A DNA stretch of 44,758 bases, taken from positions 1 through 44,758 of the forward strand of contig JAHIRD010000100.1 in the NCBI GenBank assembly GCA_018818835.1. The letters are read 5' to 3'. The notes beneath the pieces are model-generated. The model was not told the DNA's origin and searched no databases. It saw nothing but the letters and a program-made list of their open reading frames with translations. The translations under genes were made by a program, and so were the position numbers. Each line of letters starts with the position of its first letter. The first letter of the stretch is position 1. This document shows, piece by piece, positions 1 through 44,758 of the stretch. This DNA is from Pseudomonadota bacterium (GTDB lineage: Bacteria; Desulfobacterota; Desulfobacteria; Desulfobacterales; Desulfolunaceae).

Positions 1-352
1 ACTGCTTAAACAGGTTAAACCGGGTCCATGCAAAAACCCAGGTCAGAATCAACAGAACAAACCCTGTCCATCCCCACCAGGGAAAGGCCTTTCCAGTCTT
101 CGTTTTAATAGCGAGACGTCGCCTTCCTTTCAGGATCACATGCAGATCAAGTGGCAGCACACACGCCAGCACCAGAAAGGTGATAATCCAGAAAACAGAC
201 CATGAAAAGGCTCCATGAACCGCATGGGAGGTGACCGGAGGAAACATCAGATATGGCTTGAGGGCGCCCCCTGTTATCCAGACACCAAACAGGGGGAGTC
301 CTATCAAGACCAGAAATCCGCAAGCAAACCTGAGCCAGAGCATCATAATCAT
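1..352 (-). CDS. Partial polytopic membrane protein, cut by the left edge
   Basis: The minus-strand reading frame is open from an ATG at 352 (a TAA stop lies directly 5' of it) to the window edge, giving about 117 residues without a stop. At least three hydrophobic segments are visible: about residues 3-22, 45-65 and 97-112. A basic stretch (KGRRR) lies between the second and third, as in inner-membrane proteins. It follows the small DUF4405-like membrane gene with a gap of about 37 bases, so the two are probably co-transcribed. I do not recognise the family with confidence. The two genes could form a small membrane redox or transport pair, but that is a guess. The C-terminus lies outside the window. 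Confidence 0.6.
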   Translation of the reverse strand, partial: MIMMLWLRFACGFLVLIGLPLFGVWITGGALKPYLMFPPVTSHAVHGAFSWSVFWIITFLVLACVLPLDLHVILKGRRRLAIKTKTGKAFPWWGWTGFVLLILTWVFAWTRFNLFKQ

Positions 353-389
353 TAACCCTGCCCCACCCCTTATGCCCTGGGGTCAGCCT

Positions 390-665
390 TTAATCATCAA
401 GGGATTTTTTCCCAAAATACGTTTTCCAGTTGTTCAGGAGATACTCTTTATGGAGCCAAAGATGAACAAGGACAAGAATAATAAATAAAAGGCCTGCCCA
501 TTCATGGACATCACGAAAAAAATGCCGCAGGGAAATAAGAAATCCCTTGTCGGTTCCGCACCCCCTGGGAAGCAGCAGCCAGTTGATCAGGCCCGTTAAG
601 CCAAGCAGTGAGAATAGAACAAACATACCCGAACTTACATACCAGAGCAGATCTTTTTTTTTCAT
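390..665 (-). CDS. Small DUF4405-like membrane protein
   Basis: A 91-residue protein with two clear membrane segments (near residues 8-30 and 56-76). The second contains HEWAGLLF and HLWLH, spaced histidines in the style of DUF4405 or cytochrome b561-like small membrane proteins, where such histidines can bind heme. I chose the ATG at 665 rather than the one at 674 because an AAAGG Shine-Dalgarno-like stretch sits about 9 bases before 665 but directly against 674. The gene is followed by the partial membrane gene at 1-352. The family call rests on the two-TM, histidine-containing pattern only. Heme binding is inference. Confidence 0.65.
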   Translation of the reverse strand: MKKKDLLWYVSSGMFVLFSLLGLTGLINWLLLPRGCGTDKGFLISLRHFFRDVHEWAGLLFIILVLVHLWLHKEYLLNNWKTYFGKKSLDD

Positions 666-863
666 TGTCATCATCCTTTAGATATCCCGTTCACATTAAT
701 ATGTATAATCGAATTCAAGGCTGATGCCCTGAACCCGTTTTTCCTATTTTTCATGATGTCTTTCAAGGCCGGTCAGGGAATGGTATCATCGCTTTTATGG
801 GCAGCAAGGAGCCTAAAAACGAAGATTTTAGTGATTATCTACCTCTGTTCCGATTGGAACGTT

Positions 864-958
864 TGCCTCCGGCGGCCAGCCTCCCTGCCTCCGCGAGGAC
901 AAGCTTAAAAAGCTGGACCTGTCGTCGCCAAGGCTTTGCCCCGACACGCAAATGGATT
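864..958 (-). repeat. R3 dispersed repeat, copy 1
   Basis: Read on the minus strand, this stretch has the same blocks as 9671-9733 and 15325-15386: CCATTTGCGTG, then GCCTTGGCGA, then CCAGCTTTTTAA, then TGTCCTCGC, then GCTGGCCGCCGGA. Copies at 9671 and 15325 lack different internal blocks, so they look like degraded copies of one element of about 90-95 bp. It lies wholly between genes. No function is known to me. Confidence 0.65.
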
Positions 959-1105
959 GGAAAGGACGGGCAGGAAGCCAGTTCAATCGGAACGTCATGG
1001 CGACAACATCCGTAAATAAAGAAGCATGACCCTGACAGGCAAAAAGCTACCATGTGACATCCATGGAAAGATATCAGCAAGTCCCAAAAGGCACAACTTA
1101 AAAAA

Positions 1106-1160
1106 ACCTGTTTGGCAACCTTTTTAAAAGGTTGGCCCCCGGCAGGGTTGCCAAGGCCTG
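1106..1160. repeat. R4 dispersed repeat, copy 1 (hairpin-forming)
   Basis: Contains the near-palindrome AACCTTTTTAAAAGGTT followed by GGCCCCCGGCAGGG. The reverse complement matches 43958-44021 in two exact blocks (CCCTGCCGGGGGCCAACC, and a TTTTAAAAAGGTTGCCAAAC block). The 43958 copy has an extra CCCCAGC/GCTGGGG hairpin between the blocks. Here it abuts the 3' end of ptsP on the minus strand and could work as a weak terminator for it. Confidence 0.6.
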
Positions 1161-1169
1161 TCACCCTTT

Positions 1170-3458
1170 TTATTCCGAAGGATTGTTGAAGGTATCCAGA
1201 ATTTTTCTGGTCCCGGCCAGGGTAACTTCTTTTAAAAGACTTTTGGCATGGGCTTGGGCATCAACCATGGAAAGGCCTGTGATGCGCTTTTGAACAGCAG
1301 GAAGGTCCTTGGCGTTAACACTGAGACTGCGGATGCCTATACCCAGAAGAAAGGGAATATACTCGGATTCATGGGCCATTTCACCACAGACCGACACATC
1401 GATCCCTGCTTTTTGACCGGCCAGTGCGATCTTGTATAGAGATCTGAGAACCGAAGGATGGTTGGGGCAGAAATATTCGGCCACGCGTTTGTTCCCTCTG
1501 TCCACGGCCAGCATGTACTGGACAAAGTCATTGGTTCCAATGGAAAAAAAATCAGCGGCAAGGGCAAATTCATCCAGGGTTTCCATGACGGACGGGAGTT
1601 CCACCATCATGCCGATTTCCGGATTTCGATTGAATTCCAGAGCCTCTTCATCCATGGCTTCCATGCACTCTTCCACCACTTTTCTTGCCTGGTTGAACTC
1701 ATCAATGGATGAAATCATAGGGAACATGATACGGAGATTCTTTTTTCCTGATCCGGCCCGAAGGATGGCCCGGATCTGCTGACCAAAGACTTCTTTCATC
1801 TTAAGGGAAAAACGAATGGACCGGAGACCCAGGGCCGGATTGTCCTCATCGGTAATTTCCGAATAGGCCAGAATTTTGTCACCTCCCGCATCCAATGTTC
1901 GAATGGTGACGGGTCTATTATCCATATGGTCCAAAAGCCTTCTGTAAACAACATACTGCTCTTCTTCGGTGGGGAAATTCGAACGGACCAGAAAGGGGAA
2001 TTCCGTCCGGTAAAGCCCCACGCCCTCAGCCTTGAGATCCAGTGCCAGGGGCACCTCGGACAACAGGTTGATATTCGCAAAAAGGGACACCTTCTCACCG
2101 TCCAGGGTCAGTGTTTCATTCAGCATTTCGTTTTTAATGGCCCTGGCTGTTTTCTTTGTTTTTTGACGATCTTCGTGGGTTTTGATCACATCCCTGGACG
2201 GATCAATATAAATATTGCCCACATCCGCATCCACGATGGCCATGGTTCCGCCGGGCAGTGACAAAAGCTCCTTGTTATCTGTGATCACAAGGGGGATATT
2301 CAGTGACCGGGCCAAAATGGAAATATGGGATGTGATCCCCCCCCCCACAAGGATGATGGCCTGGACCTCATCCGAGGCGAGTTTCATCACATCCGAGGGG
2401 AAAAGCTCCTTGGAAATCACGATCCGTTTCTGACCGATGCTGGGTTCCTTGCTGTTTTTCTGAATCAGATTTCTCAGGATACGGCCGCCCAGGTCCTCAA
2501 CATCATTGGCCTTTTCCTGCATATAGGCATGGGGGCTTGATGAAAAAATCCGAATATACTTGTTGACGACGGATCGGATTGCATCCGGAGGGCTCATGGA
2601 GTTATTGATCAGATCAACCATTTTATTAATAAAGCTGGGATCTTTAAGAATCATGAAATGGGCTGTAAAAATCAAGGATGCGCTTTCCGGAAGACGTTCC
2701 ACAAAACCGGTTTCCATTTCTTTGAGTTGACGGGTGGTCATCTCCACAGCATCCCTGAAATCAGCCAGGGTATACCTGGCATCATCCTCACGGGCAGCGC
2801 TGTCCGATAAAAGATATCCCTGGGTTTTCTTGTATACCACGATGGGAGCTAAGGCATAGCCACCGGATGCGGTTTCACCTTTAACCAGCTTCAGATCCAC
2901 CCGCTCCTGCAATCCGTTTTCTTTACCATTTCCCATGTCCAGTTCCATCATCAACCGGGCGCCTTCAATGGATCCCGCCAACTGGGATGCCGATGCCCTC
3001 AAGGCGTTGATGTCACTTGTTAGAAAAAAGCTCTCCTCTTCATGCTGGACAACAATCACTCCGATTTTTTCCTCGCCCCTCTGGATGGGCACGGCCAGAA
3101 ACGATTCAAAACGGTCTTCATCCGCTTCCTTGAAATACTTATAATGAGAATCTGCTGAGGCCTTGGCCACAGAAAGGGGTTTTCTTGTTTTAAGAGTGGT
3201 CCCAACCAGGCCTTCCCCCAGCTTCATGCGGATTTTCCCCACAGCCTGGGGATTCAGACCAACAGTGGCCGCAAGAACAAGTTCCTTACTCTTTTGTTCA
3301 TAAAGATAGATGGAGCAGACATTGGCATCCAGGTGACGGGACACCATTTCCACGGTGCGCTGAAGAAAGGTAAAAATATTTTCACTGCCGGTCAGAAGAT
3401 CTGCAAGTTCACCGATATCGCAAAGAAGACTTAAATGGTCCCTGTTTTTTCGTTTCAT
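1170..3458 (-). CDS. ptsP: Phosphoenolpyruvate-protein phosphotransferase of the nitrogen PTS (EI-Ntr)
   Basis: A 762-residue cytoplasmic protein, close to the usual EI-Ntr length of about 750. It has an N-terminal GAF sensor domain (about residues 20-165), then the EI core. The phospho-accepting histidine is in GGGITSHIS (His378). PEP-binding barrel signatures follow: GVGLYRTEFPFL (479-490), DAGGDK (523-528), GTNDFVQYMLAVDR (641-654) and CGEMA with the acid/base cysteine Cys691. By family knowledge it takes phosphate from PEP and passes it to an HPr-like protein (NPr), which phosphorylates EIIA-Ntr. No HPr gene lies in this window, but a DNA-binding EIIA protein is encoded at 19802-20485. 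The GAF domain suggests control by a small ligand. A strong promoter lies upstream at 3521-3549. All key catalytic residues are present. Confidence 0.95.
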   Translation of the reverse strand: MKRKNRDHLSLLCDIGELADLLTGSENIFTFLQRTVEMVSRHLDANVCSIYLYEQKSKELVLAATVGLNPQAVGKIRMKLGEGLVGTTLKTRKPLSVAKASADSHYKYFKEADEDRFESFLAVPIQRGEEKIGVIVVQHEEESFFLTSDINALRASASQLAGSIEGARLMMELDMGNGKENGLQERVDLKLVKGETASGGYALAPIVVYKKTQGYLLSDSAAREDDARYTLADFRDAVEMTTRQLKEMETGFVERLPESASLIFTAHFMILKDPSFINKMVDLINNSMSPPDAIRSVVNKYIRIFSSSPHAYMQEKANDVEDLGGRILRNLIQKNSKEPSIGQKRIVISKELFPSDVMKLASDEVQAIILVGGGITSHISILARSLNIPLVITDNKELLSLPGGTMAIVDADVGNIYIDPSRDVIKTHEDRQKTKKTARAIKNEMLNETLTLDGEKVSLFANINLLSEVPLALDLKAEGVGLYRTEFPFLVRSNFPTEEEQYVVYRRLLDHMDNRPVTIRTLDAGGDKILAYSEITDEDNPALGLRSIRFSLKMKEVFGQQIRAILRAGSGKKNLRIMFPMISSIDEFNQARKVVEECMEAMDEEALEFNRNPEIGMMVELPSVMETLDEFALAADFFSIGTNDFVQYMLAVDRGNKRVAEYFCPNHPSVLRSLYKIALAGQKAGIDVSVCGEMAHESEYIPFLLGIGIRSLSVNAKDLPAVQKRITGLSMVDAQAHAKSLLKEVTLAGTRKILDTFNNPSE

Positions 3459-3520
3459 AACATTCTTTCATACACGGTTAACAATTCATTGAGATTCATG
3501 GTGACATGGAATGAATTATA

Positions 3521-3549
3521 ATTCTAAGACCATGGACAGGAATTGTCAA
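3521..3549 (-). promoter_or_regulatory. Sigma-70-type promoter of ptsP
   Basis: On the minus strand the sequence reads TTGACA (3549-3544), a 17-base spacer, then TAGAAT (3526-3521). This is a consensus -35 with the ideal spacer and a good -10. It would start transcription about 55-60 bases before the ptsP ATG. Confidence 0.6.
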
Positions 3550-3576
3550 AAAAAGATATGGTTCAAGAACGGATTA

Positions 3577-4917
3577 TTAAAATCGGTACTCCATGCCCGC
3601 CAGGATTCCTTCATGCAACATGGTTTGGTATTCAAGATAAAACAAAAGTTCCAGACCATAGCGATACTGGGCACCGGCTTTAACCATGAGATTATCCTGC
3701 TGTTCCAGTTCATCATTTAGAATTGTGAAATCAGGTGGGACCAGTTTCTGCTCATTCACGGTGTCTTCTGTATACATTCCATAGGATAATCCTGAGTATA
3801 TGGTCAGACGGGAATATGTCATCCCTGCTTCAAGACAGACTTCCATCTCACTAAAATCAATTGATTTATTGTATTCGTCACCCAAGGAATCAGAAAAGGA
3901 GCCTTTGACCTTGCCCCTGATGTAGCTTCCTGAAAAATCGAGGGAAAGCCCTGCATTGGAACCGATGTCCAGCTGTCCTAAACTGACTCGAAATCCTGCG
4001 CCGTATCCCGGCTCCATCTCAGTGATTTCAGAGAGCTTTTCATAGCTTACACCCGCTTCCAGGAAAAGTTCCAAACGGTGTGAGAGCCCGTATCTTATTT
4101 TAAGCATATCTGCGTGGGTATCTGTGTAGAAGATATCCTTAACCTCCACGCCGACGGTATCGTTCACCGTGCCCGACGCAGTGGTGATTGTTCGGCTTTT
4201 AAGAATGGTTTTTCTTTTGAAACGCCTGTGTTCCAGGCAAAGGGCCAGCTGGCGAGACTCTATTTGTCTGCCCAAAGCCGTTTGACCATAATATGCCTGT
4301 TCAAGTTTCCTGCGTTCTTCTTCGGAACGGGCATCAGCCTCGACTTTTTGTATGGCGTCCTGCTCGGCCTTGATCCTCGCATTTTGAGCGTCCGCCTTGA
4401 TTTGCCGTTCCTTTTCCCGAATCACGGCTTGGGCGTTCTTGGCGTCTTTTTTTTCCCGGGCCAAACCTGCCAGCCTCTCACGTTCTTTTTTTTCATTTTC
4501 AGACGCAAGGATATCCTGTTTTTTCTTTTCCAAGGCCAGGGCGTCCTTTTTCACTTTTTCATTGTGCAGGACCAGTGGGGGTTTATCAACCTTCTTTTTT
4601 CTCACCTGACGGTAGAGTTTGAAGATATAGGTATTCCGTTTAGGATCCTTGGCCAGTTTATAGATAATACCACGTTCAACCTTAACCGTCTGTCCCAGGG
4701 CATAACCTGCGGCGGCTGCCGCCGCAGCCGCCTGCTCCATTTTTTCACGGGACGTCAGAGGCTTATCTATCGTCATCTTTTTTGATGAATCATCGGGTGG
4801 GGAGGTGTTTGAAAGTTTGGTTCCGTCAGATGAAAAGTAAACCCGTTCTGCATAAACATTGCAGGGACAAAGGAACACAAGGAAAGCACAGAACAAAACA
4901 GCATATCTCTCGAGCAT
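3577..4917 (-). CDS. Outer-membrane beta-barrel protein with a periplasmic coiled coil
   Basis: The likely product has 446 residues. I chose ATG 4917 because GAGGG lies 7 bases before it and a signal peptide begins there (about residues 1-23, cleavage after VYA). A mature N-terminal region holds an Ala-rich run (63-70) and a short segment, YIFKLYRQV. Residues about 118-208 are highly charged and heptad-like (Lys/Glu/Ala), predicted to form a long coiled coil. From about 240 to the end, alternating short strands end in a terminal Phe (MEYRF), the usual signal for BAM-dependent barrel insertion. The layout suggests a barrel anchored in the outer membrane with a periplasmic helical stalk. It is downstream of no obvious partner and probably monocistronic. 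No enzymatic motif is seen, and the substrate or role is unknown. Confidence 0.7.
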   Translation of the reverse strand: MLERYAVLFCAFLVFLCPCNVYAERVYFSSDGTKLSNTSPPDDSSKKMTIDKPLTSREKMEQAAAAAAAAGYALGQTVKVERGIIYKLAKDPKRNTYIFKLYRQVRKKKVDKPPLVLHNEKVKKDALALEKKKQDILASENEKKERERLAGLAREKKDAKNAQAVIREKERQIKADAQNARIKAEQDAIQKVEADARSEEERRKLEQAYYGQTALGRQIESRQLALCLEHRRFKRKTILKSRTITTASGTVNDTVGVEVKDIFYTDTHADMLKIRYGLSHRLELFLEAGVSYEKLSEITEMEPGYGAGFRVSLGQLDIGSNAGLSLDFSGSYIRGKVKGSFSDSLGDEYNKSIDFSEMEVCLEAGMTYSRLTIYSGLSYGMYTEDTVNEQKLVPPDFTILNDELEQQDNLMVKAGAQYRYGLELLFYLEYQTMLHEGILAGMEYRF

Positions 4918-5257
4918 AATATGGCCCTCGTATTCGAACAATCTTTTGATGATGATAAGATATTCCGGAACTTATTTAACGGAGCAGACTATGGCCCCCC
5001 TCCCCATCGTTCGTGTTCATCCAAAGATTAATGGCTTCGTAATTCGAAACCGCAGATCTATATACTCTTCGCCCCTATATTTCAAAAATCCGAGAACCGA
5101 GAACGCCGACATGGACCGCAAAATGCAATTGATGGACAATAGTAAAGCACATAACCCATAAACAGGGTCTTTACAAGCTCAAAATAGTATGTTTTTTAAA
5201 CAACGAAAGTCCATCCGATCCAAAAAAACGGGGTGAGGCAAGGAGTTTGCGAGGGTA
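4918..5257. other. Intergenic, AT-rich, no gene seen
   Basis: About 340 bases between the barrel-protein gene and the MerR-TetR regulator, both on the minus strand. It should hold the promoter of the barrel gene, but I find no convincing -35/-10 pair. A plus-strand open frame across 4859-5161 has no ribosome-binding site, an unnatural composition, and overlaps the barrel gene, so I do not call it. Confidence 0.4.
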
Positions 5258-6433
5258 TTAATTACCGGTAATAAAACGAATCTGTTTGACTTTGTCCCCA
5301 CGAATAAAAAATTGACCACGGGCCGTGCGCCCTGAAAAACCTGTTTCAGGTGATATACTCATACAAAGACGTTCTTTGTTTTTCAGTTCAACATTTAAAG
5401 CAATACGGTCGCCCGAGAACTCCATGACCACGAGTAAAATATCATGGAAGGACACATGCAGCTCCCCTTCAAGATAGTGTCCGGGAATAAAATCACCTGC
5501 CCCGCAGGCAAAGTCGTCGATCTCAATCATATTACCCTTAAAATCAGTGAGCTCAACAAGAAATCCTCCACCCTTTGTCTTGATTTCAGGCGGCATCAGG
5601 GCGTGTCCGATAAAATCCTCGATAACGCCAAAGCCCTTCTCAACAGAACTGTCCGGATCCATCAGCAGAAGGTAGCCAAAGGTTTCATTGATGCCCAGAA
5701 GAAGATAAGCGCACATCTGTGCATCCACTTCACGCACATGTCCATGAGCAATGGCTTGGCTCAATTCTTTTTCAAGGGGCCGGACCAGGGAACGGATGCA
5801 TTCTGCGGCTTTTCTTGCCAGGACTTCATCGGTACCCCCCAGAGCCAGTTTGGCATAGTTGAGAATCCCGATATAACTTGGAAAGGCGTTGAGCATGGCG
5901 TAACCACGTTTTTTCAGACGTTTGATATAGTCGGTCTCCTTTTCCACTTCGGCCCAGGCATCCCTTGGAACCAGAACCTTGGGCAAACGTTCCAGGCAAT
6001 CAAGAAACAACTCTTCCTTACTTTTAAAATAGCGATAAAAGGTCCCGTTACCCATATTAAGTGCCTGGGTGATATCGCTGATTTTGGTATTTTCGTAATG
6101 ATGGATGGAAAACAGTTCCAGTGCCTTGTCAATGATGGCCAGCCTGATCTCATCCACAGATTCCCGGGGCTCGACTTCTTTATGCCCCGGGCTGATGAGA
6201 CGTGCCTTGATATCTGCCATGGAAAGTCCCTGGTTCTTGAGGTGCCTGATTTCTTTGAGCCTCATTACATGGTCCATGTTAAAAAAAGCCTTGGTGGGGC
6301 TTTTCTTTTCGGGACTGGGCAAAAGACCCGACCTAAGGTAATCGTAGAGGGTTGAGAGGCTGAACTTTGAAACTTGGGCCAGTTCCTTGATTTTCATCTG
6401 ATGATTTGCTTCTATGGATCGTTTCCCGGCCAT
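5258..6433 (-). CDS. MerR-TetR fusion transcriptional regulator
   Basis: A 391-residue protein with two DNA-binding modules. Residues about 13-80 match a MerR-type winged helix-turn-helix (MKIKELAQVS...LYDYLRSGLLP...RLKEIRHLKNQGLSMADI). Residues about 94-142 match a TetR N-terminal HTH (ALELFSIHHYENTKISDITQ..., MGNGTFYRYFKSKEELF). A helical TetR ligand-binding region follows to about 280. The last 100 residues (about 288-391) are beta-rich and belong to no family I recognise. GGGGAG about 11 bases upstream supports ATG 6433. It is divergent from an acyl-CoA dehydrogenase gene (6733), so it probably controls that gene, and perhaps itself, in response to an acyl-CoA, as FadR/PsfA-type TetR proteins do. 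That function is inference. The double HTH architecture and the C-terminal domain are the odd features. Confidence 0.85.
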   Translation of the reverse strand: MAGKRSIEANHQMKIKELAQVSKFSLSTLYDYLRSGLLPSPEKKSPTKAFFNMDHVMRLKEIRHLKNQGLSMADIKARLISPGHKEVEPRESVDEIRLAIIDKALELFSIHHYENTKISDITQALNMGNGTFYRYFKSKEELFLDCLERLPKVLVPRDAWAEVEKETDYIKRLKKRGYAMLNAFPSYIGILNYAKLALGGTDEVLARKAAECIRSLVRPLEKELSQAIAHGHVREVDAQMCAYLLLGINETFGYLLLMDPDSSVEKGFGVIEDFIGHALMPPEIKTKGGGFLVELTDFKGNMIEIDDFACGAGDFIPGHYLEGELHVSFHDILLVVMEFSGDRIALNVELKNKERLCMSISPETGFSGRTARGQFFIRGDKVKQIRFITGN

Positions 6434-6540
6434 AAAACAATTTTCTCCCCTATCATGTATCCCGGCGCGGAATATCGGTTCATATGCTTTAAACGAAGAA
6501 TATAACCCATCATATCAAGGATTAAAATTCAATAATTTCC

Positions 6541-6613
6541 TTGATTTTTATGACCCCTCTGGGTATTATCCGCAAATATTGACTGATGATTCATTTTTTA
6601 CGAATCAATACCC
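6541..6613 (+). promoter_or_regulatory. Promoter and nested inverted repeats before the acyl-CoA dehydrogenase gene
   Basis: A sigma-70-like promoter is visible: TTGATT (6541-6546), 17-base spacer, TATTAT (6564-6569). Just downstream of the expected start point is the inverted repeat TGATTC (6587-6592) / GAATCA (6602-6607). It is nested inside GGGTATT (6561-6567, overlapping the -10) / AATACCC (6607-6613). The placement over and just after the promoter suits a repressor operator. The divergent MerR-TetR protein is the natural candidate. That assignment is inference. Confidence 0.4.
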
Positions 6614-6732
6614 CGATGGGGGAATCATTGTCAAGAAGGTAAATACAGATCATTCCGGCCCAGAAGAAATTTCATTGTTTTCCGGGAATTCGGACTATTA
6701 AAGCATTTTATTGATATAAGGGAGGACCTTCC

Positions 6733-8427
6733 ATGCTTTTGAACCCTAAAAAACACACACGGCCCTACAAGGATGACAAATCCAGGGACATCATGACGAA
6801 AACCATTGCATTCCTTGAAAACAAGGGATTGAAACAGATCAAAAAAGATTTTCACGAAAAGGTCTGGAACTATGATTTCGTCGAATTTCTTAAAAAGGAA
6901 AAAATACTGGCCACACTGATGACACCCTCAGGATATGGAGCGGATGATTCCAGATGGGACACCTATAGAATCTGTGAATTTGCAGAAATTACCGGTTTCT
7001 ACGGCATCACCTACTGGTATACATTCCAGGTATCCATGCTGGGTCTGGGCCCGATTTTTCTGGGTTCCAACGAGGAAGTCAAACACAAAACAGCCAAACT
7101 TCTTGAAGACGGAAAAGTCTTTGCCTTCGGACTGTCCGAAAAAGAACACGGTGCTGACATCTACTCCACGGATATGATGCTGACCCCCAATGCAGACGGC
7201 ACATTCACTGCAAACGGCGACAAATACTACATCGGGAACGGAAACGAAGCCGCCCTGGTATCCACCTTTGCCAAAATGTCCGATACCGGTGATTACGTGT
7301 GGTTTGTGGTGGATTCCAAGCACAAAAACTATGAATGCATCAAAAATGTTGTCCACGAGCAGAACTACGTGTCGGAATATGCACTCCATGATTACCCCAT
7401 CACCGCGGCAGACATCCTGGAAAAAGGTCAGAAAGCATGGAACGACATGCTCAACACCATCAATATCTGCAAATTCAATCTGGGTTGGGGCGCCATCGGT
7501 CTGTGCACCCATGCCATGTACGAAGCCATTGACCATGCGGCCGGCCGTTTTGTATATGGAAAATACGTCACGGATTTCCCCCATGTAAAACGTTTGTTCA
7601 CCGATGCCTTCTGCCGCCTTACGGCCATGAAGCTTTTCGCAGAACGCGCCAGCGATTACATGAGAAGCGCCAATGACAACGATCGCCGATACCTTCTTTT
7701 CAATCCCATGGTCAAAATGAAAGTCACCTGCCAGGGAGAAGAAGTGGTGAACCTTCTTTGGGATGTCATCGCAGCCAAAGGGTTTGAAAAAGAGCCTTTC
7801 TTTGAAATTGCAGCCCATGAAATCAGAATGCTGCCAAAACTGGAAGGAACAGTCCATGTCAACATGGCTCTGATCGTCAAATTCATGCAGAATTATTTCT
7901 TCAACCCCGCAGAGTATGCTGAAGTACCCCGCAGGGATGATATGGCCAATGACAGCTTCCTGTTCAACCAGGGCCCCACCAGCGGCCTGGGAAAAATCCA
8001 GTTCCATGACTACAATATTGCCTATAACAGCGTGGACCTTCCCAATATCAACGTGTTCAAAGAACAGATCGCGGCATTCAAAAAATTCCTGATCAAAGCA
8101 ACACCTGATAAAAACCAGAGCCGTGACATTGACTATCTCCTGGCTGTGGGTGATGTGTTTACCCTGGTTGTTTACGGCCAACTGATCATCGAGAACAGCA
8201 AAATTTTCAACATTGAAGATGATCTTCTGGATGAGATCTTCGATTTTATGATCAGGGACTTTTCAAAATACGCGCTGACGCTCTTTTCCAAACCCAGCAA
8301 CAGTGAAACCCAGAAGGAATTCTGCTTAAAAATGATCAAAAGCCCGATTCCCAATGAAAAACGGTTCCTGTCCATCTGGGAAAACAAGGTCTATGCCTTA
8401 AAAGGTACCTATACGATCAACGATTGA
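6733..8427 (+). CDS. Acyl-CoA dehydrogenase family protein
   Basis: A 564-residue FAD-type acyl-CoA dehydrogenase, longer than the usual 380-residue short- and medium-chain enzymes. The N-terminal helical domain, the central beta domain (FAFGLSEKEHGADIYST near 130-146, the substrate/FAD stretch), and the C-terminal helical domain are recognisable. LEGTVHVN at 370-377 keeps Glu371 where the catalytic base of the YEGT motif sits. About 150 further C-terminal residues lie beyond the classic fold. It would oxidise an acyl-CoA at alpha-beta, passing electrons to ETF. The ribosome-binding site AAGGGAGG precedes the ATG. The gene stands alone, divergent from the MerR-TetR regulator and followed by a strong terminator at 8518-8558. 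The substrate chain length cannot be read from the sequence. Confidence 0.85.
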   Translation: MLLNPKKHTRPYKDDKSRDIMTKTIAFLENKGLKQIKKDFHEKVWNYDFVEFLKKEKILATLMTPSGYGADDSRWDTYRICEFAEITGFYGITYWYTFQVSMLGLGPIFLGSNEEVKHKTAKLLEDGKVFAFGLSEKEHGADIYSTDMMLTPNADGTFTANGDKYYIGNGNEAALVSTFAKMSDTGDYVWFVVDSKHKNYECIKNVVHEQNYVSEYALHDYPITAADILEKGQKAWNDMLNTINICKFNLGWGAIGLCTHAMYEAIDHAAGRFVYGKYVTDFPHVKRLFTDAFCRLTAMKLFAERASDYMRSANDNDRRYLLFNPMVKMKVTCQGEEVVNLLWDVIAAKGFEKEPFFEIAAHEIRMLPKLEGTVHVNMALIVKFMQNYFFNPAEYAEVPRRDDMANDSFLFNQGPTSGLGKIQFHDYNIAYNSVDLPNINVFKEQIAAFKKFLIKATPDKNQSRDIDYLLAVGDVFTLVVYGQLIIENSKIFNIEDDLLDEIFDFMIRDFSKYALTLFSKPSNSETQKEFCLKMIKSPIPNEKRFLSIWENKVYALKGTYTIND

Positions 8428-8517
8428 CCCGGTCATTGAGATTCCGGAGGAAATAATACCTCCGGACACATGGTTTTGATACAGGGGGACATCCGATTCT
8501 CAATACCGGAACACCAG

Positions 8518-8558
8518 GCCGAACGAGCGACAAAAAAAAGCTCGTTCGGCCCTTTTTT
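8518..8558 (+). terminator. Rho-independent terminator after the acyl-CoA dehydrogenase gene
   Basis: A perfect 11-bp stem, GCCGAACGAGC (8518-8528) with GCTCGTTCGGC (8540-8550), with an A-rich loop and a run of six T at 8553-8558. On the opposite strand the loop gives no T-run at the stem base, so it works for the plus-strand gene. Confidence 0.9.
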
Positions 8559-8596
8559 ATTGCCCAGCATTGCTGCACAGCCTCAGGTTAAGGCAC

Positions 8597-8632
8597 CATA
8601 GGTCCCATAAGTCCTATACGTCCCATGCGTAC
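8597..8632. repeat. R1 period-9 array (4 units)
   Basis: Four consecutive 9-nt units: CATAGGTCC, CATAAGTCC, TATACGTCC, CATGCGTAC. They follow the consensus YATRRGWCY that is also seen at 15195, 15905, 26291, 26400 and 38044. It lies between a terminator and the next gene. Confidence 0.75.
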
Positions 8633-8833
8633 CATATTGACATTTCACCTTTTTTTTTATACGCTATAATCATCCATAAACGCCATGCCTGCATAGCATA
8701 GTCTATACCATCATTACCCGGCAATTCTTCTTAGGCGTTCTTAAAGCAACTGACGACACAAATGATACTCTGTATGCCCTTTCGCAGGACCTGACGTTTT
8801 AAATCGAACCTTTTAAACAGAAAGAGTCGTGTC

Positions 8834-9256
8834 ATGATTGATTCCAAAAGGGTCTATACCCGAAAAAAAATAGTCATCCCATTTACGTTTTACCCAGATA
8901 ACGTTCCTGCGGTGGCATCCCCCACCCAGGCGCTGCCCGTTTCCCCCCAGGGGATTATTAAAAAAGAATTTTTTGGCGCTGCCATGAAAGATTCCTGTTC
9001 TGACGGATTCAGTTTTATCACAGAAAAGAAACTTGATCCGGGAACTGAAATCGAGGCTAAGATGGTAAACTTCATGCCCTTGGATCTGGGGGGACAAAAG
9101 CTTGATGAATGCCAGGCAAAGGTAAAGTGGTGCCGGGAAAACCGGCGTGTGGGTGAGACAACCTGCTATGACGTGGGTGTACAGAAGATACGAAAGGACA
9201 ATCTGCCCATCATTGATCTAAAAAACCCGAATTTCGCTTCGATGAAATGCGTGTAG
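8834..9256 (+). CDS. PilZ-like domain protein, possible c-di-GMP receptor
   Basis: A 140-residue soluble protein. RVYTR at residues 6-10 fits the RxxxR half of the PilZ c-di-GMP motif. DSCSDG at 53-58 is close to the D/NxSxxG half but has Cys in the Ser position. The spacing between the halves (about 45 residues) is longer than in a minimal PilZ domain because of a Pro-rich insertion near 22-40. The rest is consistent with a small beta-barrel (FSFITEKKLDPGTEIEAKM). AAAGAG precedes the ATG. It ends a few bases from the convergent 9266-9541 gene. Known PilZ proteins relay c-di-GMP to motility or polysaccharide machinery. With the altered motif, binding is possible but not certain. Confidence 0.6.
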   Translation: MIDSKRVYTRKKIVIPFTFYPDNVPAVASPTQALPVSPQGIIKKEFFGAAMKDSCSDGFSFITEKKLDPGTEIEAKMVNFMPLDLGGQKLDECQAKVKWCRENRRVGETTCYDVGVQKIRKDNLPIIDLKNPNFASMKCV

Positions 9257-9265
9257 CCCTAAAAA

Positions 9266-9541
9266 TCAATGAAGGTAGCGCTGATCCTCGGGTTTCGCAT
9301 CATTATAAAAATCGGCAAGAACATCCTTATGGAATTCATTGGCCGGGAATTCTTCACTCTGCTGCACGTCTTTTTTAAATACATCATAAATTCTGTGGAT
9401 GTCCTCGATTGTCACATTATCCATGCGTAACATGGACAACACCCTGAGTATCTTCAAAAGACCATAAATCGCCATAAACGCACAAAAAACAAGAACAACC
9501 ACAACCGTAACGTTCATGGACATGCTGGGATAAGCCGCCAT
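9266..9541 (-). CDS. Small protein with one membrane segment, family unknown
   Basis: A 91-residue protein. I chose ATG 9541 because the GAAAGGG Shine-Dalgarno stretch lies about 8 bases away, while it sits too close to the ATG at 9547. One strongly hydrophobic segment (about residues 9-32, rich in Val) is followed by a charged cytoplasmic or periplasmic tail of about 58 residues (MDNVTIEDIHRIYDVFKKD...). There is no catalytic motif. It is convergent with the PilZ-like gene with a 9-base gap. I do not recognise it. It could be a small membrane adaptor. Confidence 0.6.
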   Translation of the reverse strand: MAAYPSMSMNVTVVVVLVFCAFMAIYGLLKILRVLSMLRMDNVTIEDIHRIYDVFKKDVQQSEEFPANEFHKDVLADFYNDAKPEDQRYLH

Positions 9542-9670
9542 TTTCATCACCCTTTCGTTGTTGAAAAACAAAACCCTAAAATAAACATTTTAATGGTATC
9601 GTCTTCAGGTCGATAATTCTTGACATAAAATATAAAAACCGAATCTATGATAAAGCATCAAACCCTACTT

Positions 9671-9733
9671 CCCATTTGTCCAGCTTTTTAAGCGTGTCCT
9701 CGCAGAGGCGAGGATGCTGGCCGCCGGAAGCAT
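9671..9733 (+). repeat. R3 dispersed repeat, copy 2 (internally shortened)
   Basis: Carries CCCATTTG joined directly to TCCAGCTTTTTAAGC, then TGTCCTCGCAGAGGCGAGGA, then GCTGGCCGCCGGAAGC. It lacks the GCCTTGGCGA block found in the copies at 864 and 15325. Confidence 0.65.
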
Positions 9734-9737
9734 ATTC

Positions 9738-9776
9738 CTTCGTGTTCTTCAGCGACCAACGGGAGCGGGTGGTTGA
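9738..9776 (-). repeat. R2 repeat (CACGAAG type), reversed
   Basis: Read on the minus strand: AACCACCCGCTCCCG, then TTGGTCGCTGAAG, then AACACGAAGG. This is the same order of blocks as 15017-15064, 15741-15792, 27527-27575 and 27681-27729. Confidence 0.65.
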
Positions 9777-9782
9777 TAATAT

Positions 9783-9812
9783 CATGTTCCCATGCTGGTG
9801 CCTGGGAACATG
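9783..9812. repeat. Perfect 10-bp hairpin, GTTCCCA type
   Basis: CATGTTCCCA (9783-9792) pairs with TGGGAACATG (9803-9812) across a 10-base loop. The loop and arms recall the CCCAGGC/GCCTGGG hairpins at 15091-15155. There is no T-run, so it is not a classic terminator. Confidence 0.6.
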
Positions 9813-9860
9813 TATGATTTACCCCGTGAATGCATAATAAAAAAACAGGCCGTCAGCGGA

Positions 9861-11186
9861 TCAGGGTTTTAAGGTGTTGAACACCAGTCCCGTAAGCGCT
9901 TTGGGATAAAAATACGTGGTCTTCCTGGGCATGGTCTGACCGCTTTCGGCAATATCCTGAACCTGGCTGATTTTTGTGGAATTCAGGATAAAAGCCACCT
10001 CGCATTTCCCTTTAATCACAGCCTCTGCCGCATGCCTGTCACTTTCGGAATAGGTAATCAGCTTTTCTTCATCCAATGCAGCCTGTGAAAGGTTCAGCAT
10101 GTCAAGAAGGACCAGCTGGGTCAGCACCGTAACATCCAGCCCCCTCAGGGTCGCTGGAATGACTCCCTCGAATTTTTCATCCATCACCCCGGGTTTCAGG
10201 GACAAGACATAAAACGTCTTGTGATTTTTAATAAGCACTCCCAGGGTTGTCCGGTCCTGATTCGCCTTAAGGGCTTTGCGGAATCGCTCCAGGGACGTCT
10301 CAAAATGATCGGCAAAAGGAATCTCTTCCACATCGAAATAGACTCGGGCCTTTTCTATAAGCTGGGAAAGGGACTGGGGATCCACATGATTTAACAGTCT
10401 ATGGGTGGGAAAGATGATCAGCCCGGGATCTTCCATGCTCGTCAGATACATCATGATGGCATTGGCCGGGTGATCATCGGAAAACGAAGGGTCTGTTTCC
10501 TTGAGAAAATCCCTGTAGGTCAATGCGGTTTCATAACGGTGATGGCCATCGGCAATAAACAGCTTTTTGTCGTTCATCTGCTCTTGAACCCACGTAATTA
10601 CCGGAGCATCGGTGATTTTCCACAGGCAATGACGTTCCCCCACATCATCCACCACATCAATGGCCGGTTTTTTACCCTCTACAGCATGTTTCAGAGCATC
10701 CAGAATGCCACACTGATCCGAATAGATGGAAAAAATCTGACTGAAATTGGCTTTACAGATTTTCATAAGCCCCAAACGTTCTGATTTCACCTTTGAAAAT
10801 GTCTGCTCATGGGGAAGAATCACGCCCTTGTCAAAGGTTTCGAGCATGACCTGGGTGATCAGGCCGTAGCGGGTCACGGTTTTTTCTTCCACGTGAAAGG
10901 ACACCGAACTAAGGTAAAGGGCCGGCTTATCATCACGGCTGAGAATCCCCTGGGCCTGCCATGCAGTGAAAAACTCTGCCGCCCTTGTATGACGGCTATT
11001 TTCCGGACTGTCATCCTCGTACATTTTACCCAGAATCAGACGGACAACATTCGTGTCATGGCGATCATAGAGCACATGTTGTTTTTCTTCCGAAATCACA
11101 TCATAGGGGGGCGCAACAACATCTGCAAGTTCACCGACCTTGTCCTTATTGTATAAGATCCCTTTAAAGGGAACAATCCGAGCCAT
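9861..11186 (-). CDS. DUF1015 family protein
   Basis: A 441-residue soluble protein. ATG 11186 is preferred: AGGAAAA lies just upstream, and the product then begins MARIVPFKGILYN, the typical start of DUF1015 proteins. Conserved family stretches are visible: VAPPYDVIS near residue 26, IADGHHRYETALTYRDF in the middle, and a C-terminal TTYFYPKALTGLVFNTL. The HHRYET motif suggests a metal- or nucleotide-linked activity, but the family's biochemical role is not established to my knowledge. In some genomes it sits near serine or phosphoserine genes. Here it is a monocistronic minus-strand gene next to tRNA-Ser and dnaX, which are divergent from it. Confidence 0.85.
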   Translation of the reverse strand: MARIVPFKGILYNKDKVGELADVVAPPYDVISEEKQHVLYDRHDTNVVRLILGKMYEDDSPENSRHTRAAEFFTAWQAQGILSRDDKPALYLSSVSFHVEEKTVTRYGLITQVMLETFDKGVILPHEQTFSKVKSERLGLMKICKANFSQIFSIYSDQCGILDALKHAVEGKKPAIDVVDDVGERHCLWKITDAPVITWVQEQMNDKKLFIADGHHRYETALTYRDFLKETDPSFSDDHPANAIMMYLTSMEDPGLIIFPTHRLLNHVDPQSLSQLIEKARVYFDVEEIPFADHFETSLERFRKALKANQDRTTLGVLIKNHKTFYVLSLKPGVMDEKFEGVIPATLRGLDVTVLTQLVLLDMLNLSQAALDEEKLITYSESDRHAAEAVIKGKCEVAFILNSTKISQVQDIAESGQTMPRKTTYFYPKALTGLVFNTLKP

Positions 11187-11577
11187 AGCATTTTTCCTAA
11201 AAAACCATTTGAGGTTGATATTCACCGGATCCCATGTTTAATCCGGCACGGGGAATTACCCGAACATTCTTTTAAAGATAAGGATCTGTAACACCATAAC
11301 AGTAACGTTCCCCAACTCGGTTTCCGATACAGAAAATCACCCTTAAAAAATTCAGTCAGCATCTGATACTAAAATCACAGGCTATGTTCAAGAAAAAATT
11401 CATAAAACAGTCCTTGACAAAGATTCGATCCGAAGATATTGTTTCACCCCGTTCGGTATAAAACCTTGAACAGGGCTGCCGGACACGGTTGGGCAGAGGG
11501 TTTTCAAACACGTTTGACATACCCAAAGAGATATTGCCAAACCACCATGAAGCTGGTATATGTTTTTTTTACGATAC
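11187..11577. other. Divergent intergenic region before tRNA-Ser/dnaX
   Basis: About 390 bases between the DUF1015 gene and the tRNA. It holds the tRNA promoter (11534-11562) and a second, well-formed candidate further up: TTGACA (11414-11419), 17-base spacer, TATTGT (11437-11442). No gene is seen. Confidence 0.5.
11534..11562 (+). promoter_or_regulatory. Promoter of tRNA-Ser
   Basis: TTGCCA (11534-11539), 17-base spacer, TATATG (11557-11562). The expected start point is about 8 bases before the mature tRNA at 11578. Confidence 0.55.
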
Positions 11578-11667
11578 GGAGAGATGTCCGAGTGGCTGAA
11601 GGAGCACGCTTGGAAAGCGTGTGTACTTTAACAGGTACCGAGAGTTCGAATCTCTCTCTCTCCGCCA
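11578..11667 (+). tRNA. tRNA-Ser (anticodon GGA)
   Basis: A complete class II tRNA with encoded CCA. The acceptor stem GGAGAGA (11578-11584) pairs with TCTCTCC (11657-11663), followed by G73 and CCA (11665-11667). The anticodon stem is CACGC/GCGTG with loop TTGGAAA, so the anticodon is GGA, reading UCC and UCU serine codons. A long variable arm (about GTGTACTTTAACAGGTACCG) is typical of tRNA-Ser, and the T loop reads TTCGAAT. tRNA-Ser upstream of dnaX and recR is a known arrangement in other bacteria. Confidence 0.97.
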
Positions 11668-11716
11668 TTTTAAAAAAACATCCGGTTTGATAATCTGTTT
11701 TTTAAGCGGCTGTGAT

Positions 11717-11749
11717 AAACCCGGATTTCCATCGAAGTCCGGGTTTTTT
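11717..11749 (+). terminator. Terminator between tRNA-Ser and dnaX
   Basis: AAACCCGGA (11717-11725) pairs with TCCGGGTTT (11738-11746), followed by T to 11749. A second, weaker candidate is TCTTCG/CGAAGA (11770-11795) followed by TTTTTT. Together these suggest that dnaX has its own promoter. Confidence 0.8.
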
Positions 11750-11866
11750 CGTTTATAATACCGGATCATTCTTCGGCAATGCCCCGGGTCGAAGATTTTT
11801 TGATAATCGGTTTACCCGATGGCGGGACAGTCGGTGGGTCACAACCAAGCCCTGGAAGCAGAGACT

Positions 11867-13603
11867 ATGTCATATCTCGTTCTTGCACGAAAATACAGGC
11901 CACAGACCTTTGAAGACGTGGTGGGGCAATCCCATGTGACAACGACCCTTGCCAATGCCATCACATCGGACCGTGTGGCCCATGCCATCCTTTTTTCCGG
12001 CCCCAGGGGCACGGGCAAAACAACCGTGGCCCGCATTCTTGCCAAAACTGTCAACTGCATGGCCAACAGGGAAATTCCCTCGGCTGTTCCTTGCAATACC
12101 TGCCGGTCCTGCATTGAAATCACCTCGGGCAGCGCCGTGGATGTCTTTGAGATCGATGGGGCATCCAACAACAGCGTGGACCAGATCCGTGAGCTTCGTG
12201 ACAATGTGCGTTATATGCCGGCCCACAGCCCATATAAAATTTACATTATCGACGAAGTTCACATGCTGAGCCTGGCTGCGTTCAACGCTCTTCTGAAAAC
12301 CCTGGAGGAGCCGCCCGCCCATGTAAAATTCATGTTCGCCACCACCGAACCCCATAAAATTCCCATCACCATCCTTTCACGGTGCCAGCGCCACGATATG
12401 CGCCGGGTGGATCTGGACCTGGTTTCAGCCCATCTGCTTAACCTGTGCCGGAAAGAACATGTGACAGTGGAAGATAAGAGCCTTTCCCTGATCGCCCAGG
12501 AATCCGGAGGATCTGTCCGGGATGCCTTGAGCCTCCTGGACCAGGTGATCAGTTCTTCCATGGGAGACGTGGGCCATGACCAGGTCCTAAGCATCCTTGG
12601 AACCGTGGACCGAAAAAACATTTTTGATCTGTCTCTTGCCATTCTCAGTCGGAATATCCCCCGGGTTCTTGACCTGATCGATGAAATATACACACGGGGG
12701 CATGACCTGAAAAAGCTTTACGCCAAAATCACAGAGCACTTCAGGAACCTTATGATCGTCAAGATGACAAAGGACAGTGCCAGGCTGGTTGACGTGCCCT
12801 CCCATGAACTTTCGGACATGAAACGCCAGGTGGAATCCGTTTCCTCTGTTTATCTGACCCAGATCATGGACATGCTCTTTGCAGAAGAGTCTCGAATACG
12901 GTTTGCAAGCCAGGCCCGGTTCGCCCTTGAAATGGCCCTGATTAAAATTCTCCAGGTGGAACCGGCCCTCAGCATCGAAACCCTGATTGAAAAACTTGAT
13001 AAGCTCAGGGATGGCGTGTCTGACGAGATACCGTCGAACCCGTCTCCCCTGTCATCGCCAGACCATCCCTACACAGGGCCATCCGGGTCCATACCAGTCA
13101 GCAGGGTCAGTGAAAGCAATCATGGGGCATGGCAGGATACAGGCACTCCTTCATCAGAACCCAATGGCAGGCAGCTGCCCCAGGGCCAACCCGTTCCCAA
13201 CAGGACGTCCGGATTTAACCCGGCAGACTCCTTGGACATGTCATGGCAAAAATTTCTTGCTTGGTTCACCGCCTCAAACCCGGCCCTTGCCCCAAGCCTA
13301 TCCCAGAGCAGACTAACTGCGTTATCACCCCAAGGATTGACCGCTGAAATCGGTGGAAGCAATTTCAATATCCAGCGCATTGGCCATGAGAAGAACAAAG
13401 CCATTCTCACCGGAGCCTGCCAGGAATTTTTCAACCACCAAGGGTCTGTTACCCTGATCCCCAATTATGACAGCGTGGATTCAAATCAAAAAAAAAAAGA
13501 ACTGAATGATCAACTTAAACAGGAAACCCAGACCAATCCCGTTGTTTCCGAGGCCATTAAGGTCTTTGAGGGCAACGTGGACATCACGATTATAGGAGGA
13601 TAA
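11867..13603 (+). CDS. dnaX: DNA polymerase III subunit gamma/tau
   Basis: A 578-residue clamp-loader ATPase. ATG 11867 gives the standard start MSYLVLARKYRPQTF. Seen in order: Walker A GPRGTGKTT (45-53), a four-cysteine zinc module (Cys64, 76, 79, 82), Walker B IIDEVHML (127-134), the sensor-1/arginine-finger region ILSRCQRHD, then helical domain III and a Pro/Ser-rich linker (about 405-460) before a C-terminal tau-like domain. It loads the beta clamp and couples the polymerase to the helicase. ybaB follows after 3 bases, then recR, the widespread dnaX-ybaB-recR order. An 11-base A run at 13488-13498 lies in the coding sequence (residues 541-544). Slippage there in either direction reaches a stop within four codons, removing about 34 residues. 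Confidence 0.97.
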   Translation: MSYLVLARKYRPQTFEDVVGQSHVTTTLANAITSDRVAHAILFSGPRGTGKTTVARILAKTVNCMANREIPSAVPCNTCRSCIEITSGSAVDVFEIDGASNNSVDQIRELRDNVRYMPAHSPYKIYIIDEVHMLSLAAFNALLKTLEEPPAHVKFMFATTEPHKIPITILSRCQRHDMRRVDLDLVSAHLLNLCRKEHVTVEDKSLSLIAQESGGSVRDALSLLDQVISSSMGDVGHDQVLSILGTVDRKNIFDLSLAILSRNIPRVLDLIDEIYTRGHDLKKLYAKITEHFRNLMIVKMTKDSARLVDVPSHELSDMKRQVESVSSVYLTQIMDMLFAEESRIRFASQARFALEMALIKILQVEPALSIETLIEKLDKLRDGVSDEIPSNPSPLSSPDHPYTGPSGSIPVSRVSESNHGAWQDTGTPSSEPNGRQLPQGQPVPNRTSGFNPADSLDMSWQKFLAWFTASNPALAPSLSQSRLTALSPQGLTAEIGGSNFNIQRIGHEKNKAILTGACQEFFNHQGSVTLIPNYDSVDSNQKKKELNDQLKQETQTNPVVSEAIKVFEGNVDITIIGG

Positions 13604-13606
13604 ACC

Positions 13607-13927
13607 ATGAAAAATATGGGCAACATGGGCAATATGATGAAGCAGGCCCAGAAACTTCAGGCCAAAATGATGAAGCTGCAAGAGGAACTGGCGGAAAAAA
13701 CCGTGGATGCTGCAGCCGGAGGCGGTATGGTCAAAGTTGTCGCCAATGGAAAACAGCAGATCATCTCCATTACCATTGAAAAAGAAGTGGTTGACCCTGA
13801 AGATGTTGAAATGCTTCAGGATCTCGTGACAGCCGCCGTCAATGACGCCCTGACTAAATCCCAGGAAATGGTATCCGGTCAGATGAGCAAACTTACAGGT
13901 GGTATGAATATTCCGGGACTGATGTAA
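13607..13927 (+). CDS. ybaB: Nucleoid-associated protein, YbaB/EbfC family
   Basis: A 106-residue protein with the family's Met/Gln/Lys-rich N-terminal helix ([22 protein letters not shown]), a central beta-sheet ([21 protein letters not shown]) and a C-terminal helix ending in a Gly/Met-rich tail. These small dimers bind DNA and are usually encoded between dnaX and recR, as here. An excellent ribosome-binding site (TAGGAGG) lies 7 bases before the ATG, and the gap to dnaX is 3 bases, so it is co-translated with dnaX in one operon. Confidence 0.96.
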
Positions 13928-13929
13928 GC

Positions 13930-14529
13930 ATGAATCACTACCCCAGGTCTGTTTTGAGCCTGATCGACAGTTTTGCAAAACTTCCCGGCATCGGCAAAAA
14001 AACAGCCGAACGGCTAACCCTTCATGTCCTGCGTGCCCCCCGGAAAGAAGCTGAACAGCTGGCCAGAAACATCCTGGAGCTCAAAGACAAGATGCGGCTC
14101 TGCTCATGCTGCTTTTCCCTGAGCGAAGAAGACGTGTGTGCCATATGCAGCCATCCGTCACGCAGCAGACAGATCATCTGTGTGGTGGAAAGGCCATCGG
14201 ACATGGCCGCCATTGAAAAATCCGGGGCATACAAGGGCCTTTACCATATTCTCCAGGGGGTTTTGTCCCCCATGGACAACATGGGGCCAGATGATATACG
14301 AATCCATGAACTCCTGTCACGGGTCGCATCCGGAGGTGTCACGGAAGTGATCCTGGCCACAAGCACAAATGTTGAAGGGGAATCCACGGCCCATTATATT
14401 TCAAAAAAGCTCAAACCCTTCCCCATCAAAGTCACCCGAATCGCCTCGGGTGTCCCCATCGGTGGGGATTTGAAATACGTGGATCCTGTCACCTTGAAAC
14501 GGGCCATGGAGGCACGACGTGATACATAA
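13930..14529 (+). CDS. recR: Recombination mediator protein
   Basis: A 199-residue protein, the standard RecR length. It has a helix-hairpin-helix (FAKLPGIGKKTAERL, about 15-29), a C4 zinc finger (Cys58, Cys61, Cys70, Cys73), a Toprim domain from about 79 (VVERPSDMAAIEKSGAYKGLYHIL...GVLSPMDNMGPDDI) and a C-terminal Walker-B-like stretch. With RecO/RecF it loads RecA on gapped DNA. It starts 2 bases after the ybaB stop. The next gene overlaps its end by 11 bases, so the operon continues. Confidence 0.97.
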   Translation: MNHYPRSVLSLIDSFAKLPGIGKKTAERLTLHVLRAPRKEAEQLARNILELKDKMRLCSCCFSLSEEDVCAICSHPSRSRQIICVVERPSDMAAIEKSGAYKGLYHILQGVLSPMDNMGPDDIRIHELLSRVASGGVTEVILATSTNVEGESTAHYISKKLKPFPIKVTRIASGVPIGGDLKYVDPVTLKRAMEARRDT

Positions 14530-14953
14530 AACCTTGACGCCTGACGATATTTTTCAATGCAAGCAATGCGGGGACTGCTGCACAGGATATGGGGGGACCT
14601 ATTTGAGCCCCGGAGATATCCGAGATATCGCCGAATTCATTCAAACAGACTCCGAACAATTCCTCGAAAAATACTGCCAGTCATCCGGTGGACGGCCGGT
14701 GATCCGGGTGGGCCCATCGGGAAAATGCGTTTTTTTCCATGATGAAACACAATGCACGATTCATCCGGTCAAACCCCGGATGTGCCGGGCCTGGCCTTTT
14801 ATCGATGCCATTTTAAAAGCCCCCGGAAACTGGAACATCATGGGCCAGGCCTGCCCCGGGATCAAAACCGGTGTTCCCCATGACCAGGTCCAGGCCTGTG
14901 TGAAAAAAGAAGTTGAGGCCCTGGATAAGGCCCGGAAAGATGCAGATAAATAG
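14519..14953 (+). CDS. YkgJ-type cysteine-cluster protein
   Basis: A 144-residue soluble protein. CKQCGDCC (Cys14, 17, 20, 21) begins the YkgJ/UPF0153 signature CxxCxxCC. Later cysteines at 70, 79, 89 (in PRMCRAWPF) and 112 (ACPGIK) complete the usual set, which is thought to hold zinc or an Fe-S cluster. The function of the family is not settled. The start overlaps the recR end by 11 bases, which implies translational coupling in the dnaX-ybaB-recR operon. It is the last gene of the operon. The repeat nest begins about 65 bases downstream. Confidence 0.88.
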   Translation: MIHKTLTPDDIFQCKQCGDCCTGYGGTYLSPGDIRDIAEFIQTDSEQFLEKYCQSSGGRPVIRVGPSGKCVFFHDETQCTIHPVKPRMCRAWPFIDAILKAPGNWNIMGQACPGIKTGVPHDQVQACVKKEVEALDKARKDADK

Positions 14954-15016
14954 GCCTTTCGTGAGCTTTGCGAAATATTCCGGCTTCAGGATAAAAACCC
15001 AGGTATAATTTTATAT

Positions 15017-15064
15017 TAACCACCCGCTCCCGGTGGTCGCTGAAGCACACGAAGAAGAAGAAAA
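15017..15064 (+). repeat. R2 repeat (CACGAAG type)
   Basis: AACCACCCGCTCCCG, GTGGTCGCTGAAG, then CACACGAAGAAGAAG. It is followed by AAATAATTT, as is the copy at 15741. Confidence 0.65.
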
Positions 15065-15090
15065 TAATTTCCCTGCCGTACTCTTCTTGC

Positions 15091-15155
15091 TCCCAGGCTC
15101 CTGCCTGGGAGTGTATACCCCATGGCTCCAGCCATGCCTCTGGAGGCAAGAGCCT
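15091..15155. repeat. Tandem hairpins of the CCCAGGCTCC type
   Basis: TCCCAGGC/GCCTGGGA (15091-15110) is followed by CATGGC/GCCATG (15121-15136). A further AGCCTGGGA at about 15151-15159 can pair with the first arm instead. Similar GTTCCCAGGCTCC hairpins are, to my knowledge, widespread dispersed repeats in several bacterial phyla. Confidence 0.6.
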
Positions 15156-15194
15156 GGGAACAATGCCGCAAAGCCGCCCCATAAACAATTAAGT

Positions 15195-15260
15195 CATAAG
15201 TCCTATGGGTCTTATAGGTCCCATAAGACCCATGAGACCTATAGGACTCATAGGACTTAT
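15195..15260. repeat. R1 period-9 array (7 units)
   Basis: Seven consecutive 9-nt units (CATAAGTCC, TATGGGTCT, TATAGGTCC, CATAAGACC, CATGAGACC, TATAGGACT, CATAGGACT) and a partial one. The consensus is YATRRGWCY. The units can pair with one another because GGTCC/GGACY alternate, so the array can fold on itself. It is the longest R1 array in the window. Confidence 0.85.
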
Positions 15261-15324
15261 GTCATTTTATCTCGTCTTTATCTGGGTATAGTTTCTGGCC
15301 ACGTTACTCGTCCCCAAGCCCCCA

Positions 15325-15386
15325 ACCCATTTGCGTGCCGTGCGAAGCCTTGGCGAAGACCGGCCCAGCTTTTTAAAAGCTGGCCG
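15325..15386 (+). repeat. R3 dispersed repeat, copy 3
   Basis: CCCATTTGCGTGCCGTGCGA, then AGCCTTGGCGAAGACCGG, then CCCAGCTTTTTAAAAGCTGG. It shares the first blocks with 864-958, and the last forms a hairpin (CCAGCTTTT/AAAAGCTGG). Confidence 0.65.
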
Positions 15387-15740
15387 TCGAAAACACGCTA
15401 TTTAATCCATCACATAAAACACCACCAACGCCGTCCCATGAAACAACCCATCGTAGGTCGGGTTGAGGAACGAAACCCGACAAATTGGTCCTCATCCCTA
15501 TAAAAGGATTCACCGTTCAAAAAAGGATAAAATCAAAATGACTTATTTCTAATCCACAAATCATCACATATGACCGATCATCATCACACTGTACACATAC
15601 GATACAATCCAGCCCCATCCCGGTGCGGACCCTGAAGGTCTTGGAATGTATGACATTGCGTTTGTTCATTCGATTATCCCAACACGTTCGATTTAAGTTG
15701 GATTTTTACTGGAGTTTCTTAGAGAACCGGTTTTATTTTT

Positions 15741-15792
15741 TCCCACCACCCGTTCGCAACGCTCACTGAAGGGCACGAAGAGCACGAAGAAA
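15741..15792 (+). repeat. R2 repeat (CACGAAG type)
   Basis: CCACCACCCGTTCGCAACGC, TCACTGAAGGG, then CACGAAGAGCACGAAGA, in which CACGAAGAG repeats with a 9-nt period. It is very close to 27681-27729. Confidence 0.75.
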
Positions 15793-15868
15793 AGCAAATA
15801 ATTTTAGCATGTTGTTCGTTTATGGCTTTAACTTCCAGCAAAAAAACTAAATTTTACGAGATAGTAGC

Positions 15869-15934
15869 ACAGTGCGGCAAAGCCACAACCAAAAAACGAT
15901 TCTCTATAGGTCCCATGGGTCTCATAGGACTTAT
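15869..15934 (+). repeat. R5 leader followed by an R1 period-9 array
   Basis: The leader CAGTGCGGCAAAGCCACAA with a CCAAAAAAC tail (15869-15898) is followed 6 bases later by three R1 units (15905-15931: TATAGGTCC, CATGGGTCT, CATAGGACT). The same leader stands before different period-9 arrays at 27472 and, on the other strand, at 44144. Confidence 0.75.
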
Positions 15935-15988
15935 GTTCTTTATCTGGGCCTGCTGTGTCTTTTAAGGGATGTCCCCAAAGCCACGTGT

Positions 15989-16261
15989 TCAACTCAAGCG
16001 CCATTGCGAGGATGGCAGCACCCGGTATTGCACAGGATCCCCAGGAATAATCTGTATAATCCCTTTCTGTTCAAGGGCTTCCAGGCCCCGTGTCAGGGTC
16101 TCCGGGTTTCCGTTCCACAAGGATAAAAGGGTCTCAAAGGAAAGTGGTTTCCCGGAATCGCTCACCCCTGTGCACAAAAGGTATATGGATACGGTTTCAA
16201 CGGGGAGATCCAGCTCGAAAATGCGTTGTTCCATCCGGGTCTGGCTGTTTTGTTCGGTCAT
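15989..16261 (-). CDS. Small winged-helix-like protein, family unknown
   Basis: A 90-residue protein. I chose ATG 16261 because GAAAGG lies 6 bases before it but directly touches the ATG at 16267. Residues about 18-75 look like a winged helix: SIYLLCTGVSDSGKPLSFETLLSLWNGNPETLTRGLEALEQKGIIQII. The end of this segment resembles the recognition-helix-plus-wing of MarR/Dpr-type domains. It is divergent from murI across a 119-base region that contains the inverted repeat AAACATT (16351-16357) / AATGTTT (16370-16376). It could be a small DNA-binding protein acting on that region, which is inference. Confidence 0.6.
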   Translation of the reverse strand: MTEQNSQTRMEQRIFELDLPVETVSIYLLCTGVSDSGKPLSFETLLSLWNGNPETLTRGLEALEQKGIIQIIPGDPVQYRVLPSSQWRLS

Positions 16262-16380
16262 GATCATCCTTTCGGTTGTACATTTTTTTTTTTTGGGATA
16301 TGCATGCTAAAGTTGTTTTTAGGCACTGGCCTTTAACAAACTGGTATAGCAAACATTTAAAGATAAGTTAATGTTTAAGC

Positions 16381-17160
16381 ATGATCGGAATTTTTGATTC
16401 GGGAATTGGCGGCCTCACCACGGTCCGGGCTTTGATGGATGTTCTGCCCGGACATGATCTCATCTATTTTGGCGATACGGCTCGAACCCCATACGGTTCC
16501 AAAAGCCGTGAAACGGTCATTCGATACGCCATTGAGAACACGGAATTTCTTCTGGAGCATGGGGCCAAAGTCATTGTTATGGCCTGTAACACCGCATCCA
16601 GCGTGGCCACGGAAGTGCTCATGGAAAAATACCATGTCCCGGTATTTGAAGTGATTACCCCGGCTGTTGAACGTGCCGTAAATCAAAGTCCCAGAGCCCA
16701 GATCGGGGTGATCGGCACCCGGGGGACCATCAACAGCGGCATATACGAACGCCTGATCAAAGAAAAAATTCCTACGGCCAATGTTTTTTCAAGCCCCTGC
16801 CCCCTTCTGGTTCCCTTGGTCGAGGAAGGCTGGTTTGACCGCCCGGAAACACGGATGATCGTGAAAAAATACCTGCATCCCCTGAAAATCCGTCAGGTGG
16901 ACTCATTGATTCTAGGCTGCACCCACTACCCCCTGCTCAAAGATATCATCCAGAAAAAAATCGGAAAAAATGTGAAGGTCATTGATTCATCCGTGGCTGT
17001 GGCAGAAAAGATCAGCCGTTTTTTTGCAGATCATCCCGACATGGACCAGCTGATCGAAAAAAATGGAAAAGCAGACCTCTTTGTGTCGGACATCACAGAA
17101 CAATTTGAAAAAACAGCCTCAACCATTCTCAAGAAAAAAGTGTTCTTAAACAGGGTTTGA
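16381..17160 (+). CDS. murI: Glutamate racemase
   Basis: A 259-residue enzyme, the usual length. It interconverts L- and D-glutamate for peptidoglycan. The two catalytic cysteines are both present: Cys69 in VMACNTAS and Cys180 in LGCTHYPL, with the partner His182. The N-terminal GIFDSGIGGLTTVRAL (Asp6, Ser7) and YFGDTARTPYGSKS are the other signature stretches. The start at 16381 has only a weak Shine-Dalgarno (GATAAG) and an inverted repeat over it, so translation may be low or controlled. It is convergent with the universal stress protein gene, with a 4-base gap. Confidence 0.96.
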   Translation: MIGIFDSGIGGLTTVRALMDVLPGHDLIYFGDTARTPYGSKSRETVIRYAIENTEFLLEHGAKVIVMACNTASSVATEVLMEKYHVPVFEVITPAVERAVNQSPRAQIGVIGTRGTINSGIYERLIKEKIPTANVFSSPCPLLVPLVEEGWFDRPETRMIVKKYLHPLKIRQVDSLILGCTHYPLLKDIIQKKIGKNVKVIDSSVAVAEKISRFFADHPDMDQLIEKNGKADLFVSDITEQFEKTASTILKKKVFLNRV

Positions 17161-17164
17161 TGGA

Positions 17165-17995
17165 TCAGCCTTTTGCGCTGTAACGTGGGCCGACAATAAG
17201 CAGATTGTTGGATAAAACTGATTGAATCACTTCCATTTTGCTACCAAAGAGAATATCCTTCACAAGGCCGTGACCGTATGCTCCAAGCACAGCAAGGGCC
17301 TGGTGGGGGACATGATACAAATTTTCCTCAAAGCCATTGTCGGCAAAGACCTTCCAGTCCCGGACCCTTTTGTCGAAATCAGCCTCAAGACCGGCTTGTT
17401 TCAAGCGGTCTTTGTAATCGTCCATTGTCTGACTTCCCTCCACCTGGGTGAATAGATCCAGGGGCAGGCCGGTCAGCCGTGATATGTGCAACCCCAGCCG
17501 AACAGCCTTTACCGAATTGACTGAGCCTCCAAAAAACACGAGGATGCTGGTCCATTCCTTATAGCAAGGGCTGGTGAGAAGAACCGGGAATTGAGCTGTT
17601 TTGATGATCCGGCGCACCCGTGTTCCGATATGCCCCAGGCTGATTTTGCTCGAAAGGTCCGAGATGCTTCGTGGACTGCACATAAAATCAAAATCCACAG
17701 GAATATCCGGAAGAGTGCTTGCGGTAAACTGCCGGGGTTCAAAAAATGATGCATCAATGCCATGGGCCTTGGTCAAATCCAGGGCATGGGTCCTGGACGT
17801 TTCAGGGTAAAGAAGATAGGACGGATCCAGATCCACCTGAACCACATCATTATCAAAATACATGAGAAATTTGGTGTATTCCGGGATATATATCACCATG
17901 GATGACCGGGTTATATTACAGAAATAGATGGACTGGAGAAGTGTTTCCCGGCCCAGGGGGGTATTTCTGAATATGTGCAACAGTTTTGTTTCCAT
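17165..17995 (-). CDS. Universal stress protein family, two-domain
   Basis: A 276-residue soluble protein. ATG 17995 follows a strong AAGGAGG site. The C-terminal half carries the UspA nucleotide-binding signature: GAYGHGLVKDILFGSKMEVI is the GxxG-x9-GS loop. The N-terminal half has the same fold length but a poorly conserved loop, so one ATP site may be lost. UspA proteins bind ATP or AMP and act in stress adaptation. It is the third gene of a minus-strand operon, after the HTH-EIIA protein and the ClC channel, with a 78-base gap. In that context a role in sensing ion or energy stress is likely. Confidence 0.82.
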   Translation of the reverse strand: METKLLHIFRNTPLGRETLLQSIYFCNITRSSMVIYIPEYTKFLMYFDNDVVQVDLDPSYLLYPETSRTHALDLTKAHGIDASFFEPRQFTASTLPDIPVDFDFMCSPRSISDLSSKISLGHIGTRVRRIIKTAQFPVLLTSPCYKEWTSILVFFGGSVNSVKAVRLGLHISRLTGLPLDLFTQVEGSQTMDDYKDRLKQAGLEADFDKRVRDWKVFADNGFEENLYHVPHQALAVLGAYGHGLVKDILFGSKMEVIQSVLSNNLLIVGPRYSAKG

Positions 17996-18073
17996 CCTTG
18001 CCTCCTTTGCCTGTGATCGAATAGCCCTGCCTTTGGCACGGCGGCTCATGATAGGGGTCCGTCCTTTGGGCTT

Positions 18074-19801
18074 TCAGCCCTGGTACGTCTGCACCATCAA
18101 CTCTTTTCGGTACTGGTCAAGCAATGTGGCCTTGGAGATCATTCCAACAAAGCGCTTATTGGCCAGCACGGGCATGCTGAACAGGCCTCGTGAATCCATG
18201 ATCCTCAGCACATCCGACAGATCTTCTCCATAGCGTGCCACCGCCACATGGGTGTCCATGATCTGTTCAACAAAAACCGCATCATACATCATGGAATTGA
18301 ACAGATAGGGACGAATATCATCAAATTTGACGAGCCCCAGAAATTCTTTGGTTTCAGGATCTTCCACCGGGAAATAATTCCGCCGTGACCGTGTGATAAG
18401 ACCCACGAACTCACGCAAGGACATGGACGGTGGAACTGAAATACAGTCTTTTTCAAGAAGCTCTGAAATACTCAGATCAGAAAGAACTCTGGCATCGGTT
18501 CCCGGTCTTAAAAGCTGGCCACGTTCCACCAGGTCTTTCATGTAAAATGATGCCGATTCAAAATAATAACAGATAGTTGCTGACAGCGATGAGATAATAA
18601 TCAGGGGAAGAATCACCTCGTATCCCCCTGTAATTTCAACAATGAGAAAAATGCCGGTCAACGGCGCCTGGAGGATCCCCCCGATAAATCCGGCCATTCC
18701 CAGGAGGGCATAGCACCCCTCCCCCACCCAGGGTACGGACGGGAAAAAATAAACAAGAAAACGATGATAAGCCAGACCGGAAAAGCTTCCCACCACCAGG
18801 CTCGGAGCGAAAATCCCTCCGGAGCCCCCCCAACCCAGGGTCAGTGAGGTTGCAAGAACCTTGGCAAAACAGGCAACAACAGCAATGGTCATTCCCTGCT
18901 CATAAACACCTTCGATCATATTCCTTATGGAATGATAGCCCTCCCCCATCACATCAGGGACAAAAAAGCCCAGAAGACCTACGGCGCATCCGCCCACAGC
19001 CGCTTTGGCCCAGATGGGAAGTTTGGTCTTATCGGAGGCATGATGCATATGCCGAAGAAGCCGTGTCAGAATAACGGACATGAAGGCCGTGACCACGGCA
19101 AGGCCAGCACAGGCCAAGATATCATGAAACGAGATATGAAAGGTATGATGACTAAAGGCGATCTGATTGCCGGCAAGAAGCCTGCTCACCTCGGTGCCCG
19201 CCACGGAGGCAACGGCAATGGGCACGATATTCACCGTGGACCATTCTCCAAGAATCACTTCCAGAACAAAGACAAGACCGGCAATGGGCGCATTGAAGAT
19301 TGAAGAGATGGCCCCGGCTGCTCCGCATCCCACAAGGGTGACTCTCTGGCGGTCATTAAAGGAAAAAAAACGAGCAATATTTGATCCGATGGCAGCCCCG
19401 CTCATCACCACAGGTGCTTCAGGACCGGCCGAACCGCCGCTTCCGATGGTCAGGCAGCTGGATACCAGCCGCGAAAAACTGGAACGAAGACGAATCAGAC
19501 CGCCATACCGGGACACGGCATAGATCACTTCCGGTATCCCATGGCCAGCGCCTTCATTCACCACTCTGGACAAAAACAGGGACGACAGGGCGGCTCCTCC
19601 GGCAGGAAGGATAAACGCCCACCAGTACGCACGGTACGAGTGAAGAAAATCAAGACAAAAAACAAGGCTTCGATTCAGGGCAAAGGCAGCCAGTCCACTT
19701 AATATCCCCACGATCATACCGGAAATGATCAACAACAGTCGGTCATCCAGCCTGAACACCGGCCATTTTGTGGGAACTCTCCAAGAAATAAAACGTTTCA
19801 T
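18074..19801 (-). CDS. ClC-type chloride channel with two CBS domains
   Basis: A 575-residue inner-membrane protein. ClC signatures: GHGIPE (86-91, helix D), SGGSAGPEAP (121-130, helix F; Glu128 is the gating glutamate), FNAPIAGLVFVLEV (169-182, helix H) and GWGGSGGIFAPS (323-334, helix N). CBS domains occupy about 442-500 and 511-570. At the position of the E. coli transporter's proton glutamate Glu203, this protein has Val182 (FVLEV instead of FIIEE). Vertebrate ClC channels have Val here too, so I expect a channel or uncoupled transporter rather than a Cl-/H+ antiporter. The ATG abuts the stop of the HTH-EIIA gene, so the two are translationally coupled. CBS domains bind adenine nucleotides in this family. 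Confidence 0.9.
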   Translation of the reverse strand: MKRFISWRVPTKWPVFRLDDRLLLIISGMIVGILSGLAAFALNRSLVFCLDFLHSYRAYWWAFILPAGGAALSSLFLSRVVNEGAGHGIPEVIYAVSRYGGLIRLRSSFSRLVSSCLTIGSGGSAGPEAPVVMSGAAIGSNIARFFSFNDRQRVTLVGCGAAGAISSIFNAPIAGLVFVLEVILGEWSTVNIVPIAVASVAGTEVSRLLAGNQIAFSHHTFHISFHDILACAGLAVVTAFMSVILTRLLRHMHHASDKTKLPIWAKAAVGGCAVGLLGFFVPDVMGEGYHSIRNMIEGVYEQGMTIAVVACFAKVLATSLTLGWGGSGGIFAPSLVVGSFSGLAYHRFLVYFFPSVPWVGEGCYALLGMAGFIGGILQAPLTGIFLIVEITGGYEVILPLIIISSLSATICYYFESASFYMKDLVERGQLLRPGTDARVLSDLSISELLEKDCISVPPSMSLREFVGLITRSRRNYFPVEDPETKEFLGLVKFDDIRPYLFNSMMYDAVFVEQIMDTHVAVARYGEDLSDVLRIMDSRGLFSMPVLANKRFVGMISKATLLDQYRKELMVQTYQG

Positions 19802-20485
19802 TTACCGTGCCTTTTCAAGCTGTTCCTCAAATTCCTCAATTTTTTGAAAAAACTCATCCGGGGAAAGGGGTTTGTTCAATGAGGTCACAAAGGAATCATT
19901 TCTAAGGCAATAGGATATGCGTGACAACAGATGGAGATGGGTTGTCACCGTGGGGCACACAATCACGAACATCACAGAGACGGTTTTATCATCAATGGCT
20001 TTGAAATCAATTTTGTTTTTGAGAAAACAGGTACAGATAAGGGCCGGGCGTTCTTTCCCGGGCAGTGGACTCCGCGGGTGAGGGATGGCCACCCCTTTCC
20101 CGATGCCTGTGGAGGTCAGCTTTTCCCGTTCAAGCAATTTGGTCAGCAAAAGGGATCGTTCATCATCCGAAAAATCAGGAATACATGAAACAGCCTGTTG
20201 CAATGCCTCGTCCACGCTATCCCCCGTGACATTATAATGCAGACCGCCACGTTTCAATGCAGCCAAAAGACCATCTTTGTCGTCATGGCCCTTGGGCGTC
20301 GCGTGATCTTCATTCAGGGTGAAGGTGATATCATGTTTTTCAGCCCATTTCTCAAGAACCACCCGTTTGAACACACATTGGCTCCCGGTTTTCCGTGCGG
20401 GCATCCGCCCCTGCCTTATCCACCGCTCAACCGTGTATAGAGGAAGATGGAGGCACTCCGCAAGTTCTGCCAGTTCCAGTTTCAT
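19802..20485 (-). CDS. PTS EIIA (PtsN-like) protein with an N-terminal DNA-binding domain
   Basis: A 227-residue protein. ATG 20485 is chosen because AGAGAGGA lies 8 bases upstream. Residues about 1-55 form an excisionase/MerR-like HTH (LELAELAECLHLPLYTVERWIRQGRMPARK). A short acidic linker leads to an EIIA domain of the mannitol/fructose/Ntr type (about 75-225). GKGVAIPHPR puts the phosphorylated histidine at His136, and HLHLLSRISYCL is the second conserved stretch. It should accept phosphate from the PTS-Ntr chain (PtsP at 1170-3458, an NPr outside this window). Its fusion to DNA binding suggests a regulator whose DNA contact depends on phosphorylation. It is the first gene of the operon with the ClC channel and the Usp. 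HTH-PtsN proteins are known in Deltaproteobacteria. Their targets are unclear. Confidence 0.85.
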   Translation of the reverse strand: MKLELAELAECLHLPLYTVERWIRQGRMPARKTGSQCVFKRVVLEKWAEKHDITFTLNEDHATPKGHDDKDGLLAALKRGGLHYNVTGDSVDEALQQAVSCIPDFSDDERSLLLTKLLEREKLTSTGIGKGVAIPHPRSPLPGKERPALICTCFLKNKIDFKAIDDKTVSVMFVIVCPTVTTHLHLLSRISYCLRNDSFVTSLNKPLSPDEFFQKIEEFEEQLEKAR

Positions 20486-20640
20486 GTCAAAAATCCTCTC
20501 TCCCCTAAAATCATACAAACAAACCTTAACAAGTTACACAGATATCCATGTTAAATCAACACCTTTATTTAATATTCAGGCTGGCATTTTTTTACCCTAT
20601 GGTCAGGGATTGAGACAATTGTGACGAGGGTTTCCCATAT

Positions 20641-20685
20641 AAAAAAAACAAAAACGCCCCGGAACCACAATTTTCAGGGGCGTTT
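20641..20685 (-). terminator. Terminator of the response regulator-motA-motB operon
   Basis: On the minus strand AAACGCCCC (20685-20677) pairs with GGGGCGTTT (20660-20652), followed by a T-rich run corresponding to the A-rich 20641-20654. It lies 41 bases after the motB stop. Confidence 0.85.
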
Positions 20686-20725
20686 ATAAATCATATCAGA
20701 CTGGAAGATATTAATCCCGCCTGAA

Positions 20726-21553
20726 TTATCGTTTTCCGGTTAAGGCTTTTCCTATACTACCCCGTTCGTAGATAATTTCAACACGCCTATTTTTTCCCCG
20801 GCCTTCGGCTGTTTTGTTCTCCTCGATGGGTCTGAATTCAGCATATCCCTCGGCGGATAAAAGCTTGGGATCAATGCCCTGACTGATCAAAAAGCGAACC
20901 ACATCGCTGGCTCTATTGGCAGAAAGTTCCCAGTTGGAAGCATACTGCTCTGTCCTGATGGGAATATTGTCCGTATGACCGGCGACTTTGATGGGGTAGG
21001 CGAACTGGGCAAGAACCTTGGCGATTTTAGTCATCACATCAAGCCCTCCCGAGGAGATGGAAGACGCCCCGGGGCTGAAGAGAACCATGTCAGAAATGGT
21101 GATCACGGCCCCCTCATCATTTTCCTCTACTTTGACTTTTCCACCAAGCTTGTTGAACATCACCAGCTCTTTCACATCACTGACAATATCCTGAACCTCC
21201 TTCTGAACCATGCCACCGATCTCATCCATAGCGTTATCCGGCCGATCCTGTTTGGAATCGGGTGAGGGCTGCACCATCATAACCAGACCCTCCCGGGTGC
21301 CTGTTTCAGGGATCTGCTGAACACCCAAAGCGCTTTTCATGGATTCAACCAGTTCCTTGAACGTTTCTTCCTGGATGGTGCTCATGGCATAAAGCAGGAC
21401 AAAAAAACACATCAGAAGCGTCACAAGGTCAGAAAATGTACACATCCATTCGGGAGCCCCACCCCCACCCTCATCATCAGCGATGGCAGGTGGACGGGAA
21501 AGACCTCCCGATCCCATATCATCCGATTTATCCTGGGCACGTTCGTCTGCCAT
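20726..21553 (-). CDS. motB: Flagellar stator protein MotB
   Basis: A 275-residue membrane protein. A single membrane helix (about 40-62, FSDLVTLLMCFFVLLYAM) carries the ion-binding Asp42. It is followed by a plug/linker region and a C-terminal OmpA-like peptidoglycan-binding domain (VAGHTDNIPIRTEQYASNWELSANRASDVVRFL, about 195-230). An N-terminal acidic, Gly-rich stretch precedes the helix. With MotA it makes the stator that drives flagellar rotation. The helix sequence is like the Bacillus MotP-MotS/PomB type as well as MotB, so the coupling ion (H+ or Na+) is open. GGGGGAG precedes the ATG. It sits 5 bases after motA. Confidence 0.93.
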   Translation of the reverse strand: MADERAQDKSDDMGSGGLSRPPAIADDEGGGGAPEWMCTFSDLVTLLMCFFVLLYAMSTIQEETFKELVESMKSALGVQQIPETGTREGLVMMVQPSPDSKQDRPDNAMDEIGGMVQKEVQDIVSDVKELVMFNKLGGKVKVEENDEGAVITISDMVLFSPGASSISSGGLDVMTKIAKVLAQFAYPIKVAGHTDNIPIRTEQYASNWELSANRASDVVRFLISQGIDPKLLSAEGYAEFRPIEENKTAEGRGKNRRVEIIYERGSIGKALTGKR

Positions 21554-21558
21554 TGGAT

Positions 21559-22335
21559 TTATTCTCCCCCAGCCTTGGCACCATCAGCCTGCGTCTTACC
21601 GCTCAGATAAACATTCAACTTATCTTCCATTAATCTGGGATGCTCACCTTCCCTGATGGAAACCACCCCTTCGAACAGAAGGGTCATATTCATGATTTCT
21701 TCTTCGCTTCTTAATTTCAGCTTATCCGCCATGGGGATAAAAAACAGATTGGCCATGACAGCGCCATAAAATGTGGTGATCATGGCAACGGCCATTTTAG
21801 GGCCGATGGACGAGGGGTCATCCAGGTTAGCGAGCATCTGAACAAGCCCGACCAGGGTTCCCACCATACCAAATGCCGGAGCATAAGACCCCATGGATTT
21901 GAGCACGGAATAGCCTATTTTGTGGTCCCGGGCCGTAAGCTCCATTCTTTTCTGCATCACGGCAGCAATATCCGATGTTTTCACCCCATCCACCGTCATC
22001 TGAAGGGCCTGCCTCAAATAAGGGTCACTGGTATTTTTAATGTCTCCCTCAATGGATAAAAGGCCTCCTTTCCGGGCTTTATTCGAAATCTCCACAAGAA
22101 CCTTGATCAGAGATTCCGGTTTTTCGATTTTAAACATAAAGACTTTGACTGATGTTTTGAACACCGCCAGAAAGTCACCCAGTGGATAGGCAATCATGGC
22201 AGCTGACAATGTCCCGCCCACCACAATCATCACCGAGGGTAAATTCCAGAACAACAAAAGACTGCTGCCCAGAAGAATGGTAATAGCGACAAAGCCCGTT
22301 CCTGCAATCGCACCGATTAATGAAGAAATATCCAT
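21559..22335 (-). CDS. motA: Flagellar stator protein MotA/PomA
   Basis: A 258-residue inner-membrane protein with four membrane segments (about 5-25, 30-52, 150-172 and 183-205). The conserved proline is in YAPAFGMVGTLVGLVQML. The cytoplasmic loop has the ARKGGLLSIEGDI motif that contacts the rotor protein FliG, and DHKIGYSVLKSMG precedes the third helix. The length and motifs are closer to PomA/MotP (Na+-type) than to E. coli MotA (295 residues). The product pairs with MotB downstream. The gene starts 7 bases after the degenerate HD-GYP response regulator, in the same operon. Confidence 0.92.
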   Translation of the reverse strand: MDISSLIGAIAGTGFVAITILLGSSLLLFWNLPSVMIVVGGTLSAAMIAYPLGDFLAVFKTSVKVFMFKIEKPESLIKVLVEISNKARKGGLLSIEGDIKNTSDPYLRQALQMTVDGVKTSDIAAVMQKRMELTARDHKIGYSVLKSMGSYAPAFGMVGTLVGLVQMLANLDDPSSIGPKMAVAMITTFYGAVMANLFFIPMADKLKLRSEEEIMNMTLLFEGVVSIREGEHPRLMEDKLNVYLSGKTQADGAKAGGE

Positions 22336-22342
22336 AAGCAGC

Positions 22343-23695
22343 TTATCCCTTTATAAAAACTGTCTCTTCAAGAAGGTCAATTTTATTGTAGCGTGCAATC
22401 TGGTTAATGGTATCCTGGGTGAGCACCGTGTTTTCATGGAGAAGCTTGGCTCCCTTTGTTGTGTAAAGGCCCGCGGCCAGAGTCATTCCTGGCTTGACTT
22501 CATACAACCTTACCTCAATGGTTTTCCCCTGGGTGTCGCCTGAATTCCGGCTGACATAACGCCGCAGACAGACCATGACCCCGGCATCGATGACGGACCC
22601 CGTATGCGAGTCAATCATCTCAAGGGCTTTATCAGCTGTCATGGTTTCGCCCCTGTAAACAAGGTTATCGAACACATTAACAGCAGCAATAATGCGTGAT
22701 CCCATGGGAATAGCATCTTTTTTCAGACCATCCGGAAAACCCTGCCCATTGACGTGTTCATGAATATGACGAATGATCCTGCTGATCCGCTCACATCCAT
22801 TGAACATCTTAAGCATTCCCGAACCCTTTAAAGGATGCAGAACCAGAAGATCCTGTTCTGCCTGGGAGTATAAGGTGGGAGACTTCATGGCAAGTTCTTC
22901 GGGGATACACAGTTTTCCAAGTTCATGGAGACGGGCAGCAGAAATAATATCTTCAATTTCATCATCCGGGAGATCCATCATCTTTGATATAACTGATGCA
23001 ATTTCAGCCACGCTTGAAGAATGCCCTCTGTGATACTGGGGTTTGGATTCGATGGCTTGGGCAAGGAGGTCCACCAGGGCCTTGTGATCATTTTTCAGGC
23101 ATTGTTCAAGGCGAAGAATTTCTTTCACCCCCTTGTCCCGTTCCTCAACCATCATGGCCATTTGCTTCAAAGAACTGTTTAAAATTTCTTTCTCTTTGGC
23201 CAAAAATGAACGAGAATCTTCCAACTCCCCACGAAGGCGGTCACGATCCCCCCGGAGGGCTGTGATTTCGCGCTTTAATACATTCCCACCATCCTTCAGT
23301 CTCTGGATCCTTAACAGGGCATCGATTCTTACAAACAGCTCATCCCGTGAAAACGGTTTCATCAGGTATTCATCGGCACCGGCACGGAAGCCCTCCACGA
23401 TATCACCCGAGTCCACCTCAATACCTGTGACAAGCATAAAAATGGTATCCTGGAGATGCCTCTCCTTTCGAATCATTCGGCAGAGTTCAATGCCGTTCAT
23501 CCCAGGAAGAACCACATCACTGATGATGAGATCAGGAACCAAATCCCGGGCTAAGGAAAGACCTTCTTCGGCATTGGATGCCGTGGACAGGTCGTAATCC
23601 GACTTCTCAAAAAAACGAACATAGATGGTAATCAGATCACTGTCATCATCAATATACAGAACCTTGATCCGACCCGCATCATGGACTTCTTCCAT
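22343..23695 (-). CDS. Response regulator with coiled coil and degenerate HD-GYP domain
   Basis: A 450-residue protein. ATG 23695 is preceded by AAGGAG with 6-base spacing. The receiver domain (about 8-130) has Asp60 (LIISDVVLPG), acidic DDD near 16-18 and Lys113 (KPFS). A charged coiled coil follows (about 130-205), then an HD-GYP-type domain (about 208-390). Its metal motif reads HELGK (His257-Glu258) where HDxGK is usual. The second motif reads HIHEHVNGQGFP (310-321) where HHExxDGxGYP is usual. The c-di-GMP phosphodiesterase activity is therefore doubtful, and it may only bind a ligand or a partner. It heads an operon with motA and motB, so it very probably links a phosphorelay to motility. 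Confidence 0.85.
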   Translation of the reverse strand: MEEVHDAGRIKVLYIDDDSDLITIYVRFFEKSDYDLSTASNAEEGLSLARDLVPDLIISDVVLPGMNGIELCRMIRKERHLQDTIFMLVTGIEVDSGDIVEGFRAGADEYLMKPFSRDELFVRIDALLRIQRLKDGGNVLKREITALRGDRDRLRGELEDSRSFLAKEKEILNSSLKQMAMMVEERDKGVKEILRLEQCLKNDHKALVDLLAQAIESKPQYHRGHSSSVAEIASVISKMMDLPDDEIEDIISAARLHELGKLCIPEELAMKSPTLYSQAEQDLLVLHPLKGSGMLKMFNGCERISRIIRHIHEHVNGQGFPDGLKKDAIPMGSRIIAAVNVFDNLVYRGETMTADKALEMIDSHTGSVIDAGVMVCLRRYVSRNSGDTQGKTIEVRLYEVKPGMTLAAGLYTTKGAKLLHENTVLTQDTINQIARYNKIDLLEETVFIKG

Positions 23696-24046
23696 AACCA
23701 TCTCCTTATAGCCATTGATCACATGCAACGGCCAAATTTATGTCATACCTTCCTGTCATGGGTTTGCTTTCTTATGAAAGACAGCATGTCATCATACAGG
23801 TATATCATGCGAATATTGTTACTGATTGTTAAAATATTAATGCCATAGAGACCCACGGCTGGAAAAGGACAGGGATAAAAATCATCCCCATGCCTTAACT
23901 ACATTTAAAGACGACATGTCGTATTGTTGTTAAGACTGATTTTGGGCGTATGTCACGCCTTGGATAAATTTACGAAGTCAATGAACGGCAAATACTTACA
24001 CGATACCGATTTATATTTTACCTATAAAATAAAATATTTAGCCAGT
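23696..24046. other. Intergenic, AT-rich, no gene seen
   Basis: About 350 bases upstream of the response regulator-mot operon. It must hold that operon's promoter. I looked for sigma-28 and sigma-54 motifs and found none that I would defend. The HD-hydrolase gene on the same strand ends at 24047. Confidence 0.35.
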
Positions 24047-24598
24047 TCAGTCAACATAATTTTTCTTCCACCATTCGTCCCAATTTGTATCAGCAATGCT
24101 TTCAGCAATTTGTTTCCCTGTTTCGGTCTGAAGCCTGTCCATCACGATGGGAAGCCAGGTTTCAGGGCCTTTCCGCCCAGTATCAGCAAGGGTTTTCAGC
24201 TCAAGAATAAAGGATATCTGATCCGCATCCCTTGCCAGTCTGGCCTCCCTTGTTATGCATGCGTTGAATTCAACAATGAGTTCCCTGATAGAGTCCCCAA
24301 AGGGAATCTCCCGGGTCAAATCATCCACTGCTTTCATTTCATCGACATCGACGTATTTTTTCTGAACATAATTCATATCCCCAGTCCTGGATTCAGGAAG
24401 ATCATGGATCAAACACATGCTTATCAACTTAACCGTGTCCACATCGGGCTCCATTTTCGCCATGACAAACGCGATGAACGTGATCACGAATGAATGCTCG
24501 GCCACGGACTCTTTCCCGGAACCCAAAAAATGATAACCTGACCTTGGGATTTCCTTTAACATTTTTGCCTCAAAAAGAAGATTCGCAATATTTTTCAT
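24047..24598 (-). CDS. HD-domain phosphohydrolase (HDDC2/YfbR-like)
   Basis: A 183-residue soluble protein. ATG 24598 is chosen because the conserved fold begins there (MKNIANLLFEAKMLKEIPRSGY). Metal-binding residues of the HD superfamily are visible: His in SVAEHSF (about 36), HD in MCLIHDLPESRTGDM (about 80-81) and a later Asp in ARDADQISFILEL. The pattern and length match the HDDC2/YfbR group, 5'-deoxynucleotidases that remove phosphate from dNMPs. The exact substrate is unknown. It is divergent from the secreted LysM gene. Confidence 0.8.
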   Translation of the reverse strand: MKNIANLLFEAKMLKEIPRSGYHFLGSGKESVAEHSFVITFIAFVMAKMEPDVDTVKLISMCLIHDLPESRTGDMNYVQKKYVDVDEMKAVDDLTREIPFGDSIRELIVEFNACITREARLARDADQISFILELKTLADTGRKGPETWLPIVMDRLQTETGKQIAESIADTNWDEWWKKNYVD

Positions 24599-24794
24599 CA
24601 CACACCCGTTTCTATATCGTGTTGAAATTGAGATGACACCCAAATACCTGAGTCCGGTTGGTTTGGACTTATGACGCAGATCTTTTTTCAGTTTTTCCAT
24701 GCATATTCGATGACAGTTTTTTTTGCAATGGGATTATAATATGACTCCATCTTACCCTTCGAGTGTTAAATTCCTTATTTTACCATGGAAAACC

Positions 24795-24823
24795 TTGACA
24801 AATCAGCAAAGTACAGGTTATAG
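24795..24823 (+). promoter_or_regulatory. Sigma-70-type promoter of the LysM gene
   Basis: TTGACA (24795-24800), a 17-base spacer and TTATAG (24818-24823). This would start transcription about 55 bases before the ATG at 24885. Confidence 0.65.
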
Positions 24824-24884
24824 ATGTACAGTTATCATTGCCTGTGACATTTTCCATTTTAACCACCATACATTGGGGCGCCTG

Positions 24885-26228
24885 ATGAACACCACAATAA
24901 AATCATTTTTGTTAGTCATTTTCTGCACCTTTTGCCTTATGTTAAGCGTTACTTTTTCCTTCGCCGAGACCTCGAATAATCCGGAAGGGATCATGGAAAA
25001 CACTGACAACCTGCTTTCCGAAAGCCAAGAAAATCCGGACACCATGGCCATGGAGCCAGGTGAACAAACCGGTGAGCAGGCCTCGGACATGGAGGAAATG
25101 ACCATGCCCACCGATGGGGAACCACCATCGGGTGTCAACAGCGAATCGACCGTGCATTATACGGTCAAAAAAGGGGACACCCTTTGGGATCTTTCACAAC
25201 GGTTCAACAACAGCGCCTGGAAATGGCCGGGTATGTGGAGCGACAACAAACAGCTGACCAACCCCCACCGGATTTATCCCGGACAAAAAATCAAGCTTTT
25301 TTTCCGAAGTGACATTGAGCGTATCAAAAAAATTCAGGCAAAAGCTGCCGAAGAAAAAATGGTAACAGAAACCGTTGAGGTCGCCCCGGAAGTTGTTGAA
25401 CCCGACGAAACGGAAAAAACAGTGGAAGCTGTCGAGCCAGTCAAAATAGATGATACGGCTGATAATGAAGGCGACAATGTCTCGGATCTCAAACTTCCTT
25501 TTTACCACTATTCCAAAATCGGTGGTATCGGCTTTATGACTCCGGAGCCCTCTGTAGACCATGGGTATATCTTCAAACTCAAAGGTTCCGACCGGTTGAT
25601 GATCAGCAAAGGCGATGAAGTGTTTATCAAGGAGGACAACAAGAAAACACTGATTCCCGGTGCCAAATATTTCTGTTATGAACTATTGGATCCAAGTTTT
25701 GTCAAAAACCGGATTAAAGAAGAATCCAATCTTTTCAAATTGGGCCGGAAAGTCAAAAAAACAAAGGTCGGGTACCAGCACCTGATCACAGGTGTCATTC
25801 AGATCACGAGCAAAAAATCCGGATATGCCGTGGGTACCGTAATTCAGTCTTACAAGACCATTGGATTAAAAAACTTCCTCATTCCCTATACCTATCGGTC
25901 ACCGGACATCACCCTTTCAGCCAGCGTGGAAGGCCTGACAGGTTCCATCATCGCCTCGGAAGAGGGCGAAGGAATTTTTGGTGACGATAAAATCGCCTTT
26001 ATTGACAAAGGCAGCAAGGACGGTGTCAAAGACGGCCAGATGTACAATATCTTCTATCCCGAAGAAAAAGGTTCCGCAGAGCTGCTGGGCGGCAAAAAAC
26101 TCTTTGTTCCGGTTGATTTCGCGTCCTTTTTAGTGCTTCATACAGATGATACTGCATCCACGGTTTTGATTACCAGTGCATATCAGGGAGTATCCTCAGG
26201 GGATATGTGGCATTATCCTCTGGAGTAG
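24885..26228 (+). CDS. Secreted LysM-domain protein
   Basis: A 447-residue exported protein. ATG 24885 gives a clear signal peptide (about 1-27, cleavage after SFA). An acidic Met/Glu-rich linker is followed by one LysM domain (about 91-140, HYTVKKGDTLWDLSQRF...LTNPHRIYPGQKIKLFF), which binds peptidoglycan. A Val/Glu-rich spacer (about 150-185) leads to a long C-terminal domain of beta character (GIGFMTPEPSVDHGYIFKL... to VSSGDMWHYPLE). This resembles the uncharacterised LysM-plus-C-terminal proteins of Deltaproteobacteria and matches no catalytic family I know. It is probably a periplasmic or envelope-associated cell-wall-binding protein. It is monocistronic, with its own promoter and terminator. 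Confidence 0.8.
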   Translation: MNTTIKSFLLVIFCTFCLMLSVTFSFAETSNNPEGIMENTDNLLSESQENPDTMAMEPGEQTGEQASDMEEMTMPTDGEPPSGVNSESTVHYTVKKGDTLWDLSQRFNNSAWKWPGMWSDNKQLTNPHRIYPGQKIKLFFRSDIERIKKIQAKAAEEKMVTETVEVAPEVVEPDETEKTVEAVEPVKIDDTADNEGDNVSDLKLPFYHYSKIGGIGFMTPEPSVDHGYIFKLKGSDRLMISKGDEVFIKEDNKKTLIPGAKYFCYELLDPSFVKNRIKEESNLFKLGRKVKKTKVGYQHLITGVIQITSKKSGYAVGTVIQSYKTIGLKNFLIPYTYRSPDITLSASVEGLTGSIIASEEGEGIFGDDKIAFIDKGSKDGVKDGQMYNIFYPEEKGSAELLGGKKLFVPVDFASFLVLHTDDTASTVLITSAYQGVSSGDMWHYPLE

Positions 26229-26251
26229 GATTTTAATAATTAATAAAAAAT

Positions 26252-26291
26252 AAAGACCTTCCATGGCTGGGCTGTGGGGGGTCTTTTTTTT
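26252..26291 (+). terminator. Terminator after the LysM gene
   Basis: AAAGACC (26252-26258) pairs with GGTCTTT (26280-26286), with more pairing in the GGCTGGGCTG region, and a run of T to 26291. An R1 repeat begins where the T-run ends. Confidence 0.8.
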
Positions 26292-26366
26292 ATGGGAGTT
26301 ATGGGACAGATAGGACCTGATGGGACTTATGGGAGGTATAGGACTCATGGGACTTATGGTGATTTA
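26291..26366. repeat. R1 period-9 array (about 8 units, one of 10 nt)
   Basis: Units TATGGGAGT, TATGGGACA, GATAGGACC, TGATGGGACT (10 nt), TATGGGAGG, TATAGGACT, CATGGGACT, then a partial unit. All are variants of YATRGGAC-type units. Two further units lie at 26400-26412. It sits between the LysM terminator and the end of the PP-loop gene. Confidence 0.8.
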
Positions 26367-26399
26367 TTCTTGAGGTCAGGCCCTGCGCGCCTTATGGCT

Positions 26400-26412
26400 C
26401 ATAGGTCCCATG
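26400..26412. repeat. R1 fragment
   Basis: CATAGGTCC followed by CATG, the same register as the arrays above, close to the end of the PP-loop gene. Confidence 0.5.
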
Positions 26413-26429
26413 TCCTATTCTAATCCTAA

Positions 26430-27428
26430 TCACCCCAGCATTAATGGTCTCAGGGTGCTTGATACAATGCTTTTGACCCTTAGGATTTCCACGCGGTCTT
26501 TCCAGGTCACAACAACGTCGGCGCTTTGTCCTTCAGGGGTCTTGGTGTAGCCCACACTGATGGCTGCAGCCATTTTCAGTGACTCATTGTCGATGTCGGC
26601 CGGGACAAGGATGACCGGACTGCCGATATCCTTTACATCCAGATGGGCGTATTTTTCCGGATCATGGAATTTCATCACTGACTGGTTGTCTGCCTGGGTT
26701 CGCCCAACGATAATTTTCACCGTTTCATTCAAGCGGATATGACGGCCGAACTTCAATAAATGGATATCATTGTGAGAAACGTTCTCATCGTGGTTGAAAA
26801 GATCTTTCAGGCGAATGGAGAAATTTTTATCCGTAAGCAGACACCCCCCCGCTGGGGATGGATAATCACGGATGCCCAATTCCCTGGCCAGCTGAATCTG
26901 GGGTTTACGTGATCTTCCTGAAAAATCCATGAGTTTTGAACGGTCAACCAGTCCTCTTTTTTCCACGTCTGTTTCCGGTAGCACCCGGGCACTCAAAGGC
27001 CTTATAATCAATCCATCAAACCCGGACTGTTTTTCCACATATCGAAGGGACGGCTTGGTCTGTGACAAAGGGCGCTGCCCGGCCACTTCGCCGCTGAACA
27101 GGAAATCATAATTGCCTTGAGCCATCATATCACCAGCCAGCTTGAACATGAGCGCATGACAATCCCTGCACGGGTTCATATGTTTTCCGTAGCCCAGGGG
27201 CGGATTTTTGAGCATGGCAAGGTATATGTCCGTGATATCCTTTTTAATCAAAGGGATTCCTGTCTGGCGGGCTGCCCTGGCGGATTTGTCCGCTGTAAAA
27301 AAGGGAGTTTCAAAACTTACCCATGTCACATCAATGTCCTGTTTTTTTAATATCATACCGGCAAGAATACTGTCCAGGCCTCCGGAACAGAGACCCAGGG
27401 CACGTACACGTTGTTTTTTTTCTATCAT
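26430..27428 (-). CDS. PP-loop ATPase of the tRNA-thiolation (MnmA/ThiI-like) type
   Basis: A 332-residue protein. The PP-loop ATP-binding motif SGGLDS is at residues 15-20. Two conserved cysteine positions suit sulfur chemistry: the C87xxC90 pair in NPCRDCHALMF, and Cys196 in SPAGGCLLTD. The order matches the MnmA/ThiI superfamily, in which ATP activates a uridine and a cysteine delivers sulfur. The C-terminal part (about 205-330, FGRHIRLNETVKIIVGRTQADNQ) resembles the NFACT-R/DUF814 module fused to such PP-loop domains in deltaproteobacterial and archaeal proteins. The tRNA position modified is not known. It may also be a persulfide-dependent enzyme of another kind. No operon partner is evident. 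Confidence 0.8.
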   Translation of the reverse strand: MIEKKQRVRALGLCSGGLDSILAGMILKKQDIDVTWVSFETPFFTADKSARAARQTGIPLIKKDITDIYLAMLKNPPLGYGKHMNPCRDCHALMFKLAGDMMAQGNYDFLFSGEVAGQRPLSQTKPSLRYVEKQSGFDGLIIRPLSARVLPETDVEKRGLVDRSKLMDFSGRSRKPQIQLARELGIRDYPSPAGGCLLTDKNFSIRLKDLFNHDENVSHNDIHLLKFGRHIRLNETVKIIVGRTQADNQSVMKFHDPEKYAHLDVKDIGSPVILVPADIDNESLKMAAAISVGYTKTPEGQSADVVVTWKDRVEILRVKSIVSSTLRPLMLG

Positions 27429-27471
27429 TCCACTATTTCCATTATTTGCTTGACTCGATAAACCAGAAAAT

Positions 27472-27519
27472 CACAGTGCGGCATAGCCACAAACAAAAAA
27501 CATGTCTCTCACGGAGGCA
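27472..27519 (+). repeat. R5 leader followed by the GTCTCTCACGGAGGCA motif
   Basis: CAGTGCGGCATAGCCACAAA with an AAAAAAC tail (27472-27500), then GTCTCTCACGGAGGCA (27504-27519), then R2 in reverse. The 16-mer recurs exactly at 43913-43928, where a period-9 CACAAAGAT/CACAGAGAA stretch follows it. Confidence 0.7.
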
Positions 27520-27526
27520 TGCTTTT

Positions 27527-27575
27527 CTTCGTGCTCTTCGTGTTCTTGAACGACCAAAGGGAGTGGGTGGTTAAA
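27527..27575 (-). repeat. R2 repeat, reversed
   Basis: On the plus strand TTCGTGCTCTTCGTGTTC shows the 9-nt period; GAACGACCAAAGGGAGTGGG and TGGTT follow. This matches 9738-9776 in the same direction. Confidence 0.7.
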
Positions 27576-27631
27576 CTATTTAATCGTTTTTCTTCATGAC
27601 CTTCATGTACGTCATGGTAAAATTGCTTTTT

Positions 27632-27664
27632 GTTTCAATCCCAGCCAACGCCTTGGATTGAAAC
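27632..27664. repeat. Hairpin GTTTCAATCC/GGATTGAAAC
   Basis: A perfect 10-bp inverted repeat (27632-27641 and 27655-27664) with a 13-base loop. The arms look like CRISPR repeat ends, but there is a single copy. Confidence 0.6.
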
Positions 27665-27680
27665 CTTGTTTTCTTTTTTA

Positions 27681-27729
27681 TCCACCACCCGTTCGCTACG
27701 CTCACTGAAGGACACGAAGAGCACGAAGG
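27681..27729 (+). repeat. R2 repeat, forward
   Basis: ACCACCCGTTCGCTACGCTC, ACTGAAGG, ACACGAAGAGCACGAAGG. Nearly identical to 15741-15792. It ends directly at the end of the next gene (stop at 27730). Confidence 0.75.
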
Positions 27730-28941
27730 TCAGAAAACCGTGGCCTCATCGGGACTGGGATGAAACGCCATCGTCCCCGAATTACCGTCCTTGGCGAGGA
27801 TGTGTTTGACATAATCCACGATAAGCGCGGAGCTCATTTCCATGGGGCTCATTGTATCAATATAGTGTTCCAGATCACCCCCACCTGACTTCAACACCTT
27901 GGGGCAGCCCGAGATACACGTACACTTCCCCTGGAGTGACAGGATATGATCTTCCATTTTCTTTTTTAATTCCGCCGAAGGGAGACTCCTGTATGCTCTG
28001 CATATATCGGCCAGCTGAACGGGTGAAGGGAAATCCCTTGATTCCATGACCGTTTTAAAAACATCTGAAAATCGCAGCAGACCTTTATGGATATGCCCTT
28101 TTCGAATCATGTTTTTACCGGCCCAACCGGCTTTGAGCCATTTAAATATGCCGCATTTCATATTTTTTTCCCCAGAGCTGTCTTCCAGATACACAGACAC
28201 GGAAAAGGAATCATACAGGTAGGACTTGACCCAGCTGAGCCCTATCATATTCAGGCCTTTTTCTCCGGAGTAAAAATAATCCAGGTCCTTATCATCTCCC
28301 AGAATAAAGCCTTTTTTCCCAACATCGGACACATCCTTCTGTTTTAAAATGGAGATCAAGGCATTTTGCCCCTTGTACTTCATCAGGATCACGGTCCGGT
28401 AAGAATCGTAACCGTAATAGGCCCCGGTGTTGGGGTCGGGTGTGTTCTGCATATAATAAACACCCCGGGTCACAATGGGATCCGTGATATGCGCCAGGCG
28501 GTTCCACAAAGGGGGAAGATTGGTTCCTACACCGCCATGGATGTCCCGCCAGGACGACAGACGGATCATGGAGGGCATAATCGCACATGAAGGGATATCA
28601 GGATTAAAGCAGTATTGGGTAAGACGCTCTATATCGGCTTTTACATCAAATCCGCAATAGGCTGTGGCAGCATGATCAAGCCCACCTTGGTACAGGGGTT
28701 CCGCCTGGTTTTCATTCGACCCCACGTAGTCAAGAATATCCTTGATTTGGCCAGGATCAAATCTTACGTTATCAGATGTCACCAGACGAAAAAGATGATC
28801 AAATCCCGAAAGAGTCTGCCCGGTTTCGGCGACCGCGTCAGAACCGGAGTATAAACATAACGAGAACAACAAGATAAGAACTGCACCCACAGGCAGTTTA
28901 GATTTTTCAGTCAACATCATCAGTATAAAAAACGTCTCCAT
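27730..28941 (-). CDS. Secreted protein of unknown family
   Basis: About 403 residues in the long form. A hydrophobic stretch, LPVGAVLILLFSLCLYSGSDAVA, near residues 17-39 is a signal peptide or anchor. A start at the later ATG near 28917 would give a more usual signal peptide, but neither start has a good ribosome-binding site. After export, no catalytic motif is visible. Distinct stretches are GGVGTNLPPLWNRLAHITDP and TPDPNTGAYYGYDSYRTVIL in the middle, and CTCISGCPKVL near the end, with three cysteines that may form disulfides or bind metal. There is no obvious partner. It looks like a periplasmic or surface protein found in few lineages. Confidence 0.6.
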   Translation of the reverse strand: METFFILMMLTEKSKLPVGAVLILLFSLCLYSGSDAVAETGQTLSGFDHLFRLVTSDNVRFDPGQIKDILDYVGSNENQAEPLYQGGLDHAATAYCGFDVKADIERLTQYCFNPDIPSCAIMPSMIRLSSWRDIHGGVGTNLPPLWNRLAHITDPIVTRGVYYMQNTPDPNTGAYYGYDSYRTVILMKYKGQNALISILKQKDVSDVGKKGFILGDDKDLDYFYSGEKGLNMIGLSWVKSYLYDSFSVSVYLEDSSGEKNMKCGIFKWLKAGWAGKNMIRKGHIHKGLLRFSDVFKTVMESRDFPSPVQLADICRAYRSLPSAELKKKMEDHILSLQGKCTCISGCPKVLKSGGGDLEHYIDTMSPMEMSSALIVDYVKHILAKDGNSGTMAFHPSPDEATVF

Positions 28942-29103
28942 GATTTAATGATGCACCTCGCGATACACCCTATCAGAACCGGCTCGGGCATCTTCAATGA
29001 ATCATGCCATGAATTCAATGCTGCATGCCCCCCATCCCACAGGCGAATGGCTGTTTTTTATACCATATTACCTTTAAAATCAAACGGTGAATTGGAATAA
29101 TGC

Positions 29104-30801
29104 TTATAACATACCTTTTTTCAAAATGGCAATCAGAAGCCAGATCCCAAAAACAGCAGCCACGGAAAACCCGATCATACCCACAAGAGAAACCCCATAC
29201 ACAAGGGGAGGGGTCTTAAATGCGAGCAAAAGGGCCGAGCCAATAATCAATGATCCGATAATAATGGAAAAAGACACCCGGTTGCTCACCTGATCATAGG
29301 TCCGTAACAAGTTCCCCAACCCCTTGATCTCAACGTTGAGGGTCAACTTGTTCTGACGAGCGTTGCGGGCCACCTGAAGGACTTCCCTGGGCAAGTCCTG
29401 AAACACGGATATGGAGTCCGACAAGGCTGTCAACATGCCTTCCGTGATTTTTCTGGGGGAATAACGGGACAATTTGGCCCGTTTCACAAAGGGTTCAGCA
29501 TGGGCAATCATGTCAAAGCCCGGATCAAGAAGGCGGGCGATTCCTTCCAGGGCTGCAAAGGCTTTGATCATCAAAAAAATCACCGGCGGCACACTCACCT
29601 TGTTGCGGGTGGCAATGGCCAGAAAATCCTGTAGCAATCGTCCCAGATCAATTTCTTTAAGGGATTTGAACAAATGCCGCCCCATGAAATCGTCGATTTC
29701 CTTTTCAAAAAGACGTATATCCGGTTCCTCTTCGTAGTTCCCAAGATCAAGCAGCAGACGTGCACTTCTCTCGGAATCCTTTTTGGCGACGCTTTCAAGA
29801 AGATCGATAAAAAGTGCCCGCCTCCGTTTATCCACAAAGCCTGTCATTCCGAAATCCAAGGGACAGATGACATTGCCCGGCAGAACGAACACGTTTCCCG
29901 GATGGGGATCTGCATGAAAAAAGCCGAATTCAAAGACCTGTTTCATGATAAAATCAGCTCCCCTGGCCGTAATTATCTTCCGGTTGAGCCCTTCCGCTTC
30001 AAGGAGTTTGACATCGGACACTTTGATACCACGCACATATTCCATGGTTAATACCCGATTCTTCGAATAGTCCGGGTAAAGTTTGGGAATATAAACGGTC
30101 CGATCCCTCAAAAACTGGGCAGCCATCCTCTCCATGCTCGACGCTTCAATACCGTAGTCCAGCTCACGTTCCAAGGTCCGGGCAAATTCTTCAATGACAT
30201 GCACCGGCTTCTGAAAAGACAATTCCTCGATATGATTTTCCATCAGGGTGGCGATATGCAGCATGATCTCCAGATCCACCTCAATAATCTTTCGGATCCG
30301 GGGTCTCTGGATTTTCACCGCCACAACATCCCCGTCCTTGAGCACAGCCTTATGGACCTGGCCAATGGATGCCGAAGCAAGGGGTATCTCATCTATGGAT
30401 TCGAACAGGGATTCAACCCGATCACCCAGCTCATGCTCGATGATATGCCGGGCCTCATCAAAAGAAAAAGGGGGGACGTCATCCTGGAGTTTCTCAAACT
30501 CCCGGATCACATCAGCTGGAATGATATCCGGACGGGTTGACAGAATCTGGGCGAATTTAATAAAGGTGGGGCCCAGTTCCTCAAAAAGAAGACGAATCCG
30601 CTCGGCCCGGCTTAATTTTTCAACATTGTCCCGTTTATGTTGTGAAATCATCTGAAGACCGATTTCCAGATACTGATCGATCTTGAGTCTGTTCACCAGA
30701 TCCCCGAATCCATACTTAAAAATAATGGTCAGGATTTGGCGATAGCGATTAAAGTTCCTATAGGTCCGCCCGATCACACCAATTTTTCTGATACTTACCA
30801 T
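29104..30801 (-). CDS. UbiB/AarF-type (ABC1) atypical kinase
   Basis: A 565-residue membrane-anchored protein. Family motifs in order: KFAQ (82-85, where KxGQ is usual), the Ala/Ser-rich loop LASASIGQVHKA (141-152), Lys163 in AVKIQRP, HADPHPGN (296-303), and the metal-binding LDFGMTG (315-321). Two membrane helices end the protein (about 510-530 and 540-560). UbiB proteins are required for ubiquinone or menaquinone-type lipid metabolism and act as atypical ATPases. The Gly-to-Ala change in KxGQ is unusual, because this motif is typical for the family and limits protein-kinase activity. AAGGA precedes the ATG. It is downstream of the phasin-like gene by 27 bases, so the two are one operon. Confidence 0.9.
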   Translation of the reverse strand: MVSIRKIGVIGRTYRNFNRYRQILTIIFKYGFGDLVNRLKIDQYLEIGLQMISQHKRDNVEKLSRAERIRLLFEELGPTFIKFAQILSTRPDIIPADVIREFEKLQDDVPPFSFDEARHIIEHELGDRVESLFESIDEIPLASASIGQVHKAVLKDGDVVAVKIQRPRIRKIIEVDLEIMLHIATLMENHIEELSFQKPVHVIEEFARTLERELDYGIEASSMERMAAQFLRDRTVYIPKLYPDYSKNRVLTMEYVRGIKVSDVKLLEAEGLNRKIITARGADFIMKQVFEFGFFHADPHPGNVFVLPGNVICPLDFGMTGFVDKRRRALFIDLLESVAKKDSERSARLLLDLGNYEEEPDIRLFEKEIDDFMGRHLFKSLKEIDLGRLLQDFLAIATRNKVSVPPVIFLMIKAFAALEGIARLLDPGFDMIAHAEPFVKRAKLSRYSPRKITEGMLTALSDSISVFQDLPREVLQVARNARQNKLTLNVEIKGLGNLLRTYDQVSNRVSFSIIIGSLIIGSALLLAFKTPPLVYGVSLVGMIGFSVAAVFGIWLLIAILKKGML

Positions 30802-30828
30802 CCAATATCATCCTTAAAGGCAGGAGAT

Positions 30829-31128
30829 CTATTTCCCGCACATTTTTTTCAGTTTTTCAACCTCTTCTTTCAAAGCATCCAAATCTTTTTTGCTGGCGAT
30901 ATCGGCCTTGCCCATGTATTCGACAATCCCTTTTCGTATCTGCTGTTCCATATCATTTCGGGCGTCTTCATATTTTTTCATCATGTCATCGATGAACTTC
31001 CTTCCTTCCTCTTCGCTCATCTTGCTTTTCTTGATCATGTCCCTGGTGATTTCTTCAATTTCAGCCTGGGTTTTAAGGGCCATTCCAAGACCTGTCATCA
31101 TGGCTTTTTTCATAAATTCTAAGGGCAT
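30829..31128 (-). CDS. Phasin-like (polyhydroxyalkanoate granule-associated) protein
   Basis: A 99-residue, nearly all-helical protein. AAGGAG lies 6 bases before ATG 31128. The sequence has phasin-type helices rich in Lys, Glu and Met (ALKTQAEIEEITRDMIKKSKMSEEEGRKFIDDMMKKYEDARNDM...) and a C-terminal coiled coil ending KEEVEKLKK. This suits the small PHA-granule phasin or PhaF/I-type group. It begins the operon that continues with the UbiB-like kinase. PHA accumulation itself is not shown by any other gene in the window, so the granule role is inference. It could instead be a general lipid- or membrane-binding helical protein. Confidence 0.65.
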   Translation of the reverse strand: MPLEFMKKAMMTGLGMALKTQAEIEEITRDMIKKSKMSEEEGRKFIDDMMKKYEDARNDMEQQIRKGIVEYMGKADIASKKDLDALKEEVEKLKKMCGK

Positions 31129-31169
31129 TATTATCTCCTTTTCGTCACTGGTGAATGTATAAGATGGCG

Positions 31170-31252
31170 TCGTAAAAAGTCCCATATGCGGCGTTATAGT
31201 GTTTGGCCTATGGACCTTTTTCCATAGCCATCCATCTGCCGACTTTTTACGA
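31170..31252. repeat. MITE-like inverted-repeat element
   Basis: TCGTAAAAAGTC (31170-31181) is the perfect reverse complement of GACTTTTTACGA (31241-31252). A nested arm CTATGGA/TCCATAG (31208-31227) lies inside. Flanks read GATGGCG on one side and GTTCATC on the other. From memory, TCGTAAAAAGTC-ended elements are common in deltaproteobacterial intergenic DNA. No transposase is nearby. Confidence 0.65.
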
Positions 31253-31350
31253 GTTCATCAAAAATAATATCCGGGGGCGTGTTTATACCCCCAAAAGGCC
31301 GGAAAACTTAAATCATATTATCTTAGAAGGATTTCCAAGGGAAAGTAAAG

Positions 31351-31384
31351 AAAAAAGGGGGCGCATCGCGGGATACGCCCCCTT
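31351..31384 (-). terminator. Terminator of the 601-residue acyl-CoA dehydrogenase gene
   Basis: On the minus strand AAGGGGGCG (31384-31376) pairs with CGCCCCCTT (31363-31355), then TTTTTT (31356-31351). Confidence 0.85.
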
Positions 31385-31430
31385 ATTTATTCTAATAAAT
31401 AGCCGATAAGCTATTTGGGTTCAGCGGACT

Positions 31431-33236
31431 CTATTTGCTTCCGAATGCATCTTCGCTGATTTCATTCACCGAGCCATTCATGGTTTTGATGGCGTTCAGA
31501 CGGCCTTCGGTCACAAAAAGGGTGTTGTTTACAAAATACTCACAGGTTTTGATCTGTCCTTCGTAAAAAGAAAGATCTTTCTTTTTGGGATTATCCAGAA
31601 GAGCAGTTTGGGCAGTCATGGCTCTCCACAGAAGCATCCAGGCCATGGTCAGATCACCTGTAACTGTCAAAAGAGGATGGGACTGGCCAAAGGCGTTGAG
31701 CACTTTATCGCCCATGGCTGCCTTGGCAATCTCGCTGACTACTTCGGTGTACCGGGTATAGACGGCATCAACACGCGCACCCATTGCTTCCAGCCCTTGG
31801 GTCTGTTTGGCCTTATCGATACATTCCTTGATTCTTCCCAGAAAACCCATGAAAGGCTTGCCTTTGTTCATGCCGATTTTACGCCCCAGAAGGTCCATGG
31901 ACTGAATGCCGTTGGTTCCTTCATAAATCTGGAAAATCCGGCTGTCACGGAGGAGCTGCTCAACGGGGAAATCCTTGCAAAAACCGTATCCGCCATAAAC
32001 CTGAACACCATGACTGCACACCTCATTGGCTTTATCTGTACAATAACCTTTGATAATGGGGGTCAAAATTTCAAGCAGCTGGCTGTATTCTTCCTTGATC
32101 TCAGGGGTTTCTGCCGTTTTTACAGAGTCAATGCATATCCCTGAATAATAGATCAGACTTCGCATACCGTCCACAAGGGATTTCATTTCAAGAAGCTGTC
32201 GCCGCACATCCGGATGCTGGATAATGGGAACACCGCCATCCTTGGGTTTCAACATATTGGCACCCTGGATACGTTCCCGGGCATAGGCAAGGGCATGCAT
32301 ATAGGATGTGGTGGCCACGGCAAAACCCTGGAGACCCACCAGCTGACGGGCATCATTCATCATGATGAACATGGAGCGCATGCCTTTGTTTTCTTCACCC
32401 AGAAGGGTTCCGATGCAGTCGCCACTACCGCCAAGATTCAGGGAACAGGTGGCACTTCCGTTGATCCCCATTTTATGTTCGATACCGGTACAGACCACGT
32501 TGTTGAACTCACCCAGGCTTCCGTCTGCGTTGACCCGGAACTTGGGAACCAGAAACAGGGAGATGCCGCGGGTTCCAGCAGGAGCTCCTTCAATTCGGGC
32601 AAGAACCGGATGGATGATATTTTCCGTGATATCCTGCTCACCCCCGGAAATGAAAATCTTGTTGCCTGATATGGAGTAAGTTCCATCGGCGTTTTTGACG
32701 GCAACCGTTTCAAGGGCGCCCACGTCAGAACCGGCACAGGCTTCGGTCAGAAGCATGGTTCCTGCCCATTCACCCGTAAACAGTTTTTTGAGGTAGAGTC
32801 TTTTTTGTTCTTCGGTTCCGATTTCCTCGATCATTTTGGCGGCACCGTGGGTCAGACCATGGTAAAGCATAAAGGCCACGTTTGCACCCTGGAAGTATTC
32901 ACTGGCCGCAAGGGCGACTGTTTTGGGCATTCCGCCCCCCCCCCACTCGGGATCATCACACATACCCAGCCATTCCCCTTCCATGAAAAGTTCCCATGGA
33001 CGGCGGAAGCATTCGGGGAGGGTCACTTTCCCAGCCGTAAAGTCACAACCCGCATCTCCGGGCTGCTGGGTGGGCATGATTTCCTTGATTGCCAGTGAAC
33101 GAGCTTCGGAAACAATCATATCCACCGTTTTTCTATTAAAATCGGCAAATATTTCTTTTTCCGTCAACTGTGTTACTTTCATCTGTTCATGAAGAACAAA
33201 ATCCACATCTCTTCGATCCGCAATTGGCTGAGCCAT
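31431..33236 (-). CDS. Acyl-CoA dehydrogenase, long (AcdA/DmdC-like) type
   Basis: A 601-residue FAD enzyme. The catalytic base is Glu439 in RIFQIYEGTNGIQSMDLL. The substrate/FAD-binding central domain (TEACAGSDVGALET, about 164-177; GNKIFISGGEQD, 191-202) is clear, and VQVYGGYGFCKDFPVEQLLRD precedes the catalytic site. About 150 extra C-terminal residues (from about 450) mark the long group that includes 3-methylmercaptopropionyl-CoA dehydrogenase (DmdC) and similar acyl-CoA dehydrogenases. It would oxidise a medium- to long-chain acyl-CoA. The window gives no substrate clue. AAAGGAAAA precedes the ATG, and a strong promoter lies at 33340-33368. It is the last gene before a terminator and may be monocistronic. 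Confidence 0.92.
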   Translation of the reverse strand: MAQPIADRRDVDFVLHEQMKVTQLTEKEIFADFNRKTVDMIVSEARSLAIKEIMPTQQPGDAGCDFTAGKVTLPECFRRPWELFMEGEWLGMCDDPEWGGGGMPKTVALAASEYFQGANVAFMLYHGLTHGAAKMIEEIGTEEQKRLYLKKLFTGEWAGTMLLTEACAGSDVGALETVAVKNADGTYSISGNKIFISGGEQDITENIIHPVLARIEGAPAGTRGISLFLVPKFRVNADGSLGEFNNVVCTGIEHKMGINGSATCSLNLGGSGDCIGTLLGEENKGMRSMFIMMNDARQLVGLQGFAVATTSYMHALAYARERIQGANMLKPKDGGVPIIQHPDVRRQLLEMKSLVDGMRSLIYYSGICIDSVKTAETPEIKEEYSQLLEILTPIIKGYCTDKANEVCSHGVQVYGGYGFCKDFPVEQLLRDSRIFQIYEGTNGIQSMDLLGRKIGMNKGKPFMGFLGRIKECIDKAKQTQGLEAMGARVDAVYTRYTEVVSEIAKAAMGDKVLNAFGQSHPLLTVTGDLTMAWMLLWRAMTAQTALLDNPKKKDLSFYEGQIKTCEYFVNNTLFVTEGRLNAIKTMNGSVNEISEDAFGSK

Positions 33237-33339
33237 AATCTTTTTTCCTTTTTCGTTTTAAATTAATCCTGTGTGTATATATATATTTTATAATCAAATA
33301 AATAAGATGAACCCCATCATGTTTCTAAAAAAACCCTGA

Positions 33340-33368
33340 ATATTAAAATATAGGCCAAAGCTTGTCAA
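33340..33368 (-). promoter_or_regulatory. Sigma-70-type promoter of the 601-residue acyl-CoA dehydrogenase gene
   Basis: On the minus strand TTGACA (33368-33363), a 17-base spacer and TAATAT (33345-33340). The leader would be about 95-100 bases and contains an AT-only run (GTATATATATATTTTATA) near 33272-33289. Confidence 0.6.
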
Positions 33369-33460
33369 GCCCTGGGAAAATCTATGGAAAAAAGAGTTAA
33401 GGACTCAGACGCCGGACGGGTTTCAGCTTGGGATACAAAATGCGTCCAGCCCTTACAACA

Positions 33461-33492
33461 GAAGGGCACGCTTATGTTTAAGCGCGCCCTTC
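33461..33492. terminator. Hairpin after the SDR gene (no T-run)
   Basis: Plus strand AAGGGCACGCTTA and TAAGCGCGCCCTT pair with a single mismatch (about 33462-33492). It lies 36 bases after the SDR stop on the minus strand. With no T-run on either side it is only a possible terminator. Confidence 0.4.
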
Positions 33493-33527
33493 ATCATGAT
33501 TGAATGTTTTTTGCAGATGAGACCCGA

Positions 33528-34322
33528 TCAGCCCTTAGAACTCATTCGAAGCCCCCCATGAATAAAATAAGTATCACCGGCCAGGGCCTCGTTTCTATAT
33601 ATTTCACAGACCAGGGAGGCCACTTCTTCAGGTTCGATCAGGCGTTTGATGGGCACATTTTCAAGAATCTTGTCCAGGGCGGTCTGGTTCATGTTCTTGA
33701 CCATGTCGGTTCCCACATAGCCCGGGGCCACGGCAGCCACCCGGATTTTATCGGAAAAACCTCTGCGGAAGAACTCTCCGGTGAGGACTTTGGGAATCAC
33801 GGACATTGCGGCTTTGGTGGACGAATAGTTTATCTGGCCAGCCGTTCCCAGGGACCCTGTGGATGAAACCAGGCAGATCAGACCACTGCAATTATTATTG
33901 ATCATCCTCTCCGCACATTCACGGATGGTCAGAAAGACACCGGTAAGGTTGATGTCGATGACAAACTGAAAGTCCTTGAGGGACATCTTACGGGTGACCT
34001 TCCCGGTTTCCTTATCCGGTGAGACCATCATGCCGTCTTTGATTACACCCGCAAAGGGCGCCACCAGATTGATTTTACCAAATCGTTCTATGGCGGTGTC
34101 CGCGAGTTTGGCACAATCCTCTTCACGGGTCACATTGCCGGCAACAATGGCCACTGCACCCCCAAGTGCCTCAATTTCGGCTTTGGCCTTTTTCAATCCG
34201 TCTTCGGCCACATCTGCCAGAACCACCTTTCCACCTTTTCCAACCCAGTATTTTGCAAGGGATAAGCCAATACCGCTTCCACCACCGGTAATCACGGCCA
34301 CAGCATCTTTGATTTCAAGCAT
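33528..34322 (-). CDS. Short-chain dehydrogenase/reductase (SDR)
   Basis: A 264-residue NAD(P)-dependent oxidoreductase. ATG 34322 is chosen because AAGGAGG lies 9 bases upstream. TGGGSGIG (12-19) is the classic cofactor motif. The acidic Asp37 after beta-2 (VVLADV) favours NAD. The catalytic Ser in CLVSSTGSLG and the Tyr166-xxx-Lys170 pair (YSSTK) are present. The usual NNAG is replaced by APFAGV. In the window context (acyl-CoA dehydrogenases, phasin-like protein) a 3-hydroxyacyl-CoA dehydrogenase or ketoacyl reductase role is possible, but the SDR family is very broad. Confidence 0.85.
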   Translation of the reverse strand: MLEIKDAVAVITGGGSGIGLSLAKYWVGKGGKVVLADVAEDGLKKAKAEIEALGGAVAIVAGNVTREEDCAKLADTAIERFGKINLVAPFAGVIKDGMMVSPDKETGKVTRKMSLKDFQFVIDINLTGVFLTIRECAERMINNNCSGLICLVSSTGSLGTAGQINYSSTKAAMSVIPKVLTGEFFRRGFSDKIRVAAVAPGYVGTDMVKNMNQTALDKILENVPIKRLIEPEEVASLVCEIYRNEALAGDTYFIHGGLRMSSKG

Positions 34323-34578
34323 TTTTAAAGCCTCCTTTTTAGGTGTATTCATTTTTACAACAAAAAATAGTGAGTATGATTTAAAAAAAACTGATATGTA
34401 ATTGATACGTATTCATGTGAACGCACTATCTGACGCGATTGATGTCCACGAAGTCACCTTGGAAACAGTGAGACGTGAGGCAGGTTGTTTGGGCAATTAT
34501 TATATGGATACCCCATTGATAAATCAAGATAATTCTGGGATCCATATTGGTCAAGAAAGGGTTCGATTTAAAAAACCC

Positions 34579-36081
34579 ATGAAACACTATTTAAAAACTG
34601 CATTTATTCTCATAATCTCTTTGGTTTGCTTCCAGATGATCTTAAGTCTTCGTGTCTTCCTGAGCAACACCGAACTTGCAAAGATCATGGTTTTGGCCAA
34701 CGGGAACGGCTATCTTGCAGTGCCCAATGCACTTGTTGGCGATCGCCTCCACAGCCTGGGAATGGCCCTTGCCGGGGGCCTGTTTTTCACCCTGAGTGTG
34801 GGAGCCCTTGTCTGCCTGGTGTCCCTTGGAGCAACATGTCTTTACCCGGTCCTGTCCCTGGGGCGAAAAACAAAAACCATTGTGTTTCTCTGTGTCCCGT
34901 TTCTTGTGATTCTTCTGGTCAATCAGGACGGTTTTTTATGGCTCGAAACCCTGGCCCTTGTCCTGATCCCTGTCCTTATTTATTTTCTTTACCGTTTTTT
35001 ATTCAAGGGGGATCTTCCGGTCTTTTCCCTGAAAAAAGTTGGTTTTCACGCCCTTTTCCCCGTGATTCTCGCCCTGGTTCTCCTGGTTTTCCCCAAAGGC
35101 ACGGACAACCGGATTTTTTCAGATTTCAGGGACACCTTTCTCATGTCAAACCCCTTTGGCATGGGGATCAATGATTTTTACTACACCTACACCCTGTCTC
35201 CTGCAGAAGTCTTCAAATCCCTGGATCAGAAGCTGATCAAAAAAGGCGCCATAGAACTAAAAAGCACCCAAAACCATCTGCGGCAGCGCATAGAGCATGA
35301 ACTCCTTGCAGCGGATTATCTCATTCTTGACCATGATGAAAATCCTGATCTGACAATCCGCTGTGAAAAGGATCAACTCTTTTTTTTCCACGCCAAACGT
35401 TTGATTCATGAAACACGCGTTCACGATTTTTTTAACGACCCCCGATCTGCATTCAATGCCTTTTCAATGGGAACCGACACCTATAATGGTTACAGAAAAT
35501 TGACCGGGATGGCTCTGATCACAGGGTTGCCCCTGTTGGTGTACCTGTCACTACACGGGTTCTTTTTCATCATCGGCTGCATGTTCATGGGGCCGTCTCT
35601 TTCAGCCAGAATGGCCTCGGGGCTTTGTCTTGCGTTAGGTTTGTCGGCCTTTGTGTTTATGGCCAGCCTCAATCCCAAATCAATGGATCCTGCAACGATT
35701 TCTGCGGATCTCTGCTCAGATTCTCCGGCCCTCCGGACCAATGCCCTTCACCTTATCTTTGATAAGAAACTGGACATCACCCAATACCCCCAGAGCAAGG
35801 CAGCCATGGCAAGCACCTTTGTGCCTGAACGGTACTGGTATGCTCGGGCTTCGGCAAACAGTCAGCAAAAGAGAAACCTCACGGACCTGCTTGACCTCCT
35901 GAATGACCCTCACCCCAATGTGCAGTGCCAGGCTTTTTTTGCCCTGGGGAAGTTGGGAAACAGACGGGCCATCCCTGAAATGGTAAGACGTATCAGATCA
36001 TCTGATCACTGGTATGTTCAATGGTATGCATACAAAGCGTTGAAGAGGTTGGGATGGACACAAAAAAAATCAAACCCTTAA
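34579..36081 (+). CDS. Membrane protein with C-terminal HEAT repeats
   Basis: About 500 residues from ATG 34579. An upstream TTG frame beginning at 34402 is not used because it lacks a Shine-Dalgarno and encodes a hydrophilic leader. The ribosome-binding site for 34579 is also weak (AAGAAAGGG about 17 bases away). At least six membrane segments lie in the N-terminal half (ALNTAFILII-like helix at about 6-25, LSLRVF..., LAGGLFFTLSVGALVCLVSL, TIVFLCVPFLVILLV, LALVLIPVLIYFLYRFLF, LFPVILALVLLVF). Two more occur near 370-415. The last 90 residues form HEAT-like repeats (LLDLLNDPHPNVQCQAFFALGKLGNRRAIPEMVRRI, VQWYAYKALKRLG). It overlaps the next gene by 28 bases. Function unknown. Confidence 0.6.
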   Translation: MKHYLKTAFILIISLVCFQMILSLRVFLSNTELAKIMVLANGNGYLAVPNALVGDRLHSLGMALAGGLFFTLSVGALVCLVSLGATCLYPVLSLGRKTKTIVFLCVPFLVILLVNQDGFLWLETLALVLIPVLIYFLYRFLFKGDLPVFSLKKVGFHALFPVILALVLLVFPKGTDNRIFSDFRDTFLMSNPFGMGINDFYYTYTLSPAEVFKSLDQKLIKKGAIELKSTQNHLRQRIEHELLAADYLILDHDENPDLTIRCEKDQLFFFHAKRLIHETRVHDFFNDPRSAFNAFSMGTDTYNGYRKLTGMALITGLPLLVYLSLHGFFFIIGCMFMGPSLSARMASGLCLALGLSAFVFMASLNPKSMDPATISADLCSDSPALRTNALHLIFDKKLDITQYPQSKAAMASTFVPERYWYARASANSQQKRNLTDLLDLLNDPHPNVQCQAFFALGKLGNRRAIPEMVRRIRSSDHWYVQWYAYKALKRLGWTQKKSNP

Positions 36082-36695
36082 CCCTTGCACTTTGCACAGG
36101 ATTCATCTGTGCCTCGGATTATCTCCTTAGGATGGCTTTCGAGCAGATGCACCTGCCCTCCTATGCGGGCCTGGGACTGATAAGGCTAATCCAGATTACC
36201 GCCGTGATCGCTCTGGTATTCGGATGTGAAAAAACTCTTCATGGCATTGGCCTGGCCAAAGATCATACCCTTAAAGGTTTCCAAAAGGGCCTGCTCTGGT
36301 CATTTTTATTCGGCCTTACAGCGTCCGCAGGTTTTCTTGTTCTGAAACTTTCCGGCATCAACCCCTTTCGTCTTGTAAGGACCTGGCTACCCGGAAATAC
36401 CATGGATCGTGTATTTTTTTTCATAGCCGGAGGACTGATCGCCCCCGTGGCCGAAGAGTTGTTCTTCAGGGGTCTTGTCTTCGGATTTCTGAGGCAATGG
36501 GGATTTTTAGTTGCTCTTTTGTTGAGTACCGGTATTTTTGTTATGATTCACCCCTTGTCTTCGGGCATCCCTGTACCCCAGATTGTGGGGGGGCTTTTGT
36601 TTGCAACATGCTATGAGATTGAAAAGTCCTTGTGGGCACCCATTGTTATTCATGCCACAGGAAACATGGCCCTTTTTACACTTTCTTTGCTATAA
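36054..36695 (+). CDS. CPBP-family membrane protease-like protein
   Basis: A 213-residue polytopic membrane protein. ATG 36054 is used because the Shine-Dalgarno AGAGG is 6 bases before it. All three CPBP (CAAX protease/bacteriocin-processing) motifs are present: EExxxR as EELFFR (Glu134, Glu135, Arg139), the middle His166 in FVMIHP, and HxxxN as HATGN (His200, Asn204). These residues form an intramembrane metal-type active site. CPBP proteins process or degrade membrane substrates, and in some bacteria they protect against peptide toxins. The gene overlaps the HEAT membrane protein by 28 bases. This coupling suggests that the two work together. Confidence 0.85.
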   Translation: MDTKKIKPLTLALCTGFICASDYLLRMAFEQMHLPSYAGLGLIRLIQITAVIALVFGCEKTLHGIGLAKDHTLKGFQKGLLWSFLFGLTASAGFLVLKLSGINPFRLVRTWLPGNTMDRVFFFIAGGLIAPVAEELFFRGLVFGFLRQWGFLVALLLSTGIFVMIHPLSSGIPVPQIVGGLLFATCYEIEKSLWAPIVIHATGNMALFTLSLL

Positions 36696-36804
36696 AGAGG
36701 TAAAAGACGAACCAGGGCCTTGAAATTACGTTGATTTATCGCTATAACCCATGAAGGTCAGATGATGTTCCATGTGATGAGCTCTTATAAAGGGAATGGT
36801 TCTT

Positions 36805-38031
36805 ATGCCTGTATTTGAATATACTGCCCTCAACGCCAAAGGGAAAAACGTCTCCGGTATTGTTGACTGTGAAAGTGCCCGTGTTGCCCGTCAGAAACTT
36901 AGGGCTACCCGAATTTTCCCTGTCACCATCAAAGAACTGTCTCATCCTACAAAAAAAACAGAGAAAGGATCTTTACCGGCCTTTCGACCTTTTGCCAGGG
37001 TTTCCAATTCGGAAATCACCATGATGACACGCCAGATTGCAACCCTGCTCACCGCAGGATTCCCCCTGGTCACGGCCATAGACACCCTGATCAAGCAGAC
37101 AGGATCCCCCGCCTTTCAAAAAATCATTTCCAGAGTCAAGGATTCCATCGAAGAGGGAAAAAGTTTCGCTGCGGCCCTGTCCGATTATCCCGGGACATTT
37201 TCCCAGGTGTATATCAACATGATCCGTGCTGGAGAAGCATCGGGAACCCTTGAAATCGTTCTGGAACGTCTTGCCGACATCAGTGAAAGTCAATCGGCAC
37301 TTACCTCAAAAATCAAGGCGGCCCTGGTCTATCCCCTGTTCATGGCCTTTATCGGCACGGTTGTTCTGTTTCTGCTTTTGACCTTTGTGGTGCCTAACAT
37401 GACCACGATCTTTTCGGATATGGGCCAGACCCTGCCCCTGCCCACCCGGATATTGATCGGAACGAGCGATTTATTAAGCACATGGTGGTGGATCATCGCC
37501 CTTCTCTTTGCCGGAGCCATTTACGGTTTTACTACCTTTAAAAAAACGGAAAAAGGCGCATTAATGGTTGACAGGTTTCTGTTGAACCTGCCTATTGTCG
37601 GGGATCTTGTGACAAAACTTGCCGTTGCCCGCTTCAGCCGGACACTGGGCTCCCTGCTTGAAAACGGTGTGTCCATGATGAGTGCCCTGGAGGTGGTGAA
37701 AAACGTGGCCGGCAACATCATTATTTCCAAAACCATTGCAGGGGCCACCAAAGAAGTGGAACAGGGTCATGAGCTGGGTGTGGCCCTGAGCGCCACCAAA
37801 ACCTTTCCCTTCTTGTGTATCCAAATGATCAAGGTGGGAGAACAGAGCGGTGAATTGGAAACCATGCTCAACAAGGTGGCCGATGTTTATGAAAAGGAAG
37901 TGGAAGTCAGCCTGGTGAGTATGACGGCCCTTCTTGAGCCGACCATCATTCTTTTGATGGGGGTTGTGGTTGGATTTATCGTGTTTTCAATCTGCCTGCC
38001 TATCTTTGAAATGAATCAGCTGATCAAATAA
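36805..38031 (+). CDS. gspF: Type II secretion / type IV pilus inner-membrane protein GspF/PilC
   Basis: A 408-residue membrane protein. ATG 36805 follows AAAGGGA. The N-terminal domain (about 1-60, MPVFEYTALNAKGKNVSGIV) begins in the GspF/PilC style. Two GspF domains follow (about 70-190, and 270-390), each followed by a hydrophobic hairpin (about 170-215, ALVYPLFMAFIGTVVLFLLLTFVVP; and about 375-400, EPTIILLMGVVVGFIVFSICLPIF). In family knowledge it sits under the pilus/secretion ATPase. No gspE, gspD or pilin gene is near, so this is an orphan. It could serve a distant secretion system. It follows the CPBP gene after about 110 bases. Confidence 0.9.
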   Translation: MPVFEYTALNAKGKNVSGIVDCESARVARQKLRATRIFPVTIKELSHPTKKTEKGSLPAFRPFARVSNSEITMMTRQIATLLTAGFPLVTAIDTLIKQTGSPAFQKIISRVKDSIEEGKSFAAALSDYPGTFSQVYINMIRAGEASGTLEIVLERLADISESQSALTSKIKAALVYPLFMAFIGTVVLFLLLTFVVPNMTTIFSDMGQTLPLPTRILIGTSDLLSTWWWIIALLFAGAIYGFTTFKKTEKGALMVDRFLLNLPIVGDLVTKLAVARFSRTLGSLLENGVSMMSALEVVKNVAGNIIISKTIAGATKEVEQGHELGVALSATKTFPFLCIQMIKVGEQSGELETMLNKVADVYEKEVEVSLVSMTALLEPTIILLMGVVVGFIVFSICLPIFEMNQLIK

Positions 38032-38043
38032 CGAAACAAAATG

Positions 38044-38082
38044 TCATATGAGACATACAGGTCCTGTAAGACCTGTATGTCC
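38044..38082. repeat. R1-type repeat folded as a perfect 12-bp hairpin
   Basis: GACATACAGGTC (38052-38063) and GACCTGTATGTC (38070-38081) pair perfectly across a 6-base loop (CTGTAA). The sequence also reads as four 9-nt units (TATGAGACA, TACAGGTCC, TGTAAGACC, TGTATGTCC), so it belongs to the R1 family. It lies between two convergent genes and may act as a terminator in both directions. Confidence 0.7.
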
Positions 38083-38100
38083 ATTCATTTATATAAGTGT

Positions 38101-40014
38101 TTAAAAAAGCTCCACATTATCGCCCAGAGGTTCGTCGTCATCCCCGTCGTTTATGTCATCATTCCCGGTGGAGCCAAGTTCATCAACCGGCTTTTCCTCC
38201 TGAAAAATCACCACCTGGTCCGGTTGTTCCGGACCGTTAGGCAACCCAAGCGTTTCATGAATTCCTGAGCCATTCAGGGCTTTTTTCAAGACCCTGTCAT
38301 GGGCCAGCCGTTCACTTTCCATGGTATAGAGGCTGCCATTCACCTGTGTCAATTCCGGGTGCAGGGTGCTGTCAACGATGCTGGATGCGCGGTGGATCAG
38401 GTCAAGGACCTTGTCCCTTATGCCCTCCATATCCCTGGAAAAACCATGTATAAAATCAAGTTCATCTCTGGCTTCCTTGAGTTTTTTCCTGATATTCAAA
38501 AACTGACCGGCCACCTTGTCTATATTCATCTGAAATATTGCATATGACCGGGCCAATGCGTCAAGCCCCTTTGAATAATCCTGTTCCACAACAGATTTTT
38601 CTGAGAGTCCTCCCCCAGCCAGACTCTCGGACATGGCCTGGACAGACTGAATCACCTCAACCACGCATGTAGCAAACCGATTTGTATCCTGGGATGTTGT
38701 GGTCACTTCCTGGGCAAAGACTTCAATGCCCTGGCCCAGTTCACCGAGATGGTCGGCCTTAATAATGGCATTCAAGGCTTTTCTGTGAAGATCCAGACTG
38801 ATATACCCCACCTCATCCACGTATTTTCTCAGATCTGCCGTGGCTTCGGAAGCAATACGAATCTGGTCCCCCACATGTTTACCCAGCGTCATCGATTCAT
38901 TGCGGATTCCATCCAGAGACCTCATACAGACCATGAGCCTGTTGAACGGATCATCCGGCGAACCTGTTTCCTGATTGCCCAGTACATGGGGGGCTGATTC
39001 CTGATAAAGCAGGCCCACCATCAGGTCAATTGCGTTAAGGGCACTTGATATTCCGTTGTGAGCCTCATGGATTTCCGATATGCCCCCCTCAAGTTGAGCG
39101 TCCTGAACCGCCAGAACCTGACATGTGTTCATTAAATCATTCCTATAATCAGATTGCCAGAGGGTTTTCCGATCCCTGGAAAGAGTGTGTTCCACCTCAA
39201 CAAACGCGGCAATGATGTGTTCAATTTTCTGTCTGACAATATCATGAAACTGAAGGGCAACCACGATTTCAGCTGTCTGGCCGGCCATGTCCCGGGTACA
39301 GGCCGCGGCAGCATCCAGAGATTCAAGTATCTTGTCCATCAGAATTTTTAAGTGAAGGGCCGACTCATCCATGTCCTTGTGTGCCGTATTGGCAAGATCT
39401 GTAATCCGGGATAAATTTTTCCTGATTTCTCCCATAGACAGAATATGTCCCTTTCGGATCTTGGCCGAATCCGAATAAAGGCTCTGGGTCACCTCTTTCA
39501 TCTGCCTGGCCAGGGCCTTGACTTCCTCAATAAAAACATTGAACATGTCACGGGAAGCATCTGACCGATTGCTTTCGATCCGGATGTTGAGGGCAATCAC
39601 ATTCAAAAGCAAGACGATTTTATCTGTATCATCACAGGCCAGTGCCAAACGTGTCAGGGCCACAATCACCTGTTCAAACACACCCAGACTCTCCGAAATC
39701 GATTGCTGGTTTTCAAAAAGGTTGTCCACGCATTGTATCCCATACGTGCGTAAATGAAAAAACCCAGCCTGTTCATCCCGGGCATTGAGAAGGGTCATGG
39801 CCTGGACAATCTGGTCGGTAAACTGCTCGGTATCCTTGTTTATGGCCTGAAAAATCAATCCAAGGTTTAAAAAACGGGATTCGGTTCCGGCCAGAAGGGA
39901 TTCCATGTCCCCTATCAGATCTTTGACCTGAAAAGACAAAGCCAAACGGTCGCCCCTTAGACCTGAAAACACATTCCGAAATATGAGGCCCATTTTTTGG
40001 ATTGTTTTCAGCAT
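38101..40014 (-). CDS. Large soluble chemoreceptor-like protein
   Basis: A 637-residue protein, almost all alpha-helical, with no signal peptide or membrane helix. It is mainly a long coiled coil. A degenerate methyl-accepting signalling stretch is seen at about 135-175 (LNVIALNIRIESNRSDASRDMFNVFIEEVKALARQMKE), where classical receptors have ALNAAIEAARAGE-GFAVVA. VALQFHDIVRQKIEHI (about 250-265) is like the LQFQDxVRQ stretch near CheZ/MCP helices. The C-terminus is acidic. It may bind CheA/CheW or act as a cytoplasmic polar scaffold. It could be a non-signalling relative. A TATAAT-like -10 lies about 95 bases upstream on the minus strand (40110-40105). It is convergent with gspF. Confidence 0.75.
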   Translation of the reverse strand: MLKTIQKMGLIFRNVFSGLRGDRLALSFQVKDLIGDMESLLAGTESRFLNLGLIFQAINKDTEQFTDQIVQAMTLLNARDEQAGFFHLRTYGIQCVDNLFENQQSISESLGVFEQVIVALTRLALACDDTDKIVLLLNVIALNIRIESNRSDASRDMFNVFIEEVKALARQMKEVTQSLYSDSAKIRKGHILSMGEIRKNLSRITDLANTAHKDMDESALHLKILMDKILESLDAAAACTRDMAGQTAEIVVALQFHDIVRQKIEHIIAAFVEVEHTLSRDRKTLWQSDYRNDLMNTCQVLAVQDAQLEGGISEIHEAHNGISSALNAIDLMVGLLYQESAPHVLGNQETGSPDDPFNRLMVCMRSLDGIRNESMTLGKHVGDQIRIASEATADLRKYVDEVGYISLDLHRKALNAIIKADHLGELGQGIEVFAQEVTTTSQDTNRFATCVVEVIQSVQAMSESLAGGGLSEKSVVEQDYSKGLDALARSYAIFQMNIDKVAGQFLNIRKKLKEARDELDFIHGFSRDMEGIRDKVLDLIHRASSIVDSTLHPELTQVNGSLYTMESERLAHDRVLKKALNGSGIHETLGLPNGPEQPDQVVIFQEEKPVDELGSTGNDDINDGDDDEPLGDNVELF

Positions 40015-40336
40015 CCTGTGACCATTTTTTTATCGTTAGAATGTTCTGAACAATGGGATCTCGCGGGTTGAGACTTAAATTAAAAAACGAAACAATTCCA
40101 GTTAATTATAATCATCGATACTTGATATTTTGACAGAGCCCCAGACTCAAGTCAATCATAATATCTCAAAGATAAAACCAGATACCTAAAGGAAATAGCC
40201 ATTCAAGGGTCCAAGCCGTCCTTTGTGCCTCTGTTTTTCGTCGTGACAAACGGGGCAGATCATATTATGAGTGAACCCATACCATATGACATAAAAACGT
40301 CTTTGTTTAATCATCAAAGGTCAAAGGGGTACGAAT
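40015..40336. other. Divergent intergenic region
   Basis: About 320 bases between the chemoreceptor-like gene (minus) and the beta-CASP RNase gene (plus). It is AT-rich. A TATAAT-like -10 for the minus gene is at 40105-40110 (read on the minus strand). A TTGACA at about 40139 lacks a well-spaced -10. No gene and no repeat is seen. Confidence 0.35.
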
Positions 40337-41917
40337 ATGATCGTCACATTTTACGGAGCAGTTCGGGAAGTCACAGGATCCATGCATCTATTTTCAGCCA
40401 ACAAGGACAACATTCTTCTGGATTGCGGTATGTTCCAGGGCCGCCGCAAGGAAAGTGAGATGAAAAACCGCACCTTCCCCATTGATCCCCGGATGGTGAC
40501 CAACATGATCTTATCCCATGCCCATATCGACCATTCCGGTCGTATCCCCCTTCTGACCCAAGGCGGCTTCACCGGACGCATCATAACCACCCGAACAACA
40601 GCAGATGCCAGCGAATACCTGTTGCTTGATGCAGGCCATATCCAGGAATCCGATGCAGACTATCTCAATTACAAAACCCTTCGAGGGCATTTGTACAAAC
40701 TCCAGAACAGTCATAATAAAGGAATAAGCAACCGGGAAAAGGGTGATATCCAAAAACTTCTCAAAAAAAGTCGGCACGAACTCAATGTCAGCACCATCAA
40801 AAACATGATGGAAGACTACAACCTGAATACCGTGGAACCCATCTATACCCAGGTTGAAGCCCGCAATGCGTTGAGCTTTTTCGACGGCTATCCCTACAAA
40901 GAGCCTGTCACCATTGGAAAAGGCATGACTGTCACCTTCTATGATGCCGGCCACATCCTCGGCTCGGCCATGTGCCTGATCCGTTTTCGGGAAAATGGAC
41001 GACAGTTTACCGTGTGTTACACCGGAGACATCGGGCGTTTCGACCGTCCTATTCTGGAAGATCCCACCATGCATTTTCCCGAAGATTCCCGGAACATCGA
41101 CCTGATGATCATGGAAAGCACCTATGGTGCAAGGCACCATGAAACCGTGGATGATCTTAAGATCCGCATGAAAAAGGTGGTCTGTGAAACCATTGAAAAA
41201 GGTGGCTCCATCCTGATCCCGGCATTTGCCTATGGCCGGACCCAGGATGTGATTTACGTTCTCCATGAACTCTATGACAAAGGCGAAGTACCAAGGGTCC
41301 CGGTTTACGTGGACTCCCCTTTAGGCACCAAAATCACCAAAGTATTTGGAGAGCATCCCGAAGTCTATGACCGGGAAACCCACAAAACTTTTCTGGAAAA
41401 GGGAGAAAACCCCTTTGCGTTTAAGGAACTCAAATACACCGAATCCGTTGAGGAATCCATGGAAATCATGAAGGAAACGCGGCCCCATATCGTGATTTCC
41501 TCATCGGGCATGTGTGAAGCCGGACGTATCCTTCATCACCTTCGCTGGAAGATTCACAATCCCAAAAACACCGTGCTGATCGTGGGCTATATGGCCGAGC
41601 ACACCCTGGGACGCCGCATCGTGGATCTGGGCTGGGAATACGAACAATCGGGCCGGCAAGGGGCCGCACCCGAACTGAAAATCCTGGGCAAAACCTATCC
41701 CCTCAATGCCCGCGTGGTGAAACTGTCCGGTTTCAGCGCCCATGCAGACCAGGGTGAGATGACCCGTTTCCTCAAACAAGGAAACCTCAAGGTCAAACGC
41801 ATTGCGGTGGTTCACGGCGAGGAAGACCAGTCCCTTCAGTTTGCCGAGCACCTCAAACAGAATGGTTTCAATGCCACGGTTCCCCACCGGGGTGAGGTGA
41901 TGAAACTTTACGAATAA
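40337..41917 (+). CDS. Beta-CASP metallo-beta-lactamase RNase
   Basis: A 526-residue protein of the CPSF73/TTHA0252-type RNA-processing group. The metal-binding motif HAHIDH is at residues 61-66 (His61, His63, Asp65, His66), with upstream ILLDCGMFQG. Metal ligands continue in CYTGDIGRFDRP. VISSSGMCEAGRILHHL is the beta-CASP motif, and LSGFSAHADQGEM near the C-terminus is the final RMMBL/His motif. These enzymes cut RNA endo- and 5'-exonucleolytically. AAAGGGG precedes the ATG. The next gene is 209 bases away, with a strong hairpin between (41942-41979). Confidence 0.92.
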   Translation: MIVTFYGAVREVTGSMHLFSANKDNILLDCGMFQGRRKESEMKNRTFPIDPRMVTNMILSHAHIDHSGRIPLLTQGGFTGRIITTRTTADASEYLLLDAGHIQESDADYLNYKTLRGHLYKLQNSHNKGISNREKGDIQKLLKKSRHELNVSTIKNMMEDYNLNTVEPIYTQVEARNALSFFDGYPYKEPVTIGKGMTVTFYDAGHILGSAMCLIRFRENGRQFTVCYTGDIGRFDRPILEDPTMHFPEDSRNIDLMIMESTYGARHHETVDDLKIRMKKVVCETIEKGGSILIPAFAYGRTQDVIYVLHELYDKGEVPRVPVYVDSPLGTKITKVFGEHPEVYDRETHKTFLEKGENPFAFKELKYTESVEESMEIMKETRPHIVISSSGMCEAGRILHHLRWKIHNPKNTVLIVGYMAEHTLGRRIVDLGWEYEQSGRQGAAPELKILGKTYPLNARVVKLSGFSAHADQGEMTRFLKQGNLKVKRIAVVHGEEDQSLQFAEHLKQNGFNATVPHRGEVMKLYE

Positions 41918-41941
41918 AACCCATTTTAAGGGCATCCCGTA

Positions 41942-41979
41942 TTGTATCGGGGGCAATTCTTTAACTGCCCCCGATACAA
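41942..41979. terminator. Perfect 14-bp hairpin after the beta-CASP RNase gene
   Basis: TTGTATCGGGGGCA (41942-41955) pairs with TGCCCCCGATACAA (41966-41979) across a 10-base loop. No T-run follows on the plus strand, so it may be an attenuator, an RNA-processing site, or a terminator without a T-tract. Confidence 0.55.
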
Positions 41980-42126
41980 ACCATTGCGTTTGCCTCCGGT
42001 TTTGTGTCATATTTCCAAAATATCTGGTTTCAGATATCCCCAAATCTCCGGCATGGGTCATCAGGCTGGGGAAAAACCATGTTTCCAAAAAGGATCACCC
42101 CGTCTTATTCATCAGAAGGAGACCCC

Positions 42127-42510
42127 ATGCGATTTATCGAAACATCCGAAAAAACAGTGGAGCAAGTGATGAAGGATCTCCAGGACCGGGTCAAAGCCAA
42201 CGCCTTTGGCGTCCTGAATATCCACGATCTTAAAGCCACCCTCAAAAACAAAGGCTTTGATCTGACCAACGAATGTTATGTGCTGGATGTATGCAACCCC
42301 AGGCAGGCCATCCATGTACTCACCCAGGATATCGGCATGAACGTTGCCCTGCCCTGCAGGGTGTCGGTCTACGATGAAGGCGGCAAGACCCGGATTGCCA
42401 TGATCAAACCCACGGCCATGCTCAATGCCCTGTCCGATTCTGCGGAGCTTGCTGAGGTTGCAAAAGAGGTTGAGGCCATATTAATAAAAATAATCCGAGA
42501 AGCGAAATAA
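42127..42510 (+). CDS. DUF302 family protein
   Basis: A 127-residue soluble protein. ATG 42127 follows AAGGAG. It matches the DUF302 pattern: MRFIETSEKTVEQVMKDLQDRVKANAFGVLNIHDLKATLKNKGFDL..., then CYVLDVCNPRQAIHVLTQD and LPCRVSVYDEGGKTRIAMIKP. DUF302 proteins are often found next to oxidoreductases or antiporters, and their role is not known. The NPRQA and LPCR segments are conserved in many members and may bind a ligand or metal (two cysteines: CNPRQA, LPCR). It precedes the antiporter gene by 23 bases in the same direction. Confidence 0.88.
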   Translation: MRFIETSEKTVEQVMKDLQDRVKANAFGVLNIHDLKATLKNKGFDLTNECYVLDVCNPRQAIHVLTQDIGMNVALPCRVSVYDEGGKTRIAMIKPTAMLNALSDSAELAEVAKEVEAILIKIIREAK

Positions 42511-42533
42511 AACGCTAATCCAGGAGTCCCGCC

Positions 42534-43799
42534 ATGTTCGAAGTCGCTGTGATCTGCCTTGTTCTGACGGCCTTGTTTGCCTATGTCAACCACAAATATG
42601 TGGGTCTTCCCACCACCATCGGCGTCATGGGCATTGCCCAGGTGTTTTCCTTCAGCCTGTTCGGTCTGAATTATCTGGGCGTGGGGTCTTTGCACCAGCT
42701 TGAGGTCTCCCTTTTATCCTCCATTGACTTCTCCCAGGTGCTGATGGAGGGCATGCTGTCCCTGCTCCTGTTTGCCGGGGCTCTGCATGTGGATTTAAGC
42801 GAGTTGAAAGCCTATAGCTGGCAGATTCTGGTCCTTGCCGTTTTCGGAACAGTGCTTTCCACGGTGCTTGTGGCCGTGGGCCTTTGGTATATCCTGCCCT
42901 TCACCGGCTATACACTGCCCTTTGCCTACTGCCTGGTTTTCGGTACCCTGATATCGCCCACAGACCCCATCGCCGTCATGGGCATCATGAAATCGGCCGG
43001 TGCCCCCAAAAGCCTGGAGCTGGTCATCTCCGGGGAATCCCTGTTCAATGACGGCGTGGGCGTCGTGTTGTTCGCCCTGGTTCTGGGTATGATCACCAGC
43101 GGTGAGAGCCCAACCGTTTCCCACGGGGCCATACTCCTTCTCCACGAAGCCGGAGGCGGCATTGTTTTCGGCCTGGTCCTGGGCTACATTACCTACCTCT
43201 TGCTCAAAAGCATCGAAAGCTACATGGAAGAAGTCCTGATAACCCTGGCCGCCGTCATGGGCGGTTATTCCCTGGCCAGCCATCTTCATATTTCCGGTCC
43301 CCTGTCCATGGTCATCGTGGGCCTGATCATCGGCAACCACGGACGAGCCAAAGCCATGGGCGACACCACCCGGGAATACCTGGACATGTTCTGGGAGCTG
43401 CTGGATGCCATGCTCAACTCGGTGCTCTTTGTTCTCATCGGCCTTGAAGTGACCATCATCTCTTACTCAGCCAACCTTTTCCTGGCCATCATTCCGGTTA
43501 TCGCGCTTTCCCTTGGAGCCCGTCTCGTTTCCGTGGGCATCCCCACAGGGTTTTTACGAAAAACATTCAAACTCCCCCAGGGTGCCTGGCAGATCCTCAC
43601 CTGGGGCGGCCTCCGTGGTGGCATCTCCGTGGCCCTGGCCCTGTCCTTGCCCCCGGGCCCCGAACGTGACCTGGTCCTGGCCCTGACCTACTCCATCGTG
43701 GTCTTCTCCATCCTGTGCCAGGGTCTTTCCATCGGTGCCGTGATCCGGAGGCATGTTCCGGTATCAGACCGGGCACCTGCTCCGCCACAACACCATTGA
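42534..43799 (+). CDS. CPA1 Na+/H+ antiporter (NhaP-like)
   Basis: A 421-residue membrane protein with about 12 hydrophobic segments. The CPA1 cation-binding motifs are clear: SPTDPIAVMGIMKSAGAPKSL and ISGESLFNDGVGVVLF (the TDP and ESLFNDG signatures whose Asp residues bind the ion). A third segment has HLHISGPLSMVIVGLIIGNHG, and WGGLRGGISVALALSLP in the tenth helix carries the conserved Arg. It exchanges Na+ (or K+) for H+. AGGAGT precedes the ATG. The gene follows the DUF302 gene and is the last gene of a probable two-gene operon. It has no long regulatory C-terminal tail. Confidence 0.93.
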   Translation: MFEVAVICLVLTALFAYVNHKYVGLPTTIGVMGIAQVFSFSLFGLNYLGVGSLHQLEVSLLSSIDFSQVLMEGMLSLLLFAGALHVDLSELKAYSWQILVLAVFGTVLSTVLVAVGLWYILPFTGYTLPFAYCLVFGTLISPTDPIAVMGIMKSAGAPKSLELVISGESLFNDGVGVVLFALVLGMITSGESPTVSHGAILLLHEAGGGIVFGLVLGYITYLLLKSIESYMEEVLITLAAVMGGYSLASHLHISGPLSMVIVGLIIGNHGRAKAMGDTTREYLDMFWELLDAMLNSVLFVLIGLEVTIISYSANLFLAIIPVIALSLGARLVSVGIPTGFLRKTFKLPQGAWQILTWGGLRGGISVALALSLPPGPERDLVLALTYSIVVFSILCQGLSIGAVIRRHVPVSDRAPAPPQHH

Positions 43800-43912
43800 T
43801 CATAAAATCAACACAAAGGGGCAGGCCCCTGTTCCTGCCTTGGTTGCATTGAAACACCCTTCGAAACAAATCAACACCGCTGATGTGCGACCAAGGGCAA
43901 CCTAAAAAGCAG

Positions 43913-43950
43913 GTCTCTCACGGAGGCACAAAGATCACAGAGAAGGGCAA
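43913..43950 (+). repeat. GTCTCTCACGGAGGCA motif with CACAGAGAA-type period-9 units
   Basis: The 16-mer GTCTCTCACGGAGGCA (exact copy of 27504-27519) leads directly into CACAAAGAT and CACAGAGAA, two 9-nt units of a third repeat type. AAAAGATTATCCCTGCCG follows, resembling the stretch after R2 at 15060. Confidence 0.6.
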
Positions 43951-43957
43951 AAGATTA

Positions 43958-44021
43958 TCCCTGCCGGGGGCCAACCCCAGCCTTCGCTGGGGCAGGCTCT
44001 TTTAAAAAGGTTGCCAAACAT
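43958..44021 (+). repeat. R4 dispersed repeat, copy 2
   Basis: CCCTGCCGGGGGCCAACC, then a hairpin CCCCAGC(43975-43981)/GCTGGGG(43986-43992), then CTTTTAAAAAGGTTGCCAAA. The first and last blocks match the reverse complement of 1106-1160. Confidence 0.65.
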
Positions 44022-44057
44022 TCATTTTGGGATGAGTCAAGAATGACCGCAGATGAA

Positions 44058-44144
44058 CTCTGTGGCCCTTTGTGTTCTCTGTGGTTAAAAACAAACTATC
44101 CGCTATGGTTAAAAATCATGTGGTTGTGACTTTGCCACGCTGTG
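44058..44144 (-). repeat. R5 leader followed by CACAGAGAA-type period-9 units
   Basis: On the minus strand: CACAGCGTGGCAAAGTCACA (the R5 leader, 44144-44122), an AT-rich spacer, then AACCACAGAGAA, CACAAAGGG, CCACAGAG (about 44092-44058). Same leader, third array type. Confidence 0.6.
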
Positions 44145-44145
44145 T

Positions 44146-44247
44146 TCTTCGATCCCACGCAGGTCTGTGGACGCCTCTCAAATTTCTTCTCGCATCATAG
44201 CAAATTGAAAGGCGGTAGACATCACGCTTTTCGTGTTCAAATGTCAT
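44146..44247 (-). pseudogene. Remnant of a 23S-rRNA-IVP (four-helix-bundle) protein gene
   Basis: On the minus strand an ATG at 44247 begins a frame reading FEHEKRDVYRLSI, later LRGVHRPAWD. This closely resembles the N-terminus of the IVP/four-helix-bundle family as I recall it (EHEKLDVYRLSI..., GVHRxARDQW). About 8 residues are missing between the two matched parts, and the rest of the about 120-residue protein is replaced by the R5 leader, which begins 2 bases after the match. It is therefore a truncated remnant. The small genes of this family are known in intervening sequences of 23S rRNA and dispersed in many genomes. Confidence 0.5.
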
Positions 44248-44275
44248 TTCATTTTCTTTTCGATTATCCCAACAA

Positions 44276-44647
44276 ATGAAAAAAATATTATTATTCATAC
44301 TATGCGCTCATTTTTTCTGCCCGGCCCTCTTGTTTTCTGAGGCCGGTAAAACTACACCCCAAGAAAAAACAGAGAATTTTTTATTAAATTACCGCTTTGA
44401 TCCATTTCAGTGGGTATATCCTGAATATTATTACAAAGCGGATAGTGTGCCGGTAAAAAAAGATAAAGTACCCATTAAAGGATACACAAAAATCGAATTC
44501 TACGGATTGTCAGCCTATGTCCCTGAAAAATATACGTCAGAAATAACACAGGACCACGATATTATGACCTTCATGGCAAAAACCGGTGAAAAAATTCTCA
44601 TGATCAAGGCAACAAATGCGGCGAGTGTCAAGGTAGTTGTCACCTAA
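44276..44647 (+). CDS. Small secreted protein, family unknown
   Basis: A 123-residue protein with a signal peptide (MKKILLFILCAHFFCPALLFSEA, about 1-22) and a lysine-rich mature part (VPVKKDKVPIKGYTKIEFYGLSAYVPEKYTSE...). There is no ribosome-binding site. The 16-mer TTCGATTATCCCAACA, also at 15669, ends 1 base before the ATG. The mature region has no recognisable motif, but a length and content like a short periplasmic lipid- or protein-binding domain. The codons are ordinary. I treat it as real because the signal peptide is clean, but its expression is uncertain. Confidence 0.5.
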   Translation: MKKILLFILCAHFFCPALLFSEAGKTTPQEKTENFLLNYRFDPFQWVYPEYYYKADSVPVKKDKVPIKGYTKIEFYGLSAYVPEKYTSEITQDHDIMTFMAKTGEKILMIKATNAASVKVVVT

Positions 44648-44758
44648 ACCAAAATTAAGCTGCAATTTTTAAAGAGTGTCCCTTTGGTGTCTTTTCCTTA
44701 ATAGGATTCAGACTGACTGAGAGCACCGGTTTCCAGTTACGTGTTTGCTTCGACCATC

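Follow-up and report, generated by a model that had tools for sequence, protein, structure and literature searches.

The conserved 19-nt sequence CAGTGCGGCAAAGCCACAA, hereafter called the leader, is one module of a set of intergenic mosaic repeats in which module A, the leader and module C follow one another in a preferred order. The organising unit of these repeats looks like an inverted pair of short tandem arrays, which in its coding form contains a gene for a GxxExxY protein. We lean towards reading the repeats as mobile elements that end in arrays, insert into one another and have non-coding derivatives, in which the leader would be a shuffled internal module. The window, that is the whole 44,758-nt stretch of DNA analyzed, is contig C334 of a 6.75-Mb genome in 334 contigs (G000).

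The leader within mosaic repeats

The initial annotation of the window placed one conserved leader at three sites, and this was borne out by three matches with zero, one and three mismatches, compared with none in 100 dinucleotide shuffles (Table 1). Genome-wide, 84 leader copies with up to three mismatches were found (39 on the plus and 45 on the minus strand), against four matches of the reversed pattern. The copies are spread over many contigs in both orientations, and their consensus is CAGCGCGGCAAAGCCACAA. For closer analysis we used a 1.45-Mb sample of this genome, composed of 63 stretches around leader copies, 17 stretches chosen elsewhere (one of which, L158, proved to carry a leader copy) and the window. 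This sample contains 94 leader matches with up to four mismatches, and 17 copies match the consensus exactly. Stop-to-stop open reading frames of 120 aa or more make up 85% of the DNA and contain 23 of the 94 matches; the few matches that fall in coding sequence are probably due to chance.

Repeat modules were derived from frequent k-mers and searched with nhmmer in the same sample, revealing about 12 modules in 276 clusters. Eighty-eight clusters bear the leader, with 1 to 15 module matches each, some of them overlapping. Among joins that involve the leader, the most frequent are leader to C (48 occurrences, 40 of them with a gap of 11 or 12 nt) and A to leader (44, all within 3 nt and with a one-base overlap in 30). 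Module A is also joined to F (24 cases) and K to A (18), and module I precedes the leader on the same strand in four cases. Module A alone has 153 merged matches. Truncation of the modules is variable, and the joins fall inside CAC..AG units. As dispersed intergenic modules in preferred combinations, these repeats are bacterial interspersed mosaic elements in the broad sense. The initial annotation suggested an element that acquires or builds arrays next to a fixed end. The data do not support the leader as an array-building end; it is one of the roughly 12 modules, joined in a preferred order, and lies between arrays. Its three contexts in the window are A-I-leader-YATRRGWCY, the leader ahead of the edge of a reversed A-K-J-G chain, and the leader near E-D-C. 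When one A-leader-C copy was folded as RNA, the inverted ends of module C formed a long hairpin with the leader outside it (z -5.6 relative to shuffles). A search of six sources with Rfam models at gathering thresholds gave nothing beyond three tRNAs and two c-di-GMP-I riboswitches, the latter about 1 kb apart in L092 (4247-4326 and 5292-5380). Module H has 78 matches in the sample, and similar starts precede some leader arrays in genome G021.

Table 1. Positions of leader copies, repeat modules and arrays in the window, and of neighbouring GxxExxY and IVP genes in other genomes.
Feature	Position	Strand	Details
Leader	15870..15888	+	exact copy, pattern match
Leader	27474..27492	+	one mismatch; GTCTCTCACGGAGGCA comes next
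Leader	44124..44142	-	three mismatches; CACAGAG/CACAAAG units from about 40 nt further along the minus strand
Module A, ACCACCCGTTCGC...GCTCACTGAAGGRCACGAAGAGCACGAAG, an array end containing two CACGAAG units	15737..15790	+	nhmmer 50.9 bits
Module I, GCAAATAATTTTAG...AACTTCCAGC..ACGAGATAGTAGCAC, links module A to leader	15795..15870	+	75.4 bits
YATRRGWCY array, three units, 16 nt past leader	15905..15931	.	pattern match
YATRRGWCY array, no leader	15195..15257	.	30-nt inverted repeat, 90% complementary, 7 nt between arms
Further YATRRGWCY arrays	26337-26354; 8597-8614		
Module A, CTCCCGGTGGTCGC subtype, no leader after	15011..15056	+	49.8 bits
Module A, no leader	9737..9779	-	42.3 bits
Module A reversed, CTTCGTGCTCTTCGTG...	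27526..27575	-	matches of modules K, J and G next, at 27565-27664
Module A	27676..27728	+	includes the inverted partner, 45 nt and 78% complementary, of the reversed module at 27526-27575
Module C left arm, GTCTCTCACGGAGGCACAAAGATCACAGAGAAGG, CACRRAG spacing 8 and 9	43913..43953	+	47.3 bits; preceded by leader-like 3' remnant CAACCTAAAAAGCAG
Module H, arm of a palindromic repeat of about 160 nt starting TTGATGNNNTCGTAAAAAGTC	31200..31260	-	55.0 bits
Perfect inverted repeat of 22 nt, TGTTTGGCAACCTTTTTAAAAG, within two copies of module E	1109-1130 / 43999-44020		43 kb apart
GxxExxY/IVP neighbours	G248:C2 212.7 and 214.4 kb; G471:C1 2811.6, 2815.2 and 2818.4 kb		
GxxExxY/IVP neighbours	G215:C1 756.0, 758.2 and 762.8 kb; G029:C32 27.3-32.5 kb		

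Next to the three window leaders, the initial annotation had distinguished three unrelated array types. The first leader is followed by three YATRRGWCY units, and the second by one CACGGAGGC unit and then by CACGAAG units on the opposite strand, which are the rim of another module (the reversed copy of module A). After the minus-strand leader, CACAGAG units begin only about 40 nt downstream. Since CACGAAG, CACAGAG, CACGGAG and CACAAAG units are intermixed in single arrays and all fit one unit family, CACRRAGNN, the window holds two array types rather than three.

The idea of a constant leader with a changing array type found support in the genome sample. Within 100 nt downstream, at least two CACRRAG units follow 59 of the 94 leaders, and at least two YATRRGWCY units follow five, starting 9-16 nt past the leader in all five cases. 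Six further leaders precede a ACCACCCG module and have at most one CACRRAG unit, 15 are followed by a single CACRRAG unit or a TCTCACGGAG start alone, and nine by none of the tested features within this distance. Downstream CACRRAG units are spaced by 8 nt in 49 and by 9 nt in 43 of 102 spacings, so that the proposed period of 9 holds only approximately. Over the 60 nt downstream, a strict test for lag 9 was passed by 8 of 94 leaders compared with 11 of 600 intergenic control windows (p = 0.0018), and each of the other lags from 5 to 13 by none or one of the 94; the test is weakened by the alternation of 8 and 9 in the commonest array. CACRRAG units are also present within 80 nt upstream of 45 leaders, in 42 of them at exactly position -11, where the CAC at the start of the leader continues the 9-nt register of the upstream units. 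The leader does precede arrays, but because arrays flank it upstream as well, it is a spacer between arrays and not a 5' leader.

Leader and arrays in other genomes

As a simple pattern, the leader gave one match in seven relatives of the same family, which is the chance level, and across the order mostly single matches near the control rate, with none in G021. A wide contig scan with the rarer GTGCGGC form of the leader produced 51 matches in unrelated organisms, about the number estimated for chance. A sequence profile of 31 positions (E ≤ 0.01), applied to 194 genomes of the order, found the G021 copies that the pattern had missed, and gave matches in eight genomes, with counts that are lower bounds: at least 37 in G000, at least 16 in G021 and at least four in G149, and a single match listed in each of G020, G037, G099, G173 and G192. 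Inspected by eye, nine of ten G021 copies lie between or beside arrays, with CACGAAG or CACAGAG-like units upstream and CGCAAAGNN or CACAGAGNN units downstream, the latter often followed by ACGCGGATT or ACAGGATNN arrays. Clear ACGCAGATT arrays were seen downstream of three of the four G149 copies, and the leaders of G099 and G020 are also located between arrays; by the same inspection, the matches in G037, G173 and G192 are not. Because the leader adjoins other 9-nt units in other families (G149 and G021), the central idea of the initial annotation survives this wider search. One nearly complete A-leader-C element was observed near a contig end in G020, a member of another family (L181, C121, about 420-690), and could be a result of horizontal transfer or of bin contamination.

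The arrays themselves are patchily distributed across the phylum. CACRRAGNN triplets were detected in 39 of 297 genomes of the phylum, with matches of the reversed control in G323 only. YATRRGWCY triplets are restricted to five of the 297, with 266 matches in G000 and the rest in four of the 296 other genomes. This motif is circularly its own reverse complement; hence its arrays count on both strands, and they can form hairpins on themselves. Among five array-bearing genomes searched with the profile (G000, G010, G029, G065 and G101), it was present among the scored matches of G000 alone, and in the other four the arrays occur without it. At 7 of 19 array loci (L231, L235, L236, L241, L242, L244 and L246), arrays form opposite-strand pairs, with 11 pairs in total and 13-136 nt between partners. 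In one of these loci (L231, G219:C24, 1560-6958), each of five successive gene gaps within a single gene cluster carries an inverted CACAGAG array pair, which starts 1-14 nt after the stop codon, and two minus-strand arrays overlap the next predicted start.

Array type also differs at one fixed place between congeners, as was observed in the genus g137. A 3.5-kb query from G248 matches G211 as 1-1427 and 1935-3501, and the borders of the resulting gap recur at query position 1427 in G211 and G338 and at 1935 in G211 and G311. In G248 the gap is occupied by a GxxExxY gene flanked by TCACGCAAAGGCGCAAAGGCGCC and CTTTGCGTCTTAGCGCCTTTGCGTGA, arrays of the CGCAAAGGC type, with a residual AATCTGTGGATTCG alongside, and in G211 by gene-free inverted arrays of the ACGCAGATT/ACACAGATT type. 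G311 has the right arm AATCTGCGTAATCTGCGGATTCG, with the left side on another contig, and the GxxExxY gene of G338 is truncated and runs on into its neighbour. In this one gap, neither a target-site duplication nor a clean empty site was found, and since it is occupied by two alternative elements, gain and loss are equally possible. A 1.73-kb difference between G248 and G311 was considered as an empty site and rejected, as it spans more than the GxxExxY element. Elsewhere in G248 (L399, 6446-6628), a segment of 183 nt bounded by the inverted ends CCTGAACACCAGCAAGA...TCTTGCTGGTGATCAGG is missing from the same place in G211 and G311, and looks like an unrelated MITE insertion.

GxxExxY genes between inverted arrays

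A putative GxxExxY C-terminus, recognized by hand translation, borders the array locus L190, and genomes were therefore searched for PF13366 (GxxExxY). All three PF13366 genes of G000 are located inside array clusters. The two genes on contig C233 have a plus-strand array 35-37 nt before the ATG and a minus-strand array 1-9 nt after the stop codon, and the gene on C205 has C-type arrays on both sides within about 340 nt. Only the C205 gene has a leader nearby, downstream and with three mismatches to the genome consensus. The C233 chain contains a gene-bearing unit in tandem with gene-free units having similar ends, namely AACCACGAAGGACACGAAGAGCACGAAG and the reverse of module A, and module A therefore looks like an element end. 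At some loci of other genomes (for example in G474 and G479) the arrays lie 0-4 nt from both gene ends, and in the G474 element folded as RNA they form the outer stem (z -4.6 relative to shuffles).

Two of the G000 proteins score 153.6 and 139.1 bits with TIGR04256 (cut-off 35), and this curated model together with the conserved nuclease residues places them in the GxxExxY/PDDEXK_3 family. Residues D67, E77, K79, Q91 and Y95 are invariant in all 72 GxxExxY proteins compared. We take the D, E-x-K, Q and Y residues to be a PD-(D/E)XK-type nuclease motif, and judged from sequence they would fit an active enzyme of this type. The gene found between such ends is of this nuclease type and not a known transposase. 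A sequence search of solved structures with GxxExxY returned chance-level matches only (best E 0.37). PF13366 is present in 111 of the 297 sampled phylum genomes, including 31 of 39 array-positive versus 80 of 258 array-negative genomes (p = 1.3e-8 in a hand tally that ignores kinship); the other eight array-positive genomes have no match. In several genomes, GxxExxY and IVP genes were found within a few kb of each other, as if clustered in islands (Table 1).

Flank symmetry was analyzed using 72 GxxExxY loci from 60 genomes, comprising 29 from the PF13366 search, the three of G000 and 40 more, which were picked down the list before their flanks were known, mostly one per genome and with some entries skipped. 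Thirty PIN (PF01850) loci from the first 30 of these genomes served as controls. The 130 nt upstream were compared with the reverse complement of the 130 nt downstream (score ≥12), and one GxxExxY locus without a flank was dropped. The test was passed by 44 of 71 GxxExxY loci and by 0 of 30 PIN loci (p = 3.5e-10), with 0 of 355 passing after shuffling of the flanks. The result was 23/71 versus 0/30 with 60-nt flanks and 56/71 versus 1/30 with 250-nt flanks, at which length shuffles begin to pass (7/355 and 6/150). Restricted to the 30 shared genomes, 18 of 32 GxxExxY loci passed, or 16 of 29 without G000. Terminal inverted repeats are found at the 44 passing loci, a few of which owe their score to other palindromes (L250, L256 and L257 are among the high scorers from non-array palindromes); the 27 loci below the threshold include the C205 copy of G000. 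Flanks paired across different GxxExxY loci pass in 6.6% of cases because array types recur. Direct-orientation similarity was detected at 32 of 71 GxxExxY and 0 of 30 PIN loci, so that inverted polarity is not exclusive, and the counts are not fully independent because some loci are homologous (L253/L263, by eye, and L388/L393/L397).

Most of the reverse-complementary GxxExxY flanks are short tandem arrays, and the units in the arms are diverse and include CACGAAGNN, CACGGAANN, CGCAAAGNN, CGCCAAGNN, CACAGAGNN, ACACGGATT, ACAGGATNN and CGCAGATGA. In the 44 passing arms the period is 9 in 14 loci, 8 in seven, 10 in three and unclear in 20. For comparison, 50 IVP (PF05635) loci from the same 30 genomes were analyzed, with inverted flanks in 32 and direct similarity in nine; the 32 inverted arms have a period of 7 in 21 loci, 8 in four, 9 in four and unclear in three. 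A separate table of periods was based on 150-nt flanks and the top lag with at least 16 of 20 matches. It gave lag 9 for ten GxxExxY loci plus one tie with 10, lag 8 and lag 10 for three each, a 6/10 tie for one, and no such lag for 54 of 72. The IVP loci had top lags of 7 (24 loci), 9 (five) and 8 (two), with none in 19, and the PIN loci reached the threshold in 2 of 30 (one at 8, one at 10); shuffles gave 0/144 and 0/100. Lags 9 and 7 therefore stand at 11:0 for GxxExxY and 5:24 for IVP (p = 1.9e-6). In an earlier version of the lag test, lag 9 was also passed by 3 of 32 coding sequences.

Origin of the arrays and comparison with known systems

According to the reading we lean towards, the leader module sits in mosaic repeats built around inverted pairs of short tandem arrays, and these arrays (a core of 6-7 nt plus 1-3 nt, with a period of 8-10 and usually 9) would be the ends of a family of small elements. 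The coding form would carry one gene, for the GxxExxY PD-(D/E)XK-type nuclease (PF13366/TIGR04256), and gene-less copies would account for most intergenic arrays observed here. Elements may insert beside or inside each other's arrays and may be truncated or recombined at the common CAC..AG units, and such nesting, truncation and recombination would bring the leader module next to arrays of different unit sequence. We infer that the elements are mobile, and that nesting and recombination are the source of the mosaic; the arrays would be ends recognized with or by the nuclease, which would act on them, and the protein family would set the array period. A broader and more tentative proposal, which we would sooner doubt than accept as a whole, is that these are widespread minimal mobile elements made of one small protein (a GxxExxY nuclease or an IVP/S23 four-helix bundle) and inverted tandem arrays. 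In such elements the period would be set by the protein (about 9 and 7 nt, respectively) and the unit sequence would be free, the ends being recognized by spacing and folding rather than by sequence. Insertion would occur preferentially into each other's arrays, with the leader as a passenger module that records the changes.

The alternatives are not all mutually exclusive, nor do all of them exclude the reading above. The arrays might be generic intergenic landing pads, or repeats propagated by slippage and gene conversion, with GxxExxY and IVP genes as passengers that have no part in them. That most array pairs in the 19 array loci carry no gene, that GxxExxY flanks match directly in 32 of 71 cases, as in tandem chains, and that gene-free units adjoin the gene-bearing one on C233 all speak for landing pads. 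Yet PIN genes, which are likewise small and often mobile, scored 0/30, the array period differs by protein family, and at some loci (such as those of G474 and G479) the arrays almost abut both ends of the gene; we regard this alternative as a real but improbable one. If decayed copies of a single ancestral repeat had simply undergone ectopic recombination, with no active element, this would account for the variable truncation of modules and for joins inside CAC..AG units. We consider such an origin unlikely: 17 leader copies still equal the consensus, leader copies occur in both orientations on many contigs, and one gap has alternative occupants within a genus.

We give little credence to the arrays being regulatory sites, for IHF/HU or some global regulator, or functioning as structures in RNA, for instance as intergenic terminators or RNase III sites. 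Paired opposite-strand arrays of a near-identical unit have been published as predicted regulator sites, as far as the available part of the paper describes them (PMC2700814), and the arrays studied here lie between genes, in L231 directly behind five stop codons, and both examples that were folded exceed shuffles in stability by a wide margin (z -4.6 and -5.6). On the other hand, the unit sequence varies from element to element, and both the bracketing of GxxExxY genes and the alternative occupancy of one gap fit elements better. The host may nevertheless use arrays after their insertion, and such arrays should not be taken for regulator sites alone. That a RAYT (Y1 transposase) moves the leader-bearing repeats, which would then be REP/BIME-like, is hardly credible: the repeats are intergenic, partly palindromic and mosaic, and G000 has five PF01797 matches, but none of these five Y1_Tnp loci has a CACRRAG array, a YATRRGWCY array or a leader in the 1.7-3.3 kb examined at each. 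A RAYT origin was thus tested and found unsupported.

Under the preferred reading of array-ended elements, a physical link between GxxExxY and arrays would give this protein a testable function and would explain how a large class of so far puzzling intergenic repeats arose. The period of 9 versus mainly 7, depending on the protein family, makes recognition by spacing and not by sequence directly testable. In the open-access literature we found no report of a link between GxxExxY and such arrays and none describing the function of GxxExxY, and a search for the array sequences gave no paper.

In BIMEs and NIMEs (with dRS3 joints), short modules that meet at a brief recurrent motif make up intergenic mosaics. 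The repeats described here are likewise intergenic mosaics of modules, with a unit of an 8-9-nt tandem array as the joint, but unlike in BIMEs the linked gene encodes a nuclease and not a RAYT. MITEs are short, dispersed, non-coding and have inverted ends and a rarer coding form, all of which applies to the present repeats. Unlike in MITEs, neither a transposase nor a target-site duplication was found (the latter in the one g137 gap compared), and the ends consist of tandem arrays that differ in sequence from locus to locus within one gene family.

Several related sequences have been described previously, and the comparisons below refer to the available parts of the cited papers. In one paper a GxxExxY annotation adjoins a reverse transcriptase, and that part of its text does not mention arrays (PMC8934634); abundant multicopy intergenic sequences are known from Geobacter bemidjiensis (PMC2996986). 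In G. metallireducens, the 'Class 2 predicted global regulator binding sites' consist of three tandem 8-9-nt repeats TCTCCGTS[Y], with 21 paired sites on opposite strands at variable distance, and were interpreted by the authors as regulator binding sites; class 1 and class 2 were called evolutionarily related, four class 2 sites being also in class 1 (PMC2700814). The class 2 repeat is the reverse complement of CACGGAGA-type units, and the CACGGAG units of module C, compared with the printed consensus only, fit it and occur in inverted pairs (PMC2700814). Unlike class 2 sites as described in that text, the arrays studied here are associated with a leader module and with GxxExxY genes (PMC2700814).

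Coxiella burnetii has an intervening sequence (IVS) in its 23S rRNA gene, in which an S23p/IVP ORF lies inside a 28-bp terminal inverted repeat and is preceded by three tandem heptamers (GACAGAT); it was called selfish (PMC4990558). The repeats of the window contain no such S23p/IVP ORF in a 23S rRNA gene: G000 has three IVP matches in all, the best (E 1.6e-7) covering 68 of 106 positions and located on contig C78, and none of the listed places lies in the window. The C. burnetii IVS resembles the elements proposed here in having a small ORF within inverted ends, and its heptamers match the period of 7 at IVP genes, for which they therefore provide independent support (PMC4990558). Unlike this IVS as described in the available text, the GxxExxY-linked repeats are associated with a different protein, have a period of 9 rather than 7, and form a dispersed mosaic of non-coding derivatives (PMC4990558).
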